Below, in pieces: positions 1 to 41,626 of a stretch of 41,626 bases of DNA. Below the pieces are notes generated by a model. The model did not search any database, was not told where the DNA came from, and saw only the letters and a list, made by a program, of their open reading frames with translations. Numbering within the stretch: position 1 is the first letter of the stretch; every line of letters starts with the position of its first letter. The translations under genes were made by a program, and so were the position numbers. The stretch covers positions 1 to 41,626 of the forward strand of contig CALMDO010000168.1 of the NCBI GenBank assembly GCA_937862805.1, written 5' to 3'. The stretch comes from an uncultured Bacteroidota bacterium. Lineage in GTDB: Bacteria; Bacteroidota; Bacteroidia; Bacteroidales; FEN-979.

Positions 1-620
1 TGGAAGGATTTCACCAGGTCAAGGCCCCATTTTAACTCCCCCGTCAGCCGGTCGACACACATCACCTGCCCTTTAGGCCCGATGGTCACCACGAATTTCT
101 CATTGATTGCAGGAATGGTGCGGCTCAGTCCATGGTTACGCTTCAACCTGACTTTATATCCCCGGTGCCATAATTCGTCGCCGGATGCCAGCGAGAAACA
201 GCGCAGCAGGTCTTCCCCGGAGGTTTCATTATAATCCAGGAGATAGACTCTCCCGTCGTACACGGCCGGTGCAGCATGGCCTTCACCCAATGGAATTTTC
301 CAGAGGATACGGGGACCGGCTTTATCCCAGTTGTCGATCAGGGGGATCTTCTCTTTACTGATGTTATCGAAATCAGCTCCCCGAAAACGGGGCCAGGAGG
401 TTCCGGGAATTCCGGTGCCCGGAGCAGTATAGGAAAAAGTTTCACCGATCAGGATCGTTTCCTCCGTGGCCATTGTTTTTCCCCGTTCGTCCATCCCCGG
501 GAGTGAAACCGTGAAGGCTGATGACGGATCATGGCTGATCCACCAAGCCAGCAGGGCAACTCCCAGGAAGATCAGCGGGGCAACAAACAACAGGGATGTT
601 CTGTCTTTCAGCCGGTTCAC
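1..620 (-). CDS. Membrane-anchored PQQ-like beta-propeller protein (partial, C-terminus outside window)
   Basis: An open frame runs on the minus strand from a GTG at 620-618 to the window edge, without a stop. The N-terminus (VNRLKDRTSLLFVAP, then LIFLGVALLAWW) is a signal anchor. It is followed by a linker and then propeller-type blades such as SWPRFRGADF, GPRILWKIPLGEGHAAPAV and SLASGDELWHRGY, the alternating W/G pattern of PQQ_2 repeats. The same SWPRFRG opening occurs in related form in the two downstream paralogs. GTG was chosen because the frame is continuous with the stop codon of the upstream gene at 666, so no ATG exists before the anchor. Family members bind ligands or act as scaffolds; no PQQ-dehydrogenase residues are visible in this fragment. 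The promoter was not identified; it lies 45 bases after the preceding gene and may be co-transcribed with it. Confidence 0.75.
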   Translation of the reverse strand, partial: MNRLKDRTSLLFVAPLIFLGVALLAWWISHDPSSAFTVSLPGMDERGKTMATEETILIGETFSYTAPGTGIPGTSWPRFRGADFDNISKEKIPLIDNWDKAGPRILWKIPLGEGHAAPAVYDGRVYLLDYNETSGEDLLRCFSLASGDELWHRGYKVRLKRNHGLSRTIPAINEKFVVTIGPKGQVMCVDRLTGELKWGLDLVKSF

Positions 621-665
621 TCGTGAAGTTTTGCTAATGCAAAAGTAAGTGAAAAGCGGGTCGGC

Positions 666-1886
666 TTACTCCTTTTTCTTCCGGATATCATAAGCCATCA
701 GGGCGTTTCCATGACGCACGTACAGCACCCCGTCGCCGATCGCCGGATGCGCAAAATGTTCCCTGGAGCCATCAACGATCTTGAAAGAACTGACCAGCGT
801 AAGTTTTCCGGAGTCAGGCCGGATCAGCCCCATCGTTCCGTCTTCCCCGTAACAATAAAGCATTCGGTCTGCAAAAATCACCGAACCGACAGCAAATTTG
901 AGTGAATCTGCGGTTTTCCCGTTATCCGTACGATTGCTTTCGAAACGGGCCGGGCGGTATCTTGAGCCGTATAAAAAGTCGCCTAAGCGGATGAAACCAC
1001 TCTGAACGTTTCCGGCTTTGAAATTTCTCCAGCTTTCGGTGATGGAATCACCTCCCGGTGACAACACAAACTTCAGCATGCCGTTCCCTCCGCGATCATT
1101 ACAGTACAAGGCTCCATCATGGTAAAAAGGTATGTTGCAATGAATATCTCCGGGCCGTTCCATCGGCTGGTTCCACAAAAGGGCTCCGCTCTCTGCATCC
1201 AAACCAATCAGATGGTGTATCGTCAGGGTGGAAAGGATCTTCCGTCCGTTGTGCTGAAAAACCACCGGCGAACAGTAAGCAGCGGAGTCACCCATCGCTT
1301 TTGACTTCCAGATCAGGGTGCCGTCAAAACGGTTCAACGCCACCACGTTGGTATCGGTTCCTCCGGGAGAACAATACACTTTGTCGCCATCGATCAGGAG
1401 CGATTCGGCATAACCGAACCGGACGTTGATCCCATGCAAATCCCCGACCAGGTGCCGTGACCACTTTTGACGACCAGTTGCTGTCTCCACACACAATACC
1501 GCGCCCATGCCGGAGCAATAATAGAGCAGATCGCCCACAACCGTCGGACTGGACCTCGGTCCGGGAAAATTTTCAGTCCATTCGCGGCCGGTAGAGGTTT
1601 TCCACAGCACTTTTCCCGATTTATCAAAAGCAAAAAGGTAGCCGATGCTGTCCATCTCGCTGGCAAGAAAAATCCGGTCACTTGTGACGACCGGTGAACA
1701 AAACCCGTTGCCGATGCTGTCTGCTCTCCAGAGCAATTCAGGACCGGAAGCAGGCCAGCTTTCCATCAGCCCGGTTTCCATGAAAACCCCTGTACGGTAT
1801 GGCCCGCGGAACTGGGAAACAGGTTGGGAAAAGAGCATTAACGCCTGAAGCGTCAAAAAGAAGAAGAGAGGAAATGAGCGAAACAT
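666..1886 (-). CDS. Secreted PQQ-like beta-propeller protein (406 aa)
   Basis: An N-terminal signal peptide (MFRSFPLFFFLTLQALMLFSQ) is followed by about seven PQQ_2/WD-like blades. Recurrent elements are LLWRADSIGNGFCSPVV, LFAFDKSGKVLWK, VETATGRQKWSRHL, ALNRFDGTLIWKS and GLDAESGALLWNQ. The protein is probably periplasmic or exported. It lacks any recognisable dehydrogenase active site, so the role is more likely ligand binding, scaffolding or BamB-like than catalytic. It is clearly paralogous to the next gene along the strand (2008-3225), with the same length, the same blade order and the same C-terminus (HGN.LM.YDIRKK). I start it at the ATG at 1886 because the frame's upstream start is only a TTG two codons earlier. 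A perfect -7 box lies at 1915-1922. The molecular function is unknown. Confidence 0.85.
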   Translation of the reverse strand: MFRSFPLFFFLTLQALMLFSQPVSQFRGPYRTGVFMETGLMESWPASGPELLWRADSIGNGFCSPVVTSDRIFLASEMDSIGYLFAFDKSGKVLWKTSTGREWTENFPGPRSSPTVVGDLLYYCSGMGAVLCVETATGRQKWSRHLVGDLHGINVRFGYAESLLIDGDKVYCSPGGTDTNVVALNRFDGTLIWKSKAMGDSAAYCSPVVFQHNGRKILSTLTIHHLIGLDAESGALLWNQPMERPGDIHCNIPFYHDGALYCNDRGGNGMLKFVLSPGGDSITESWRNFKAGNVQSGFIRLGDFLYGSRYRPARFESNRTDNGKTADSLKFAVGSVIFADRMLYCYGEDGTMGLIRPDSGKLTLVSSFKIVDGSREHFAHPAIGDGVLYVRHGNALMAYDIRKKKE

Positions 1887-1914
1887 CAGCAAAGAGTTAA
1901 AATGGATCTTGTGA

Positions 1915-1922
1915 CAAAAATA
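1915..1922 (-). promoter_or_regulatory. Bacteroidota-type -7 promoter element for the 666-1886 gene
   Basis: The minus strand reads TATTTTTG, an exact TAnnTTTG match, about 30 bases before the ATG at 1886. No convincing -33 TTTG is seen upstream. The element shows that this gene can be transcribed separately from its paralog at 2008-3225. Confidence 0.5.
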
Positions 1923-2007
1923 CGTTTTTCATGCCTGAGAACCGGTTAATTTTGATCAGGAGGGTCGTTTTGCCAATGAAACCGGTGAGAAAGTCTGTAA
2001 AAGCTGC

Positions 2008-3225
2008 TTATTTTTTCCTGATATCATAAACCATCAGGGAATTCCCATGTCTTATGTATAGCTTTCCGTTGTCGATGACCAGGTGGGCCCAATGTTGATC
2101 CGTTCCATAAGGCACCTTGAAAGCGCTTATCTTTGTAAAACTGTTTCCATCAGGCCTTACCAGTACCACCTCCCCGTTCTCGCCATAACAGTAAAGCATG
2201 TTATCGGCGCTGATGATGTTCCCTTTACCCGTGATCTTTTCCGAAAACATGGTCACACCTGTTTTCCAATCGACACAGTACCAAGCTTTCCCGTTGTCGT
2301 CGGATCCATAGAGTTTTCCATTCAGCAGGACCGCTCCACCCATCCGGTTGCCGATGGTGGTATTTCTCCAGACCTCTGTCACCTTGTTACCGTCGGGTGA
2401 CAACCTGAGTTGAACACCCCCTTTCCCATATCCTGAAACACAATAGATCAGTCCTTCGTGGTACAGCGGAGTGTTGGCATGAACCGACCAGGTATTGGGT
2501 TGGTCAACACTCCACAGGAAGGTTCCTTTGGCAGCATCGATCCCTATGATGGAGGAGGCAGTCTGCGTTACCAGGATTTTACGGCCGCTATGCTCAATAA
2601 GGGTCGGAGAGCAATAAGCACTGGCTTCTCCTTTAGCTGCGGATTTCCAAATCAGTTTGCCGGTGTTTTTATCGAGTGCGATCACATTGTATTCACTTCC
2701 TCCGGGGGTGCAAAAGAGTTTCTCCCCGTCAATCAGCAGGTTCTCTGTAATACCCCACCGGATATTGGGTGCCTGATAATCCTTCAGGAGATCGATGGTC
2801 CAGACCAGGCCGCCATCAACTGCGGAACGGCAAACCAATTTTCCCATCCCGCTGAGAAGATAGATTTTCCCGTCACAAACCAGCGGGGTCGTGCGACTTC
2901 CGGGGTAACTCTCGGTCCAATCTTCCCCGAAAGGGATTTTCCACAGGAACTTACCGTTGTTGTCAAATGCGAAGAGATAACCGATCCCGTTGGTGACTCC
3001 TGTGGCAAAAACCCTGTCTGCTGTAACCGCTGCAGAAGAATGCCCTTCGCCTAACCCGTCAAAATGCCATAACAGTTGCGGTCCGCCTTCGGGCCAAACC
3101 CTGAGAAGGCCGGTTTCCGGGTAGATCCCATCGCGACCAGGCCCGCGCCATGATGCCAACTCCTGCGAAAAACCATGAAGTCCGTTCACACAAAACAACA
3201 ACAACAGGATTTGAATCTTTTTCAT
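2008..3225 (-). CDS. Secreted PQQ-like beta-propeller protein (405 aa), paralog of neighbour
   Basis: The start is ATG at 3225. The signal peptide is MKKIQILLLLFCVNGLHGFSQ. Blade motifs run through the whole length: LASWRGPGRDGIYPETGLL, LLWHFDGLGEGHSSAAV, LFAFDNNGKFLWKIPFGEDW, CRSAVDGGLVWTIDL, ALDKNTGKLIWKSAAKGEA and GIDAAKGTFLWSVDQ. This is the PQQ_2 beta-propeller pattern, and the C-terminal HGNSLMVYDIRKK is almost identical to that of the next gene. The pair looks like a tandem duplication that has since diverged. The protein should fold as a periplasmic propeller with no visible metal or PQQ-dehydrogenase centre. Transcription probably starts from a good promoter at 3260-3288, divergent from the 3325 gene. 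A substrate or partner cannot be inferred. Confidence 0.85.
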   Translation of the reverse strand: MKKIQILLLLFCVNGLHGFSQELASWRGPGRDGIYPETGLLRVWPEGGPQLLWHFDGLGEGHSSAAVTADRVFATGVTNGIGYLFAFDNNGKFLWKIPFGEDWTESYPGSRTTPLVCDGKIYLLSGMGKLVCRSAVDGGLVWTIDLLKDYQAPNIRWGITENLLIDGEKLFCTPGGSEYNVIALDKNTGKLIWKSAAKGEASAYCSPTLIEHSGRKILVTQTASSIIGIDAAKGTFLWSVDQPNTWSVHANTPLYHEGLIYCVSGYGKGGVQLRLSPDGNKVTEVWRNTTIGNRMGGAVLLNGKLYGSDDNGKAWYCVDWKTGVTMFSEKITGKGNIISADNMLYCYGENGEVVLVRPDGNSFTKISAFKVPYGTDQHWAHLVIDNGKLYIRHGNSLMVYDIRKK

Positions 3226-3259
3226 GGTTTAAGCATTAAAGGGTGAGTGAATCAAGACC

Positions 3260-3288
3260 CAAAGTTACATTTTTTCATCATTTTTCAA
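3260..3288 (-). promoter_or_regulatory. Promoter of the 2008-3225 propeller gene
   Basis: On the minus strand a -33 TTG at 3288-3286 is followed after 18 bases by TAACTTTG at 3267-3260, an exact -7 TAnnTTTG. The expected leader is about 30 bases before the ATG at 3225. Confidence 0.65.
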
Positions 3289-3295
3289 TATTTCA

Positions 3296-3303
3296 TACCT
3301 TTG
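3296..3303 (+). promoter_or_regulatory. -7 promoter element for the 3325-3741 gene
   Basis: TACCTTTG matches TAnnTTTG exactly, 21 bases before the ATG at 3325. It lies downstream of the alternative ATG at 3247, so it decides the start of that gene. The -33 region is only T-rich. Confidence 0.55.
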
Positions 3304-3324
3304 AACGGAAAACAGCCTTGCTCA

Positions 3325-3741
3325 ATGAACACCCGGAACTTCTTGCTTTCCCTGCTCAGTGTCCTTCTGTTGACAGGGACTCTTATTGCTCAGAGACCTC
3401 AATCGCAGCAACCGCAAAAACCCCCGGCCCAGGAGCTGACGACTGCTGAGAGGGCCAAAGGCTTTATCGACCGGGTTGCCCCGAAAATGGATATTACAAA
3501 AGAACAAAAAGATACCCTCACGATCATCTTTAAACAATTCATCGATGATGTCGAAAAATACAAGGCTGAGAACAATGCCAAGGTGATCGGGTACATGGAA
3601 AAAATCCGCGATGATAAGGTGAAAGCCCTTCTCCGCGATGATAAAAAGTTCAACAAGTACCTGGATGTGATGGATGACATCAAAAGACAAAGGGGATCAA
3701 GGCCCGCTCCGGTTCAAGGGGACGAACCTTCCGCGCCTTAA
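3325..3741 (+). CDS. Small secreted helical protein, Spy/CpxP-like (138 aa)
   Basis: The signal peptide is MNTRNFLLSLLSVLLLTGTLIAQ, followed by a Q/P-rich linker. A charged helical domain comes next (AKGFIDRVAPKMDITKEQKD, then FIDDVEKYKAENNAK and KVKALLRDDKKFNKYLDVMD). The helix-ITKEQ-helix layout resembles the small periplasmic Spy/CpxP-type or DUF4890-type proteins of Bacteroidota, which often act as chaperones or stress sensors; this is a loose resemblance. I reject the longer frame from 3247 because the promoter -7 box lies inside it and the signal peptide starts at 3325. The gene overlaps the 3' end of the MFS gene by four bases, tail to tail. Confidence 0.7.
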   Translation: MNTRNFLLSLLSVLLLTGTLIAQRPQSQQPQKPPAQELTTAERAKGFIDRVAPKMDITKEQKDTLTIIFKQFIDDVEKYKAENNAKVIGYMEKIRDDKVKALLRDDKKFNKYLDVMDDIKRQRGSRPAPVQGDEPSAP

Positions 3742-4907
3742 TCCATGATCCGGTGCCGGCCATAGTGAGGAAGAGTCACCGCGTAAAAGAGGATCAGCCC
3801 GATAGTACAACCGATGGCACAGATCAGGAAGGCCGTCTGAAGTGATGCTAACTGAGCGATCACACCCACCAGTAACATACCTAGTCCCATCCCGATATCC
3901 ACCGCGATAAAAAGAGTGGAGTTGGCCGCACCCCGGTGACTGGCATCCACCATGTTGTTGATCATTGTCTGGAAAGAGGGAAATACCACTCCGTTCCCGA
4001 TACCCAGTATCACTGCGGAAAGGAAAAAGCCGGTTGAGGTCTGCCAGAAAGCCAGCAGGGGAAAGCCAACGATCAGCAATGTCAGGCAGATGCCGATGAG
4101 ACGGCGAGGCCCTTTCTTGTCCAGTGACCTTCCTGCTACAAAACGGGCGCTGATCACTCCCAGGGCGTAAATAAAAAAGAATCCCGAAGGGTTCACGATT
4201 CCGATTTCCTGGCCATACAAAGAGATGAAAGACAACAACCCTCCGTAACTGAAAATGATTATCAGCAGGTTAGAAGAGGGAATGAGTGCGGTGGGTTCAA
4301 TCATCTGATCGAACTTCAGCCGGCTGACCCGTTTTTTTACCCGGTAATCGGAATAATGGATGGCGGCTGCACAACCCATACTGATGAAACCCATCAGGGA
4401 ACCCGAAAGAAACATGGCAGTATAGCCTCCATTCCGGTAAATGAAAGCTCCGATCAGGGGGCCGAGGGCCATACCCAGGGTGGTGGAAATACCGAAATAG
4501 CCGAATCCCTGACCGCGCCTGGCCGGGGGAATGATGTCTCCGGCAAAAGTAGAATTGGCGGTGGTGGTCATACCCCAGGTCAATCCATGGACCAACCTTA
4601 CAATCGTCATGATCAGCACAGTGGATGCCAGAAGATAGGTGTTGAAGACCAAAGCATAGACCGTCAGGGCAAAGAGAAAGATCGTCCTTCGGCCCAGACG
4701 GTCAAGGCCGAAACCGATCAACGGCCTTATCAACACGGCAGCAATGGTATAACAAGACATCACCAGGCCGACCACGCTGTTGGTAGCACCGAGATTCCCG
4801 GAAATATAGACAGGCAGTGTCGATATCAGCGAGTAATAGGCGCTGGACATAATAAAATTGGAGAAGATGAGCAGGATAAAATCACGGCTCCACAATCTGT
4901 TGTTCAT
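3738..4907 (-). CDS. MFS transporter (389 aa)
   Basis: This is an integral inner-membrane protein with about 12 hydrophobic segments and the standard major-facilitator organisation. The loop 2-3 motif is visible as IGFGLDRLGRRTIFLFAL (G-x-x-x-D-R-x-G-R-R). It is echoed in the second half by ARFVAGRSLDKKGPRRLIG. TM5 has GPLIGAFIYRNGG, like drug-efflux members. Length is normal for a 12-TM MFS exporter. It is the last gene of a closely spaced minus-strand group, 5 bases after the 4913-5434 gene, and probably shares its mRNA. The substrate is unknown; a drug/metabolite efflux or sugar efflux role is the usual annotation for relatives. Confidence 0.85.
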   Translation of the reverse strand: MNNRLWSRDFILLIFSNFIMSSAYYSLISTLPVYISGNLGATNSVVGLVMSCYTIAAVLIRPLIGFGLDRLGRRTIFLFALTVYALVFNTYLLASTVLIMTIVRLVHGLTWGMTTTANSTFAGDIIPPARRGQGFGYFGISTTLGMALGPLIGAFIYRNGGYTAMFLSGSLMGFISMGCAAAIHYSDYRVKKRVSRLKFDQMIEPTALIPSSNLLIIIFSYGGLLSFISLYGQEIGIVNPSGFFFIYALGVISARFVAGRSLDKKGPRRLIGICLTLLIVGFPLLAFWQTSTGFFLSAVILGIGNGVVFPSFQTMINNMVDASHRGAANSTLFIAVDIGMGLGMLLVGVIAQLASLQTAFLICAIGCTIGLILFYAVTLPHYGRHRIMD

Positions 4908-4912
4908 ACCCT

Positions 4913-5434
4913 CTATCTTTCAGGCCGGTAAATCCTGATTTTTCCTTTGACAATGGTTTCCAGTCTCAATTCGCTCAATCCCACTTTTCTTCCTGAAAAA
5001 GCAGTATTCTGATGAGCCAGGACGAAGTATCCTTTCTCCTTCACTTCGTAGATAATGGCGGTGTGGTGGCTCATGGTCTCTTCGTATCGCCGGTTTCCTG
5101 ACTGATATTTGATCCTGACTCCTTCAAACTGAATAATATCACCCGGGTAAATGCACTCCCTGTCGGGTTTCACCTCACGTCCGTATTTGTATTTTTTATC
5201 CCATTCAGCCTGGTTGACATTGAGGGCTTCTGCTGCCAGATCCCAACATTCTCCTCTTCCAACCGTTGCCCCGATCTGTGCCCGGGCAAACGCGACGATT
5301 TTATGGTTCAGGGGCGGAATGCTGTCACACTTGTCGGGCGCCACGCCTCCGGATTCCCACCCTGCTTGAATGGGAGACGGGAAGAGAAGCGACAACACAA
5401 TTACCATGAAAAGGATTCCTTTTCTGTTAATCAT
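4913..5434 (-). CDS. Secreted CHAP/NlpC-like cysteine-peptidase-fold protein (173 aa)
   Basis: The signal peptide MINRKGILFMVIVLSLLFPSPIQA is followed by one compact domain. Its key elements are GATVGRGECWDLAAEAL (Cys at the start of a helix, the nucleophile position of papain-like NlpC/P60 and CHAP enzymes), YPGDIIQFEG (the barrel strand usually found in such domains), and MSHHTAIIYEV plus FVLAHQN, which supply candidate catalytic His and Asn. The pattern also resembles the cysteine-proteinase-fold domain seen in fungal BBC1-like proteins. It would act in the periplasm on peptidoglycan peptides or be a binding relic. It sits 35 bases after a small lipoprotein gene and 5 bases before the MFS gene. 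Confidence 0.6.
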   Translation of the reverse strand: MINRKGILFMVIVLSLLFPSPIQAGWESGGVAPDKCDSIPPLNHKIVAFARAQIGATVGRGECWDLAAEALNVNQAEWDKKYKYGREVKPDRECIYPGDIIQFEGVRIKYQSGNRRYEETMSHHTAIIYEVKEKGYFVLAHQNTAFSGRKVGLSELRLETIVKGKIRIYRPER

Positions 5435-5469
5435 GACAGGGTTGATTTTTTATACGTTCACAGGCCGAT

Positions 5470-5778
5470 TTAACGGCGGGCCTTGGAGGCTCCTTTTCCT
5501 CCCAGGAAGCCCCATCCTCCGCTCCCGATGACAAACCCGAAGGCGTACCACGCACCGTTGTTATTGGTGGCGAAAACGGAGACATCATCCCGCCAGATCA
5601 TGGCGATGAGGTCAATCGGTGCGATGATCCCGTGCCAGAGTCCGGCCCAGAAGCCATAGGTGTGCCCTTTCAGGCATTCTGTCACGATTTCCCTGTTGGA
5701 ACAACCGGCTAACAGAAAGGTTACCGCTGCCAAAACCAGGAGCCATGCAATTCCGCGAAAATTGAATAATGTTTTCAT
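5470..5778 (-). CDS. Small lipoprotein of unknown function (102 aa)
   Basis: The sequence starts MKTLFNFRGIAWLLVLAAV and has a lipobox LLAGC (Cys about residue 25), so it is a lipid-anchored envelope protein. The mature part contains TYGFWAGLWHGIIAPIDLIA and IWRDDVSVFATNNNGAWYAF, then a Gly-rich end (GSGGWGFLGGKG). The two hydrophobic Trp/Gly stretches look membrane-associated. Similar short proteins with a WHG...P...I core occur in other bacteria as uncharacterised genes. I place the start at 5778; the longer frame to 6036 would overlap the M16 protease gene and has no signal-like sequence. It lies 19 bases after the protease stop. Confidence 0.65.
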   Translation of the reverse strand: MKTLFNFRGIAWLLVLAAVTFLLAGCSNREIVTECLKGHTYGFWAGLWHGIIAPIDLIAMIWRDDVSVFATNNNGAWYAFGFVIGSGGWGFLGGKGASKARR

Positions 5779-5797
5779 GGATGGGGTCTTATTAATT

Positions 5798-8794
5798 TTA
5801 CAACCTGACCAGGTTTTTAAAGAATTTTTTGTCGGCCTGGATCTTTTCCGGATTCCCGTAAACACACAGAGCATCCTGTGATAAAAGGTCTTCCACCAGT
5901 TTCGCAAACCCTTTGATGTCTTCGGCTTTTGTTGAGAGCACGGCATCCCGGTCTTTTTGAAATTCAGCTTTGGTGCGTTTGGTGAAGTACATGGTGATGG
6001 CTTGTTCTCCTTTCTGACTCGGGGTCTGCGGGGCATCCAGATCCGCGATGGTCCCGATGATGTAACGGGTCATCGTGGTACTGTCTGCAGAGAAATCAGA
6101 AAGGTACTTAGGCGTGGCCTGGTAATTTTCGATGGTATTCTTCAGGTTGGGATCCCGGTAAGAACTGAAGAGAAAAGTCCCGTTGGGAGTAATGGAGCTG
6201 AAACCACCATAGGCCCCTCCGATGACACGGATACGGGTTTGCAGCCAGTCGGTGGAGAGGATCTGGTTGAGGACTCTCATTTTCCCGTTCCAGGCGTAGC
6301 CTAATTTTTTAAAGTTGTACCCTTCAATTACATACTGAACCTTGGAGGCGGCCATCAATCCTTCGTTTTTCTTTTCGGGCTGCAGGTTCCATGTTTGCAA
6401 AACGGGGGTCCGGGAGGGTAGTTGGACGATCAGCTGATCCAACGACTGGTCGAAAGCGGCTTTGTCGGAGCCTGAACAGGTGGTTGCGGCGATCATGTTT
6501 TCGCGGGTGAAGAGCAGTTCGGCTACCTTTTTCAGGTTGGCTGTTACCGTCTCAAGCTGCTGGTCATAAGATTTCATCAGTTCGGTGACAAACCGGTAAT
6601 AATCGATTCCGGAGGATAATTCATTGAACAATCCCTGGTTGCTGATATAGGATTGCATGCGCCGGGAGGCAATCTGATATCCATTTCCTTTGATGGTGGC
6701 GTCGAGTTGCGACTGGTGGCGGAGCAGCACTGCTTTCAGACGTGCCGTATCGCTGTAAATGCTTTGACTGAGGATTTCGGAAGTCAGGCTGAAAAGGCTG
6801 TCGAGTTTCCCGTTCATGGCCTTGGTGCTGACTGCAAACTTCGGAAGAAGCTTGTTGTCGTCGAGGTTTTCCTGGAAAGTACGCAGTGAGGTATAGAATC
6901 CGCCGGTGTTGATGTTCAGGGCCTGGTTCAGTTCGGCGAAGGTGTGGTTTTTGGTACTGAGGGACCCCAGTACATTGGCCAGGAGCGAGGCGTAGGGGAT
7001 CATTTCCTGGGGGATCACCCGCAAATCGAAATAGAGGTTAACATAGACAACGCTGTTGGCGAAATCTTCGAAGTGGAGAACGGGAACACCTGACCTTGTG
7101 GTTTGTTTGGTTTCGTACCAGAGGGCCTCCGGGTTGATGTCAGCAATTTGGAGCATGGGAATGGTAGCCAGTGCTTTGGGGGAATCTTCCCTTTGTTGGT
7201 ATTCAATCAGGTCGTTGGTCTCTTTGACGAGGTCGGCAAGTTGTTTTTTATCCAGTGAAGCCTTGAAAGTTTTCAACTCAGCTTCTGTTTTTTCATTTCT
7301 TTCTTTGTCCAGTCCCTGGCGCGGTTCAAGGCTCAGCAGCAGAGAGTGGGGGTTCCCGATGAAGTACTTGCGGATGATCTGTTCGAGATAATCGGTGGTG
7401 AGGGCTTTTTTTACTTCAGCCAGGGGTTTTTCATATTCCAGTCCGAGGAAAGGATCATCGGCAAAAAACCATCCCGGAAGGGTCTGATAGAGACAGGTGA
7501 TTCCTTTCTGGGCATCATCACCTTCGCGCAAGCGGAATTCGATCCGGTTGATCACACCTTCCACCTCTTTTTTGTCAAGTCCTTTATCGGCGGCAGTTTT
7601 CAGTACATTATTAATGATTTCCAGGAATTTCTTCTTGTCGGTGGGATTGGCATTGTGTGCGGTGATGGTGATTGCATTCTGTTTGAATCCGGAGTTGGAT
7701 GCGCTCACATCCTGGCCGATCCCTGCCTCCTGGAGGGCCAGCCTCAGAGGGGCGGATTCCTGGTTCACCAGCACCTCACAGAGCACGTCGAGCGCCATGG
7801 TCAACGCCATGTCGGTGTTATGTCCGGCAACGAAATTATAAGAGAGAAAGGTTTGATCTTTCATGTCGGAGCCTTCCATGAAAGGATAATATGAAGTTAC
7901 ATCCTTCATTGCGGGAAATGCCTTTTGGTCTTCTATGGAAGCACGGGAACCATTTTTTGTGTAATGATTAAGATAGGCAGAATCGATAAAAGAAAGTTCT
8001 TTTTCGAGGTCCCCGTCGCCATAAAGAAAGATATAACTGTTCTCCGGGTGATAATATTTTTTATGGAAATTGATGAATTCTTCCCGGGTCAGTGTCGGGA
8101 TGGCCGTGGGATAGCCGCCTGATTCATAACCATAAGCGTTGTCGGGGAAGAGGTTCTTGAAGATCTGGTACCAGAGTTCACGGTTGGGGTTGGAAAAGGC
8201 CCCTTTCATCTCATTGTAAACCACTCCGGTGTAGCGGACTGGTTGATCTTCCGCGGTAAGTTCATGGTGCCACCCTTCCTGTTTCAGGATCCTCGGTTCA
8301 GTGTAAATGAGGGGATTGAAGACAGCATCCAGGTAAACATGCATCAGGTTAAAATAATCCTTCTCGTTCATGCTGGCCACGGGATAAGTGGTCAGATCCT
8401 TGGAGGTCATAGCATTAAGGAAAGTATTCAGCGATCCTTTGGAAAGAACATCAAATGGACTTTTCACGGGGAAGTTTTTCGATCCGTTAAGGACAGAATG
8501 TTCCATGATGTGCGGGATCCCGTTATCCGATTCAGGGAAGGTCTTGAAAGTTATGCTGAAGGTTTTATTGGGATCGTTTGCAGCGATTTTGATCAACCGG
8601 GCCCCGCTTTTTTCGTGTTCAAAAGAGAGCACTTCAGCGTTCAGTTCTTTGACGAATCTCTTTTCAATCAGTCGGAAACCGTGGTAATTCGTTTTCTTCA
8701 TACAGGATGTTGTTAGTGTACCAGTGAGTACCAGGATAAAAGATAACGCAATAAGAGGCCTCCAATTTTGAAGGGAGTGAAGGTTTTTTTTCAT
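5798..8794 (-). CDS. M16 family zinc metalloprotease, PreP/Cym1-like (998 aa)
   Basis: A lipoprotein-type signal (LVLTGTLTTSC, Cys about residue 31) precedes two tandem M16 halves. The inverted zinc motif HIMEH lies at about 95-99, inside SDNGIPHIMEHSVLNGSK. The third ligand Glu follows about 96 residues later in YNEMKGAF. The C-terminal half has GGAYGGFSSI and YRDP, the substrate-binding R/Y signature of this family. Length near 1000 and the GIPH context place it with M16C presequence-type peptidases, which trap and degrade short unfolded peptides. It should be a periplasmic or membrane-bound oligopeptidase. The ATG at 8794 is preferred over an upstream TTG at 8833 because it begins the signal peptide. 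It heads a possible four-gene unit ending with the MFS transporter. Confidence 0.9.
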   Translation of the reverse strand: MKKNLHSLQNWRPLIALSFILVLTGTLTTSCMKKTNYHGFRLIEKRFVKELNAEVLSFEHEKSGARLIKIAANDPNKTFSITFKTFPESDNGIPHIMEHSVLNGSKNFPVKSPFDVLSKGSLNTFLNAMTSKDLTTYPVASMNEKDYFNLMHVYLDAVFNPLIYTEPRILKQEGWHHELTAEDQPVRYTGVVYNEMKGAFSNPNRELWYQIFKNLFPDNAYGYESGGYPTAIPTLTREEFINFHKKYYHPENSYIFLYGDGDLEKELSFIDSAYLNHYTKNGSRASIEDQKAFPAMKDVTSYYPFMEGSDMKDQTFLSYNFVAGHNTDMALTMALDVLCEVLVNQESAPLRLALQEAGIGQDVSASNSGFKQNAITITAHNANPTDKKKFLEIINNVLKTAADKGLDKKEVEGVINRIEFRLREGDDAQKGITCLYQTLPGWFFADDPFLGLEYEKPLAEVKKALTTDYLEQIIRKYFIGNPHSLLLSLEPRQGLDKERNEKTEAELKTFKASLDKKQLADLVKETNDLIEYQQREDSPKALATIPMLQIADINPEALWYETKQTTRSGVPVLHFEDFANSVVYVNLYFDLRVIPQEMIPYASLLANVLGSLSTKNHTFAELNQALNINTGGFYTSLRTFQENLDDNKLLPKFAVSTKAMNGKLDSLFSLTSEILSQSIYSDTARLKAVLLRHQSQLDATIKGNGYQIASRRMQSYISNQGLFNELSSGIDYYRFVTELMKSYDQQLETVTANLKKVAELLFTRENMIAATTCSGSDKAAFDQSLDQLIVQLPSRTPVLQTWNLQPEKKNEGLMAASKVQYVIEGYNFKKLGYAWNGKMRVLNQILSTDWLQTRIRVIGGAYGGFSSITPNGTFLFSSYRDPNLKNTIENYQATPKYLSDFSADSTTMTRYIIGTIADLDAPQTPSQKGEQAITMYFTKRTKAEFQKDRDAVLSTKAEDIKGFAKLVEDLLSQDALCVYGNPEKIQADKKFFKNLVRL

Positions 8795-8979
8795 AGTGAA
8801 CAAGGTTTTGAATAGAACGGGCAAGTTAGTCAAGATGGCTGAACCTTCAAAATATTTTCGCCCGCCGGGTCAATCTTCACGGTGAATGGTATTTTACGGG
8901 GGATTTTCAATGCTTTCTATTTCTTACAAAGCCAGGAACCTTACCCGATCGATGGTTTGTTCAACCGATCGTCACTGAT

Positions 8980-9609
8980 TCATCGAATCAGTCCCAACCC
9001 TTCCAAAGCCGAAGGATCCCGCGGTTTATTCAACAAAACCTTGCTGAACAGGACCCTGGCTTCCCTGAATTTGCCCATCTTCAACGCTGTCCAACCATAT
9101 AAAAGCGTGGCATCATAATCAAAGGGATAAAGGTTGACGACTTTTTCAAGGTATTTTTCCGCGCGGGGATAATCTTGTTTGTTGTAAAAAATGGAGCCCA
9201 TCCTGTAATTGGCCACGGTATTCTGAGGGTCGATCTTCAGGATTTCCTGATATTGGTTGATGACCTGTGTCCAGTTGCCCATGGCAGCCGCCGGTAACAC
9301 GTACCCGAACTTGGGTTCGATGGCGTAGGGCTTTAACCGGATGGCTTTCTGGTAATAGAGCGCTGATTCATTGTAAAGACCTGCTTTGAACAATAACCAT
9401 CCGAGGCGTAAATTGATCTCGTAAGCGTTTTCCTGGTACACCTCCTTGAGCGATCGGGCCGCTTTGGCGTACTCACCTTTCGCCTCCTGGGCATAACTCA
9501 ATTCAAAAGCGTTTGCCAGCATCTTGTTGTCGACCTGAGCTTCAGACAGCACTGCGTGAAACAAAAGCGCCATAAGGGTGATTAACCTGATCTTTTTTAT
9601 AGTTTCCAT
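8980..9609 (-). CDS. Periplasmic TPR protein, last gene of the RRE/ATP-grasp operon (209 aa)
   Basis: The signal peptide is METIKKIRLITLMALLFHAVLSEAQ. About five tetratricopeptide repeats follow: AFELSYAQEAKGEYAKAARS, NLRLGWLLFKAGLYNESALY with AIRLKP, WTQVINQYQEILKIDPQN, MGSIFYNKQDYPRAEKYLEK and LYGWTALKMGKFREARVLFS. The chain ends shortly after the last repeat. TPR proteins hold other proteins together. Here the start overlaps the end of the TPR/beta-barrel gene by 13 bases, so the two are probably made together and may form one periplasm/outer-membrane assembly. The stop codon lies inside a short perfect inverted repeat (8974-8992), which lacks a U-tract. Confidence 0.8.
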   Translation of the reverse strand: METIKKIRLITLMALLFHAVLSEAQVDNKMLANAFELSYAQEAKGEYAKAARSLKEVYQENAYEINLRLGWLLFKAGLYNESALYYQKAIRLKPYAIEPKFGYVLPAAAMGNWTQVINQYQEILKIDPQNTVANYRMGSIFYNKQDYPRAEKYLEKVVNLYPFDYDATLLYGWTALKMGKFREARVLFSKVLLNKPRDPSALEGLGLIR

Positions 9610-11114
9610 GTCAATCCTCCTATAAGGGTATTGGCGGAATAGGGATGATCAGCAATCCGTGGTGTAACTGACATTGAACCGCTTTCGGGATCAGTAGTCT
9701 TTTCATACAGCAATTCCTGATATTCTTTCCGCGCATATTGGTAGATAAGCGATAATTGAAGATTTTTTGAAAGAAGAAAGATGAGCTGAGCGTTTAGCCG
9801 ATACTTTATCTTATCACTGTTGTTATAGACCACAGCCCCGTTAAAGATGTTGGCATTGGTGTAATCACCGTAATAAAAAGTTCCTTCGGCCCAGCACCAG
9901 GGAGTGATCCTTCCACCTACCATCTGGCTGAATAAAAGCCGGGTGTCGCGACCCTGGAAAAACCCTGTGACCGCCGTATTTCCGTAAATACTCAGGTTGC
10001 CGGCAGGAAACCAGGCTAAAGAAACACCTGCCTGGAATTGATCTTTCCCGTTAAGGTTCGACCAGCTTCCTGAAAAATCCAGACCGAAAATGGAAAAATC
10101 ATTACCCAGGGTCAGTCCGGTCACATAATTGTAAAAAATTGTATCATTTTGTGTCAGGGTGTAAATCGAGCGGATGAAAGGGAACGTCGTATAGGTATCG
10201 GTCGAGGTAACATACCAGAGGGTATCCGTCACAATCGATGCCTGGTAATGTGCCTGCACCAGCGGCAGCGCAACCCGAAGGAGGTGAAAGGAGGGCTGAA
10301 TCCTGAACCGCCCGGGCAGGACAATTCTTGCTTCCAAAAAAAGTTCATTCTGAAGTGTTTGATACTTAAAGGTAGTATCCGTATGAAGGGTGTCGATCCG
10401 GTAATGGTTGTAATAACCCCACGTACAGTCAGCACGCCGCACCAGGTTATCCGATAACACCGACCAACGAAAATTCCTGGTTTTGGAAAAATCGAGAAAT
10501 GAGTAAGCAGCTTTCAGCGAAGCCCGGTTCCAAAGGTTGAAAGTAAGCGATGCCTGACCGTAAAAACTGTTGCCGTAACGATCGGACTCCGAGTAAACCA
10601 CTCCGGCACGCGCTGTCCCGTGATTCCCTTTCCCGTTTTCGCCCGCGACAAGGGTGCCTCCTGCTTCCAGCCTCGCCTGTTCAATCACCGGAGTTTTCAG
10701 GTTGAGACGCTGTTTCATCGTTTCCGGCATCGCCGGCAAAAGGCTGTAAGCCTCTTGTGGGCGGTTAGAATAGAGATAAGCGAAATAGAGGTACTCAAGC
10801 GCCACCAGATCCCCCTTGTTGAAAGCCAGGGCAGCCGTTAAATAACCCACGGAAGAAAGGTATTGCTGTTTTTCAAAGAAAGCGATACCCATCCTGATCC
10901 TGAGGTAATAATAATCAATGTCATCGCGCAGGGCTTGCTTCCCCACAAGGATCAGGCTGTCCCATTGCTTTTCCAGGTAAAGCCGGTATGTGAGCGAGTC
11001 GATCCGCGAAAAACCTGGTTTTTCACCAGCCTTTAAAGTGACGGGAAACAGCGGCAGAAAAAGAAATACCAGCAGGACGGTGAGTGATGGCTTATACCGG
11101 GAGCTTCGTTTCAT
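9597..11114 (-). CDS. TPR domain plus outer-membrane beta-barrel protein (505 aa)
   Basis: The signal peptide ends around LFPVTLKAGEK. Residues about 38-150 are TPR-like helices (RMGIAFFEKQQYLSSVGYLT and ALEYLYFAYLYSNRPQEAYS). From about 155 to the end the sequence alternates polar and aromatic residues, as transmembrane beta-strands do: GNSFYGQASLTFNLWNRASL, FKYQTLQNELFLEARIVL, DQFQAGVSLAWFPAGNLSIY and KYRLNAQLIFLLSKNLQLSL. The C-terminus (LIGGLTWKL) fits a last barrel strand. I estimate 14-18 strands. Such periplasmic-TPR plus barrel architecture recalls exporters of polysaccharide or conjugates (PelB/BcsC/PgaA-like in principle), though here the barrel is smaller and homology is not claimed. 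It sits 16 bases after the urea-transporter fusion in a six-gene operon. Confidence 0.75.
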   Translation of the reverse strand: MKRSSRYKPSLTVLLVFLFLPLFPVTLKAGEKPGFSRIDSLTYRLYLEKQWDSLILVGKQALRDDIDYYYLRIRMGIAFFEKQQYLSSVGYLTAALAFNKGDLVALEYLYFAYLYSNRPQEAYSLLPAMPETMKQRLNLKTPVIEQARLEAGGTLVAGENGKGNHGTARAGVVYSESDRYGNSFYGQASLTFNLWNRASLKAAYSFLDFSKTRNFRWSVLSDNLVRRADCTWGYYNHYRIDTLHTDTTFKYQTLQNELFLEARIVLPGRFRIQPSFHLLRVALPLVQAHYQASIVTDTLWYVTSTDTYTTFPFIRSIYTLTQNDTIFYNYVTGLTLGNDFSIFGLDFSGSWSNLNGKDQFQAGVSLAWFPAGNLSIYGNTAVTGFFQGRDTRLLFSQMVGGRITPWCWAEGTFYYGDYTNANIFNGAVVYNNSDKIKYRLNAQLIFLLSKNLQLSLIYQYARKEYQELLYEKTTDPESGSMSVTPRIADHPYSANTLIGGLTWKL

Positions 11115-11130
11115 TCAGGGAAGGGTGTTA

Positions 11131-13341
11131 TCATGATTCGATCAATGTTGCTTCAATTGTTTTACCTTCATCGAGTACCCGGAAACTTTCAATGCCCGAT
11201 GTGCCGATCTGCCATTCTGTTTCCAGTCTTTTTGTCACCCGCTTCCCGATCGACAGGGTGGTTTCCGATTTCAAACGGAATCCGGTCTGCATGAGTTCAT
11301 CTTCCAGTTCGAGATAATGTAAACGGAAGGTTGAACGGGTAAAAAGAAAGAAGGGAGCCACCAGATCCTGCAGGAAGATCAGAAGGGGTTTGTTGAAGGT
11401 GTGAACCGGGTAATTATCGGTAACCACAAGGTTGCGGTAATGGCCCAGCAGGACTTTATACGCTCCCAGGAAAAAACGATAAAGCAGGGAGGCGCGATCG
11501 CCTTCGAAGTGGGTGAAATAATGCAGGTCGCCGTCATTGCGAAACCAGGCTTTCGAACGGCTTTTCTGACACCAGATGCAGGTGTTGTTGTAAGCATCGA
11601 CCTGGACCTCCCATGAGACCTCTGCCGGCTCCGCGTTGTCGCACTTTACCTGGTACCGGAGTACCTGCCCCGGAATGAAATGGAAAGCTTTTTGCAGGGT
11701 ACTGTTGTGACGGATATTGGATACCTGCATCCCTTCCACGGGAACCTCGTAAGACCGGAGAGAAAATCGATCTTTTTCATGTAAGATGAAATGACTGACA
11801 GGATATTCAATCGTTTTCGAGCCGATGTGAGGAGTCGGTTGCAATTGGAAATGGAGATGGGGAGCCGGAGACCTGCCTGAATTCCCACAGTTGGCCACAT
11901 GCTGTCCTTTGCTGACCCTTTCTCCGGTTACTACCTTGAAACTCCCTTTTTTCAGGTGTGAAAGTTTAGAGTAAAGCTGATCATTATGCCTGATAATGAG
12001 CGTATTGCCCCAATTGTGCTCAAGGTCCATCTTGCCGATCTGATTGTCGTCGTACTCATCCAGGATCTCTTCTACCCAGCCTGCTTCAGGAGCCAACACA
12101 GGTTTATTGTAGCCATAAAAATCTTCGGGTCTTTCGCCGGAACCTGAAAAAGTGGCATCATCTTCGTCGGTGACTTCAAAATCCCATGCATACTGCCATT
12201 CCCCGGTGTGGGTATAAGCGCCCTGATGCCCCTGGGTCACTTTCCACCTTCCGGAAAAGGGTAAAGCCAACGGTAGAAAAAAGACCTTCCCAAACCGGAT
12301 CTTATAGTTGTTGTGCGAATAAAGGTTTTTTTCAGGAGAGTGCTGCTGGTAACTCACCAGCTCTGGTGTTGTAAGAAATCTTTCCCTGAATTTCAAAGCA
12401 TAGAGAAAGATCAGTACAATGAGGTTAAAAGGCAGAGAAAAAACCGAAAGCTGGAAAAGGGCGAAAACCGTGTAAGAACTTGTTAATAAAATGGAAATCA
12501 ATGGAGTAAGGAGGATTACCCACAGGAAAGACCATCGTGAGGGTATGATAAAATATCCTCCCACTGCAATGGCAGTCAGGATAAAATTGAATCCGATATA
12601 GCCATAACTGAGTTCAGTGATATTGGCTCCGATAAAATGGTAGTAAAACCAGGCAGAAAAAAAACCGGTCAACGAAAGAAGAAAAGCGATCCTGGAGTAA
12701 ATGATCAGCCCGATAGCGACCAGGATACCCCCAAAAAGATGGTACTGAAAAAAGATAGCACCCAACGATCTGAAATAAAGCCGCAGTGATTCGGGCAGCG
12801 GGAGAGTGTTGAACCAGTTGTAAACATCTACCAGCGACTGGCCTCCCCATGCATAGAGTTCATTCATCTGGTAGATTCCTGATTCGTTGATTTGTAGTGA
12901 AGCAAATTGACGGGCTGCCAGGGTTACCAGCCATATACCCAACAGAAAAGGCACACTCAGGTAGGGCAGTCCGTATTTACCGATCACTCCTTCCATGGTG
13001 GCCGTCAAAAACAAAGTCAACAAAGATGCGAAGAAGAGAATGGTAAAAAAGGCCGGACCAGACTGGTACATCACGCCGATGCCCAATCCTGCCAACAAGC
13101 TGTTAAAACCATAATAACCATTGGCAATATTTCTGCGGTTGAAGCCGATCCCAAGGGCAGCAGCGTTCGAGACAAGTACCGCGATCAATCCACTCAACCC
13201 TGTATGAAAATCCAGAAAAGAGACAATGATCAGGATGATCGCGAAGATCTTGCTATTAGAAAAGAAAACCTGGCTGTAGCTGTTCAGGAACCCTCTCAGA
13301 AATGAGGACAACGATGTTTTTTCGGGAATTACAGCAGGCAT
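11131..13341 (-). CDS. Urea-transporter domain fused to an M23 peptidase domain (736 aa)
   Basis: Residues about 15-325 are a multi-TM segment with the signatures of urea transporters (SLC14/Yut family): DFHTGLSGLIAVLVSN, then RRNIANGYYGFNSLLAGLGI, matching the GLYGFN..L.G pattern, and a second-half repeat in LSYGYIGFNFILTAIAVG. Residues about 365-535 form an M23 (lysostaphin-type) metallopeptidase. They include YTHTGEWQYAWDFEV, LIIRHNDQLYSKLSHLKKG, VSKGQHVANCGNSGRS and the zinc/catalytic HLH in APHLHFQLQ. The last ~200 residues are a mainly beta C-terminal domain of unknown role. The fusion would put a peptidoglycan-directed hydrolase on the periplasmic side of a small-amide channel. The gene lies 14 bases after the decarboxylase and 16 before the barrel gene. 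Confidence 0.85.
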   Translation of the reverse strand: MPAVIPEKTSLSSFLRGFLNSYSQVFFSNSKIFAIILIIVSFLDFHTGLSGLIAVLVSNAAALGIGFNRRNIANGYYGFNSLLAGLGIGVMYQSGPAFFTILFFASLLTLFLTATMEGVIGKYGLPYLSVPFLLGIWLVTLAARQFASLQINESGIYQMNELYAWGGQSLVDVYNWFNTLPLPESLRLYFRSLGAIFFQYHLFGGILVAIGLIIYSRIAFLLSLTGFFSAWFYYHFIGANITELSYGYIGFNFILTAIAVGGYFIIPSRWSFLWVILLTPLISILLTSSYTVFALFQLSVFSLPFNLIVLIFLYALKFRERFLTTPELVSYQQHSPEKNLYSHNNYKIRFGKVFFLPLALPFSGRWKVTQGHQGAYTHTGEWQYAWDFEVTDEDDATFSGSGERPEDFYGYNKPVLAPEAGWVEEILDEYDDNQIGKMDLEHNWGNTLIIRHNDQLYSKLSHLKKGSFKVVTGERVSKGQHVANCGNSGRSPAPHLHFQLQPTPHIGSKTIEYPVSHFILHEKDRFSLRSYEVPVEGMQVSNIRHNSTLQKAFHFIPGQVLRYQVKCDNAEPAEVSWEVQVDAYNNTCIWCQKSRSKAWFRNDGDLHYFTHFEGDRASLLYRFFLGAYKVLLGHYRNLVVTDNYPVHTFNKPLLIFLQDLVAPFFLFTRSTFRLHYLELEDELMQTGFRLKSETTLSIGKRVTKRLETEWQIGTSGIESFRVLDEGKTIEATLIES

Positions 13342-13355
13342 GCAGTACAGATTAT

Positions 13356-14702
13356 TTATTTCAGATGTTCGGGGACGCGTTCCATTCCGTTCATGTTATC
13401 GACGGTTTCCTTTTGACGGATCAGGTGTGGTTTTTCATCCATGTCAATCAATAACACGTTGGGACGCAAGGCTATGAACTGCATCCATTGAGTAAGGTTG
13501 TAAGCCCCGGTATTATGGATCACCACGTGGTCACCCCGGTTCAGCAACGGCAGTTCCGCACTTTCACGGATCACATCGATGTTCATACATAAAGGCCCGT
13601 ACACACAGGTCTCCTCCGTGTAATGAGTAAACGATTGGGCAGGGGTAATCTTGTGGTCGTACCAATAAGAGGTAAACAGGAGGTTAACTCCGATATCGAT
13701 GATGGTATTACGCCTGCCGGTACTCGACCGTTTATTGGCAATCACCGACCCCAGCAGAAATCCCGCTTCATCAATCAGTGCGCGACCGGTTTCCAGGATC
13801 AGCAAAGGGAGATTGTCCTTTTTGAAATTACTGTTGAGCAGGGCACTTGAGATGGCTTCTGCAAAATCGTCGAATGTCGGGTTGGTATCAGTCCCCGGAA
13901 GGTAAGCTCCTTTCAGGGTGTTTTTGGAAGGGAAACCTCCCCCGAGGTCGATGTATTTTATTTCATGGTTGTATTTTCGCTCAATTGCCAGGGCCAGGTC
14001 TGCCAGTTTGGTAGCCGCGATGGCATACGCCGACGGTGCCAGCATGAAAGTCCCGATATGACAATGCAAACCGACCAGTTCTGCTTTTCCCGAATGCATG
14101 ATCTTATTGATGACATCCCAGGCCTGGCCGTTCTCGTAATTGAACCCGAACCGGTCCCACATCGGATAAACCCCGGTATCCATGTTGACCCTGACGGCTA
14201 CCCTGGGTTTCTTTCCCAGTACTCCGGCCAGTTCAACAATTGTATAGAATTCGTCCAGGTGGTCAATATGGATCAGCGAATCGTTTTGAATGGCTTTGCT
14301 CAGGTCTTCTTCTTTTTTCTCGGGACCATTGAAGATGATCTTTTTCCCGTTTACTCCCAATGCAATGGCTTTGTCATATTCGAAACCTGAGACCACCTCT
14401 GCCCATGAACCTTCCTGATGAAAGATGCTGCATACGGCATTCAGGTAATTGGTCTTGTACGACCAGGCAAACTGTATCCGGGGGTAACGGGCTTCGAACG
14501 CTTTCCTTGCCTTTTTTATGGTCGAACGGATTGTCTTTTCAGAGATCACGAACAACGGGGATCCGTATTCTTTGATAAGATCCTTCACGCCATTTCCGTC
14601 GATGTGGGTTACTGTCTGAATTTCCGACCGGATTCCGAATTTGTTGGGCATCCCGCCCTCCAGCTTTTTAATTACCGGCCTTTCGTATCTCAACTTGCTC
14701 AT
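13356..14702 (-). CDS. Fold-type III PLP decarboxylase (LysA/ODC-like) with leader-like N-terminus (448 aa)
   Basis: The alanine-racemase-fold barrel is recognisable by the PLP lysine in AWSYKTNYL (Lys about 83), HCHIGTF (213-219), the phosphate-binding GGGFP (254-258) and LETGRA (304-308; EPGR in most LysA). Further marks are the barrel-closing CVYGPLCMNID (active-site Cys about 372) and GAY (about 401). This matches diaminopimelate/arginine/carboxynorspermidine-type decarboxylases, which remove an alpha-carboxylate from basic amino acids. The substrate cannot be fixed; the Thr for Pro in ETGR and Thr for Ser in HIGT are departures from canonical LysA. Residues 1-17 (MSKLRYERPVIKKLEGG) are an extension outside the barrel and resemble a RiPP leader. 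The gene lies in an operon with a PqqD-like protein and an ATP-grasp enzyme, 36 bases after the latter. Confidence 0.85.
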   Translation of the reverse strand: MSKLRYERPVIKKLEGGMPNKFGIRSEIQTVTHIDGNGVKDLIKEYGSPLFVISEKTIRSTIKKARKAFEARYPRIQFAWSYKTNYLNAVCSIFHQEGSWAEVVSGFEYDKAIALGVNGKKIIFNGPEKKEEDLSKAIQNDSLIHIDHLDEFYTIVELAGVLGKKPRVAVRVNMDTGVYPMWDRFGFNYENGQAWDVINKIMHSGKAELVGLHCHIGTFMLAPSAYAIAATKLADLALAIERKYNHEIKYIDLGGGFPSKNTLKGAYLPGTDTNPTFDDFAEAISSALLNSNFKKDNLPLLILETGRALIDEAGFLLGSVIANKRSSTGRRNTIIDIGVNLLFTSYWYDHKITPAQSFTHYTEETCVYGPLCMNIDVIRESAELPLLNRGDHVVIHNTGAYNLTQWMQFIALRPNVLLIDMDEKPHLIRQKETVDNMNGMERVPEHLK

Positions 14703-14738
14703 ATAGATTGCATTGTTTAAAATATCGAATCGATTATT

Positions 14739-15785
14739 TCAAAGTTCTCCGTTCATGCTGATCTGCTCAAACTCCTGACGGTCGACAATCATGTCCCATG
14801 CATACCGGATGAACATTTTGCCGACCTCATAATGATTGAACGGACTGACCTCATTGCCCAGTGCCAGGTTGACCAGGGCTTCCGGAATGTTCTGCCCCAC
14901 CCCGACGGCCAGGTAAATCCATGCGGGTAAACGCGGATTGATTTCTAACAAATAGAGTTTTCCCTCTTTGTCTTTCATCAATTCCAACTCAAAACCACCA
15001 CGCCAACGGGTCATTTTCAGGAATTTCCGGGTCATCTCCAACATCTTTTCATCGGCTATGGAGATACCTCCCCACGCTTTGCCTTTATCAGTAATATATT
15101 GTTTGCGCATGGGAACCGCGGCAATCGTGTTGCCTTTTCCGTCACCCAAACCGGTCACGTTGAACTCCGTTCCATGGATAAACTCCTGAAGGATGATGGG
15201 CAGACCCCATTTGGCGCTGATCTTGTTGAAATGACTCTTTAACTGGTCACCATTGTAAGCGATGGAAGCATCGTAGAATTTTCCCTTGACCATCAACGGA
15301 TAAGAAAACCCGGGATCCAACTGACGGGCGCTGTTCAAATCATGAAAAGCTTTGCTTTTCGGGACATCAATGCCATATTTTTCACCAAAATTGCAGAGAT
15401 TCACCTTGGTACGCTCTTCATACTGGGCTAATGTCGGGAGAAACATATGAATACCCATCTTTTTTAGTTTCTCCTCCAAACGGATAAAGGAATACAACTC
15501 CGCGTCAAAATTGGGTATGATGACATCCAGTTTCTCCTTCCCGTGAATATACATCAAACGGTCAAGCAGGACATCTGTGCCGCCCGAAGGATAAGGAATC
15601 TGGTAAGTTTTGTCAACCAGGTCATGCATGTAAATGCCGGGTTCCAGGGATTCATAAGAGAGCCCGATGATCCTGGTACGAAACGATTCGGCCTCCCGTA
15701 AAGCCCTGATCACCGACACGCCAGGTCCGGGACTGTCAATGGCATTCAGCCCGGTTACTGCAATGGTCAGCTCATTCTTCTTCAT
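14739..15785 (-). CDS. ATP-grasp ligase, CarB/PylC-like (348 aa)
   Basis: An N-terminal pre-ATP-grasp Rossmann segment (TIAVTGLNAIDSPGPGVSVI) leads into the ATP-grasp domain. Conserved parts are KSKAFHDL, YPLMVKGKFYDASIA (ATP-binding Lys), ILQEFIHGTEFNVTGLGDGK (hinge Glu), GGFELELMKDKEGKLYLLE and LEINPRLPAW, with the Mg-binding Glu/Asn. The family joins a carboxylate, through an acyl phosphate, to an amine or thiol; PylC and CarB are relatives by fold. In this operon it is flanked by a PqqD-like protein and an amino-acid decarboxylase, so a likely job is making an amide or peptide bond to an amino acid, amine or protein-bound group. It overlaps the PqqD-like gene by 14 bases, indicating translational coupling. 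It is cytosolic. Confidence 0.85.
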   Translation of the reverse strand: MKKNELTIAVTGLNAIDSPGPGVSVIRALREAESFRTRIIGLSYESLEPGIYMHDLVDKTYQIPYPSGGTDVLLDRLMYIHGKEKLDVIIPNFDAELYSFIRLEEKLKKMGIHMFLPTLAQYEERTKVNLCNFGEKYGIDVPKSKAFHDLNSARQLDPGFSYPLMVKGKFYDASIAYNGDQLKSHFNKISAKWGLPIILQEFIHGTEFNVTGLGDGKGNTIAAVPMRKQYITDKGKAWGGISIADEKMLEMTRKFLKMTRWRGGFELELMKDKEGKLYLLEINPRLPAWIYLAVGVGQNIPEALVNLALGNEVSPFNHYEVGKMFIRYAWDMIVDRQEFEQISMNGEL

Positions 15786-16026
15786 GGCGCTCTAAAAGAT
15801 GGTGATGTGCAAGGAGATCAATGAAATCATGATAATCACGTTCAATGGTGATCTTATCAGCAGTGTATCTTTCGATCAGTGCCGCGCAGATTTCCTCCTG
15901 TCCCTTTGCCTCCCGGATCATTCCAAGTACCTCGATTCCGATGGGGTTCACCGAGAAAGATTCTCCCGTAACGGGATTGAATAAAAGTCCCGACTCACTG
16001 ACAGCAATATTCTTTTTTAATTTCAT
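15772..16026 (-). CDS. PqqD-like RiPP recognition element protein (84 aa)
   Basis: This small protein has the PqqD/RRE layout: an N-terminal beta hairpin (KKNIAVSESGLLFNPVTGES) and then the signature FSVNPIGIEVLGMIREAKG. Helices follow (EEICAALIERYTADKITIER and DYHDFIDLLAHHHLLER). The pattern of an N/G-type turn, then an L/I-rich helix, an EI...L..Y helix and a final FI..L...LL helix is standard for PqqD-family proteins. They bind leader peptides of substrates and present them to a partner enzyme. Here the partner would be the ATP-grasp ligase, whose gene starts inside the 3' end of this one. It is the first gene of a six-gene minus-strand operon. No radical-SAM enzyme or obvious short precursor gene is adjacent. 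Confidence 0.8.
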   Translation of the reverse strand: MKLKKNIAVSESGLLFNPVTGESFSVNPIGIEVLGMIREAKGQEEICAALIERYTADKITIERDYHDFIDLLAHHHLLERHEEE

Positions 16027-16186
16027 AGATACTAACTGGTATTAGTGACATGATCAATGTCTGAATTTAAAGTGCAATTTTAGATAAATATCTGTACACC
16101 ACCGGTATAAAATTGTTGAATTGTTGTACAAAATTCCCGGGTCTTCAACAGACTGGTTGATCATGAACTTTTAACCATTTCTTCCG
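16027..16186. other. Intergenic region between rodA and the RRE operon
   Basis: These 160 AT-rich bases should carry the promoter of the RRE operon. I see no perfect TAnnTTTG on the minus strand. The nearest is TAAAATTG (one mismatch), just upstream of the ATG at 16026. The repeated AATTGTTG sequence near 16110-16125 is simple and of no clear meaning. No terminator for rodA with a U-tract is visible, so read-through from the mrdA-rodA unit is possible. Confidence 0.4.
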
Positions 16187-17446
16187 TCAGATCAACTCGT
16201 GCCGGTAGGAATCCTGACGGATAAAAATGAAGAGTAGCAGGGTGAAGGCCCACAACGATGATCCTCCGTAGCTGATAAAGGGCAACGGGATGCCGATTAC
16301 CGGTAAAAGTCCTAAGGTCATCCCGATATTGATGGCAAAATGGAAGAAGAGAATGGAAGCCACCCCGTACCCATAGTAACGTGCAAAGGGAGAGCGCATC
16401 TTTTCAGCGTTCTGGATAATCCTGATAAACAATGCCAGGTAAAGTACAACTACGATCGTGGAACCAACAAATCCCCGCTCTTCTCCGATGGTACAAAAGA
16501 TAAAATCGGTGCTTTGTTCCGGAACAAAATTGTATTTCGTCTGGGTTCCCTGGAGAAAACCTTTTCCGAAAAACCTGCCGGACCCGATAGCGATGAGCGA
16601 CTGGTTCACATTATATCCTGCGCCTTTCGGATCGATTTGCTGGCCGAGAAGCACCTGGATCCTGTCCCTTTGATGTTTTTCAAGGATTTGGTTTACTCCG
16701 TAATCGATAGAGAAGATAAAAGCGGTACCAGCCAGAAAAAGGACGATGACTGTCAGGATTATTTTCAGCCTTTTTTTGATAAAAAACAGGGCCCCCATAG
16801 CAACGAGGAGCAACCCGGCCGTAAGGATCAACTTATTGACCAACAGGGCCAGGATGGCGAGTACGGGCAGGATGATCAATGCCAGAGGAACATACCCCGG
16901 CAATCCGGCCCGGTACAACACAATGATCAGAGCAACAAATACAATGGCAGAACCGGTATCGTGTTGGAGAAATACGATCAGTGCCGGGATCAGTGTAATC
17001 AACAGGGCAATGACAAGGTTTTCCGGTTTTCGGACATCTACTTCGAAAGTACTGAGAAATTTGGCCAGGGCCAGACAGGTGGCCATTTTCGCGAATTCTG
17101 CCGGCTGGATTCCAAAACCTCCGATGGCAAACCATCCTTTTGAACCACTAATCTCCCTTCCTGAAAAAATGACCAGGATGATAAAAAACAGGAAAAAACC
17201 ATAAATGAAATAGGCAAACTGAGAAAAAAATTTCGGATCGATGATCAAAGTACCCAGTCCTAAAAGGAGCGCAGCAATGATAAAACCCATCTGCTTACCG
17301 TACTTTTGCGTCAGGTCGATGATCTGGTAATGGTTTTCATCATACACAGCGGCATAGATGTTGACCCAGCCGGTGATCACCAACGCCAGATAAATTCCGA
17401 CCAACACCCAGTCAATCTTGTGAAATATTCCCCTGTGTTCTCTCAT
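16187..17446 (-). CDS. rodA: RodA, SEDS peptidoglycan glycosyltransferase (419 aa)
   Basis: This polytopic membrane protein of the FtsW/RodA/SpoVE family polymerises lipid II into glycan strands during cell elongation. Visible hallmarks are GSKGWFAIGGFGIQPAEFAK (the conserved W...G....QPSE-type loop), FLQHDTGSAIVFV (the essential Asp of SEDS proteins), FIFCTIGEERGFVGS and GLLPVIGIPLPFISYGGSS near the C-terminus. About ten TM helices and a length near 420 fit RodA. The ATG at 17446 is preferred over a TTG two codons upstream. It overlaps the 3' end of the PBP2 gene by 35 bases, the classic mrdA-rodA pairing. The two proteins act as one enzyme complex. Confidence 0.95.
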   Translation of the reverse strand: MREHRGIFHKIDWVLVGIYLALVITGWVNIYAAVYDENHYQIIDLTQKYGKQMGFIIAALLLGLGTLIIDPKFFSQFAYFIYGFFLFFIILVIFSGREISGSKGWFAIGGFGIQPAEFAKMATCLALAKFLSTFEVDVRKPENLVIALLITLIPALIVFLQHDTGSAIVFVALIIVLYRAGLPGYVPLALIILPVLAILALLVNKLILTAGLLLVAMGALFFIKKRLKIILTVIVLFLAGTAFIFSIDYGVNQILEKHQRDRIQVLLGQQIDPKGAGYNVNQSLIAIGSGRFFGKGFLQGTQTKYNFVPEQSTDFIFCTIGEERGFVGSTIVVVLYLALFIRIIQNAEKMRSPFARYYGYGVASILFFHFAINIGMTLGLLPVIGIPLPFISYGGSSLWAFTLLLFIFIRQDSYRHELI

Positions 17447-19277
17447 TTTCAAAAATTTTCCCGTTGATCAGGTTCCCGTTGATCATTCTCTCTTCGAGGT
17501 CTTTACGCGTAGTCTTCCGTTTAAGGTATTGTTCGATCATCAGACTGGCGATGGGAGCAGCCCAGGTTGAACCGAATCCGGCGTTTTCGCACACTACAGA
17601 AATCGCGATTTTTGGATTTTCGCGGGGTGCAAATGCAATAAAGATCGAGTGGTTTTTCCCGTGCGGGTTTTGTGCTGTTCCGGTTTTACCGCAAACCGTG
17701 ATGCTGTCGATGGCAGCTCCGGTAGCGGTGCCTGCCGTGACAACCCGCGCCATACCTTCGATTACCGTGGTAAAGTAAGAGGGATCGATGTTAACCGAAA
17801 GGCGTTCATTGAACGCCGGGTTCAGGCTGTCGCTTCGTCCGATGGCCCTGACAATGTGAGGGATAAAATACCATCCCTTGTTGGCAATAAGGGCTGCCAG
17901 GTTGGCTAACTGGACGGGTGTGAGTCCGATCTCTCCCTGACCTATACCCAGGGAGATGATGGTCATTGAACGCCAACGGTTCTTTCCGTGGTACTTGTCA
18001 TAATAGGAAGGAGTAGGAATGTTCCCGTTCAATTCATTGGGCAGATCGATACCCAGTTTCTTCCCGAAGCCCAGCGCGAGGACTTGTTTCCGCCAGTTTT
18101 CATAAGCAGCACGGGTGCTGCCATAGACGCGGTTATCGATGATGGTTTTAAAGACACGGCAAAAATAGGTATTGCATGATAGCTGGATAGCCATCGTCAA
18201 ATCGAGCGGGGAGGGGTGGGCGTGGCAGGCAACCATTTTGCCGTTACCAATTGAAAAACCACCCGGGCAGCCATAGCGGGTGTCGGGAGTCAGTACACCT
18301 TCCTTCTGCCCGATCAGCGCATCCACCAGTTTGAAAGTCGATCCCGGTGGATAACTGGCCATCAGCGCCCTGTTAAATAAGGGATTGTATACGGTATCCT
18401 GAAGCAAAAGGGTATAATTCTTTTTACGGATGTTCCCGACCAGCAAATTGGGGTCGTACGAAGGGCTGGAGACAATGCAGAGAATTTCACCCGTAGAAGG
18501 TTCAATGGCTACGATGCTCCCTTTCTTGTTGGTCATCAACCGTTCACCATAAACCTGCAGGTCTGCGTCGAGCGAAGAATAGAGATCGATTCCGGCTACC
18601 GAAGCGGTATCATATTTCCCCTCCCTGAAACTCCCTTTATCGCGGTTCAGCACATCAAAAACCCTGATTTTCATCCCTTTCTTTCCCCTGAGAACCTCCT
18701 CATAAGATTTTTCTATCCCGCTGATCCCAACGTAGTCGCCCGACCTGTAATAGGGATTTTTGGCGATAAGATCGGGACTGGCTTCACCAATATACCCCAG
18801 GGTATGGGCCGCGACCGAATAAGTGTATTTGCGCAGCGTACGCAATTGAACGAAAAAACCCGGAAAACGAAAAAGTTTTTCTTCGAGATAACCATAATTT
18901 TCGCGCGTGATTTGTGCTTCGAAAATGGTCGGAAGATAGGGAGAATAGTTTCGGGCTTTTTCCAGACGGCGCCGGAACTCCCCCCGGTCGATGCCGATCA
19001 GTTCACAAAGGGCAGCGGTATCCGGCTTTTTGACCTGCCGGGGGATTACCATCAAGTCGTAGGCAGCCTCATTGTAGACCAAGAGTTTACCGTTGCGGTC
19101 AAAGACGAGCCCCCGGGCAGGATATTGGGTCATGTACCGGAGTACATTATTGTTGGCTGAGAGGATGTACTTGTCAACCAGGATCTGTACATAGAAAAGC
19201 CTGATCACGAAAATGATGCCGACTATCACAATGAACCCGATAATGATGTATTTCCGGTTGGCCAATGTGCGTTCCAT
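17412..19277 (-). CDS. mrdA: Penicillin-binding protein 2, transpeptidase (621 aa)
   Basis: One N-terminal TM helix (YIIIGFIVIVGIIFVIRLFY) is followed by the PBP dimerisation domain (YPARGLVFDRNGKLLVYNEA) and a class B transpeptidase domain. The catalytic motifs are SxxK in YPPGSTFKLVDAL, SxN in MAIQLSCNTYF and KTG in VCGKTGTAQNPHGKNHS. The sequence order and length match PBP2 (MrdA), which crosslinks new peptidoglycan during elongation and works with RodA, encoded immediately downstream. The start is ATG at 19277, seven bases after the stop of a lipoprotein gene, so the three are probably one transcript. In many Bacteroidota mreB/C/D precede this pair; they are not here. Confidence 0.95.
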   Translation of the reverse strand: MERTLANRKYIIIGFIVIVGIIFVIRLFYVQILVDKYILSANNNVLRYMTQYPARGLVFDRNGKLLVYNEAAYDLMVIPRQVKKPDTAALCELIGIDRGEFRRRLEKARNYSPYLPTIFEAQITRENYGYLEEKLFRFPGFFVQLRTLRKYTYSVAAHTLGYIGEASPDLIAKNPYYRSGDYVGISGIEKSYEEVLRGKKGMKIRVFDVLNRDKGSFREGKYDTASVAGIDLYSSLDADLQVYGERLMTNKKGSIVAIEPSTGEILCIVSSPSYDPNLLVGNIRKKNYTLLLQDTVYNPLFNRALMASYPPGSTFKLVDALIGQKEGVLTPDTRYGCPGGFSIGNGKMVACHAHPSPLDLTMAIQLSCNTYFCRVFKTIIDNRVYGSTRAAYENWRKQVLALGFGKKLGIDLPNELNGNIPTPSYYDKYHGKNRWRSMTIISLGIGQGEIGLTPVQLANLAALIANKGWYFIPHIVRAIGRSDSLNPAFNERLSVNIDPSYFTTVIEGMARVVTAGTATGAAIDSITVCGKTGTAQNPHGKNHSIFIAFAPRENPKIAISVVCENAGFGSTWAAPIASLMIEQYLKRKTTRKDLEERMINGNLINGKIFENERTQGNISQD

Positions 19278-19283
19278 CCCTTA

Positions 19284-19808
19284 TCAGTGCCTTCTTAGTA
19301 CAATGGGGGGAGTCGAATCGACATTGCTCTTGTTCAAGGCACGATCGTACAGGAAAAAAACCAGTTTAATGGTGTCGTACAACGGCGCCGGATTCAATGT
19401 CAGGGTGTCGGTGATGATCCCTTTGATCGGTTTGTCTGGATAATTGGAGAGATAGGGAATCCGCGCACTGAAAGGAGGATCCAGGGATACTTTAACAAAT
19501 TGGCCCGCCTGTTTCTCATAATAATCGATCACCAGGTTATAATAGTAATTCCCGTTTTTCTGGTAGGGAGGAAGGGTGTCGGAAGATTTGAGACCGAGAT
19601 CCCCATCCCCATCGGTAAAGGTAAAAACAAGGATCCCTCTTTTCGCAACAGCGCTGGTAGTATCGAACTCAGTAATAAAATGGCTGAACCCGATTTCCGG
19701 GATCAGCGGGAAACTCTCTTTTTTGATGCAGGAGGAGAGAAGAAAGGCCCCTGTAACCAGAAGCATGCCAATCATTATGTATGCTGTCCGGTACCTGGTT
19801 CGCTTCAT
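19284..19808 (-). CDS. Lipoprotein of unknown function upstream of mrdA (174 aa)
   Basis: Starting at the ATG at 19808, MKRTRYRTAYIMIGMLLVT leads to the lipobox LLSSC, a lipid-anchored envelope protein. The mature domain is beta-rich: RGILVFTFTDGDGDLGLKSS, YYYNLVIDYYEKQAG, SARIPYLSNYP and YDTIKLVFFLYDRAL. The FTDGDGDLG acidic loop is frequent in uncharacterised Bacteroidota lipoproteins. The frame could extend 15 codons upstream, but that part overlaps the promoter at 19851-19858. The gene is only 6 bases upstream of mrdA, so a cell-wall-related role is possible by context alone. Confidence 0.7.
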   Translation of the reverse strand: MKRTRYRTAYIMIGMLLVTGAFLLSSCIKKESFPLIPEIGFSHFITEFDTTSAVAKRGILVFTFTDGDGDLGLKSSDTLPPYQKNGNYYYNLVIDYYEKQAGQFVKVSLDPPFSARIPYLSNYPDKPIKGIITDTLTLNPAPLYDTIKLVFFLYDRALNKSNVDSTPPIVLRRH

Positions 19809-19834
19809 GAGCCGGTCAATTGATGAATAAATAT

Positions 19835-19842
19835 TACCTTTG
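19835..19842 (+). promoter_or_regulatory. -7 promoter element for the LuxE-like gene
   Basis: TACCTTTG is an exact TAnnTTTG match, 51 bases before the ATG at 19894. It nearly abuts the oppositely oriented box at 19851-19858, so the two units share a compact divergent promoter region. Confidence 0.5.
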
Positions 19843-19850
19843 CAGAACGG

Positions 19851-19858
19851 CAAAAGTA
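19851..19858 (-). promoter_or_regulatory. -7 promoter element for the lipoprotein-mrdA-rodA unit
   Basis: The minus strand reads TACTTTTG, an exact TAnnTTTG, about 42 bases before the ATG at 19808. It supports the shorter start of the lipoprotein. No good -33 box is visible. Confidence 0.5.
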
Positions 19859-19893
19859 CGATATTTTCACTTTACCATACTTAAAAAGGGAAC

Positions 19894-20871
19894 ATGGAAA
19901 TTCAAGAGCATTTTTCGGAAATTTCTTCCGATGAGGGCTTTACCCGGCTGGCACTGGAAACTTTTCGGTATCAGTACCAACATAACCCTGTTTACCAGAT
20001 CTATGCAAAGACCAGGGGAACAGCCCCCGAAACAGTACAACGCGTGGAAGATATTCCTTTTCTGCCCATTGAGTTTTTCAGAAGTCACACGGTGTATTGC
20101 GGAGAGGCTCCACCACAGGCTGTTTTCCTTAGCAGTGGAACGACCGCTCCCGAGCGCAGCAGGCACAGGGTTGCCGACCTCAACACGTACCGGCACGCAC
20201 TGCTCAGGGGTTTTACCCGGTTTTACGGCCCTCCCGAAAACTTTCAGTTTCTGGCACTCACCCCGACCCCTGAACAACGGCCCGACTCTTCCCTGGTCTT
20301 TATGATCCAGACGTTAATGGACCAAAGCCTTAGCCCCGAAAACGGCTATTTTCTAACCAGCCCTTCGGGATTGACTGCACGGCTGCGTCAAAGGAGACCA
20401 CCTGAAAAAAAAGTGATGCTGATCGGCCTCACCCATGCACTCCTTAAGTTCGCTGAAGAATACCAGGGCGATTATTCACCCCTGACCGTGGTCGAAACCG
20501 GAGGCATGAAAGGGTTTCAGCAGGAAATCACACGCGAAGAGCTCCATGCCTCGCTTTCCTCTGCCTTCGGAGTGGAAAAAATCCATTCAGAATATGGTAT
20601 GACAGAACTCCTCTCGCAAGCCTGGTCATCAGGTGACGGACTTTTTTCTACACCTCCCTGGATGAAAGTGTTCCTGCGTGAGATCAACGATCCCTTTGCC
20701 TGGGCGGAAACAGGGCAGACAGGAGGGATCAATATTGTCGATCTGGCCAACCGTGAATCATGCAGTTTCATTGCTACACAGGACCTGGGCCGTTTTCATC
20801 CCGATGGCTTGTTCGAAGTCTTAGGCAGGTTTCAGGCAAGCGATGCAAGAGGTTGTTCCCTGATGATCTAA
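19894..20871 (+). CDS. LuxE-like acyl-protein synthetase / adenylate-forming enzyme (325 aa)
   Basis: The sequence follows the LuxE domain (an ANL-superfamily offshoot). It has YQYQHNPVYQIYA, VEDIPFLPIEFFRSHTVYCG, the adenylate-binding loop FLSSGTTAPERSRH, LTVVETGGMKG and the later IHSEYGMTELLSQAWS, with a C-terminal QDLGRFHPDGLFEVLGR. LuxE activates a fatty acid as acyl-AMP and carries it as a thioester. In Bacteroidota, stand-alone versions occur without lux genes and are thought to act in lipid or surface-compound synthesis. No luxC/luxD partner is present here. The product would be cytosolic. It overlaps yedK by four bases, tail to tail. Confidence 0.8.
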   Translation: MEIQEHFSEISSDEGFTRLALETFRYQYQHNPVYQIYAKTRGTAPETVQRVEDIPFLPIEFFRSHTVYCGEAPPQAVFLSSGTTAPERSRHRVADLNTYRHALLRGFTRFYGPPENFQFLALTPTPEQRPDSSLVFMIQTLMDQSLSPENGYFLTSPSGLTARLRQRRPPEKKVMLIGLTHALLKFAEEYQGDYSPLTVVETGGMKGFQQEITREELHASLSSAFGVEKIHSEYGMTELLSQAWSSGDGLFSTPPWMKVFLREINDPFAWAETGQTGGINIVDLANRESCSFIATQDLGRFHPDGLFEVLGRFQASDARGCSLMI

Positions 20872-21545
20872 AGAACGATTTCGGGATCTTCAGGCACCGG
20901 TTCATGAATAGGCGGGTCATTGTTCAACGGGGAGTTAACCCGTTTCGAAACGGGATACATCTCCATCATTTCAGCCGGACAGGGGGCCAACAGCCGGAGT
21001 AAATCCGTTTCGCTACCCCGGGTCAACCATTGATGTGCCGCTTCTGCCTGAAGAATGACTGGCATCCTGTCATGCAGTGGCGCGATCAGTTCATTGGCAC
21101 GGGTGGTGAGGATCGAGAAACTCCGGAGAAGGGGGCCGTCCTTTTTCCCCCATTGTTCCCAGATTCCTGCCATTACAAATGGCATCCGGTTTTTCAAGAG
21201 GATCCGGAAAGGCCTTTTTGTCCCCTGCCGCTCCCATTCGTAAAAACTGTCGGCCGGCACCAGACAACGCCTGTTATGAAAGGCATTTCTAAAGGAAGGT
21301 TTTTCCATTACGGTCTCCGAACGGGCATTGATCATCCTGGCTCCGGCAGAAGGATCTTTTGCCCAAAATGGTACCAATCCCCAACGCAAAAGTTCCAGCG
21401 ACCCGTCCCCTTCACCGATGATCACGGGTAAATCCTGGGAAGGGGCACAATTGTAACTGGCCTTGTACACCGCGGTCCTGACTCTTATGCCGAAACGTTC
21501 CCAGATCAACGCATCCTCCACGACAAAAGAATAACGGCCGCACAT
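20868..21545 (-). CDS. yedK: SRAP protein YedK/HMCES, abasic-site DNA-protein crosslinker (225 aa)
   Basis: The protein begins MCGRYSF, with Cys2 as the residue that becomes the N-terminal catalytic thiol after Met removal. Other hallmarks are ARMINARSETVMEKPSFRNA (Asn of the active site), RCLVPADSFYEWER (the catalytic Glu) and APLHDRMPVIL (the catalytic His). The length matches the SOS-response-associated peptidase family. Known members bind abasic sites in single-stranded DNA through a thiazolidine crosslink and protect them. It is transcribed alone. A good promoter is seen at 21577-21608. Confidence 0.95.
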   Translation of the reverse strand: MCGRYSFVVEDALIWERFGIRVRTAVYKASYNCAPSQDLPVIIGEGDGSLELLRWGLVPFWAKDPSAGARMINARSETVMEKPSFRNAFHNRRCLVPADSFYEWERQGTKRPFRILLKNRMPFVMAGIWEQWGKKDGPLLRSFSILTTRANELIAPLHDRMPVILQAEAAHQWLTRGSETDLLRLLAPCPAEMMEMYPVSKRVNSPLNNDPPIHEPVPEDPEIVL

Positions 21546-21576
21546 ATATCAATATGAATTTTATTAATTATGGGGA

Positions 21577-21608
21577 TAAAGTTATACATTTACATTGTCC
21601 AATTCAAA
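21577..21608 (-). promoter_or_regulatory. Promoter of yedK
   Basis: On the minus strand a -33 TTTG at 21608-21605 is followed by 20 bases and TAACTTTA at 21584-21577, one mismatch from TAnnTTTG. The ATG is about 32 bases downstream. Confidence 0.5.
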
Positions 21609-21619
21609 AAATAAAAGCC

Positions 21620-23692
21620 ATGCCCGAAACGCATCGGAAAAGAAGCAGGAGTAGCCGCGGCAATGCCTCTTCAGGAAGAAGAGGTTTATCCCGTCGTTCG
21701 GAATCTTTTGTTTCGAAAAACCTAATCATGCTTCTGGGATTTGTATTCATTCTGGCAAGTCTGTGGTTTGCCATTGGCTCTGCCGGAGATCTGCTGCAAT
21801 TTTTCCACTCCGGAGGAAAGCCCGAAGTGGTTCAACCTGGAAAATCCATCTCCTCACCTGCCCCGGCAACTGCCCTTGTCAGTCCCGCTTCGGAGTGGTT
21901 ATGGGTATGGGGGATAGGGGTAGCCCTGATGACCACCTTCCTTATGTATCTTGCTGTCCGTTGGCACAGGCGGGAAATACCCCAGGCACTGGTACCGGTT
22001 TTTTATGCTTTTCTGGGATTGATGGCCGTGAAGTCAGCCTGGCCGGCTTACCTTCTTTTTCCACTGATCTGGGTTTTCACCCTGCTCCTGTATTTAACCG
22101 GTAAAAAATTGGCTTTCACCACAGCCAACCGGATCAACCTGCTACTCGCCTGGCTTTTTATTTCAAGCTGGTGGGGGATTCACCTGATCGCAGAAGAAGG
22201 AACCGGACTGTTCCTTCAATATTTTCTGTTTATAGTTCCCCTGTATTTTTTCTTCTATGCATTGGGAATCAAAGGCGCAGTTCAGGGACACCGCACCTTT
22301 TCACGGTATATCTCCAACCTGGGAATCCTGATCAATATTTTTGGATTCTTCCTTCTTACCGCCCTTATCTTGAACCGTCTTGAAGCAAAAGAGTGGATAT
22401 GGCTGCTCGCACTGGTCGCCGGGGGACAGGTTTTGTTAATCCCAATATGGCTAAAAACAACTGTTCCGGATCATGATCTCTGGATTCTTTCAGGGACCGT
22501 CCTGCTGAGCCTGGTACTACCCTTACTCTATACACCACTCTTTGGGGTGTTACTTACGGGGTCGATGGCTGTCTTGTTCATGCTTTGGTCTCACTTTTCT
22601 GAAAACCGCTATGGATTGATCATCTCCCTGCTGTCGCTGGCTTTGATGGCCGGTATTTACATGGCACAGTGGGTGTTTTCATACCTGCCTGCCCTCTTTT
22701 TGAAGGATGCCCCGCTCTCCGGAACGCTCTTCATCAGGGGCCTCCTCTCCTCTCTTTTTGTAATCCTGGTGATCTATACTGTTCAGTTCCTTCTTGTCAA
22801 CACACGGGTCCGCCTTTCAAAACAGTGGTTCCGCCGTTCAAGGTATATCAGGATCATGAAGGGTATGTTGCTGGCAGTTGCTTATCTGGCAGGATTTTGG
22901 TTTGTGAACTATATTCTGATGAAATGGTGGCAGATACCTGAAGGCAAATGGCTTTCGTGGTTCCTTTGTTCTTCACTCTTTTTTCTGGTGATAATCCCCG
23001 TATTGGCCATTGGCAGGTCATCCCACCTTAAAAAAATATTATGGCTGGCGCTGATACTGACTTTATTGTGGCCTTTGACGGTTCATTTTGCTACCGTGGA
23101 TTTCCGGAATGATTACCTGTTACACGGAAAACCTTCTGCTTTTCTCTTTTATTTTCATTATGCCGGCTTATTGCTGTTAATCCTTTTATTGGTCCTCCTT
23201 CACCGGATGTTCGCGAAAACCTTCCGGGATGCCCCGATAGTCATTAATGGTATCAGGATATTCATGATTATCATGGGAATTTTCCTGTTGCTTTCAGAGT
23301 ACGACCATCTGGATCTGATCGTCCGGTACGAACATGGATTGCAGATAGAAGAAATGATAATGGAGAACCGGGCACTCCCATATTCAGTTATTTTGCTTTT
23401 ATTTTCCTCGGGGTTGATGATCCTCGGATTTTTCCGACGTGATGGAAGGTTTTTCAGGATGGCAGGGGTGGGCTTGCTGACGATCACCCTGGTCAAAATT
23501 GGTTACCTCGATATGAAAACTTTTCCGGCAGCAAGCCGGGTAGCCTTTCTTTTAGGATCAGGAGTTTTTTTGCTTCTTTTCTCCTACCTCTATCCAAGGC
23601 TCAGTCACCGGCATCGCCATCACCATTCTTCTCATCACACGCGCTCCGCCGAGAAAAACACATCCGGGAATCCTTCCGGGACAAATCCATAA
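21620..23692 (+). CDS. Large polytopic membrane protein, DUF2339-like (690 aa)
   Basis: A basic, Ser/Arg-rich cytosolic N-terminus (MPETHRKRSRSSRGNASSGR) precedes roughly 17-19 hydrophobic helices over about 580 residues. The C-terminal part (RMAGVGLLTITLVKIGYLDM, then RVAFLLGSGVFLLLFSYLYP) matches the ending typical of DUF2339 predicted membrane proteins. The tail is His-rich (SHRHRHHHSSHHT). I choose the ATG at 21620 over the one at 21554: the first 22 codons of the longer frame overlap the yedK promoter region, and an A-rich leader precedes 21620. Function is unknown; relatives are sometimes found with envelope genes. Confidence 0.65.
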   Translation: MPETHRKRSRSSRGNASSGRRGLSRRSESFVSKNLIMLLGFVFILASLWFAIGSAGDLLQFFHSGGKPEVVQPGKSISSPAPATALVSPASEWLWVWGIGVALMTTFLMYLAVRWHRREIPQALVPVFYAFLGLMAVKSAWPAYLLFPLIWVFTLLLYLTGKKLAFTTANRINLLLAWLFISSWWGIHLIAEEGTGLFLQYFLFIVPLYFFFYALGIKGAVQGHRTFSRYISNLGILINIFGFFLLTALILNRLEAKEWIWLLALVAGGQVLLIPIWLKTTVPDHDLWILSGTVLLSLVLPLLYTPLFGVLLTGSMAVLFMLWSHFSENRYGLIISLLSLALMAGIYMAQWVFSYLPALFLKDAPLSGTLFIRGLLSSLFVILVIYTVQFLLVNTRVRLSKQWFRRSRYIRIMKGMLLAVAYLAGFWFVNYILMKWWQIPEGKWLSWFLCSSLFFLVIIPVLAIGRSSHLKKILWLALILTLLWPLTVHFATVDFRNDYLLHGKPSAFLFYFHYAGLLLLILLLVLLHRMFAKTFRDAPIVINGIRIFMIIMGIFLLLSEYDHLDLIVRYEHGLQIEEMIMENRALPYSVILLLFSSGLMILGFFRRDGRFFRMAGVGLLTITLVKIGYLDMKTFPAASRVAFLLGSGVFLLLFSYLYPRLSHRHRHHHSSHHTRSAEKNTSGNPSGTNP

Positions 23693-23698
23693 ACCGGA

Positions 23699-24382
23699 CT
23701 ATTTTTTTCCTTCCACCACGATAACAATCTCACCCTTCACCGGTCTTGAATTAAACCATTCGGCCAGCTCTTTTAAGGTGCCACGGGCGATCTCTTCAAA
23801 AACTTTGGTTAGTTCACGACAAACACAAGCATTCCGTTTCTCTCCGAAATAATCCGTCATTTGTTGCAAGGATTTGACCAATCGGTGTGGTGATTCATAC
23901 AATACAATAGTTCTCTCCTCTTCAGCCAGGAAGGTAAGCCGTGTGTGCCGCCCTTTTTTGTGGGGAAGGAAACCCTCAAAAACAAAATGGTCGCAGGCGA
24001 TCCCGCTGCTGACGAGCGCGGGGACAAAAGCTGTTGCCCCGGGGAGACATTCCACTTTCAGGTTTTCCCGGATACAAGCCCTGATCAAAAGGAAACCGGG
24101 ATCAGAAATACCCGGCGTGCCGGCGTCGGTCACCAGGGCAAAGGTCTCACCTTTCAGGAGCATGTCAATGATTTTCTCAAGGGTTTTGTGTTCGTTGAAC
24201 TGGTGGTGGGCCAGTGTCTTATTTTCGATGCCGTAATGGTGCAACAATTTAGAGGTGGTGCGGGTATCTTCGGCGAGGATCACGTTCACCTCCTTGAGGA
24301 TCCTGACAGCCCTGAAGGTCATGTCTTCCAGGTTCCCGATAGGCGTGGGTACAATATAAAGGTTGGTCGGTGCCGGGTTCAT
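23699..24382 (-). CDS. rsmI: RsmI, 16S rRNA C1402 2'-O-methyltransferase (227 aa)
   Basis: The sequence contains the SAM-binding opening NLYIVPTPIGNLEDMTFRA and the family signature VILAEDTRTTSKLLHHYGI. It also has LVTDAGTPGISDPGFLLIRA and FEGFLPHKKGRH. RsmI methylates the ribose of C1402 in 16S rRNA at the decoding centre, with RsmH doing the N4 position. The start ATG overlaps the stop of the upstream response regulator as ATGA (24379-24382), so translation is probably coupled. An rRNA modification enzyme behind a two-component pair has no obvious functional link. Confidence 0.95.
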   Translation of the reverse strand: MNPAPTNLYIVPTPIGNLEDMTFRAVRILKEVNVILAEDTRTTSKLLHHYGIENKTLAHHQFNEHKTLEKIIDMLLKGETFALVTDAGTPGISDPGFLLIRACIRENLKVECLPGATAFVPALVSSGIACDHFVFEGFLPHKKGRHTRLTFLAEEERTIVLYESPHRLVKSLQQMTDYFGEKRNACVCRELTKVFEEIARGTLKELAEWFNSRPVKGEIVIVVEGKK

Positions 24383-25080
24383 TTATTCATTACCAGTTTG
24401 AATCCCACACCGTGAACGTTGATCAGCTCCACCCGCGGATCTTCCTTAAGGTACTTTCTCAGTTTGACGATATAGACATCCATACTCCTGGCATTGAAGT
24501 AACTATCATCGTTCCAAACCTCCCTGAGCGCCGTACCCCGATCGAGCACATCGTTCGCGTGCAGGCATAACAAACGGAGCAAACCGGCTTCCTTTGAAGT
24601 GAGTTTCTGCTCTTTTCCCTGAATGGTAAGGGTCTGGCGGTTGTATTCAAAAAGATAATTACCGATGGGAAAAATATTTTCTGCGGCAGCGTTTTTGCCC
24701 GATTCTTCCGTACGACGAAGAATGGCTTGCATCCTCAGTAACAACTCCTCCATGCTGAAAGGTTTGGTGATGTAATCATCGGCGCCTGCCTCGAACCCCC
24801 TGAGTTTGTCCTGTTGAAGTGCTTTCGCTGTTAGAAAGAGGATGGGGATTTTTTTGTTCAGTGTACGGATCTCGTGGGCTGCCGCGAAGCCATCCTTGAC
24901 CGGCATCATGATATCGAGAATGCAAAAATCAAACTCCTTTCGCATGAAGGTCTCTACCGCCTCCTGACCGTTAACACACAAGGTAGTGTTGTATCCTTTG
25001 GCCTCCAGGTAATTTTTCAGGATATTGCCCAGGTTGCGGTCGTCTTCTGCCAGTAACAAACGGGTAGGGTTCTTCTCCAT
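24379..25080 (-). CDS. OmpR/PhoB-family response regulator, RprY-like (233 aa)
   Basis: The receiver domain (LLLAEDDRNLGNILKNYLEA) has the phospho-acceptor Asp in FCILDIMMPVKDG, with Thr in LFLTAKA and Lys in DDYITKPFSM. The DNA-binding winged helix is at the C-terminus (LTSKEAGLLRLLCLHAN, SMDVYIVKLRKYLKED and VHGVGFKLV). It pairs with the histidine kinase encoded 33 bases upstream on the same strand. In Bacteroides the closest named pair is RprX/RprY, which I take as the family but not as a proven ortholog. The ATG at 25080 is used because the longer frame starts with TTG at 25104. Confidence 0.92.
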   Translation of the reverse strand: MEKNPTRLLLAEDDRNLGNILKNYLEAKGYNTTLCVNGQEAVETFMRKEFDFCILDIMMPVKDGFAAAHEIRTLNKKIPILFLTAKALQQDKLRGFEAGADDYITKPFSMEELLLRMQAILRRTEESGKNAAAENIFPIGNYLFEYNRQTLTIQGKEQKLTSKEAGLLRLLCLHANDVLDRGTALREVWNDDSYFNARSMDVYIVKLRKYLKEDPRVELINVHGVGFKLVMNK

Positions 25081-25113
25081 CACCTTTTTAAATTTAACGT
25101 CCAAAATACAAAT

Positions 25114-26400
25114 TTATTCTTTGATCTGGTATGGGAGAAAAATCCTGAACTTTGTTCCGTTGTTGACTTCGCTTTCGAGCGTGATCTTGCCGTGATGCTC
25201 TTCCACGATTGCTTTGACATAATTTAAGCCCAGGCCGAATCCCCTTACATCATGAATGTTCCCCGTCGGAACCCGGTAAAGTTTATCGAAGATCTTCTTT
25301 TGTTCGTTTTTGCTTATCCCGATTCCATTGTCTTCGATTTGGATCACGATACCGTTGTGTACATTGTCGGTTGTTACCCGGATGAGTGGTTTTTTGGGAG
25401 AGTATTTGTTGGCATTGTCCAGCAAATTGTAAAAGAGATTGGTCACGTGTACCTTATCTCCCTCAATCAGCGGCCGTGAAGCACCAAAATTGCTGATGAT
25501 CTCCCCATCTTTGATCTCGACCTGGATCTTCAGGTTTTTGATCACATCCGTGATAATATGATGAATATCGATCTTCTCTTTTTTCATCTTCAATTGACCC
25601 TTTTCAATGACCGCAGCCTGCAAGATTTTTTCCGCCATTACCGAAAGGCGCTGGTTCTCTTCCCGGATCATCGAAAGGTAGTTGTCAAGCAACTCTTCAG
25701 AGCCCCTTAGCTCTTTATCACTGAGCGCTTCACAGGCAAGGGAAATGGTAGATACCGGTGTCTTGAATTCATGGGTCATGTTGTTGATGAAATCATTTTT
25801 CATTTCCGACAGCCTTTTTTGCCTGAAGATTGTTGCAATAGTATAAGTGAAGGAGTAAACAATTACGATGATGAGAATGATGGAGATGAGGAGCATTCCC
25901 CAGAGTTCAGTCAGCAGAAATTGCTTTTCCTGGGGAAAGTAAATACAGAGATATTCCGGGCTGGAGTAGATGTCATTCTGGAATATGGGAAAAGCATATC
26001 CCTTCTGTATCAGCTCTTTCTGATAGTTTTCCGATTTTTTGATCAGGAATTGATTTCCTTCGGGTTTGTAAATTCCGAATTCATATCGTGTGTCAACACC
26101 CCGGCTGTTCAATACCAGGAAAAGGATAGAATCGAGCGCCTCTTTCGTCAGAAAAGCTTCATAAGGAAGATGGCGGTTAAAATTAAGCATGCTCTCGTAT
26201 TGGTTGGTCAGGAGGGCTTTGGTTTTCTCGAGTCTTTCCACCTTTTGTACCACCTTAACCATCGCCTCGGTGACACTTCTCCTGAAATTGGCTTCTTTCA
26301 CCGCTGAGGCGTTCTGTATCCAATAGATTTGTATCCCCATTAATCCGATCAAGGCCAGGGTCATGGATATGATGGTAAAAATGATGATCTTCCGGTTCAT
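25114..26400 (-). CDS. Membrane sensor histidine kinase, RprX-like (428 aa)
   Basis: Two TM helices (IIIFTIISMTLALIGLMGIQ and LLISIILIIVIVYSFTYTIA) flank a periplasmic sensor of about 140 residues. The kinase core follows: H-box FINNMTHEFKTPVSTIS (phosphorylated His), N-box LFYNLLDNANKYS, G1 VIQIEDNGIGIS, F-box IFDKLYRVP and G2 GFGLGLNYVKAI. All catalytic motifs are intact. It should phosphorylate the OmpR-type regulator encoded next. The signal it senses is unknown. Transcription may start from the -7 box at 26406-26413, giving an almost leaderless mRNA. Confidence 0.92.
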   Translation of the reverse strand: MNRKIIIFTIISMTLALIGLMGIQIYWIQNASAVKEANFRRSVTEAMVKVVQKVERLEKTKALLTNQYESMLNFNRHLPYEAFLTKEALDSILFLVLNSRGVDTRYEFGIYKPEGNQFLIKKSENYQKELIQKGYAFPIFQNDIYSSPEYLCIYFPQEKQFLLTELWGMLLISIILIIVIVYSFTYTIATIFRQKRLSEMKNDFINNMTHEFKTPVSTISLACEALSDKELRGSEELLDNYLSMIREENQRLSVMAEKILQAAVIEKGQLKMKKEKIDIHHIITDVIKNLKIQVEIKDGEIISNFGASRPLIEGDKVHVTNLFYNLLDNANKYSPKKPLIRVTTDNVHNGIVIQIEDNGIGISKNEQKKIFDKLYRVPTGNIHDVRGFGLGLNYVKAIVEEHHGKITLESEVNNGTKFRIFLPYQIKE

Positions 26401-26405
26401 GGTAC

Positions 26406-26413
26406 CAAAGGTA
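26406..26413 (-). promoter_or_regulatory. Candidate -7 promoter element for the histidine kinase
   Basis: The minus strand reads TACCTTTG, an exact TAnnTTTG, ending only 5 bases before the ATG at 26400. If used, the mRNA would start at or next to the start codon. No -33 box is seen, so this could be coincidence. Confidence 0.35.
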
Positions 26414-26472
26414 TCGAAAAAATCACGTTCATGCCTTTAACACTTTTTAACGTATATTAATATTCCTTAACA

Positions 26473-26501
26473 TTTGATGGTACAGAATTGCATTAATTTT
26501 G
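26473..26501 (+). promoter_or_regulatory. Strong promoter driving a candidate small RNA
   Basis: TTTG at 26473-26476, a spacing of 17 bases and TAATTTTG at 26494-26501 match the Bacteroidota -33/-7 pair exactly. This is one of the best promoters in the window, yet no open reading frame begins before the terminator at 26576. Confidence 0.65.
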
Positions 26502-26507
26502 TAACCA

Positions 26508-26609
26508 TTAAACGGAGCAGCTATACTGCATTGTCAGAAAAATTTTTTTTGGGATAACTTATGTCTTTTGATTTTAAAGTGTGTCGGGTCAGCGACACAC
26601 TTTTTTTTT
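26508..26609 (+). ncRNA. Candidate small RNA (~100 nt) between the histidine kinase and pgi
   Basis: A consensus promoter (26473-26501) and a strong intrinsic terminator (26576-26609) bracket about 100 bases with no credible ORF. The body has an A/U-rich centre with a run of eight T at 26543-26550. The following gene pgi has its own promoter-like boxes after the terminator, so the RNA would be a separate unit and not simply a leader. A 5' leader attenuator of pgi is the alternative. I did not recognise an Rfam family. The 5' end is inferred from the -7 box. Confidence 0.45.
26576..26609 (+). terminator. Rho-independent terminator
   Basis: A perfect 11-bp stem, AAAGTGTGTCG (26576-26586) with CGACACACTTT (26593-26603), has a 6-base loop and a T run to 26609. 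It ends the candidate small RNA upstream of pgi. Confidence 0.85.
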
Positions 26610-26637
26610 GCTTATATTGATTCTTATTTTATCTTCG
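26607..26637 (+). promoter_or_regulatory. Candidate pgi promoter
   Basis: TTTG at 26607-26610 and TATCTTCG at 26630-26637 (one mismatch to TAnnTTTG) are 19 bases apart, and the ATG follows at 26656. The -33 box overlaps the end of the upstream terminator's T run. Confidence 0.45.
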
Positions 26638-26655
26638 TTTCATAAATCATAAATC

Positions 26656-27966
26656 ATGACCCGGCTCAAATTAGATATCAGTAAAGTAGCTCCTTTCCTG
26701 GGCGAAAAGTGCCTGCCCAGGTTTAGGAATGAACTCTTAGAATGTCATCAGGAACTGGTTGGGGCAAAAGGTAAAGGCCGCGATTTTTTAGGCTGGATCG
26801 ATTTGCCGGTTAACCAATCCTCCGGATTGATCAACAGAATTCAGGAAGACGCCAACTGGATAAGGGCTGTGGCAGAAGTGTTTGTGGTCATTGGTATCGG
26901 CGGATCATACCTGGGACCCAGGGCTGTGATCGAAGCGTTGGAAAACCCTTTCCGGGAATTGACCGGAAAAAAGGGCGGCCCGCAGGTGATCTTTGCAGGA
27001 GAAAACCTCAGTGAAGATTATCATGCCCGGTTACTGGAGGTTCTGGATCATAAAAGCTATGCTGTCGCCGTGATTTCCAAGTCGGGGACAACCACGGAGC
27101 CCGCTGTGGCTTTCCGTTTGATCAAACAACATCTCGAAAACAAGTATGGCAGGGTGGAGGCCGGTAAGAGGATTTTTGCCATCACCGATGGCAGTAAAGG
27201 GGCGCTGAAAGGAATGGCTGATAAGGAAAACTATGTCTCTTACGTGATTCCCGACAATGTAGGGGGGCGTTTCTCGGTACTGACTCCCGTAGGGTTGCTT
27301 CCTGTCGCGGTAGCCGGTTTCGATATCCGGAAGCTTCTCGCGGGAGCTGCACAGATGCGGGAGTTGGCCTTGTCGTCGGGTGATTGCGAAATGAATCCCT
27401 GTGTCCTTTACGCAGCAGTCAGAAATATCTTGTACCGCAATGGGAAATGCATAGAGATACTGGTCTCGTATGAGCCCGGGTTGCACTATTTTACCGAATG
27501 GTGGAAACAGCTTTTCGGCGAAAGTGAAGGAAAAGAAGGAAAGGGTATCTTCCCTGCCGGGGTTAATTTCACCAGCGATCTTCACTCGATGGGACAGTAC
27601 ATTCAGGAGGGCATGCGGACTCTTTTTGAAACCGTGATCTCGGTGCAAAATCCTTCCCTGACTGTCACCATTCCCGAAGATCCTGCAGATGCGGACGGTT
27701 TGAATTTCATGGCCGGGAAAAGATTATCGGAAGTCAACAGGATGGCGGAAATCGGTACCGCTATGGCTCATGTCGACGGAGGTGTACCCAACATCCGGAT
27801 CGAAGTGCCGGCAGTGGAAGAAGCAACCCTCGGTGAATTGATCTACTTCTTTGAATTTTCCTGTGCCCTGAGCGGTTATGCTCTGGGCGTCAATCCATTC
27901 GATCAGCCCGGCGTGGAAGCCTACAAGAAAAACATGTTTTCCCTGTTGGGAAAACCCGGTTATTGA
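26656..27966 (+). CDS. pgi: Glucose-6-phosphate isomerase (436 aa)
   Basis: This is the short bacterial type of phosphoglucose isomerase. The phosphate-binding parts are IGIGGSYLGPRAVIEAL and VISKSGTTTEPAVAFRLIKQ. Further family blocks are TDGSKGALKGMADKE, NVGGRFSVLTPVGLLPVAVA and the catalytic-Glu region FSSD-like segment NFTSDLHSMGQYIQEGMRT. It interconverts glucose-6-phosphate and fructose-6-phosphate in glycolysis and gluconeogenesis and is cytosolic. Length near 440 fits this group rather than the ~550-residue proteobacterial form. It is transcribed alone on the plus strand. Confidence 0.95.
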   Translation: MTRLKLDISKVAPFLGEKCLPRFRNELLECHQELVGAKGKGRDFLGWIDLPVNQSSGLINRIQEDANWIRAVAEVFVVIGIGGSYLGPRAVIEALENPFRELTGKKGGPQVIFAGENLSEDYHARLLEVLDHKSYAVAVISKSGTTTEPAVAFRLIKQHLENKYGRVEAGKRIFAITDGSKGALKGMADKENYVSYVIPDNVGGRFSVLTPVGLLPVAVAGFDIRKLLAGAAQMRELALSSGDCEMNPCVLYAAVRNILYRNGKCIEILVSYEPGLHYFTEWWKQLFGESEGKEGKGIFPAGVNFTSDLHSMGQYIQEGMRTLFETVISVQNPSLTVTIPEDPADADGLNFMAGKRLSEVNRMAEIGTAMAHVDGGVPNIRIEVPAVEEATLGELIYFFEFSCALSGYALGVNPFDQPGVEAYKKNMFSLLGKPGY

Positions 27967-28002
27967 CAACTTGGGATTCTTACTGATCGCTACCCGTCCT
28001 GG

Positions 28003-28569
28003 TTATCGCGATAACCATTTCTCCACTACTTCCGGGTAATACCGATATTCCAGCTGATGTATTTTTTCGGCCAAAGTTTCCGGGGTTTCTCCGGAAACAA
28101 CCGGGCAACGGGCCTGAAAGATGACCTGCCCCTCGTCGTATGCGGCGTTCACATGATGAATGGTGATGCCGGATTCCTGGTCACCGGCTTCAATCACCGA
28201 CCGGTGAACTTTCATCCCATACATCCCTTTCCCCCCATGACGTGGCAGTAAAGCAGGATGAATGTTGATGATCCGCCCCTGGTAGGGACTCAGGATGTTG
28301 GAGGGAATCAACCAAAGAAAGCCGGCCAGGACAATGTGTGTTATGTTTTGGATTGAAAGAAGGTCGGGGACATAGTTGGTATGGTAAAATTCTTCCCGAG
28401 AAAAGACGACGGTCGGGAGGTTCAGTTTTTTGCACCTTTCCAATACGTAAGCCTCCTTGTTGTTCGAAAAAACAAGATCAATACTGACAGAGGGGTGGAA
28501 TTCAAAATATTCAGCCATCCGCTGAACATTGGTACCGTTACCGGAAGCGAAAAGCGCAAGTCGATGCAT
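28003..28569 (-). CDS. purN: Phosphoribosylglycinamide formyltransferase (188 aa)
   Basis: The substrate loop ALFASGNGTNVQRM opens the protein, and the catalytic triad is visible as Asn102 and His104 in RIINIHPALLPRHGG and Asp145 in AAYDEGQVIF. The GGKGMYGMKVHRSVI segment is also characteristic. PurN transfers a formyl group from 10-formyl-THF to GAR in purine synthesis. It is a single minus-strand gene. The ATG at 28569 gives the exact usual N-terminus. A -7 box lies at 28589-28596 within a 9-bp inverted repeat. Confidence 0.95.
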   Translation of the reverse strand: MHRLALFASGNGTNVQRMAEYFEFHPSVSIDLVFSNNKEAYVLERCKKLNLPTVVFSREEFYHTNYVPDLLSIQNITHIVLAGFLWLIPSNILSPYQGRIINIHPALLPRHGGKGMYGMKVHRSVIEAGDQESGITIHHVNAAYDEGQVIFQARCPVVSGETPETLAEKIHQLEYRYYPEVVEKWLSR

Positions 28570-28573
28570 GAAC

Positions 28574-28618
28574 CAGACACCTAAAATACAAAAGTAACAT
28601 AATTTCAGAAGGTGTCTG
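28574..28618. repeat. Inverted repeat around the purN promoter
   Basis: CAGACACCT (28574-28582) and AGGTGTCTG (28610-28618) are perfect reverse complements separated by 27 bases. They bracket the purN -7 element, which suggests an operator or a hairpin in the 5' region. Confidence 0.55.
28589..28596 (-). promoter_or_regulatory. -7 promoter element for purN
   Basis: The minus strand reads TACTTTTG, an exact TAnnTTTG, 20 bases before the ATG at 28569. No -33 box is seen. Confidence 0.5.
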
Positions 28619-28757
28619 AAAAACGTTCAATGGAGATTGGTCCTGACATGGGCGAGGTTGAGGGTTTTCTGATGCATTCCGGAGGTACCGTAACAAATTT
28701 TCTGAGTAAATGATCCATCGGAAATAACTTCCCGAACTGTTAAAAAATCTTAAATTA

Positions 28758-28788
28758 TTTGAGTGTAATGAGATTATTCTTTTCTTTG
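28758..28788 (+). promoter_or_regulatory. Candidate promoter of the acpP-fabF-rnc operon
   Basis: TTTG at 28758-28761 and TTTCTTTG at 28781-28788 (one mismatch to TAnnTTTG) are 19 bases apart. The ATG of acpP follows 29 bases later after an A-rich leader. Confidence 0.45.
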
Positions 28789-28817
28789 CAGTCCGTTTAA
28801 CCAAAAAAGAAATTAAC

Positions 28818-29054
28818 ATGTCTGACATTGCAACAAAAGTCAAAGCTATCATTGTTGATAAGCTTGGTGTTGACGAAAGTGAAGTTACTCCTGAAGCCAG
28901 CTTTACCAATGACCTGGGAGCGGACTCTCTTGATACAGTAGAGCTGATCATGGAATTCGAGAAGGAATTTGATATTGCTATTCCGGATGATCAGGCTGAA
29001 AAGATCAGCACTGTCGGAGAAGCCATTGCATACATTGAAAACAACAGCAAATAG
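28818..29054 (+). CDS. acpP: Acyl carrier protein (78 aa)
   Basis: This is a small acidic four-helix protein with the phosphopantetheine attachment site in [20 protein letters not shown] (Ser37). The ending [20 protein letters not shown] is typical of bacterial fatty-acid ACP. It carries growing acyl chains between the FAS II enzymes. It is the first gene of the acpP-fabF-rnc group. A short hairpin (29116-29136) separates it from fabF and may set different levels for the two, since ACP is usually much more abundant. Confidence 0.97.
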
Positions 29055-29115
29055 GGATTGATAAAAGAGGAAAGCCTATTTAAAATGTTACTCCCCTGCT
29101 ATTGTTAATGAATTA

Positions 29116-29136
29116 AACCCCGCACCTTGCGGGGTT
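29116..29136 (+). promoter_or_regulatory. Hairpin between acpP and fabF
   Basis: AACCCCGC (29116-29123) pairs with GCGGGGTT (29129-29136) over a 5-base loop. There is no T run after it, so it looks like a partial attenuator or an RNA-stabilising 3' end for acpP mRNA rather than a full terminator. Confidence 0.55.
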
Positions 29137-29171
29137 CTCCGTTAGTCATTGAACCCATTAATGATATACCC

Positions 29172-30422
29172 GTGGAATTAAGACGAGTTGTGGTAACTGG
29201 TCTTGGTGCGCTGACACCAATAGGGAATTCTGTTGAAGAATACTGGAACAACCTGATTAACGGTGTTAGTGGTGCAGGTCCGATTACCCGTTTTGATGCT
29301 TCCAGGTTTAAAACGCAGTTTGCCTGTGAGGTTAAAAACTTCAATCCGGAGAATTATTTTGATCGCAAAGAGGTCCGCAAATACGACCGTTGTTCCCATT
29401 TAGGGATCGTTTGTGCTACTGAAGCTGTGAACGACGCGGGATTTGCCATGGATCTCATCGACCGAGACCGTGTCGGAGTGATCTGGGCCAGCGGGATCGG
29501 AGGGTTAGAGACCTTCATTACTGAAGTGTTGGCTTTTGGAGCTGGTGATGGAACACCCCGTTTCAACCCGTTTTTTATTCCCAAGATGATTTCTGATATC
29601 ACGGCAGGTCATATCTCTATAAAATTTGGCTTCCGGGGACCTAACTTTGCAACGGTTTCAGCTTGTGCCTCTTCGGCCAACGCGCTGGTTGATGCTTTTA
29701 ATTACATTCGGCTCGGGAAAGCCGATATTTTCGTGGCCGGCGGCTCTGAAGCAGCCATCACCCAGGCCGGAGTCGGCGGATTCAACGCGATGCATGCACT
29801 CTCTACCCGCAACGATAATCCGAATACCGCTTCACGCCCCTTCGACAAAGACCGCGACGGGTTCGTCATCGGCGAGGGAGCAGGCGCCCTGATTCTGGAA
29901 GAACTGGAACACGCTAAAGCAAGAGGAGCCAAAATCTATGCTGAACTGGTGGGTGGAGGTTTGTCGGCCGATGCTTACCACATGACTGCACCCCACCCTG
30001 AAGGCCTCGGAGCTATCCTCTCCATGAAAACAGCACTCGCAGATGCCGGCCTTCCCATCGAAGCAATCAATCATATCAATACCCACGGTACCTCCACACC
30101 CGCCGGCGATATCGCTGAAATCAATGCCATCGTAGGCCTCTTTGGCAACCATGCCTCCCGGATGCTCATCAACTCTACCAAATCAATGACCGGGCACCTG
30201 CTGGGTGCAGCCGGCGCCATCGAATCCATAGCAGCCCTGCTGGCTGTCAAAAATGACCTGGTACCCCCTACCATCAACCACTTTACCGACGACCCGGATA
30301 TTGTACCCCTCAACCTCACCTTCAATAAGCCACAACAACATGAGGTGCAATACGCCTTAAGCAATACTTTTGGTTTCGGAGGGCACAACGCTACTGTCAT
30401 CTTTGCTAAATATAAAGCATAA
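29172..30422 (+). CDS. fabF: Beta-ketoacyl-ACP synthase II (416 aa)
   Basis: This thiolase-fold condensing enzyme elongates fatty acids with malonyl-ACP. The start is GTG at 29172, giving the usual opening VELRRVVVTGLGALTPIGNS; the frame could extend to a TTG at 29127, but that codon lies in the hairpin. The catalytic Cys is in ATVSACASSAN. The two active-site His are in NTHGTSTPAGD and SMTGHLLGAAGAIES, and the end is NTFGFGGHNATVIF. It follows acpP and precedes rnc, an order common in this phylum. It is cytosolic. Confidence 0.95.
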   Translation: MELRRVVVTGLGALTPIGNSVEEYWNNLINGVSGAGPITRFDASRFKTQFACEVKNFNPENYFDRKEVRKYDRCSHLGIVCATEAVNDAGFAMDLIDRDRVGVIWASGIGGLETFITEVLAFGAGDGTPRFNPFFIPKMISDITAGHISIKFGFRGPNFATVSACASSANALVDAFNYIRLGKADIFVAGGSEAAITQAGVGGFNAMHALSTRNDNPNTASRPFDKDRDGFVIGEGAGALILEELEHAKARGAKIYAELVGGGLSADAYHMTAPHPEGLGAILSMKTALADAGLPIEAINHINTHGTSTPAGDIAEINAIVGLFGNHASRMLINSTKSMTGHLLGAAGAIESIAALLAVKNDLVPPTINHFTDDPDIVPLNLTFNKPQQHEVQYALSNTFGFGGHNATVIFAKYKA

Positions 30423-30426
30423 ATCA

Positions 30427-31182
30427 TTGAGGTTCAGGCCTTATCATTCGACATCCGCCGGTTCCTCCACCGATCGCCAGCTTAAAACCGCCATCAAAAG
30501 AATCCTTGGCTACAAACCAAGGAACATCAATCTTTACCATCTTGCCTTTCTCCATCGCTCAGCGACACAGGAAACCCTCAACGGATTGAAAGTGAACAAT
30601 GAACGTTTGGAATTCTTGGGCGACGCCATTCTCGACGCCGTTACGGCTGATTACCTCTTCCGTACCTTTCCCACAAAGGATGAGGGATTTTTGACCGAAA
30701 TGCGCTCAAAAATGGTCAGCCGCAATACCCTCAATAACCTTTCCCATAAAATGGGCATCGACCAACTGATCCAGTTGGAAGGCGCCACCACCAACGCTTA
30801 CCGCTCCTACCGCGGCGACGCCTTTGAGGCCCTCATTGGCGCCATATACCTCGACCGGGGATACGACTTTACCCGCCGCATCCTCCTCGAACGGATCATC
30901 CGCCATTATTTTAACATCGACGAACTGATCAACCAGGAGGTCAACTTTAAAAGCAAGATCATTGAATGGGTCCAACGTGAAAAAAAACAACTTCGTTTTT
31001 CCGTCATTGATGAAGCAGGGTCAGGGTATAAAAAACAATACATCGTCGAAGTCTCAATCGACGGGGAAGCCCTGGCACAGGGCCGGGATTATTCGATCAA
31101 AGGCGCAGAACAAAATGCTGCAGGAAAAGCCTGGCAAAAAATTAATCCGGAAACCATTGACCTTTCATCCAAGATTGGTTAA
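30427..31182 (+). CDS. rnc: Ribonuclease III (251 aa)
   Basis: The double-stranded RNA endonuclease has its catalytic signature NNERLEFLGDAILDAV and the second acidic site YRGDAFEALIGAIYLDRG. They are followed by a dsRNA-binding domain (FKSKIIEWVQREKK and SIKGAEQNAAGKAWQ). It processes rRNA precursors and other duplex RNAs. The start is uncertain: no ATG exists before the conserved ILGYKPRNINLYHLAFLH block. The TTG at 30427, five bases after the fabF stop, gives the N-terminal length seen in relatives. An alternative TTG at 30370 lies inside fabF. Confidence 0.93.
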   Translation: MRFRPYHSTSAGSSTDRQLKTAIKRILGYKPRNINLYHLAFLHRSATQETLNGLKVNNERLEFLGDAILDAVTADYLFRTFPTKDEGFLTEMRSKMVSRNTLNNLSHKMGIDQLIQLEGATTNAYRSYRGDAFEALIGAIYLDRGYDFTRRILLERIIRHYFNIDELINQEVNFKSKIIEWVQREKKQLRFSVIDEAGSGYKKQYIVEVSIDGEALAQGRDYSIKGAEQNAAGKAWQKINPETIDLSSKIG

Positions 31183-31213
31183 CTTTGTTTTTCAATAAAC
31201 AAAGCTAATCCCG

Positions 31214-31693
31214 ATGGCCTTGAAATTGACCACCGAAACCCGTTCTGAACCAACTTTTTACACCCTATTCGGGATTTCGTGCCATCTTAAAGATTACCGC
31301 ATCTCCTTCCTGTTGAACCGTACACTCGAGCTGGAATTCTCCAAAATAGAAGATTTCCAGGGATCATCCCTTTATTGCTCTGACCATGAAGATGGTTTCA
31401 ACCGGTTTTACCTGCTTGCCAACCGAAATGTTGAAAATATCCTGCTCCCGGAGCTGAAACAGACCGATTTTTTACTCCTGGTCGAAGGACCTTTCAAAAA
31501 AGCACAAAAAGAACCACTTTTACAGAAAATCAAATCCATTCCGAACATTCTTACTGCTTTTGAGATCCGTTTTGAAACAATTAAAAATTACGAGCACCTG
31601 CTCGCCGATCTTGAAATGCATACCACAAATATCAGGAAAGAAGAAAAAATCAAGTTTTCACCCACTAAAAAACAGGAGGATTCGCCATGTTAG
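31214..31693 (+). CDS. IPExxxVDY family protein (159 aa)
   Basis: This is a small cytosolic protein found almost only in Bacteroidota, usually next to rnc as here. The family-defining motif appears in variant form as LLPELKQTDFLLLVEG. The beginning FYTLFGISCHLKDYRISFLL is also typical. The function is unknown; the constant link with rnc or pyruvate kinase genes suggests a housekeeping role. The C-terminal 25 residues are charged (KEEKIKFSPTKKQ). The 3' end overlaps the phasin-like gene by seven bases. Confidence 0.85.
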   Translation: MALKLTTETRSEPTFYTLFGISCHLKDYRISFLLNRTLELEFSKIEDFQGSSLYCSDHEDGFNRFYLLANRNVENILLPELKQTDFLLLVEGPFKKAQKEPLLQKIKSIPNILTAFEIRFETIKNYEHLLADLEMHTTNIRKEEKIKFSPTKKQEDSPC

Positions 31694-32061
31694 AAGAACT
31701 GAAAAAATCCATTGACAAAGGTTTGGAATTCGCTGTCTCCACGCGCGACAAAATCACCCAGGCTGCAAAAGAAATGGCCAAAGAGAACAAACTCACAAAA
31801 GAAGAGGCCAAAAAACTCCTGGACCATCTGCTCGAAAAATCAGATGAGGCCCGGAAAAATCTTGAAACTGAAGTCCAAAAAGTGATCCAGGCCAGCCTTA
31901 AAAAAATGAAAGTACCGACCCAGGAAGAGATTAAAGCCCTCGAAGCCCGGATCAAGACCCTGGAAGGATCCCGGAAATCCGCTGTAAAAACTAAACCGGC
32001 TGCCAAAAAGGCGGCTAAACAGAAACCCCCTGTCGCCGGTAAACAAACACCCAAACCGTGA
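31687..32061 (+). CDS. Phasin/PhaF-like coiled-coil protein (124 aa)
   Basis: The N-terminal two thirds are one long amphipathic helix (LKKSIDKGLEFAVSTRDKIT, ENKLTKEEAKKLLDHLLEKS and EEIKALEARIKTLEG). The C-terminus is a Lys/Ala/Pro-rich tail (TKPAAKKAAKQKPP). This matches poly-hydroxyalkanoate granule-associated PhaI/PhaF-type proteins, whose tail can bind DNA. No polyhydroxyalkanoate synthase is in the window. It overlaps the UbiB gene by four bases (the GTG start lies in its stop region). That pairing suggests a lipid- or quinone-related role rather than storage granules. Confidence 0.7.
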   Translation: MLEELKKSIDKGLEFAVSTRDKITQAAKEMAKENKLTKEEAKKLLDHLLEKSDEARKNLETEVQKVIQASLKKMKVPTQEEIKALEARIKTLEGSRKSAVKTKPAAKKAAKQKPPVAGKQTPKP

Positions 32062-33707
32062 AGATCTCTAAAATAGGCCTTGCCGTCAATGAAATAGGCC
32101 GGGCCCGCGAAATTGTCGCCATCGTCGTCAAATACGGTCTGAGCGAATGGGTCACCAATTCCGGGTTCGGGAAATTCTTCATTTCCAAAAAACGCCTTGC
32201 CCGCCTCGAACAGTTCAACCAATGGGAACGCATCCGGATGGCGCTGGAAGAGTTGGGCCCGACTTTCATAAAATTCGGACAAATTTTAGCCGATCGGCCC
32301 GATATCGTTCCGGAAGAGCTACGGGAAGAACTCAGGAAATTACAGGACGAGGCCCAACCCATGCCCGACGAGCTGGCGATCCAGGAGATTGAAAAAGAAC
32401 TGGGCCGTCCACTGGGAGAGATTTTCCGTGAATTCGATAAAAACAGGCTGGCTTCTGCCTCTATGGCTCAGACTTACCGGGCAGTTTTGCTCAACGGCGA
32501 AGTGGTGTGCGTGAAAATTCAACGCCCCGGCATTGCAAAAAAAATTGAACTGGACCTCAACCTGATGGCCTATTTCGCCAGCCGGATGCAAAAAAATGCC
32601 CCGGAACTGGAATCCATCAACATGATCGGCGTGGTCAAAGAATTCGGGAAAACCATCAAAAAAGAACTCGATTTCCGCAATGAAGCAGCCAATGTGATCC
32701 GTTTCGGCCATAACTTTGAAAACGATCCGGAAATCAAAGTTCCCGCAGTCTTTCTCGAGTACACCACTCAACGCATTCTGGTAGAAGAGTTTATCCACGG
32801 CATTAAAGTCAGCAACCTGGAAAACCTCCTGCGAAACGACCACGACCCGGTAATTTTAGCCAGAAATGCCGTGAGGATCGTGTTTGACCAGATTTTTGAT
32901 CACGGTTTTTTTCATGCTGATCCACATCCCGGAAACCTCTTTGTCCTGGAAGGCAATGTGCTGTCGTTCATCGATTTTGGAATGATGGGGTCCCTTCGTC
33001 CGGAACACCTTCAGTTTTTAGGGAAATATGTTCTGGGCTACCTCAACCGCGATGGCCGTTCTATGGCCGAAGCCCTGCTGCTGGTCTCCGGAAAAAGGAA
33101 TTTCTCACGGTACAAAGACCTGGAATTCCAGATCAACGACATGCTGGCCCACTACAAGTACCTTAGCATCGATGAGATGGATTTTGGCCGGATCATGAAT
33201 GAATCGGTCGATATCCTCGTTCGCTACGGTCTTCGTATTCCGCCTAGTATCTATCTGTTGGTCAAAGCGTTGATGACTATTGAAAGGGTGGCCGTGGGGC
33301 TCAACCCCTCCATCGATTTTGCACGCGAAATGCAACCCTACGCCCTGCATCTCATTGCCCGCCAGTACAGCCCCAAACAAATTGCACAGGAGATCTTTGA
33401 TTCCCTGCTCGACTACTATAAGCTGATCAAAGAACTACCCTCCGACCTGAATGAGATCATTTACCGGCTGAAAGAGGGCCGCTTCAAAACCCAGATCGAA
33501 GTCAAAGGCATTGAACCCCTGATCGAACATATCGACAGTAGCAGTAACCGCGTAGCGGTCTCCATTGTGCTGGCAGCCCTGATCATCGGCGCCTCGATCC
33601 TCTCCCAATGGGAACAGATACGCTGGGTGGGTACCGTCGTCTTCGGCCTGGCCGGTATCCTTGGATTCTGGCTGGTGATAAAATTGCTCCGGCGCAATAA
33701 ATTTTAG
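32058..33707 (+). CDS. UbiB/ABC1/AarF-family atypical kinase (549 aa)
   Basis: The family is shown by the N-terminal KxGQ segment FIKFGQILADRPDIVPEEL, the A-rich loop SASMAQTYRAVLLNGEVVCV (nucleotide-binding Lys in VKIQRPG), FHADPHPGNLFVLE with the catalytic Asp/Asn, and FIDFGMMGSL (metal Asp). Two C-terminal TM helices (VSIVLAALIIGASILSQWE and WVGTVVFGLAGILGFWLVIK) anchor it in the membrane. UbiB proteins are ATPases that help extract or deliver lipid-like quinone intermediates. This phylum mostly makes menaquinone, so the exact role is open. The start codon is GTG. Confidence 0.9.
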   Translation: MKISKIGLAVNEIGRAREIVAIVVKYGLSEWVTNSGFGKFFISKKRLARLEQFNQWERIRMALEELGPTFIKFGQILADRPDIVPEELREELRKLQDEAQPMPDELAIQEIEKELGRPLGEIFREFDKNRLASASMAQTYRAVLLNGEVVCVKIQRPGIAKKIELDLNLMAYFASRMQKNAPELESINMIGVVKEFGKTIKKELDFRNEAANVIRFGHNFENDPEIKVPAVFLEYTTQRILVEEFIHGIKVSNLENLLRNDHDPVILARNAVRIVFDQIFDHGFFHADPHPGNLFVLEGNVLSFIDFGMMGSLRPEHLQFLGKYVLGYLNRDGRSMAEALLLVSGKRNFSRYKDLEFQINDMLAHYKYLSIDEMDFGRIMNESVDILVRYGLRIPPSIYLLVKALMTIERVAVGLNPSIDFAREMQPYALHLIARQYSPKQIAQEIFDSLLDYYKLIKELPSDLNEIIYRLKEGRFKTQIEVKGIEPLIEHIDSSSNRVAVSIVLAALIIGASILSQWEQIRWVGTVVFGLAGILGFWLVIKLLRRNKF

Positions 33708-33757
33708 AAGAAATACAGGAAAAACCCTGCTAAAAAGGACGATGCAACATGAAAAGA

Positions 33758-34777
33758 TCAGATCGTCCCGGTAAATTGTTTCAGGAATCTGACATCATTT
33801 TCATAAAAAAGCCGCAGATCGCGGATCTGGTATTTCAACATCGTAATGCGTTCAATGCCCATCCCGAAAGCAAAACCGGTATAAACCCGGCTGTCGATCC
33901 CGCAATTGTCTAACACGGCAGGATCTACCATGCCACAACCCAGGATTTCAACCCACCCGGTATTTTTGCAGATGTTACAACCGGAGCCGCCACAAATGTT
34001 GCAGCTCACATCCATCTCCCCGGAGGGTTCGGTAAAAGGGAAATAGGAGGGACGAAGACGGATCTGTGTTTTTTCACCGAACATCTCCCGTGCAAAATAG
34101 AGAAGGGTTTGTTTAAGATCGGCAAACGATACATTCCGGTCGATGTAAAGTCCTTCAACCTGGTGAAAGATACAATGTGCCCGTGCCGAAATCGCCTCAT
34201 TGCGGAAAACACGGCCCGGGAAGATCATCCGTAGCGGAGGTTGGCTCTTTTCCATTGCGCGGATCTGCACCGAAGAAGTATGGGTACGGAGTAAAATGGC
34301 GGGATCCTGACTGATGAAAAAGGTGTCCTGCATGTCGCGTGCCGGATGTTCCGGCGGAAAATTCAAGGCTGAGAAATTGTGCCAGTCATCTTCTATTTCA
34401 GGCCCTTCGGCTACGGTATAACCCAAATGGGAGAAAATATCGATGATATGGTTTCTTACAATCGACAAGGGATGACGTGTTCCGGGTTCCATCGTAACCG
34501 GCCGGGTGAGGTCCTCTGTTGAACTATCAGGCATCACCACGTCTTCAAAGCGGGATCTGAGTGCGTCAATTTTCTCTTGTGTCAGCGTTTTCAGTTCATT
34601 CAGCAATTTGCCTACCTCCCGTTTCATATCAGGGGGTACCGATCTGAAATCATCGAACAAAACAGAAACCAATCCCTTTTTACTCAGGTATTTAAGTCGA
34701 AGTTGCTCCGCTTCCTCACGGGTTTCGGCCGTAACCTCCCCGATTTCATGCATTAACTCCCTGATACGATCAACCAT
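33758..34777 (-). CDS. pheS: Phenylalanine-tRNA ligase alpha subunit (339 aa)
   Basis: An N-terminal coiled coil (EEAEQLRLKYLSKKGLVSVL) precedes the class II catalytic core. The core has MEPGTRHPLSIVRNHIIDIF, HPARDMQDTFFIS, LRTHTSSVQIRAM and motif 2-like VFRNEAISARAHCIFHQVEG. The Cys-rich insertion CNICGGSGCNICKNTGWVE and the motif 3 FAFGMGIERITMLKYQIRD follow. It charges tRNA-Phe together with PheT, which is not in the window. It follows the cyclophilin gene by 53 bases on the same strand. Confidence 0.96.
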   Translation of the reverse strand: MVDRIRELMHEIGEVTAETREEAEQLRLKYLSKKGLVSVLFDDFRSVPPDMKREVGKLLNELKTLTQEKIDALRSRFEDVVMPDSSTEDLTRPVTMEPGTRHPLSIVRNHIIDIFSHLGYTVAEGPEIEDDWHNFSALNFPPEHPARDMQDTFFISQDPAILLRTHTSSVQIRAMEKSQPPLRMIFPGRVFRNEAISARAHCIFHQVEGLYIDRNVSFADLKQTLLYFAREMFGEKTQIRLRPSYFPFTEPSGEMDVSCNICGGSGCNICKNTGWVEILGCGMVDPAVLDNCGIDSRVYTGFAFGMGIERITMLKYQIRDLRLFYENDVRFLKQFTGTI

Positions 34778-34830
34778 CCTGTACGGGTTTTGGGATCCCT
34801 GATGGATCCGTCGTTGTTGTGAAAAGGCGA

Positions 34831-35481
34831 CTATTCGATTATTTTCACCGTCATCTTGATGTCGGTAACCGGCCGGTCACTCCTGTCTTTCTGCACTGCG
34901 GCAATTTTATCGATCACATCCAACCCCTCGGTGATCTCACCGAACACGGTGTACTGGCCATCGAGAAATGGCGTTCCCCCAACGGTTTCATATATCTTTT
35001 TCTGTTCATCGGTATAGTTGGCTCCCAACTGGGGGGCAGTGATCTTCTTTCCCTGTACGATATAAAACTGTGAACCGGAAGAGGCTTTGGTCGGGTTGAC
35101 CTGATCAGCCTGACGGGCAGCCGACAATGCGCCTTTTTTGTGGAATAAATTTTTATTGAACTCAGCCGGTACGGTATATCCTGGTCCGCCTGAACCCAAT
35201 GCCTGGCCAGGTTTCGCATTCTTTGAATCGGGATCGCCGCCCTGGATCATGAATCCGTTGATCACGCGGTGGAACAAGAGCCCGTTGTAATAACCGGATT
35301 TTACGAGTTTAACAAAGTTGTCGCGATGTTTTGGTGTTTCGTTGTATAAAATACCGGTCATATCGCCCAGATCGGTATGAATTTTGAATTTTACCACTTT
35401 CGGTTGGGTTTTCGTTTGAGACATAACTGTGAATTGACTACAGAGGAGGATAGCAAAGGCCATCAACATCATTTTTTTCAT
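34831..35481 (-). CDS. Exported cyclophilin-type peptidyl-prolyl isomerase (216 aa)
   Basis: The signal peptide MKKMMLMAFAILLCSQFTVMS is followed by a cyclophilin domain. It includes ETPKHRDNFVKLVKSGYYNG, LFHRVINGFMIQGGDP (catalytic Arg and substrate pocket), ASSGSQFYIV and a C-terminal YTVFGEITEGLDVIDKIAAV. It catalyses cis-trans isomerisation at proline in periplasmic or secreted proteins. The insertion between the pocket and the last strand (KKITAPQLGANYTDEQKKIY) is common in Bacteroidota homologs. A -7 box is at 35505-35512. Confidence 0.93.
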   Translation of the reverse strand: MKKMMLMAFAILLCSQFTVMSQTKTQPKVVKFKIHTDLGDMTGILYNETPKHRDNFVKLVKSGYYNGLLFHRVINGFMIQGGDPDSKNAKPGQALGSGGPGYTVPAEFNKNLFHKKGALSAARQADQVNPTKASSGSQFYIVQGKKITAPQLGANYTDEQKKIYETVGGTPFLDGQYTVFGEITEGLDVIDKIAAVQKDRSDRPVTDIKMTVKIIE

Positions 35482-35504
35482 GGAAAAAGAATTAAAATGT
35501 TTGG

Positions 35505-35512
35505 CAAACTTA
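35505..35512 (-). promoter_or_regulatory. -7 promoter element for the cyclophilin gene
   Basis: The minus strand reads TAAGTTTG, an exact TAnnTTTG, 24 bases before the ATG at 35481. It suggests transcription independent of tdk. Confidence 0.5.
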
Positions 35513-35532
35513 CATAAAAAAATCTTACCGGC

Positions 35533-36120
35533 TCAGGGAGCGCACGGTCTTTGGTTTTTTTCAAGAAAGCATCGCCTGCAGAGCGGCTCGTAGGATTCGG
35601 TCTCTCCCAGCATCACCAGGTGGTCGTCCTTAACCAACCGGTGCGTGTATTGCGCCAGATCGCCACACTCCATGCAAATGGCATGCACTTTGGTGACATC
35701 TTCTGCCATGGCCATCAACGAAGGCATCGGGCCGAAGGGTTTACCCAGGTAATCCATGTCCAACCCGGCAATGATCACACGGATTCCATTGCAAGCCAAT
35801 GTGTTGCAAACAGCAGGCAATTCATCATCAAAAAATTGTGCTTCATCGATCCCCACCACGTTCACATCGTTGGTAAGGAGCAGGATCTGGGAAGCTGATT
35901 CAACCGGGGTCGACTGGATGCTGTTTTCATCATGGGAAACCACATTTTGATCATCGAAACGGGTGTCGATGGCGGGTTTGAAAATTTCAACCTTCTGCCG
36001 GGCTATCCGCGCCCGTTTTAACCTGCGGATCAATTCCTCGGTTTTGCCCGAAAACATCGAACCGCAAATTACTTCTATCCAGCCTAAACGATTGATCGGA
36101 TTATTTTTTTCTATCTGCAT
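35533..36120 (-). CDS. tdk: Thymidine kinase (195 aa)
   Basis: The P-loop is in [20 protein letters not shown]. The Walker B/lid part is [13 protein letters not shown]. The zinc ligands are in [14 protein letters not shown] and CRRCFLE. The domain matches the type II (TK1-like) thymidine kinase that phosphorylates thymidine in the salvage pathway. The open frame runs upstream to 36195, but the promoter at 36162-36169 would lie in it. The ATG at 36120 gives the family's usual 14-residue lead before WIEVICGS. It is divergent from the 36204 gene. Confidence 0.95.
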
Positions 36121-36161
36121 CGGGTCATCGATGTTTTGTATCTTTATAGCGGAAATCATCA

Positions 36162-36169
36162 CAAAAATA
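36162..36169 (-). promoter_or_regulatory. -7 promoter element for tdk
   Basis: The minus strand reads TATTTTTG, an exact TAnnTTTG, about 41 bases before the ATG at 36120. It argues against the two upstream ATG candidates at 36195 and 36159. Confidence 0.5.
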
Positions 36170-36203
36170 CAAATTTCCCGGTTGCAGCGAAACATAGCAC
36201 ACC

Positions 36204-36908
36204 ATGAATAAAAACATCATCCGCGACGAACTCCAATATTTGCTGGAAGCCATCAATGAGCAGTTCGACATCATTAAAGAAGTGGAAGGCAAAATCCCCA
36301 GGATCGAATTTGATATCCTGATGGATAATATCCGTAAATTTTATGAGGACATGCGTATGCTTCAACGGATGGAAGAACCGCCCACCCCGACTGAAAAAAA
36401 GACAAAATCGCCCGATCCTGCACCGCTAAAAACCCAGGTGACACCCACACCCCAACCGGAACCTTCGCATGACGTGACTGTCCACTTTGAAAAACCGGAA
36501 TCTGAACCCGTACAGCAACCCTCTGCCAACCGGGAAACCCTTCGCAAAGAGCCACCTGCCCCCGCCCGTAAAAAGCCAAGACCGGAAGAACCCGACCTCT
36601 TTGCCGAAGAAGAACCGGTATTCAATATCCGACTTAAAGAAGCCCGCGAAAAATCCCTGGGACCAAAACCCGCCTCTCCTTCCGAGAGTTTAAAAGGTTC
36701 CATTACCATCAATGACAAATTCATGCTCATCAACGACCTTTTTGATGGCAACCTTAAGGAATACAACGAAACAATAGAAACCCTGAGCGGATTTAAAACC
36801 CTGTATCAGGCTTCGGAATTCCTGGAACTGATGGTGAAAAAAAATTTCTGGGATACCGGCTCTGCCGCTTTCCAAAAATTAAAATCATTGCTGGAAAATC
36901 GTTTTTAA
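36204..36908 (+). CDS. Conserved hypothetical protein with Pro-rich linker (234 aa)
   Basis: No catalytic motif is recognised. The N-terminus is helical ([20 protein letters not shown]). Residues about 55-150 are a charged Pro/Lys/Glu-rich linker ([18 protein letters not shown]). The C-terminal 65 residues form a compact domain ([20 protein letters not shown] and [20 protein letters not shown]). That domain is recurrent in Bacteroidota proteins of unknown function. No signal peptide or TM is seen, so it is cytosolic. It is divergent from tdk. Confidence 0.75.
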
Positions 36909-36932
36909 ACCAGGCCGCATCAACAGCTCCTG

Positions 36933-37940
36933 TCAGGTCTCAGTCATATCCCCACCCGGAACAATCCGGTAAACTTCTTCCACCTTGTTAAGCAATGCTT
37001 CGATCCCGGACAAATCTGTGGCGGTGATCAGTTGCATCCGGTACTTTTTAAAATCGGGAACTCCTCTGAAATAACCTGCATACAGTTTCCGCAATTCCAG
37101 CAAGGCGCTCCTTTCCCCTTTGATGGCGATGGCCCGCCTGAGATGCGTCCTGAAAACCGTGACCCGCTCTGCTACGGATGGTTCCGGAAGGATTTCGTGC
37201 CGTGCAAGCCAGGCTTTGATATCCCTGAAAATCCAGGGATGACCCATCGCGGCCCTGCCGATCATGATCCCGTCGACACCATAACGGTTTTTCATCTCCT
37301 CAGCCTTGGGGCCGGAATCAACATCCCCGTTTCCCCAAACGGGGATCTTCATCCGCGGATTTTCCCTGACTTTTCCGATAAGCGTCCAATCTGCAGTGCC
37401 GCCATACAGTTGCGAACGGGTCCGGCCATGGATCGCGATCGCGCTGATCCCCACATCCTGCAAACGCTCAGCGATCTCAACGATCTCCTTGTGCTGCTCA
37501 TCCCACCCCAAACGGGTTTTCACAGTGACCGGTAACCGGGTCGAACGGACCACCGCTTCGGTCATTCTGACCATCTTAGGGATGTCCTGAAGCAAAGCAG
37601 CCCCACCGCCTTTCATCACGATCTTTTTGACCGGGCAACCAAAGTTCAGGTCGATGAAATCAGGAGCCGCCGTCTCTGCCATGGCTGCCGCACGAACCAT
37701 TGAATCTTCATTGCTCCCGAAGATCTGGATACCCACCGGCCGCTCCTCCGGCTCAAACTGCATCTTGATCCGGCTTTTCCACGAATCCCTGATCAGTCCT
37801 TCCGCCGAGATGAATTCAGTGATCACCACATCCGCCCCGTGTTCCTTGCATACCGACCGGAAAGAGGAATCGGTAATGTCTTCCATCGGAGCCAGGAAAA
37901 GGGGAAACGTCACAGAAGGAATGAGACCTGATCCGCTCAA
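36933..37940 (-). CDS. dusB: tRNA-dihydrouridine synthase B (335 aa)
   Basis: This FMN-dependent TIM-barrel enzyme reduces uridine in tRNA. Visible hallmarks are LFLAPMEDITDSSFRSVCKE, VGIQIFGSNEDSMV, the catalytic Cys in DFIDLNFGCPVKKIVMKGGG, VTVKTRLGWDE, AIAIHGRTRSQLYGGTADW and WGNGDVDSGPKAEEM, then GIMIGRAAMGHPWIF. The start is likely TTG at 37940 (a GTG nine codons later is an alternative). The length matches bacterial DusB. A -7 box at 37957-37964 is close upstream. Confidence 0.93.
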   Translation of the reverse strand: MSGSGLIPSVTFPLFLAPMEDITDSSFRSVCKEHGADVVITEFISAEGLIRDSWKSRIKMQFEPEERPVGIQIFGSNEDSMVRAAAMAETAAPDFIDLNFGCPVKKIVMKGGGAALLQDIPKMVRMTEAVVRSTRLPVTVKTRLGWDEQHKEIVEIAERLQDVGISAIAIHGRTRSQLYGGTADWTLIGKVRENPRMKIPVWGNGDVDSGPKAEEMKNRYGVDGIMIGRAAMGHPWIFRDIKAWLARHEILPEPSVAERVTVFRTHLRRAIAIKGERSALLELRKLYAGYFRGVPDFKKYRMQLITATDLSGIEALLNKVEEVYRIVPGGDMTET

Positions 37941-37946
37941 AATGTG

Positions 37947-37954
37947 TAAATTTG
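37947..37954 (+). promoter_or_regulatory. -7 promoter element for the CPBP protease gene
   Basis: TAAATTTG matches TAnnTTTG exactly, 32 bases before the GTG at 37986. It lies next to the opposite -7 box for dusB and inside a palindrome. Confidence 0.45.
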
Positions 37955-37956
37955 GG

Positions 37957-37964
37957 CAAAATTA
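37957..37964 (-). promoter_or_regulatory. -7 promoter element for dusB
   Basis: The minus strand reads TAATTTTG, an exact TAnnTTTG, 17 bases before the dusB start. It lies inside TTTGGG (37951-37956)...CCCAAA (37965-37970). Confidence 0.45.
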
Positions 37965-37985
37965 CCCAAAAACCGGCTCCCTCCC

Positions 37986-38957
37986 GTGAATCCTTTCAGG
38001 AAACCACTGCTCCCCGATCTGTCACCCTTCATGCAACTGCTGTTCACGATGCTGCTCATCATTGCCTGCTATTCCCTGATCTTCCTGCTGGGATTGCTCC
38101 TGGCACAACCACTTTTCGGCATCAGCACGGAAGCCGTCTTTGCTTCCCTGGCCTCCTTCGATGACCCCCTTTCTTTACAATTGCTCCGTTATTTCCAGGT
38201 ACTGCAGTCATTTGGCCTTTTCATTCTTCCGGTGCTGGCTGCATGCTTTTTCTTTACAGGCAACCCCTTTCGCTCCCTCCGGCTGGATCAGGGACCCAAA
38301 GGATGGGTTTACCCGGCGCTTATCGTACTGATGTTCATCTCATTGCCTATGGTCAATTGGCTGATCACCCTCAACGAATCGATGAAATTACCGGGTTTTC
38401 TGCAAGAAGTGGAGGTATGGATGAAAACCACCGAAGATCAAGCCACTCAGCTGACCGATGCTTTTCTGAAAATGCCCGATACCGCCACGATGCTGCTCAA
38501 CCTGATCATGATCGGCGCATTGCCGGCCATTGGAGAGGAGCTGCTTTTCCGCGGACTACTGCAACCATTGCTGAAGACCTGGACAAAGAATATTCACTTT
38601 GCCATTTTCCTTTCCGCCTTCCTCTTTTCCGCCATGCACCTGCAGTTTTACGGATTCCTTCCCCGGTTGATATTAGGATTGATGTTCGGTTATCTTTTCT
38701 GTTGGACCGGATCACTATGGGTTCCGATGATCGCCCATTTTGTCAACAACAGTGCCGCGGTGGTCGTTTCCTGGCTCGGACAACAAGGATGGATCAGCGG
38801 CGATTACGAACATTTTGGCGAAACCGGCAATTTCTGGTTTATCCTCCTGAGTACTGCGGCCACGATCCTTCTGCTGCTGCTGATCAGTAAAAAGGGAACA
38901 ATGACTGCCCAACCCGGCAATGGCAACGAAAAAATCCCTGGCGATCAAAAACCCTGA
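37986..38957 (+). CDS. CPBP-family intramembrane metalloprotease (323 aa)
   Basis: About eight TM helices are seen. The protease motifs are all present: GALPAIGEELLFRGLLQPLL (EExxxR), FLFSAMHLQFYGFLPRLILG (second His) and WVPMIAHFVNNSAAVVV (His and Asn). This is the Abi/CAAX-prenyl-protease-like family, members of which cleave within membranes; substrates here are unknown. The start codon is GTG, and the N-terminus (MNPFRKPLLPDLSPFMQLLF) fits a cytosolic beginning. The downstream transglycosylase gene starts 36 bases later and is probably co-transcribed. Confidence 0.88.
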   Translation: MNPFRKPLLPDLSPFMQLLFTMLLIIACYSLIFLLGLLLAQPLFGISTEAVFASLASFDDPLSLQLLRYFQVLQSFGLFILPVLAACFFFTGNPFRSLRLDQGPKGWVYPALIVLMFISLPMVNWLITLNESMKLPGFLQEVEVWMKTTEDQATQLTDAFLKMPDTATMLLNLIMIGALPAIGEELLFRGLLQPLLKTWTKNIHFAIFLSAFLFSAMHLQFYGFLPRLILGLMFGYLFCWTGSLWVPMIAHFVNNSAAVVVSWLGQQGWISGDYEHFGETGNFWFILLSTAATILLLLLISKKGTMTAQPGNGNEKIPGDQKP

Positions 38958-38993
38958 GACGTTGTAAAGTATACCATACCCCCTCTTCACGTC

Positions 38994-40943
38994 GTGGAAA
39001 AGAACCTGAAAAAGCGCTTCATAACCCTGACCCGGTACCTTCTCGCGGCCCTGATCCTGCTGTTATTGTTGATTCTCTTTTTCAGGAACAGCATCACCGA
39101 TGCTTATATCCAAAGGAAAATAGACCGTTTCAATGTTTTGACAGGCGCTCGACTGAAAATTGAAAAGGTGCGGATCAAAGGACTGGCCTCTGTGGAAGTG
39201 ACCGGGATCACATTGGCCCCGCCTGAAGGTGATACCCTCTGTAAAATTGATACAGCCTATGCCTCCATCGGCATCCTGAAATTGCTCAGCGGCCACCTTG
39301 CCATCCACGATGTGCATCTCATAAACTCCACTTTCAACCTCATCAGGAAGGATTCAACGACCAACTACCGGTTTCTGCTGAAAAAAAATAAGGAGACAGG
39401 GGATACCATTTCCTCGACGGTTAATTATGCGGCGGCGGCCGACCGGTTGACAGGTCTTGTCTTTGATAAAATTCCCCGAAGCCTCAGCATCAGTAATTTG
39501 CGGTTGGTCCACCGCGACGGCGACCACCAAACCACTTACTCTCTTAAATCCATGGAGATCAGAAAGCATTTTTTTCACGCCCCCATGCAGGTTGAAGAGG
39601 AAGGGGAAACTGCTACGTGGATTGTTGCCGGCCGGATAGACAATGCCCGGCGGATGGTATCCTTCAGGATTTATTCCAATGATACGGCCTCGATCCGGAT
39701 CCCCTTTGCCGGTTACCGGTGGAACGCCGGCATCCGCTTCGATACCCTCTCTTTCAGTATTAATGAAGAAAGAACAACCGAAGCTGCCACCCGTTTTTCA
39801 GGCTATTTTGCTGTAAAAGGATTGTCGCTGACCCATGAAAAAATCGCTGCCGTCCCGGTGACTTTCGATCATTTAGCAATTGATTACCGGGTCACTATCG
39901 GAGCGGATTACCTGGAACTCGACAGCGCATCAGTCGTCACTTTCAACCGCCTGGTTTTTCATCCTTATGCCCGGTACCGGCCTCATCCTTCAAAACAAAT
40001 TCTTTTTTCCTTCCATAAAGGACTCTTTCCGGCTGAAGACCTTTTCACAAGCCTTCCGGCAGGTCTTTTTGCCAACCTCGACGGAATACGGGTACAAGGA
40101 TCGCTTTCATGGTACCTCAACTTTGGCGTCGATCTGGCGCAACCCGATTCATTGCTTTTTGAGACTTCCCTCGACCGCCACCGGTTTTCATTGATCGGTT
40201 ATGGAGCTTCAGATCTGGGCCGGATGAATGGTTCCTTTACCTACACGGCTTACGAACACGACCTGCCGGTACGAACCTTTGTCGTTGGTCCGGAGAATCC
40301 AAATTTCAGGCCTCTTCACAGGATTGCCCATTACCTCCAGGTGGCTGTGATGACGGCTGAGGATGGCGGATTTTACCAGCACCGCGGTTTTCTTCCGGAT
40401 GCTTTCCGCGAATCGATGATCACCGACATCAAGGAACGCCGTTTTGCACGGGGCGGAAGCACCATCAGCATGCAACTGGTAAAAAATGTCTTTTTGAACC
40501 GGAACAAAACCATTGCCCGCAAGTTGGAAGAGGCACTCATCGTATGGTTAATCGAAAACCAGGGAATCACTTCAAAAGACCGGATGTTCGAGGTCTATCT
40601 GAACATCATCGAGTGGGGCCCGCTGGTTTACGGAGCCAATGAGGCAGCCCGTTTCTATTTCAACAAAGATGCCTCCCGGCTGACCCTCAGTGAAGCCCTC
40701 TTCATGGCTTCCATCATTCCCCGTCCCAAGGGATTTCGCTATGCTTTCGATGAAACAGGCCACCTGAAAGCATCCAATGCCGAATTTTTCACTTTGTGCA
40801 AGGCCAAAATGGTTGCCAAAGGATGGATCACTCCCGGTGAAGCCGAAAAAGCCTTGCCGGATATCGAACTTAAAGGAGCTGCAAAGGAACTGTTGAAAAC
40901 CCATGATTCGGTGATAACCGGTGGTGCGTCAGATCCTGAATGA
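38994..40943 (+). CDS. AsmA-like domain plus GT51 peptidoglycan transglycosylase (649 aa)
   Basis: One TM helix (YLLAALILLLLLILFFRNSI) is followed by a long beta-rich periplasmic region (about 40-430) that looks like the AsmA/DUF748 lipid-transfer-type fold (KIEKVRIKGLASVEVTGITL and DVHLINSTFNLIRKDS). The C-terminal 190 residues are a GT51 domain. It has the catalytic Glu in MTAEDGGFYQHRGF, then FARGGSTISMQLVKNVFLNR, the second Glu in RKLEEALIVWLIE and VYLNIIEWGPLVYGANEAAR. No transpeptidase is present, so it should polymerise glycan strands only (MtgA-like). The start codon is GTG. Confidence 0.85.
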   Translation: MEKNLKKRFITLTRYLLAALILLLLLILFFRNSITDAYIQRKIDRFNVLTGARLKIEKVRIKGLASVEVTGITLAPPEGDTLCKIDTAYASIGILKLLSGHLAIHDVHLINSTFNLIRKDSTTNYRFLLKKNKETGDTISSTVNYAAAADRLTGLVFDKIPRSLSISNLRLVHRDGDHQTTYSLKSMEIRKHFFHAPMQVEEEGETATWIVAGRIDNARRMVSFRIYSNDTASIRIPFAGYRWNAGIRFDTLSFSINEERTTEAATRFSGYFAVKGLSLTHEKIAAVPVTFDHLAIDYRVTIGADYLELDSASVVTFNRLVFHPYARYRPHPSKQILFSFHKGLFPAEDLFTSLPAGLFANLDGIRVQGSLSWYLNFGVDLAQPDSLLFETSLDRHRFSLIGYGASDLGRMNGSFTYTAYEHDLPVRTFVVGPENPNFRPLHRIAHYLQVAVMTAEDGGFYQHRGFLPDAFRESMITDIKERRFARGGSTISMQLVKNVFLNRNKTIARKLEEALIVWLIENQGITSKDRMFEVYLNIIEWGPLVYGANEAARFYFNKDASRLTLSEALFMASIIPRPKGFRYAFDETGHLKASNAEFFTLCKAKMVAKGWITPGEAEKALPDIELKGAAKELLKTHDSVITGGASDPE

Positions 40944-40952
40944 TAATGGGAG

Positions 40953-40981
40953 TTGTTCGTTAAAAAATTCCCTTATCTTTA
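40953..40981 (+). promoter_or_regulatory. Candidate promoter for the last gene
   Basis: TTG at 40953-40955 and TATCTTTA at 40974-40981 (one mismatch to TAnnTTTG) are 18 bases apart, and the ATG follows at 40998. Confidence 0.45.
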
Positions 40982-40997
40982 ACCCTTTATTAAGGGA

Positions 40998-41626
40998 ATG
41001 GGAATCCTGAAACTAAAAAAGAAAGCAGTTGGTTACCTCGCGTTTATGCATCTTTATATACTCAGGCACTTCTGGCTCTCCCCGTGGTTTCTTGCCCTGC
41101 CCTTAACCTTTCTGATCATCCTGCTGCTTCCCGCTGTATTCCGTAAGTACAGAATTGAACTCGTTGATTACAGACCGACCGACAAGCCGAATTCCCTTGA
41201 ACTGTACCAGGACTTGGACGGAGATGGAAACAGTGAACAGATCGTCTATTTCGAAAATTCCGAGGGGAAGGCCTCTCTTAAGATTAACGATCATAAGGGA
41301 TTTATTCTTGATCATTTTTATTTCTCAGGCACCATCCTTCTGAAAACCGACGCTATAATAGCCGGAGAATATGATTCGACCGGAACCATTGGGATTTTTC
41401 TTATGACACGGTCGGGAGATTCTCTCTTTTTGCATGGCATCGCCCCCATGCGATCGGATAAATACCTTTTCAAGGACCTGTTTATCGGCGCATTGGAACC
41501 GCAGAACGGAGAAAATGATTTTACGCTGACAACCACCTGGCTAATCGATCTTGATCGAGATGGACTCAAAGAGATTGTTTCCGGGATCATGGCTGGCTTC
41601 AGGGCACAACCCAGATTTCTCTTCAG
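40998..41626 (+). CDS. Membrane-anchored protein with FG-GAP/EF-hand-like repeats (partial)
   Basis: The frame stays open from the ATG at 40998 to the window edge. A basic cytosolic N-terminus (MGILKLKKKAVGYL) is followed by one TM (PWFLALPLTFLIILLLPAVF), then an extracytoplasmic part with the acidic loops YQDLDGDGNSEQIVYFE and WLIDLDRDGLKEIVSG. These D-x-D-x-D-G loops are the calcium-binding type of FG-GAP/VCBS repeats. In Bacteroidota such N-termini occur in sensor kinases and surface proteins; the downstream half is missing, so the class is open. Confidence 0.65.
   Translation, partial: MGILKLKKKAVGYLAFMHLYILRHFWLSPWFLALPLTFLIILLLPAVFRKYRIELVDYRPTDKPNSLELYQDLDGDGNSEQIVYFENSEGKASLKINDHKGFILDHFYFSGTILLKTDAIIAGEYDSTGTIGIFLMTRSGDSLFLHGIAPMRSDKYLFKDLFIGALEPQNGENDFTLTTTWLIDLDRDGLKEIVSGIMAGFRAQPRFLF

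Follow-up and report, generated by a model that had tools for sequence, protein, structure and literature searches.

Gene Content and Conservation of the Locus

The window analyzed here is a DNA stretch of 41,626 nucleotides from an uncultured Bacteroidota bacterium, in which six open reading frames (ORFs), all on the minus strand, occupy positions 8,980–16,026. In gene order, they encode a PqqD-like discrete RRE (P0001, 84 aa, 15772..16026), a CPS/PylC-like ATP-grasp ligase (P0002, 348 aa, 14739..15785), a fold-III PLP decarboxylase of the FslC/LysA/BtrK clade (P0003, 448 aa, 13356..14702), a UT-M23 protein (P0004, 736 aa, 11131..13341), an outer-membrane beta-barrel-like protein with an N-terminal TPR-like region (P0005, 505 aa, 9597..11114), and a TPR protein whose start resembles a signal peptide by eye (P0006, 209 aa, 8980..9609). 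The gaps between them are -14, 36, 14, 16, and -13 bases, with no seventh gene in between; ORF positions and domain calls confirm this arrangement, which had been described in an earlier note on this DNA. The claim that a radical-SAM enzyme is lacking was also borne out, as a domain search of the six proteins found no such domain.

We compared 60 loci, comprising 59 fetched around a match to the ATP-grasp protein plus the window (L031–L033 and the paralog L116 were omitted). In 56 of them the PqqD, ATP-grasp, and decarboxylase genes stand side by side on a single strand, and the UT-M23 gene follows within 400 bases in 51. The departures trace to contig ends (L072, L074), ORF splits (L082, L083), gene insertions or wider spacing (L073, L075, L113, L114), and an inverted UT-M23 gene (L079). 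Because of this inversion, and because the PqqD and ATP-grasp genes lie on a different contig from the decarboxylase gene in two genomes (G456 and G487), the operon is not always intact.

ATP-grasp orthologs were detected in 34 of the 395 genomes of a phylum draw (window's genome included, a weak paralog in G429 excluded), and matches over both domains of UT-M23 occurred in the same 34 genomes. In a set of 61 genomes, again including the window's own, 39 had an ATP-grasp match (37 strong and two weak, the latter in G037 and G039), and an order-level draw contained the pathway in 153 of 393 genomes. The earlier note had proposed a single conserved system and named rare co-occurrence as the outcome that would speak against it; instead, the ATP-grasp and UT-M23 genes were found together in 34 of 34 genomes. 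With this co-occurrence and the adjacency described above, the six genes form a real system, beyond chance. Just upstream of the operon, rodA and a penicillin-binding protein gene were observed in the window and related loci (12 loci in all, every one from the window's own family).

The gene 6 protein contains TPR repeats (TPR_2, 1.7e-19) and was found in 53 of the 60 loci. The gene 5 protein matched no Pfam or NCBIfam family, and its sequence suggests a barrel-like protein, window-type homologs of which are present in 37 of the 60 loci. Another ORF (median about 279 aa), barrel-like by eye, is common to 17 loci and sits right after the TPR gene's position in 11 of the 14 listed.

The PqqD-Like RRE and the N-Terminal Tail of the Decarboxylase

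In RiPP pathways, it is the RRE that takes hold of the precursor peptide. The window's RRE matches PqqD (PF05402, E = 1.6e-11) and lasso_PqqD_Strm (1.4e-7, under that model's cut-off); its profile matches are TbiB1, TfuB1, PbaB1, PqqD, and LppB, and its closest solved relative is the lasso RRE TbiB1 (1e-9). These matches indicate a lasso-type RRE of the B1 kind, and the earlier placement of a PqqD-type protein in the cytosolic part of the system is supported. In LppB, residues N33, D70, and F74 contact YxxP leaders: D70 hydrogen-bonds the leader Tyr, and complex formation is nearly abolished by N33A. According to the profile alignment, they correspond to Asn27 (codon 15946..15948), Asp64 (codon 15835..15837), and Phe68 of the window's RRE. 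Asn27 is invariant in a 22-row alignment; of the 113 replication loci, 111 have Asn at this position and the other two a gap.

A leader-like tail is located at the N-terminus of the decarboxylase (residues 1–33, 14604..14702). All 179 decarboxylase N-termini read contain [YF]xxPx[ILV] in lasso-leader spacing, with Tyr or Phe at residue 6 and an invariant Pro9; in the window, the YxxP motif is YERP (14676..14687), a candidate RRE docking site. LysA-type homologs align to the decarboxylase no earlier than residue 30, the match to FslC begins at residue 33 and leaves the YxxP tail outside, and the tail of the window's protein is predicted to be disordered (AlphaFold pLDDT <50 at residues 1–3 and 7–25). 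Lys21 (codon 14640..14642) is invariant in 179/179 tails, Arg never being seen, and position 23 (codon 14634..14636) is Gly in 177 and Ala in two. In PMC10368454, the lasso leader register runs from Tyr(-17) to Gly1, a spacing equal to that from Tyr to Gly in the window's tail, which puts Gly23 in the register of core Gly1 and the invariant Lys21 at -2, where the lasso leader has Thr.

The lasso pairs TbiB1/TbiA and FusB1/FusA, as well as LppB/LppA, likewise combine a discrete PqqD-family RRE with a YxxPx[LIV] leader, but the leader in the window forms the start of an enzyme, the decarboxylase of 448 aa. The operon has the B1-kind RRE and the YxxP leader of a lasso-type RiPP but no separate precursor, cyclase, or lasso-type leader peptidase; neither a B2 peptidase nor a lasso cyclase domain was found among the six proteins by domain search. 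A tail profile built from 20 rows, mostly from the operon genomes searched, gave the decarboxylase as best match in 49 of 49 operon genomes and only three other matches (E = 0.016, 0.018, and 0.097). In a six-frame motif scan of 63 loci plus the window, 58 of 72 matches were decarboxylase tails and the other 14 were scattered. Neither search, each covering the same leader type, detected a separate precursor gene. The earlier statement that no such gene is obvious therefore stands, but a leader is present, and the decarboxylase itself appears to stand in for the missing precursor peptide. Docking peptides of this kind ordinarily flag peptide antibiotics to be processed; one on the front end of this enzyme would explain why there is no separate peptide gene.

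Such a tail could also belong to a RiPP whose precursor is fused to an enzyme; the whole tail, or a peptide released from it ahead of Gly23 in the manner of lasso precursors, would be modified by the ATP-grasp protein, cut by M23, and exported in peptide form. Fused precursor–enzyme pairs exist, borosins among them, and the tail follows the lasso register, with a Gly where the core would begin; M23 is moreover a peptidase family, with its residues intact here. On the other hand, the stretch from Gly23 to the catalytic domain spans just some ten residues, urea-type channels are narrow, and the lasso cyclase and B2 peptidase domains are missing from the six proteins. We consider a fused-precursor RiPP quite improbable.

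Support for contact between RRE and tail comes from covariation. In the 58 discovery loci, RRE residue 64 and tail residue 6 form D-Y (50), Y-F (7), and H-F (1) pairs. Among 113 new loci, Tyr tails occur with D (66), N (15), or H (1) and Phe tails with Y (16), S (12), or A (3), and three loci with broken gene order are all D-Y. Over all sets, Asp/Asn pairs with Tyr in 134/134 cases and Tyr/Ser/Ala with Phe in 38/38; His, which accompanies Phe in one locus and Tyr in another, counts against the covariation. Tail residue 6 shows 11 parsimony changes on the ATP-grasp tree, and the dependent model exceeds the independent one with an LR of 84. The covariation was seen again in genomes new to the analysis and holds up after correction for the tree.

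A ranking of 42,946 inter-protein column pairs has the tail in each of its first ten. An acidic RRE residue 53 goes with Lys/Arg at tail 4 (LR 49.8), and ATP-grasp 269 goes with tail 14 (LR 29.9), against a null of 60 pairs with a maximum of 17.5 and a 95th percentile of 12.3; tested pairs were chosen as top ranks and null pairs at random. ATP-grasp 286/tail 19 and 265/tail 15, both high in mutual information, have LRs of 12.8 (barely over the null 95th percentile) and 4.4 after tree correction. ATP-grasp 229/tail 19 and 124/tail 19 are top pairs by mutual information alone. Covariation cannot probe Lys21 because this residue never varies. These sequence patterns suggest that the RRE almost certainly docks the decarboxylase tail, and we conclude that it probably does so beside the ATP-grasp enzyme; the RRE grip thus appears to be used here on an enzyme.

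The Ligase–Decarboxylase Pair and Related Systems

The ATP-grasp protein matches ATPgrasp_Ter (2.4e-11). The decarboxylase matches Orn_Arg_deC_N (7.8e-29), followed by a C-terminal sheet domain, as well as PDB 7kh2 (5.9e-59) and the NCBIfam models FslC (4.2e-72) and lysA (2.3e-65), both under cut-off. Residues K83, H215, G254–G256, C372, and Y401, which presumably have active-site roles, are invariant in 30 rows. Domain and structure matches thus support the ligase and fold-III decarboxylase assigned earlier to the cytosolic part.

The butirosin proteins BtrJ/BtrI/BtrK offer a similar pair, in which BtrJ is an ATP-grasp ligase and BtrK, a homolog of the window's decarboxylase (E = 1.5e-24), decarboxylates a carrier-bound amino acid. 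Butirosin has the carrier protein BtrI, whereas no acyl carrier protein was seen by eye among ORFs of at least 70 aa conserved in at least five loci; the candidate arm in the operon is a lysine on the decarboxylase. In rhizoferrin synthesis (FslA/FslC or FigA/FigC), FslC is the nearest decarboxylase by named family as well as by structure, although the window's protein scores 243 bits against a cut-off of 500. FslC/FigC decarboxylates a free acylated amino acid made by the ligase, which is an NIS synthetase there and an ATP-grasp enzyme here, and no NIS synthetase domain was found among the six proteins. Adjacent ATP-grasp and LysA-like decarboxylase genes are likewise present near prsK on a Nitratidesulfovibrio vulgaris plasmid, but the decarboxylase there has no YxxP at its start, and no PqqD gene is among the eight genes of an incomplete table. 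No described pathway with this gene combination was found in the literature searched, in agreement with the earlier note.

By analogy with BtrJ/BtrK and FslA/FslC, the ligase and then the decarboxylase likely act in series. The tail may serve only as a noncovalent tether, a free and perhaps unstable ligation product being passed to the decarboxylase; Lys21-Phe-Gly would then be a second binding element, and M23 would act on something else. The well-supported RRE–tail contact is consistent with this, as are the free acylated substrates of FslC-type enzymes and the lack of a carrier-protein gene among ORFs conserved around the operon. However, such docking gives no reason why, in a predicted-disordered stretch, all 179 tails have Lys at position 21 and none has Arg or another residue, and it leaves the role of M23 unexplained. 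Its chances are somewhat short of even; it is a narrower form of the reading we prefer (below), and the two probabilities overlap.

The Channel–Peptidase Protein and the Proposed Pathway

The channel domain of UT-M23 (12394..13293) matches PF03253 over cut-off (1.2e-56) and resembles UT-B, UT-A2, and dvUT in structure (Z about 37). The full fold is common to urea transporters such as dvUT and UT-B, but the window's protein is fused to M23 and a further domain, shows 19–23% identity to them in structural alignments, scores 119 on the NCBIfam Yut model against a cut-off of 274.6, and has Ala for Glu in the second-repeat GEVMFQ stretch when aligned with dvUT. The M23 domain (11788..12288) matches Peptidase_M23 (6.8e-15) and LytM domains (Z about 14), and its zinc/catalytic residues are intact, His378, Asp387, His462, His495, and His497 being invariant in 32 rows. 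The C-terminal beta-rich domain (11134..11787), which has no family name, is scarcely covered by structural matches. The UT fold and the barrel-like and TPR genes support the channel and outer-membrane-type parts proposed earlier.

Urea transporters have both ends inside, and Lys/Arg counts are higher on the M23 side than on the opposite side in 57/57 proteins, suggesting that the M23 domain is very likely cytosolic. A cytosolic M23 domain is unusual. Given this predicted location, action on peptidoglycan is unlikely: the fold and residues of an M23 peptidoglycan hydrolase are present, but not a periplasmic or extracellular position, which argues against the hydrolase role suggested in the earlier note. 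A cell-wall system, with a periplasmic M23 remodeling peptidoglycan and with the DAP-decarboxylase-like protein and the ligase making or modifying wall amino acids, would fit the wall-related M23 and DAP decarboxylase families and the rodA/penicillin-binding protein neighbors. The charge distribution speaks against it, as does the separate M23 ORF of L083, at whose start no signal peptide is seen by eye, and those neighbors are confined to the window's own family. Such a system is highly improbable.

Being passive, urea-type channels can carry solutes either way, and the operon might instead import and use a small molecule. The combination of amide formation, decarboxylation, and an RRE docking tag is typical of biosynthetic pathways, and no further conserved enzyme was seen among the ORFs conserved around the operon; uptake is therefore unlikely, and export is somewhat favored over import.

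The reading we prefer, with a probability of about 0.62, is that the operon is a biosynthesis-and-export system. The lasso-type RRE would recognize the leader-like tail of the decarboxylase; since the RRE is probably coupled to the ATP-grasp ligase, the tail would hold the decarboxylase at the ligase, and the amide-forming step and the decarboxylation would proceed in series. Located by prediction on the inner side of the channel protein, the M23 domain may, by analogy, then cut the product free, which would leave via the urea-type channel and then the outer-membrane barrel/TPR pair. This keeps the first three genes as the cytosolic part, as assigned earlier, but a free RiPP-like peptide as their product is not supported.

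More tentatively, the active site of the ATP-grasp enzyme might receive Lys21, which would carry the amino acid through both steps as a covalent arm. The complete scheme, in which the ATP-grasp enzyme loads an amino acid onto the Lys21 side chain of the RRE-held tail and tethered decarboxylation, the M23 cut of the amide, and exit through channel and barrel follow, is doubtful; the cut would resemble the cleavage of cell-wall D-Ala-(side-chain amine) bonds by M23 endopeptidases, and if true, it would be a protein-tethered assembly line made from a repurposed RiPP leader.

If the preferred reading is true, genome mining that requires a precursor gene would miss such pathways, and "orphan" PqqD genes would gain a candidate partner in neighboring enzymes with an N-terminal YxxP. 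It would also predict that the operon makes a new small molecule and that the channel–peptidase protein is an exporter of an unusual kind.

Organization and distribution of the operon

The earlier note placed six closely spaced minus-strand ORFs at 8980-16026, and both the ORFs and their spacings were borne out by the ORF positions. In the order of transcription they encode a PqqD-like protein (P0001, 84 aa), a CPS/PylC-like ATP-grasp ligase (P0002, 348 aa), a fold-III PLP decarboxylase (P0003, hereafter DEC, 448 aa), a fusion of a urea transporter and an M23 peptidase (P0004, UT-M23, 736 aa), a barrel-like protein without a family match (P0005, 505 aa), and a TPR protein (P0006, 209 aa). The last two have signal-peptide-like starts when read by eye.

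To describe the distribution of this operon, we searched several sets of genomes. Among 61 genomes of relatives (own genome included), 39 had an ATP-grasp match, which was strong in 37. In a phylum draw of 395 genomes, 35 had such a match with an E-value of 1e-20 or lower. One of them, G429, was set aside; its match is a paralog with 26% identity, and the other operon genes are absent from the fetched stretch (L116). UT-M23 matched in 54 of the 395 genomes, 20 with the M23 part only and 34 spanning both domains, including G065 in which the two parts lie on separate ORFs; these 34 are exactly the 34 remaining ATP-grasp genomes. DEC was detected at E 1e-90 or better in 153 of 393 genomes drawn from the order, and a search of genome contigs with UT-M23 returned three MAG contigs. 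The distribution of the operon is patchy.

Gene neighborhoods were counted for the window and 59 loci fetched with their flanks (60 in total; L031-L033 and L116 omitted). The PqqD, ATP-grasp, and DEC genes adjoin on the same strand in 56 loci, the PqqD gene overlapping or abutting the ATP-grasp gene in most; in 51, UT-M23 comes next at a distance of no more than 400 bases. The TPR protein was found in 53 loci and the window-type barrel in 37; an alternative ORF of approximately 279 aa with a barrel-like look is common to 17. This ORF was the only one seen when ORFs of at least 70 aa were clustered and the clusters judged by eye, and a conserved seventh gene was rejected. Promoter and terminator scans gave 11 and 10 sites versus 10.3 and 9.0 in shuffled sequences, and Rfam at the gathering threshold gave no match in the window.

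Some loci are irregular. Insertions of some 2-6 kb split the operon between DEC and UT-M23 in L073 and L075 and ahead of the barrel in L083; by eye they comprise a gene resembling an aminotransferase with one further gene, a pair that looks ATPase-like, and, before the L083 barrel, long ORFs. L083 also has separate UT and M23 ORFs with a 4-base overlap. In L079, two ORFs of 309 and 117 aa make up DEC, and UT-M23 is on the opposite strand, 3 kb from PqqD, behind genes that look purQ- and relA-like by eye; contig L033 has the same flank. The ATP-grasp gene occupies two ORFs in L082 (G016) and in G477, reflecting either decay or assembly error, and G496 has two DEC copies (L253 and L304; 74% and 64% identity to P0003), with an Asn64-Tyr6 pair of RRE and DEC residues in the second locus. 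Directly upstream of the operon in the window, on the same strand, are rodA/ftsW and penicillin-binding protein genes (16187-19277); the rodA-PqqD gap is 160 bases, and 12 loci from the family of the window, itself counted, have these neighbors. A 649-aa protein encoded elsewhere in the window (38994-40943) contains a transglycosylase domain; its DUF748 match is below cut-off, and no transpeptidase was matched at E 1e-5.

A leader-like tail on the decarboxylase

Judged by sequence, the PqqD protein belongs to the lasso-type RREs. Of the proteins with solved structures, the RRE TbiB1 alone matches it strongly in sequence (1e-9), and the PqqD family profile also matches TfuB1 (FusB1), PbaB1, PQQ PqqD, and LppB. 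According to the LppB study (PMC13381572), the kink of the leader at its Pro is held in place by N33, a hydrogen bond links D70 to the leader Tyr, and F74 touches the leader Pro and lines a pocket; almost no complex forms with the N33A mutant, and binding is weaker with D70A. In a profile alignment these residues correspond to N27, D64, and F68 of the window's RRE, a mapping which assumes that the chain numbering is shifted by 18, whereupon all named letters fit by our own count. N27 is invariant in a 22-row alignment. The C-terminus of the PqqD protein was ruled out as a carrier because it is not conserved.

The missing leader sits on the N-terminus of DEC. Orthologs of DEC start with an extension (the tail; residues 1-33 in the window's protein, where its motif reads YERP) which is absent from related enzymes. 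Among solved structures, FslC and the best-matching DAP decarboxylases align to DEC from residue 33, the earliest alignment start among 27 solved sequences being residue 16 (3vab). Similarly, LysA-type homologs (E 1e-30 or better, 148 phylum genomes) aligned only from residue 30 or later, versus residues 1-5 for 16 operon DEC rows in the same comparison. The tail as a query against the PDB gave no match. A plasmid search with P0003 returned six distant decarboxylases, three of which align by BLAST from residue 12 or 16, with no YxxP in the two starts that were read. On a Nitratidesulfovibrio vulgaris plasmid (L363, 3655-6563), a LysA-like decarboxylase without a YxxP tail is paired with an ATP-grasp gene beside acyltransferases and a prsK-annotated gene, forming another ligase-decarboxylase pair.

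All 179 N-termini that were read, 120 of them new and 59 taken from the first set (without the truncated L031), share Pro9 and Lys21. Position 6 is occupied by Tyr in 140 and by Phe in 39; position 7 holds Glu in 173, position 11 carries Ile, Leu, or Val, and Gly stands at position 23 in 177 tails, the other two having Ala. Lasso leaders, as described in PMC10368454, have YxxPxL at -17 to -12, Thr at -2, and Gly at core +1; in this register, counted from the Tyr, Lys21 takes the -2 place and Gly23 the +1 place. The AlphaFold model of the window's DEC has pLDDT below 50 for residues 1-3 and 7-25, and the enzyme body is well predicted.

The leader could alternatively be encoded by a small precursor ORF that had been overlooked. 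We scanned all six frames of 63 fetched loci and the window for the lasso-spaced motif and obtained 72 matches: 58 fall in decarboxylases, and the remaining 14 are scattered, several with stops; one mononucleotide shuffle yields 3. The tail profile (A2) matched DEC in all 49 operon genomes (twice in G184) and revealed no second convincing leader there, the other matches being three at E 0.016-0.097. Based on both searches, a separate precursor with a leader of this kind was rejected.

Covariation between the RRE and the tail

Position 64 of the RRE, the equivalent of LppB D70, has the top mutual information with tail residue 6 among RRE columns of the discovery loci. The residue pairs in these loci (RRE 64-tail 6) were Asp-Tyr 50, Tyr-Phe 7, and His-Phe 1, with no overlap. 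For replication we used 120 loci from 119 previously unused genomes (G496 twice), taken by list position from the 153 DEC-bearing genomes of the order, part of which were fetched, before any residue was inspected. The 113 loci with both parts comprised Asp-Tyr 66, Asn-Tyr 15, His-Tyr 1, Tyr-Phe 16, Ser-Phe 12, and Ala-Phe 3. Seven loci had no RRE in the fetched stretch: L281, L302, L315, and L340 run into a contig end, and L276, L309, and L318 have a broken or longer gene order. The genomes of these last three each contain an RRE and an ATP-grasp gene (split in G477), RRE and DEC lying on different contigs in G456 and G487; their best RRE matches have Asp64 with a tail Tyr, adding three Asp-Tyr pairs (weaker PqqD-like matches in G456 and G477 were disregarded).

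In total, Asp or Asn occurs with Tyr in 134/134 cases and Tyr, Ser, or Ala with Phe in 38/38, and His is found once with Tyr and once with Phe. The replication brought in Asn and Ser/Ala classes that the first set did not have; in our reading they fit the chemistry, an acceptor being retained for the Tyr hydroxyl. With a tree built from 169 ATP-grasp sequences (171 loci were labelled), tail residue 6 requires 11 parsimony changes versus 33-37 in ten shuffles. A dependent two-site model was favored over an independent one with a likelihood ratio (LR) of 84 (4 parameters, His ambiguous), or 73.9 with His counted as a non-acceptor.

We also analyzed 42,946 inter-protein column pairs from the RRE, ATP-grasp, and the first 95 DEC residues. 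RRE 64/tail 6 was the top-ranked pair by corrected mutual information, and all of the top 10 contain tail columns, which are present in 9,207 of the 42,946 pairs. Acidic residues at RRE 53 pair with Lys/Arg at tail 4 (LR 49.8). Among the tree-corrected ATP-grasp/tail pairs (229/19 and 124/19 left out), only 269/14 stands out (LR 29.9). Sixty random pairs served as the null (95th percentile 12.3, maximum 17.5); these were not selected by rank, so that middle LR values need caution. ATP-grasp 286/tail 19 and 265/tail 15 have high mutual information but tree-corrected LRs of 12.8 and 4.4, neither of which stands out, and contact of ATP-grasp with tail 15 and 19 was discarded as proof.

The channel protein and a possible cycle

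The UT-M23 model (pLDDT 90) matches urea transporters over residues 1 to ~350 (Z ~37) and M23/LytM peptidases over residues ~350-530 (Z ~14), and His378, Asp387, His462, His495, and His497 of the M23 domain are invariant in 32 sequences. Both the N- and the C-terminus of urea transporters are cytosolic. With helices taken from the model, the loops on the M23 side contain a mean of 9.0 Lys/Arg versus 1.9 on the other side, and the M23 side is higher in 57 of 57 sequences. Considering this bias together with the urea-transporter topology, the M23 domain is most likely on the cytosolic side. The separate M23 ORF of L083 (a real split or a frameshift) begins without a signal peptide by eye. The beta-rich C-terminal domain (residues 519-736, 11134-11787) has no Pfam/NCBIfam family name and is barely covered by the structural matches listed, a scant coverage which does not show a new fold.

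BtrJ is an ATP-grasp enzyme that loads a carrier. BtrK decarboxylates glutamate carried on BtrI, and FslC/FigC decarboxylates N-citrylornithine (PMC7857480). By the logic of these decarboxylases, the ATP-grasp ligase probably joins an amino acid by an amide bond, after which DEC would remove its carboxylate. The RRE, whose gene lies beside that of the ligase, would hold DEC by its tail, and Lys21, being invariant within a tail predicted to be disordered, is the natural candidate acceptor of the ligase; the M23 domain at the channel mouth may release the product and close the cycle. A simpler possibility, in which the tail serves for docking only, as a non-covalent tether, is at least as likely.

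The operon has one piece in common with each of three known types of system. Searches of open-licence PMC papers returned no published description of the combination. Within the operon there is no precursor, cyclase, or B2, in contrast to lasso/RiPP systems, no carrier protein, in contrast to butirosin-type systems, and no NIS synthetase, in contrast to rhizoferrin-type systems, for which the decarboxylase also scores below the FslC cut-off.
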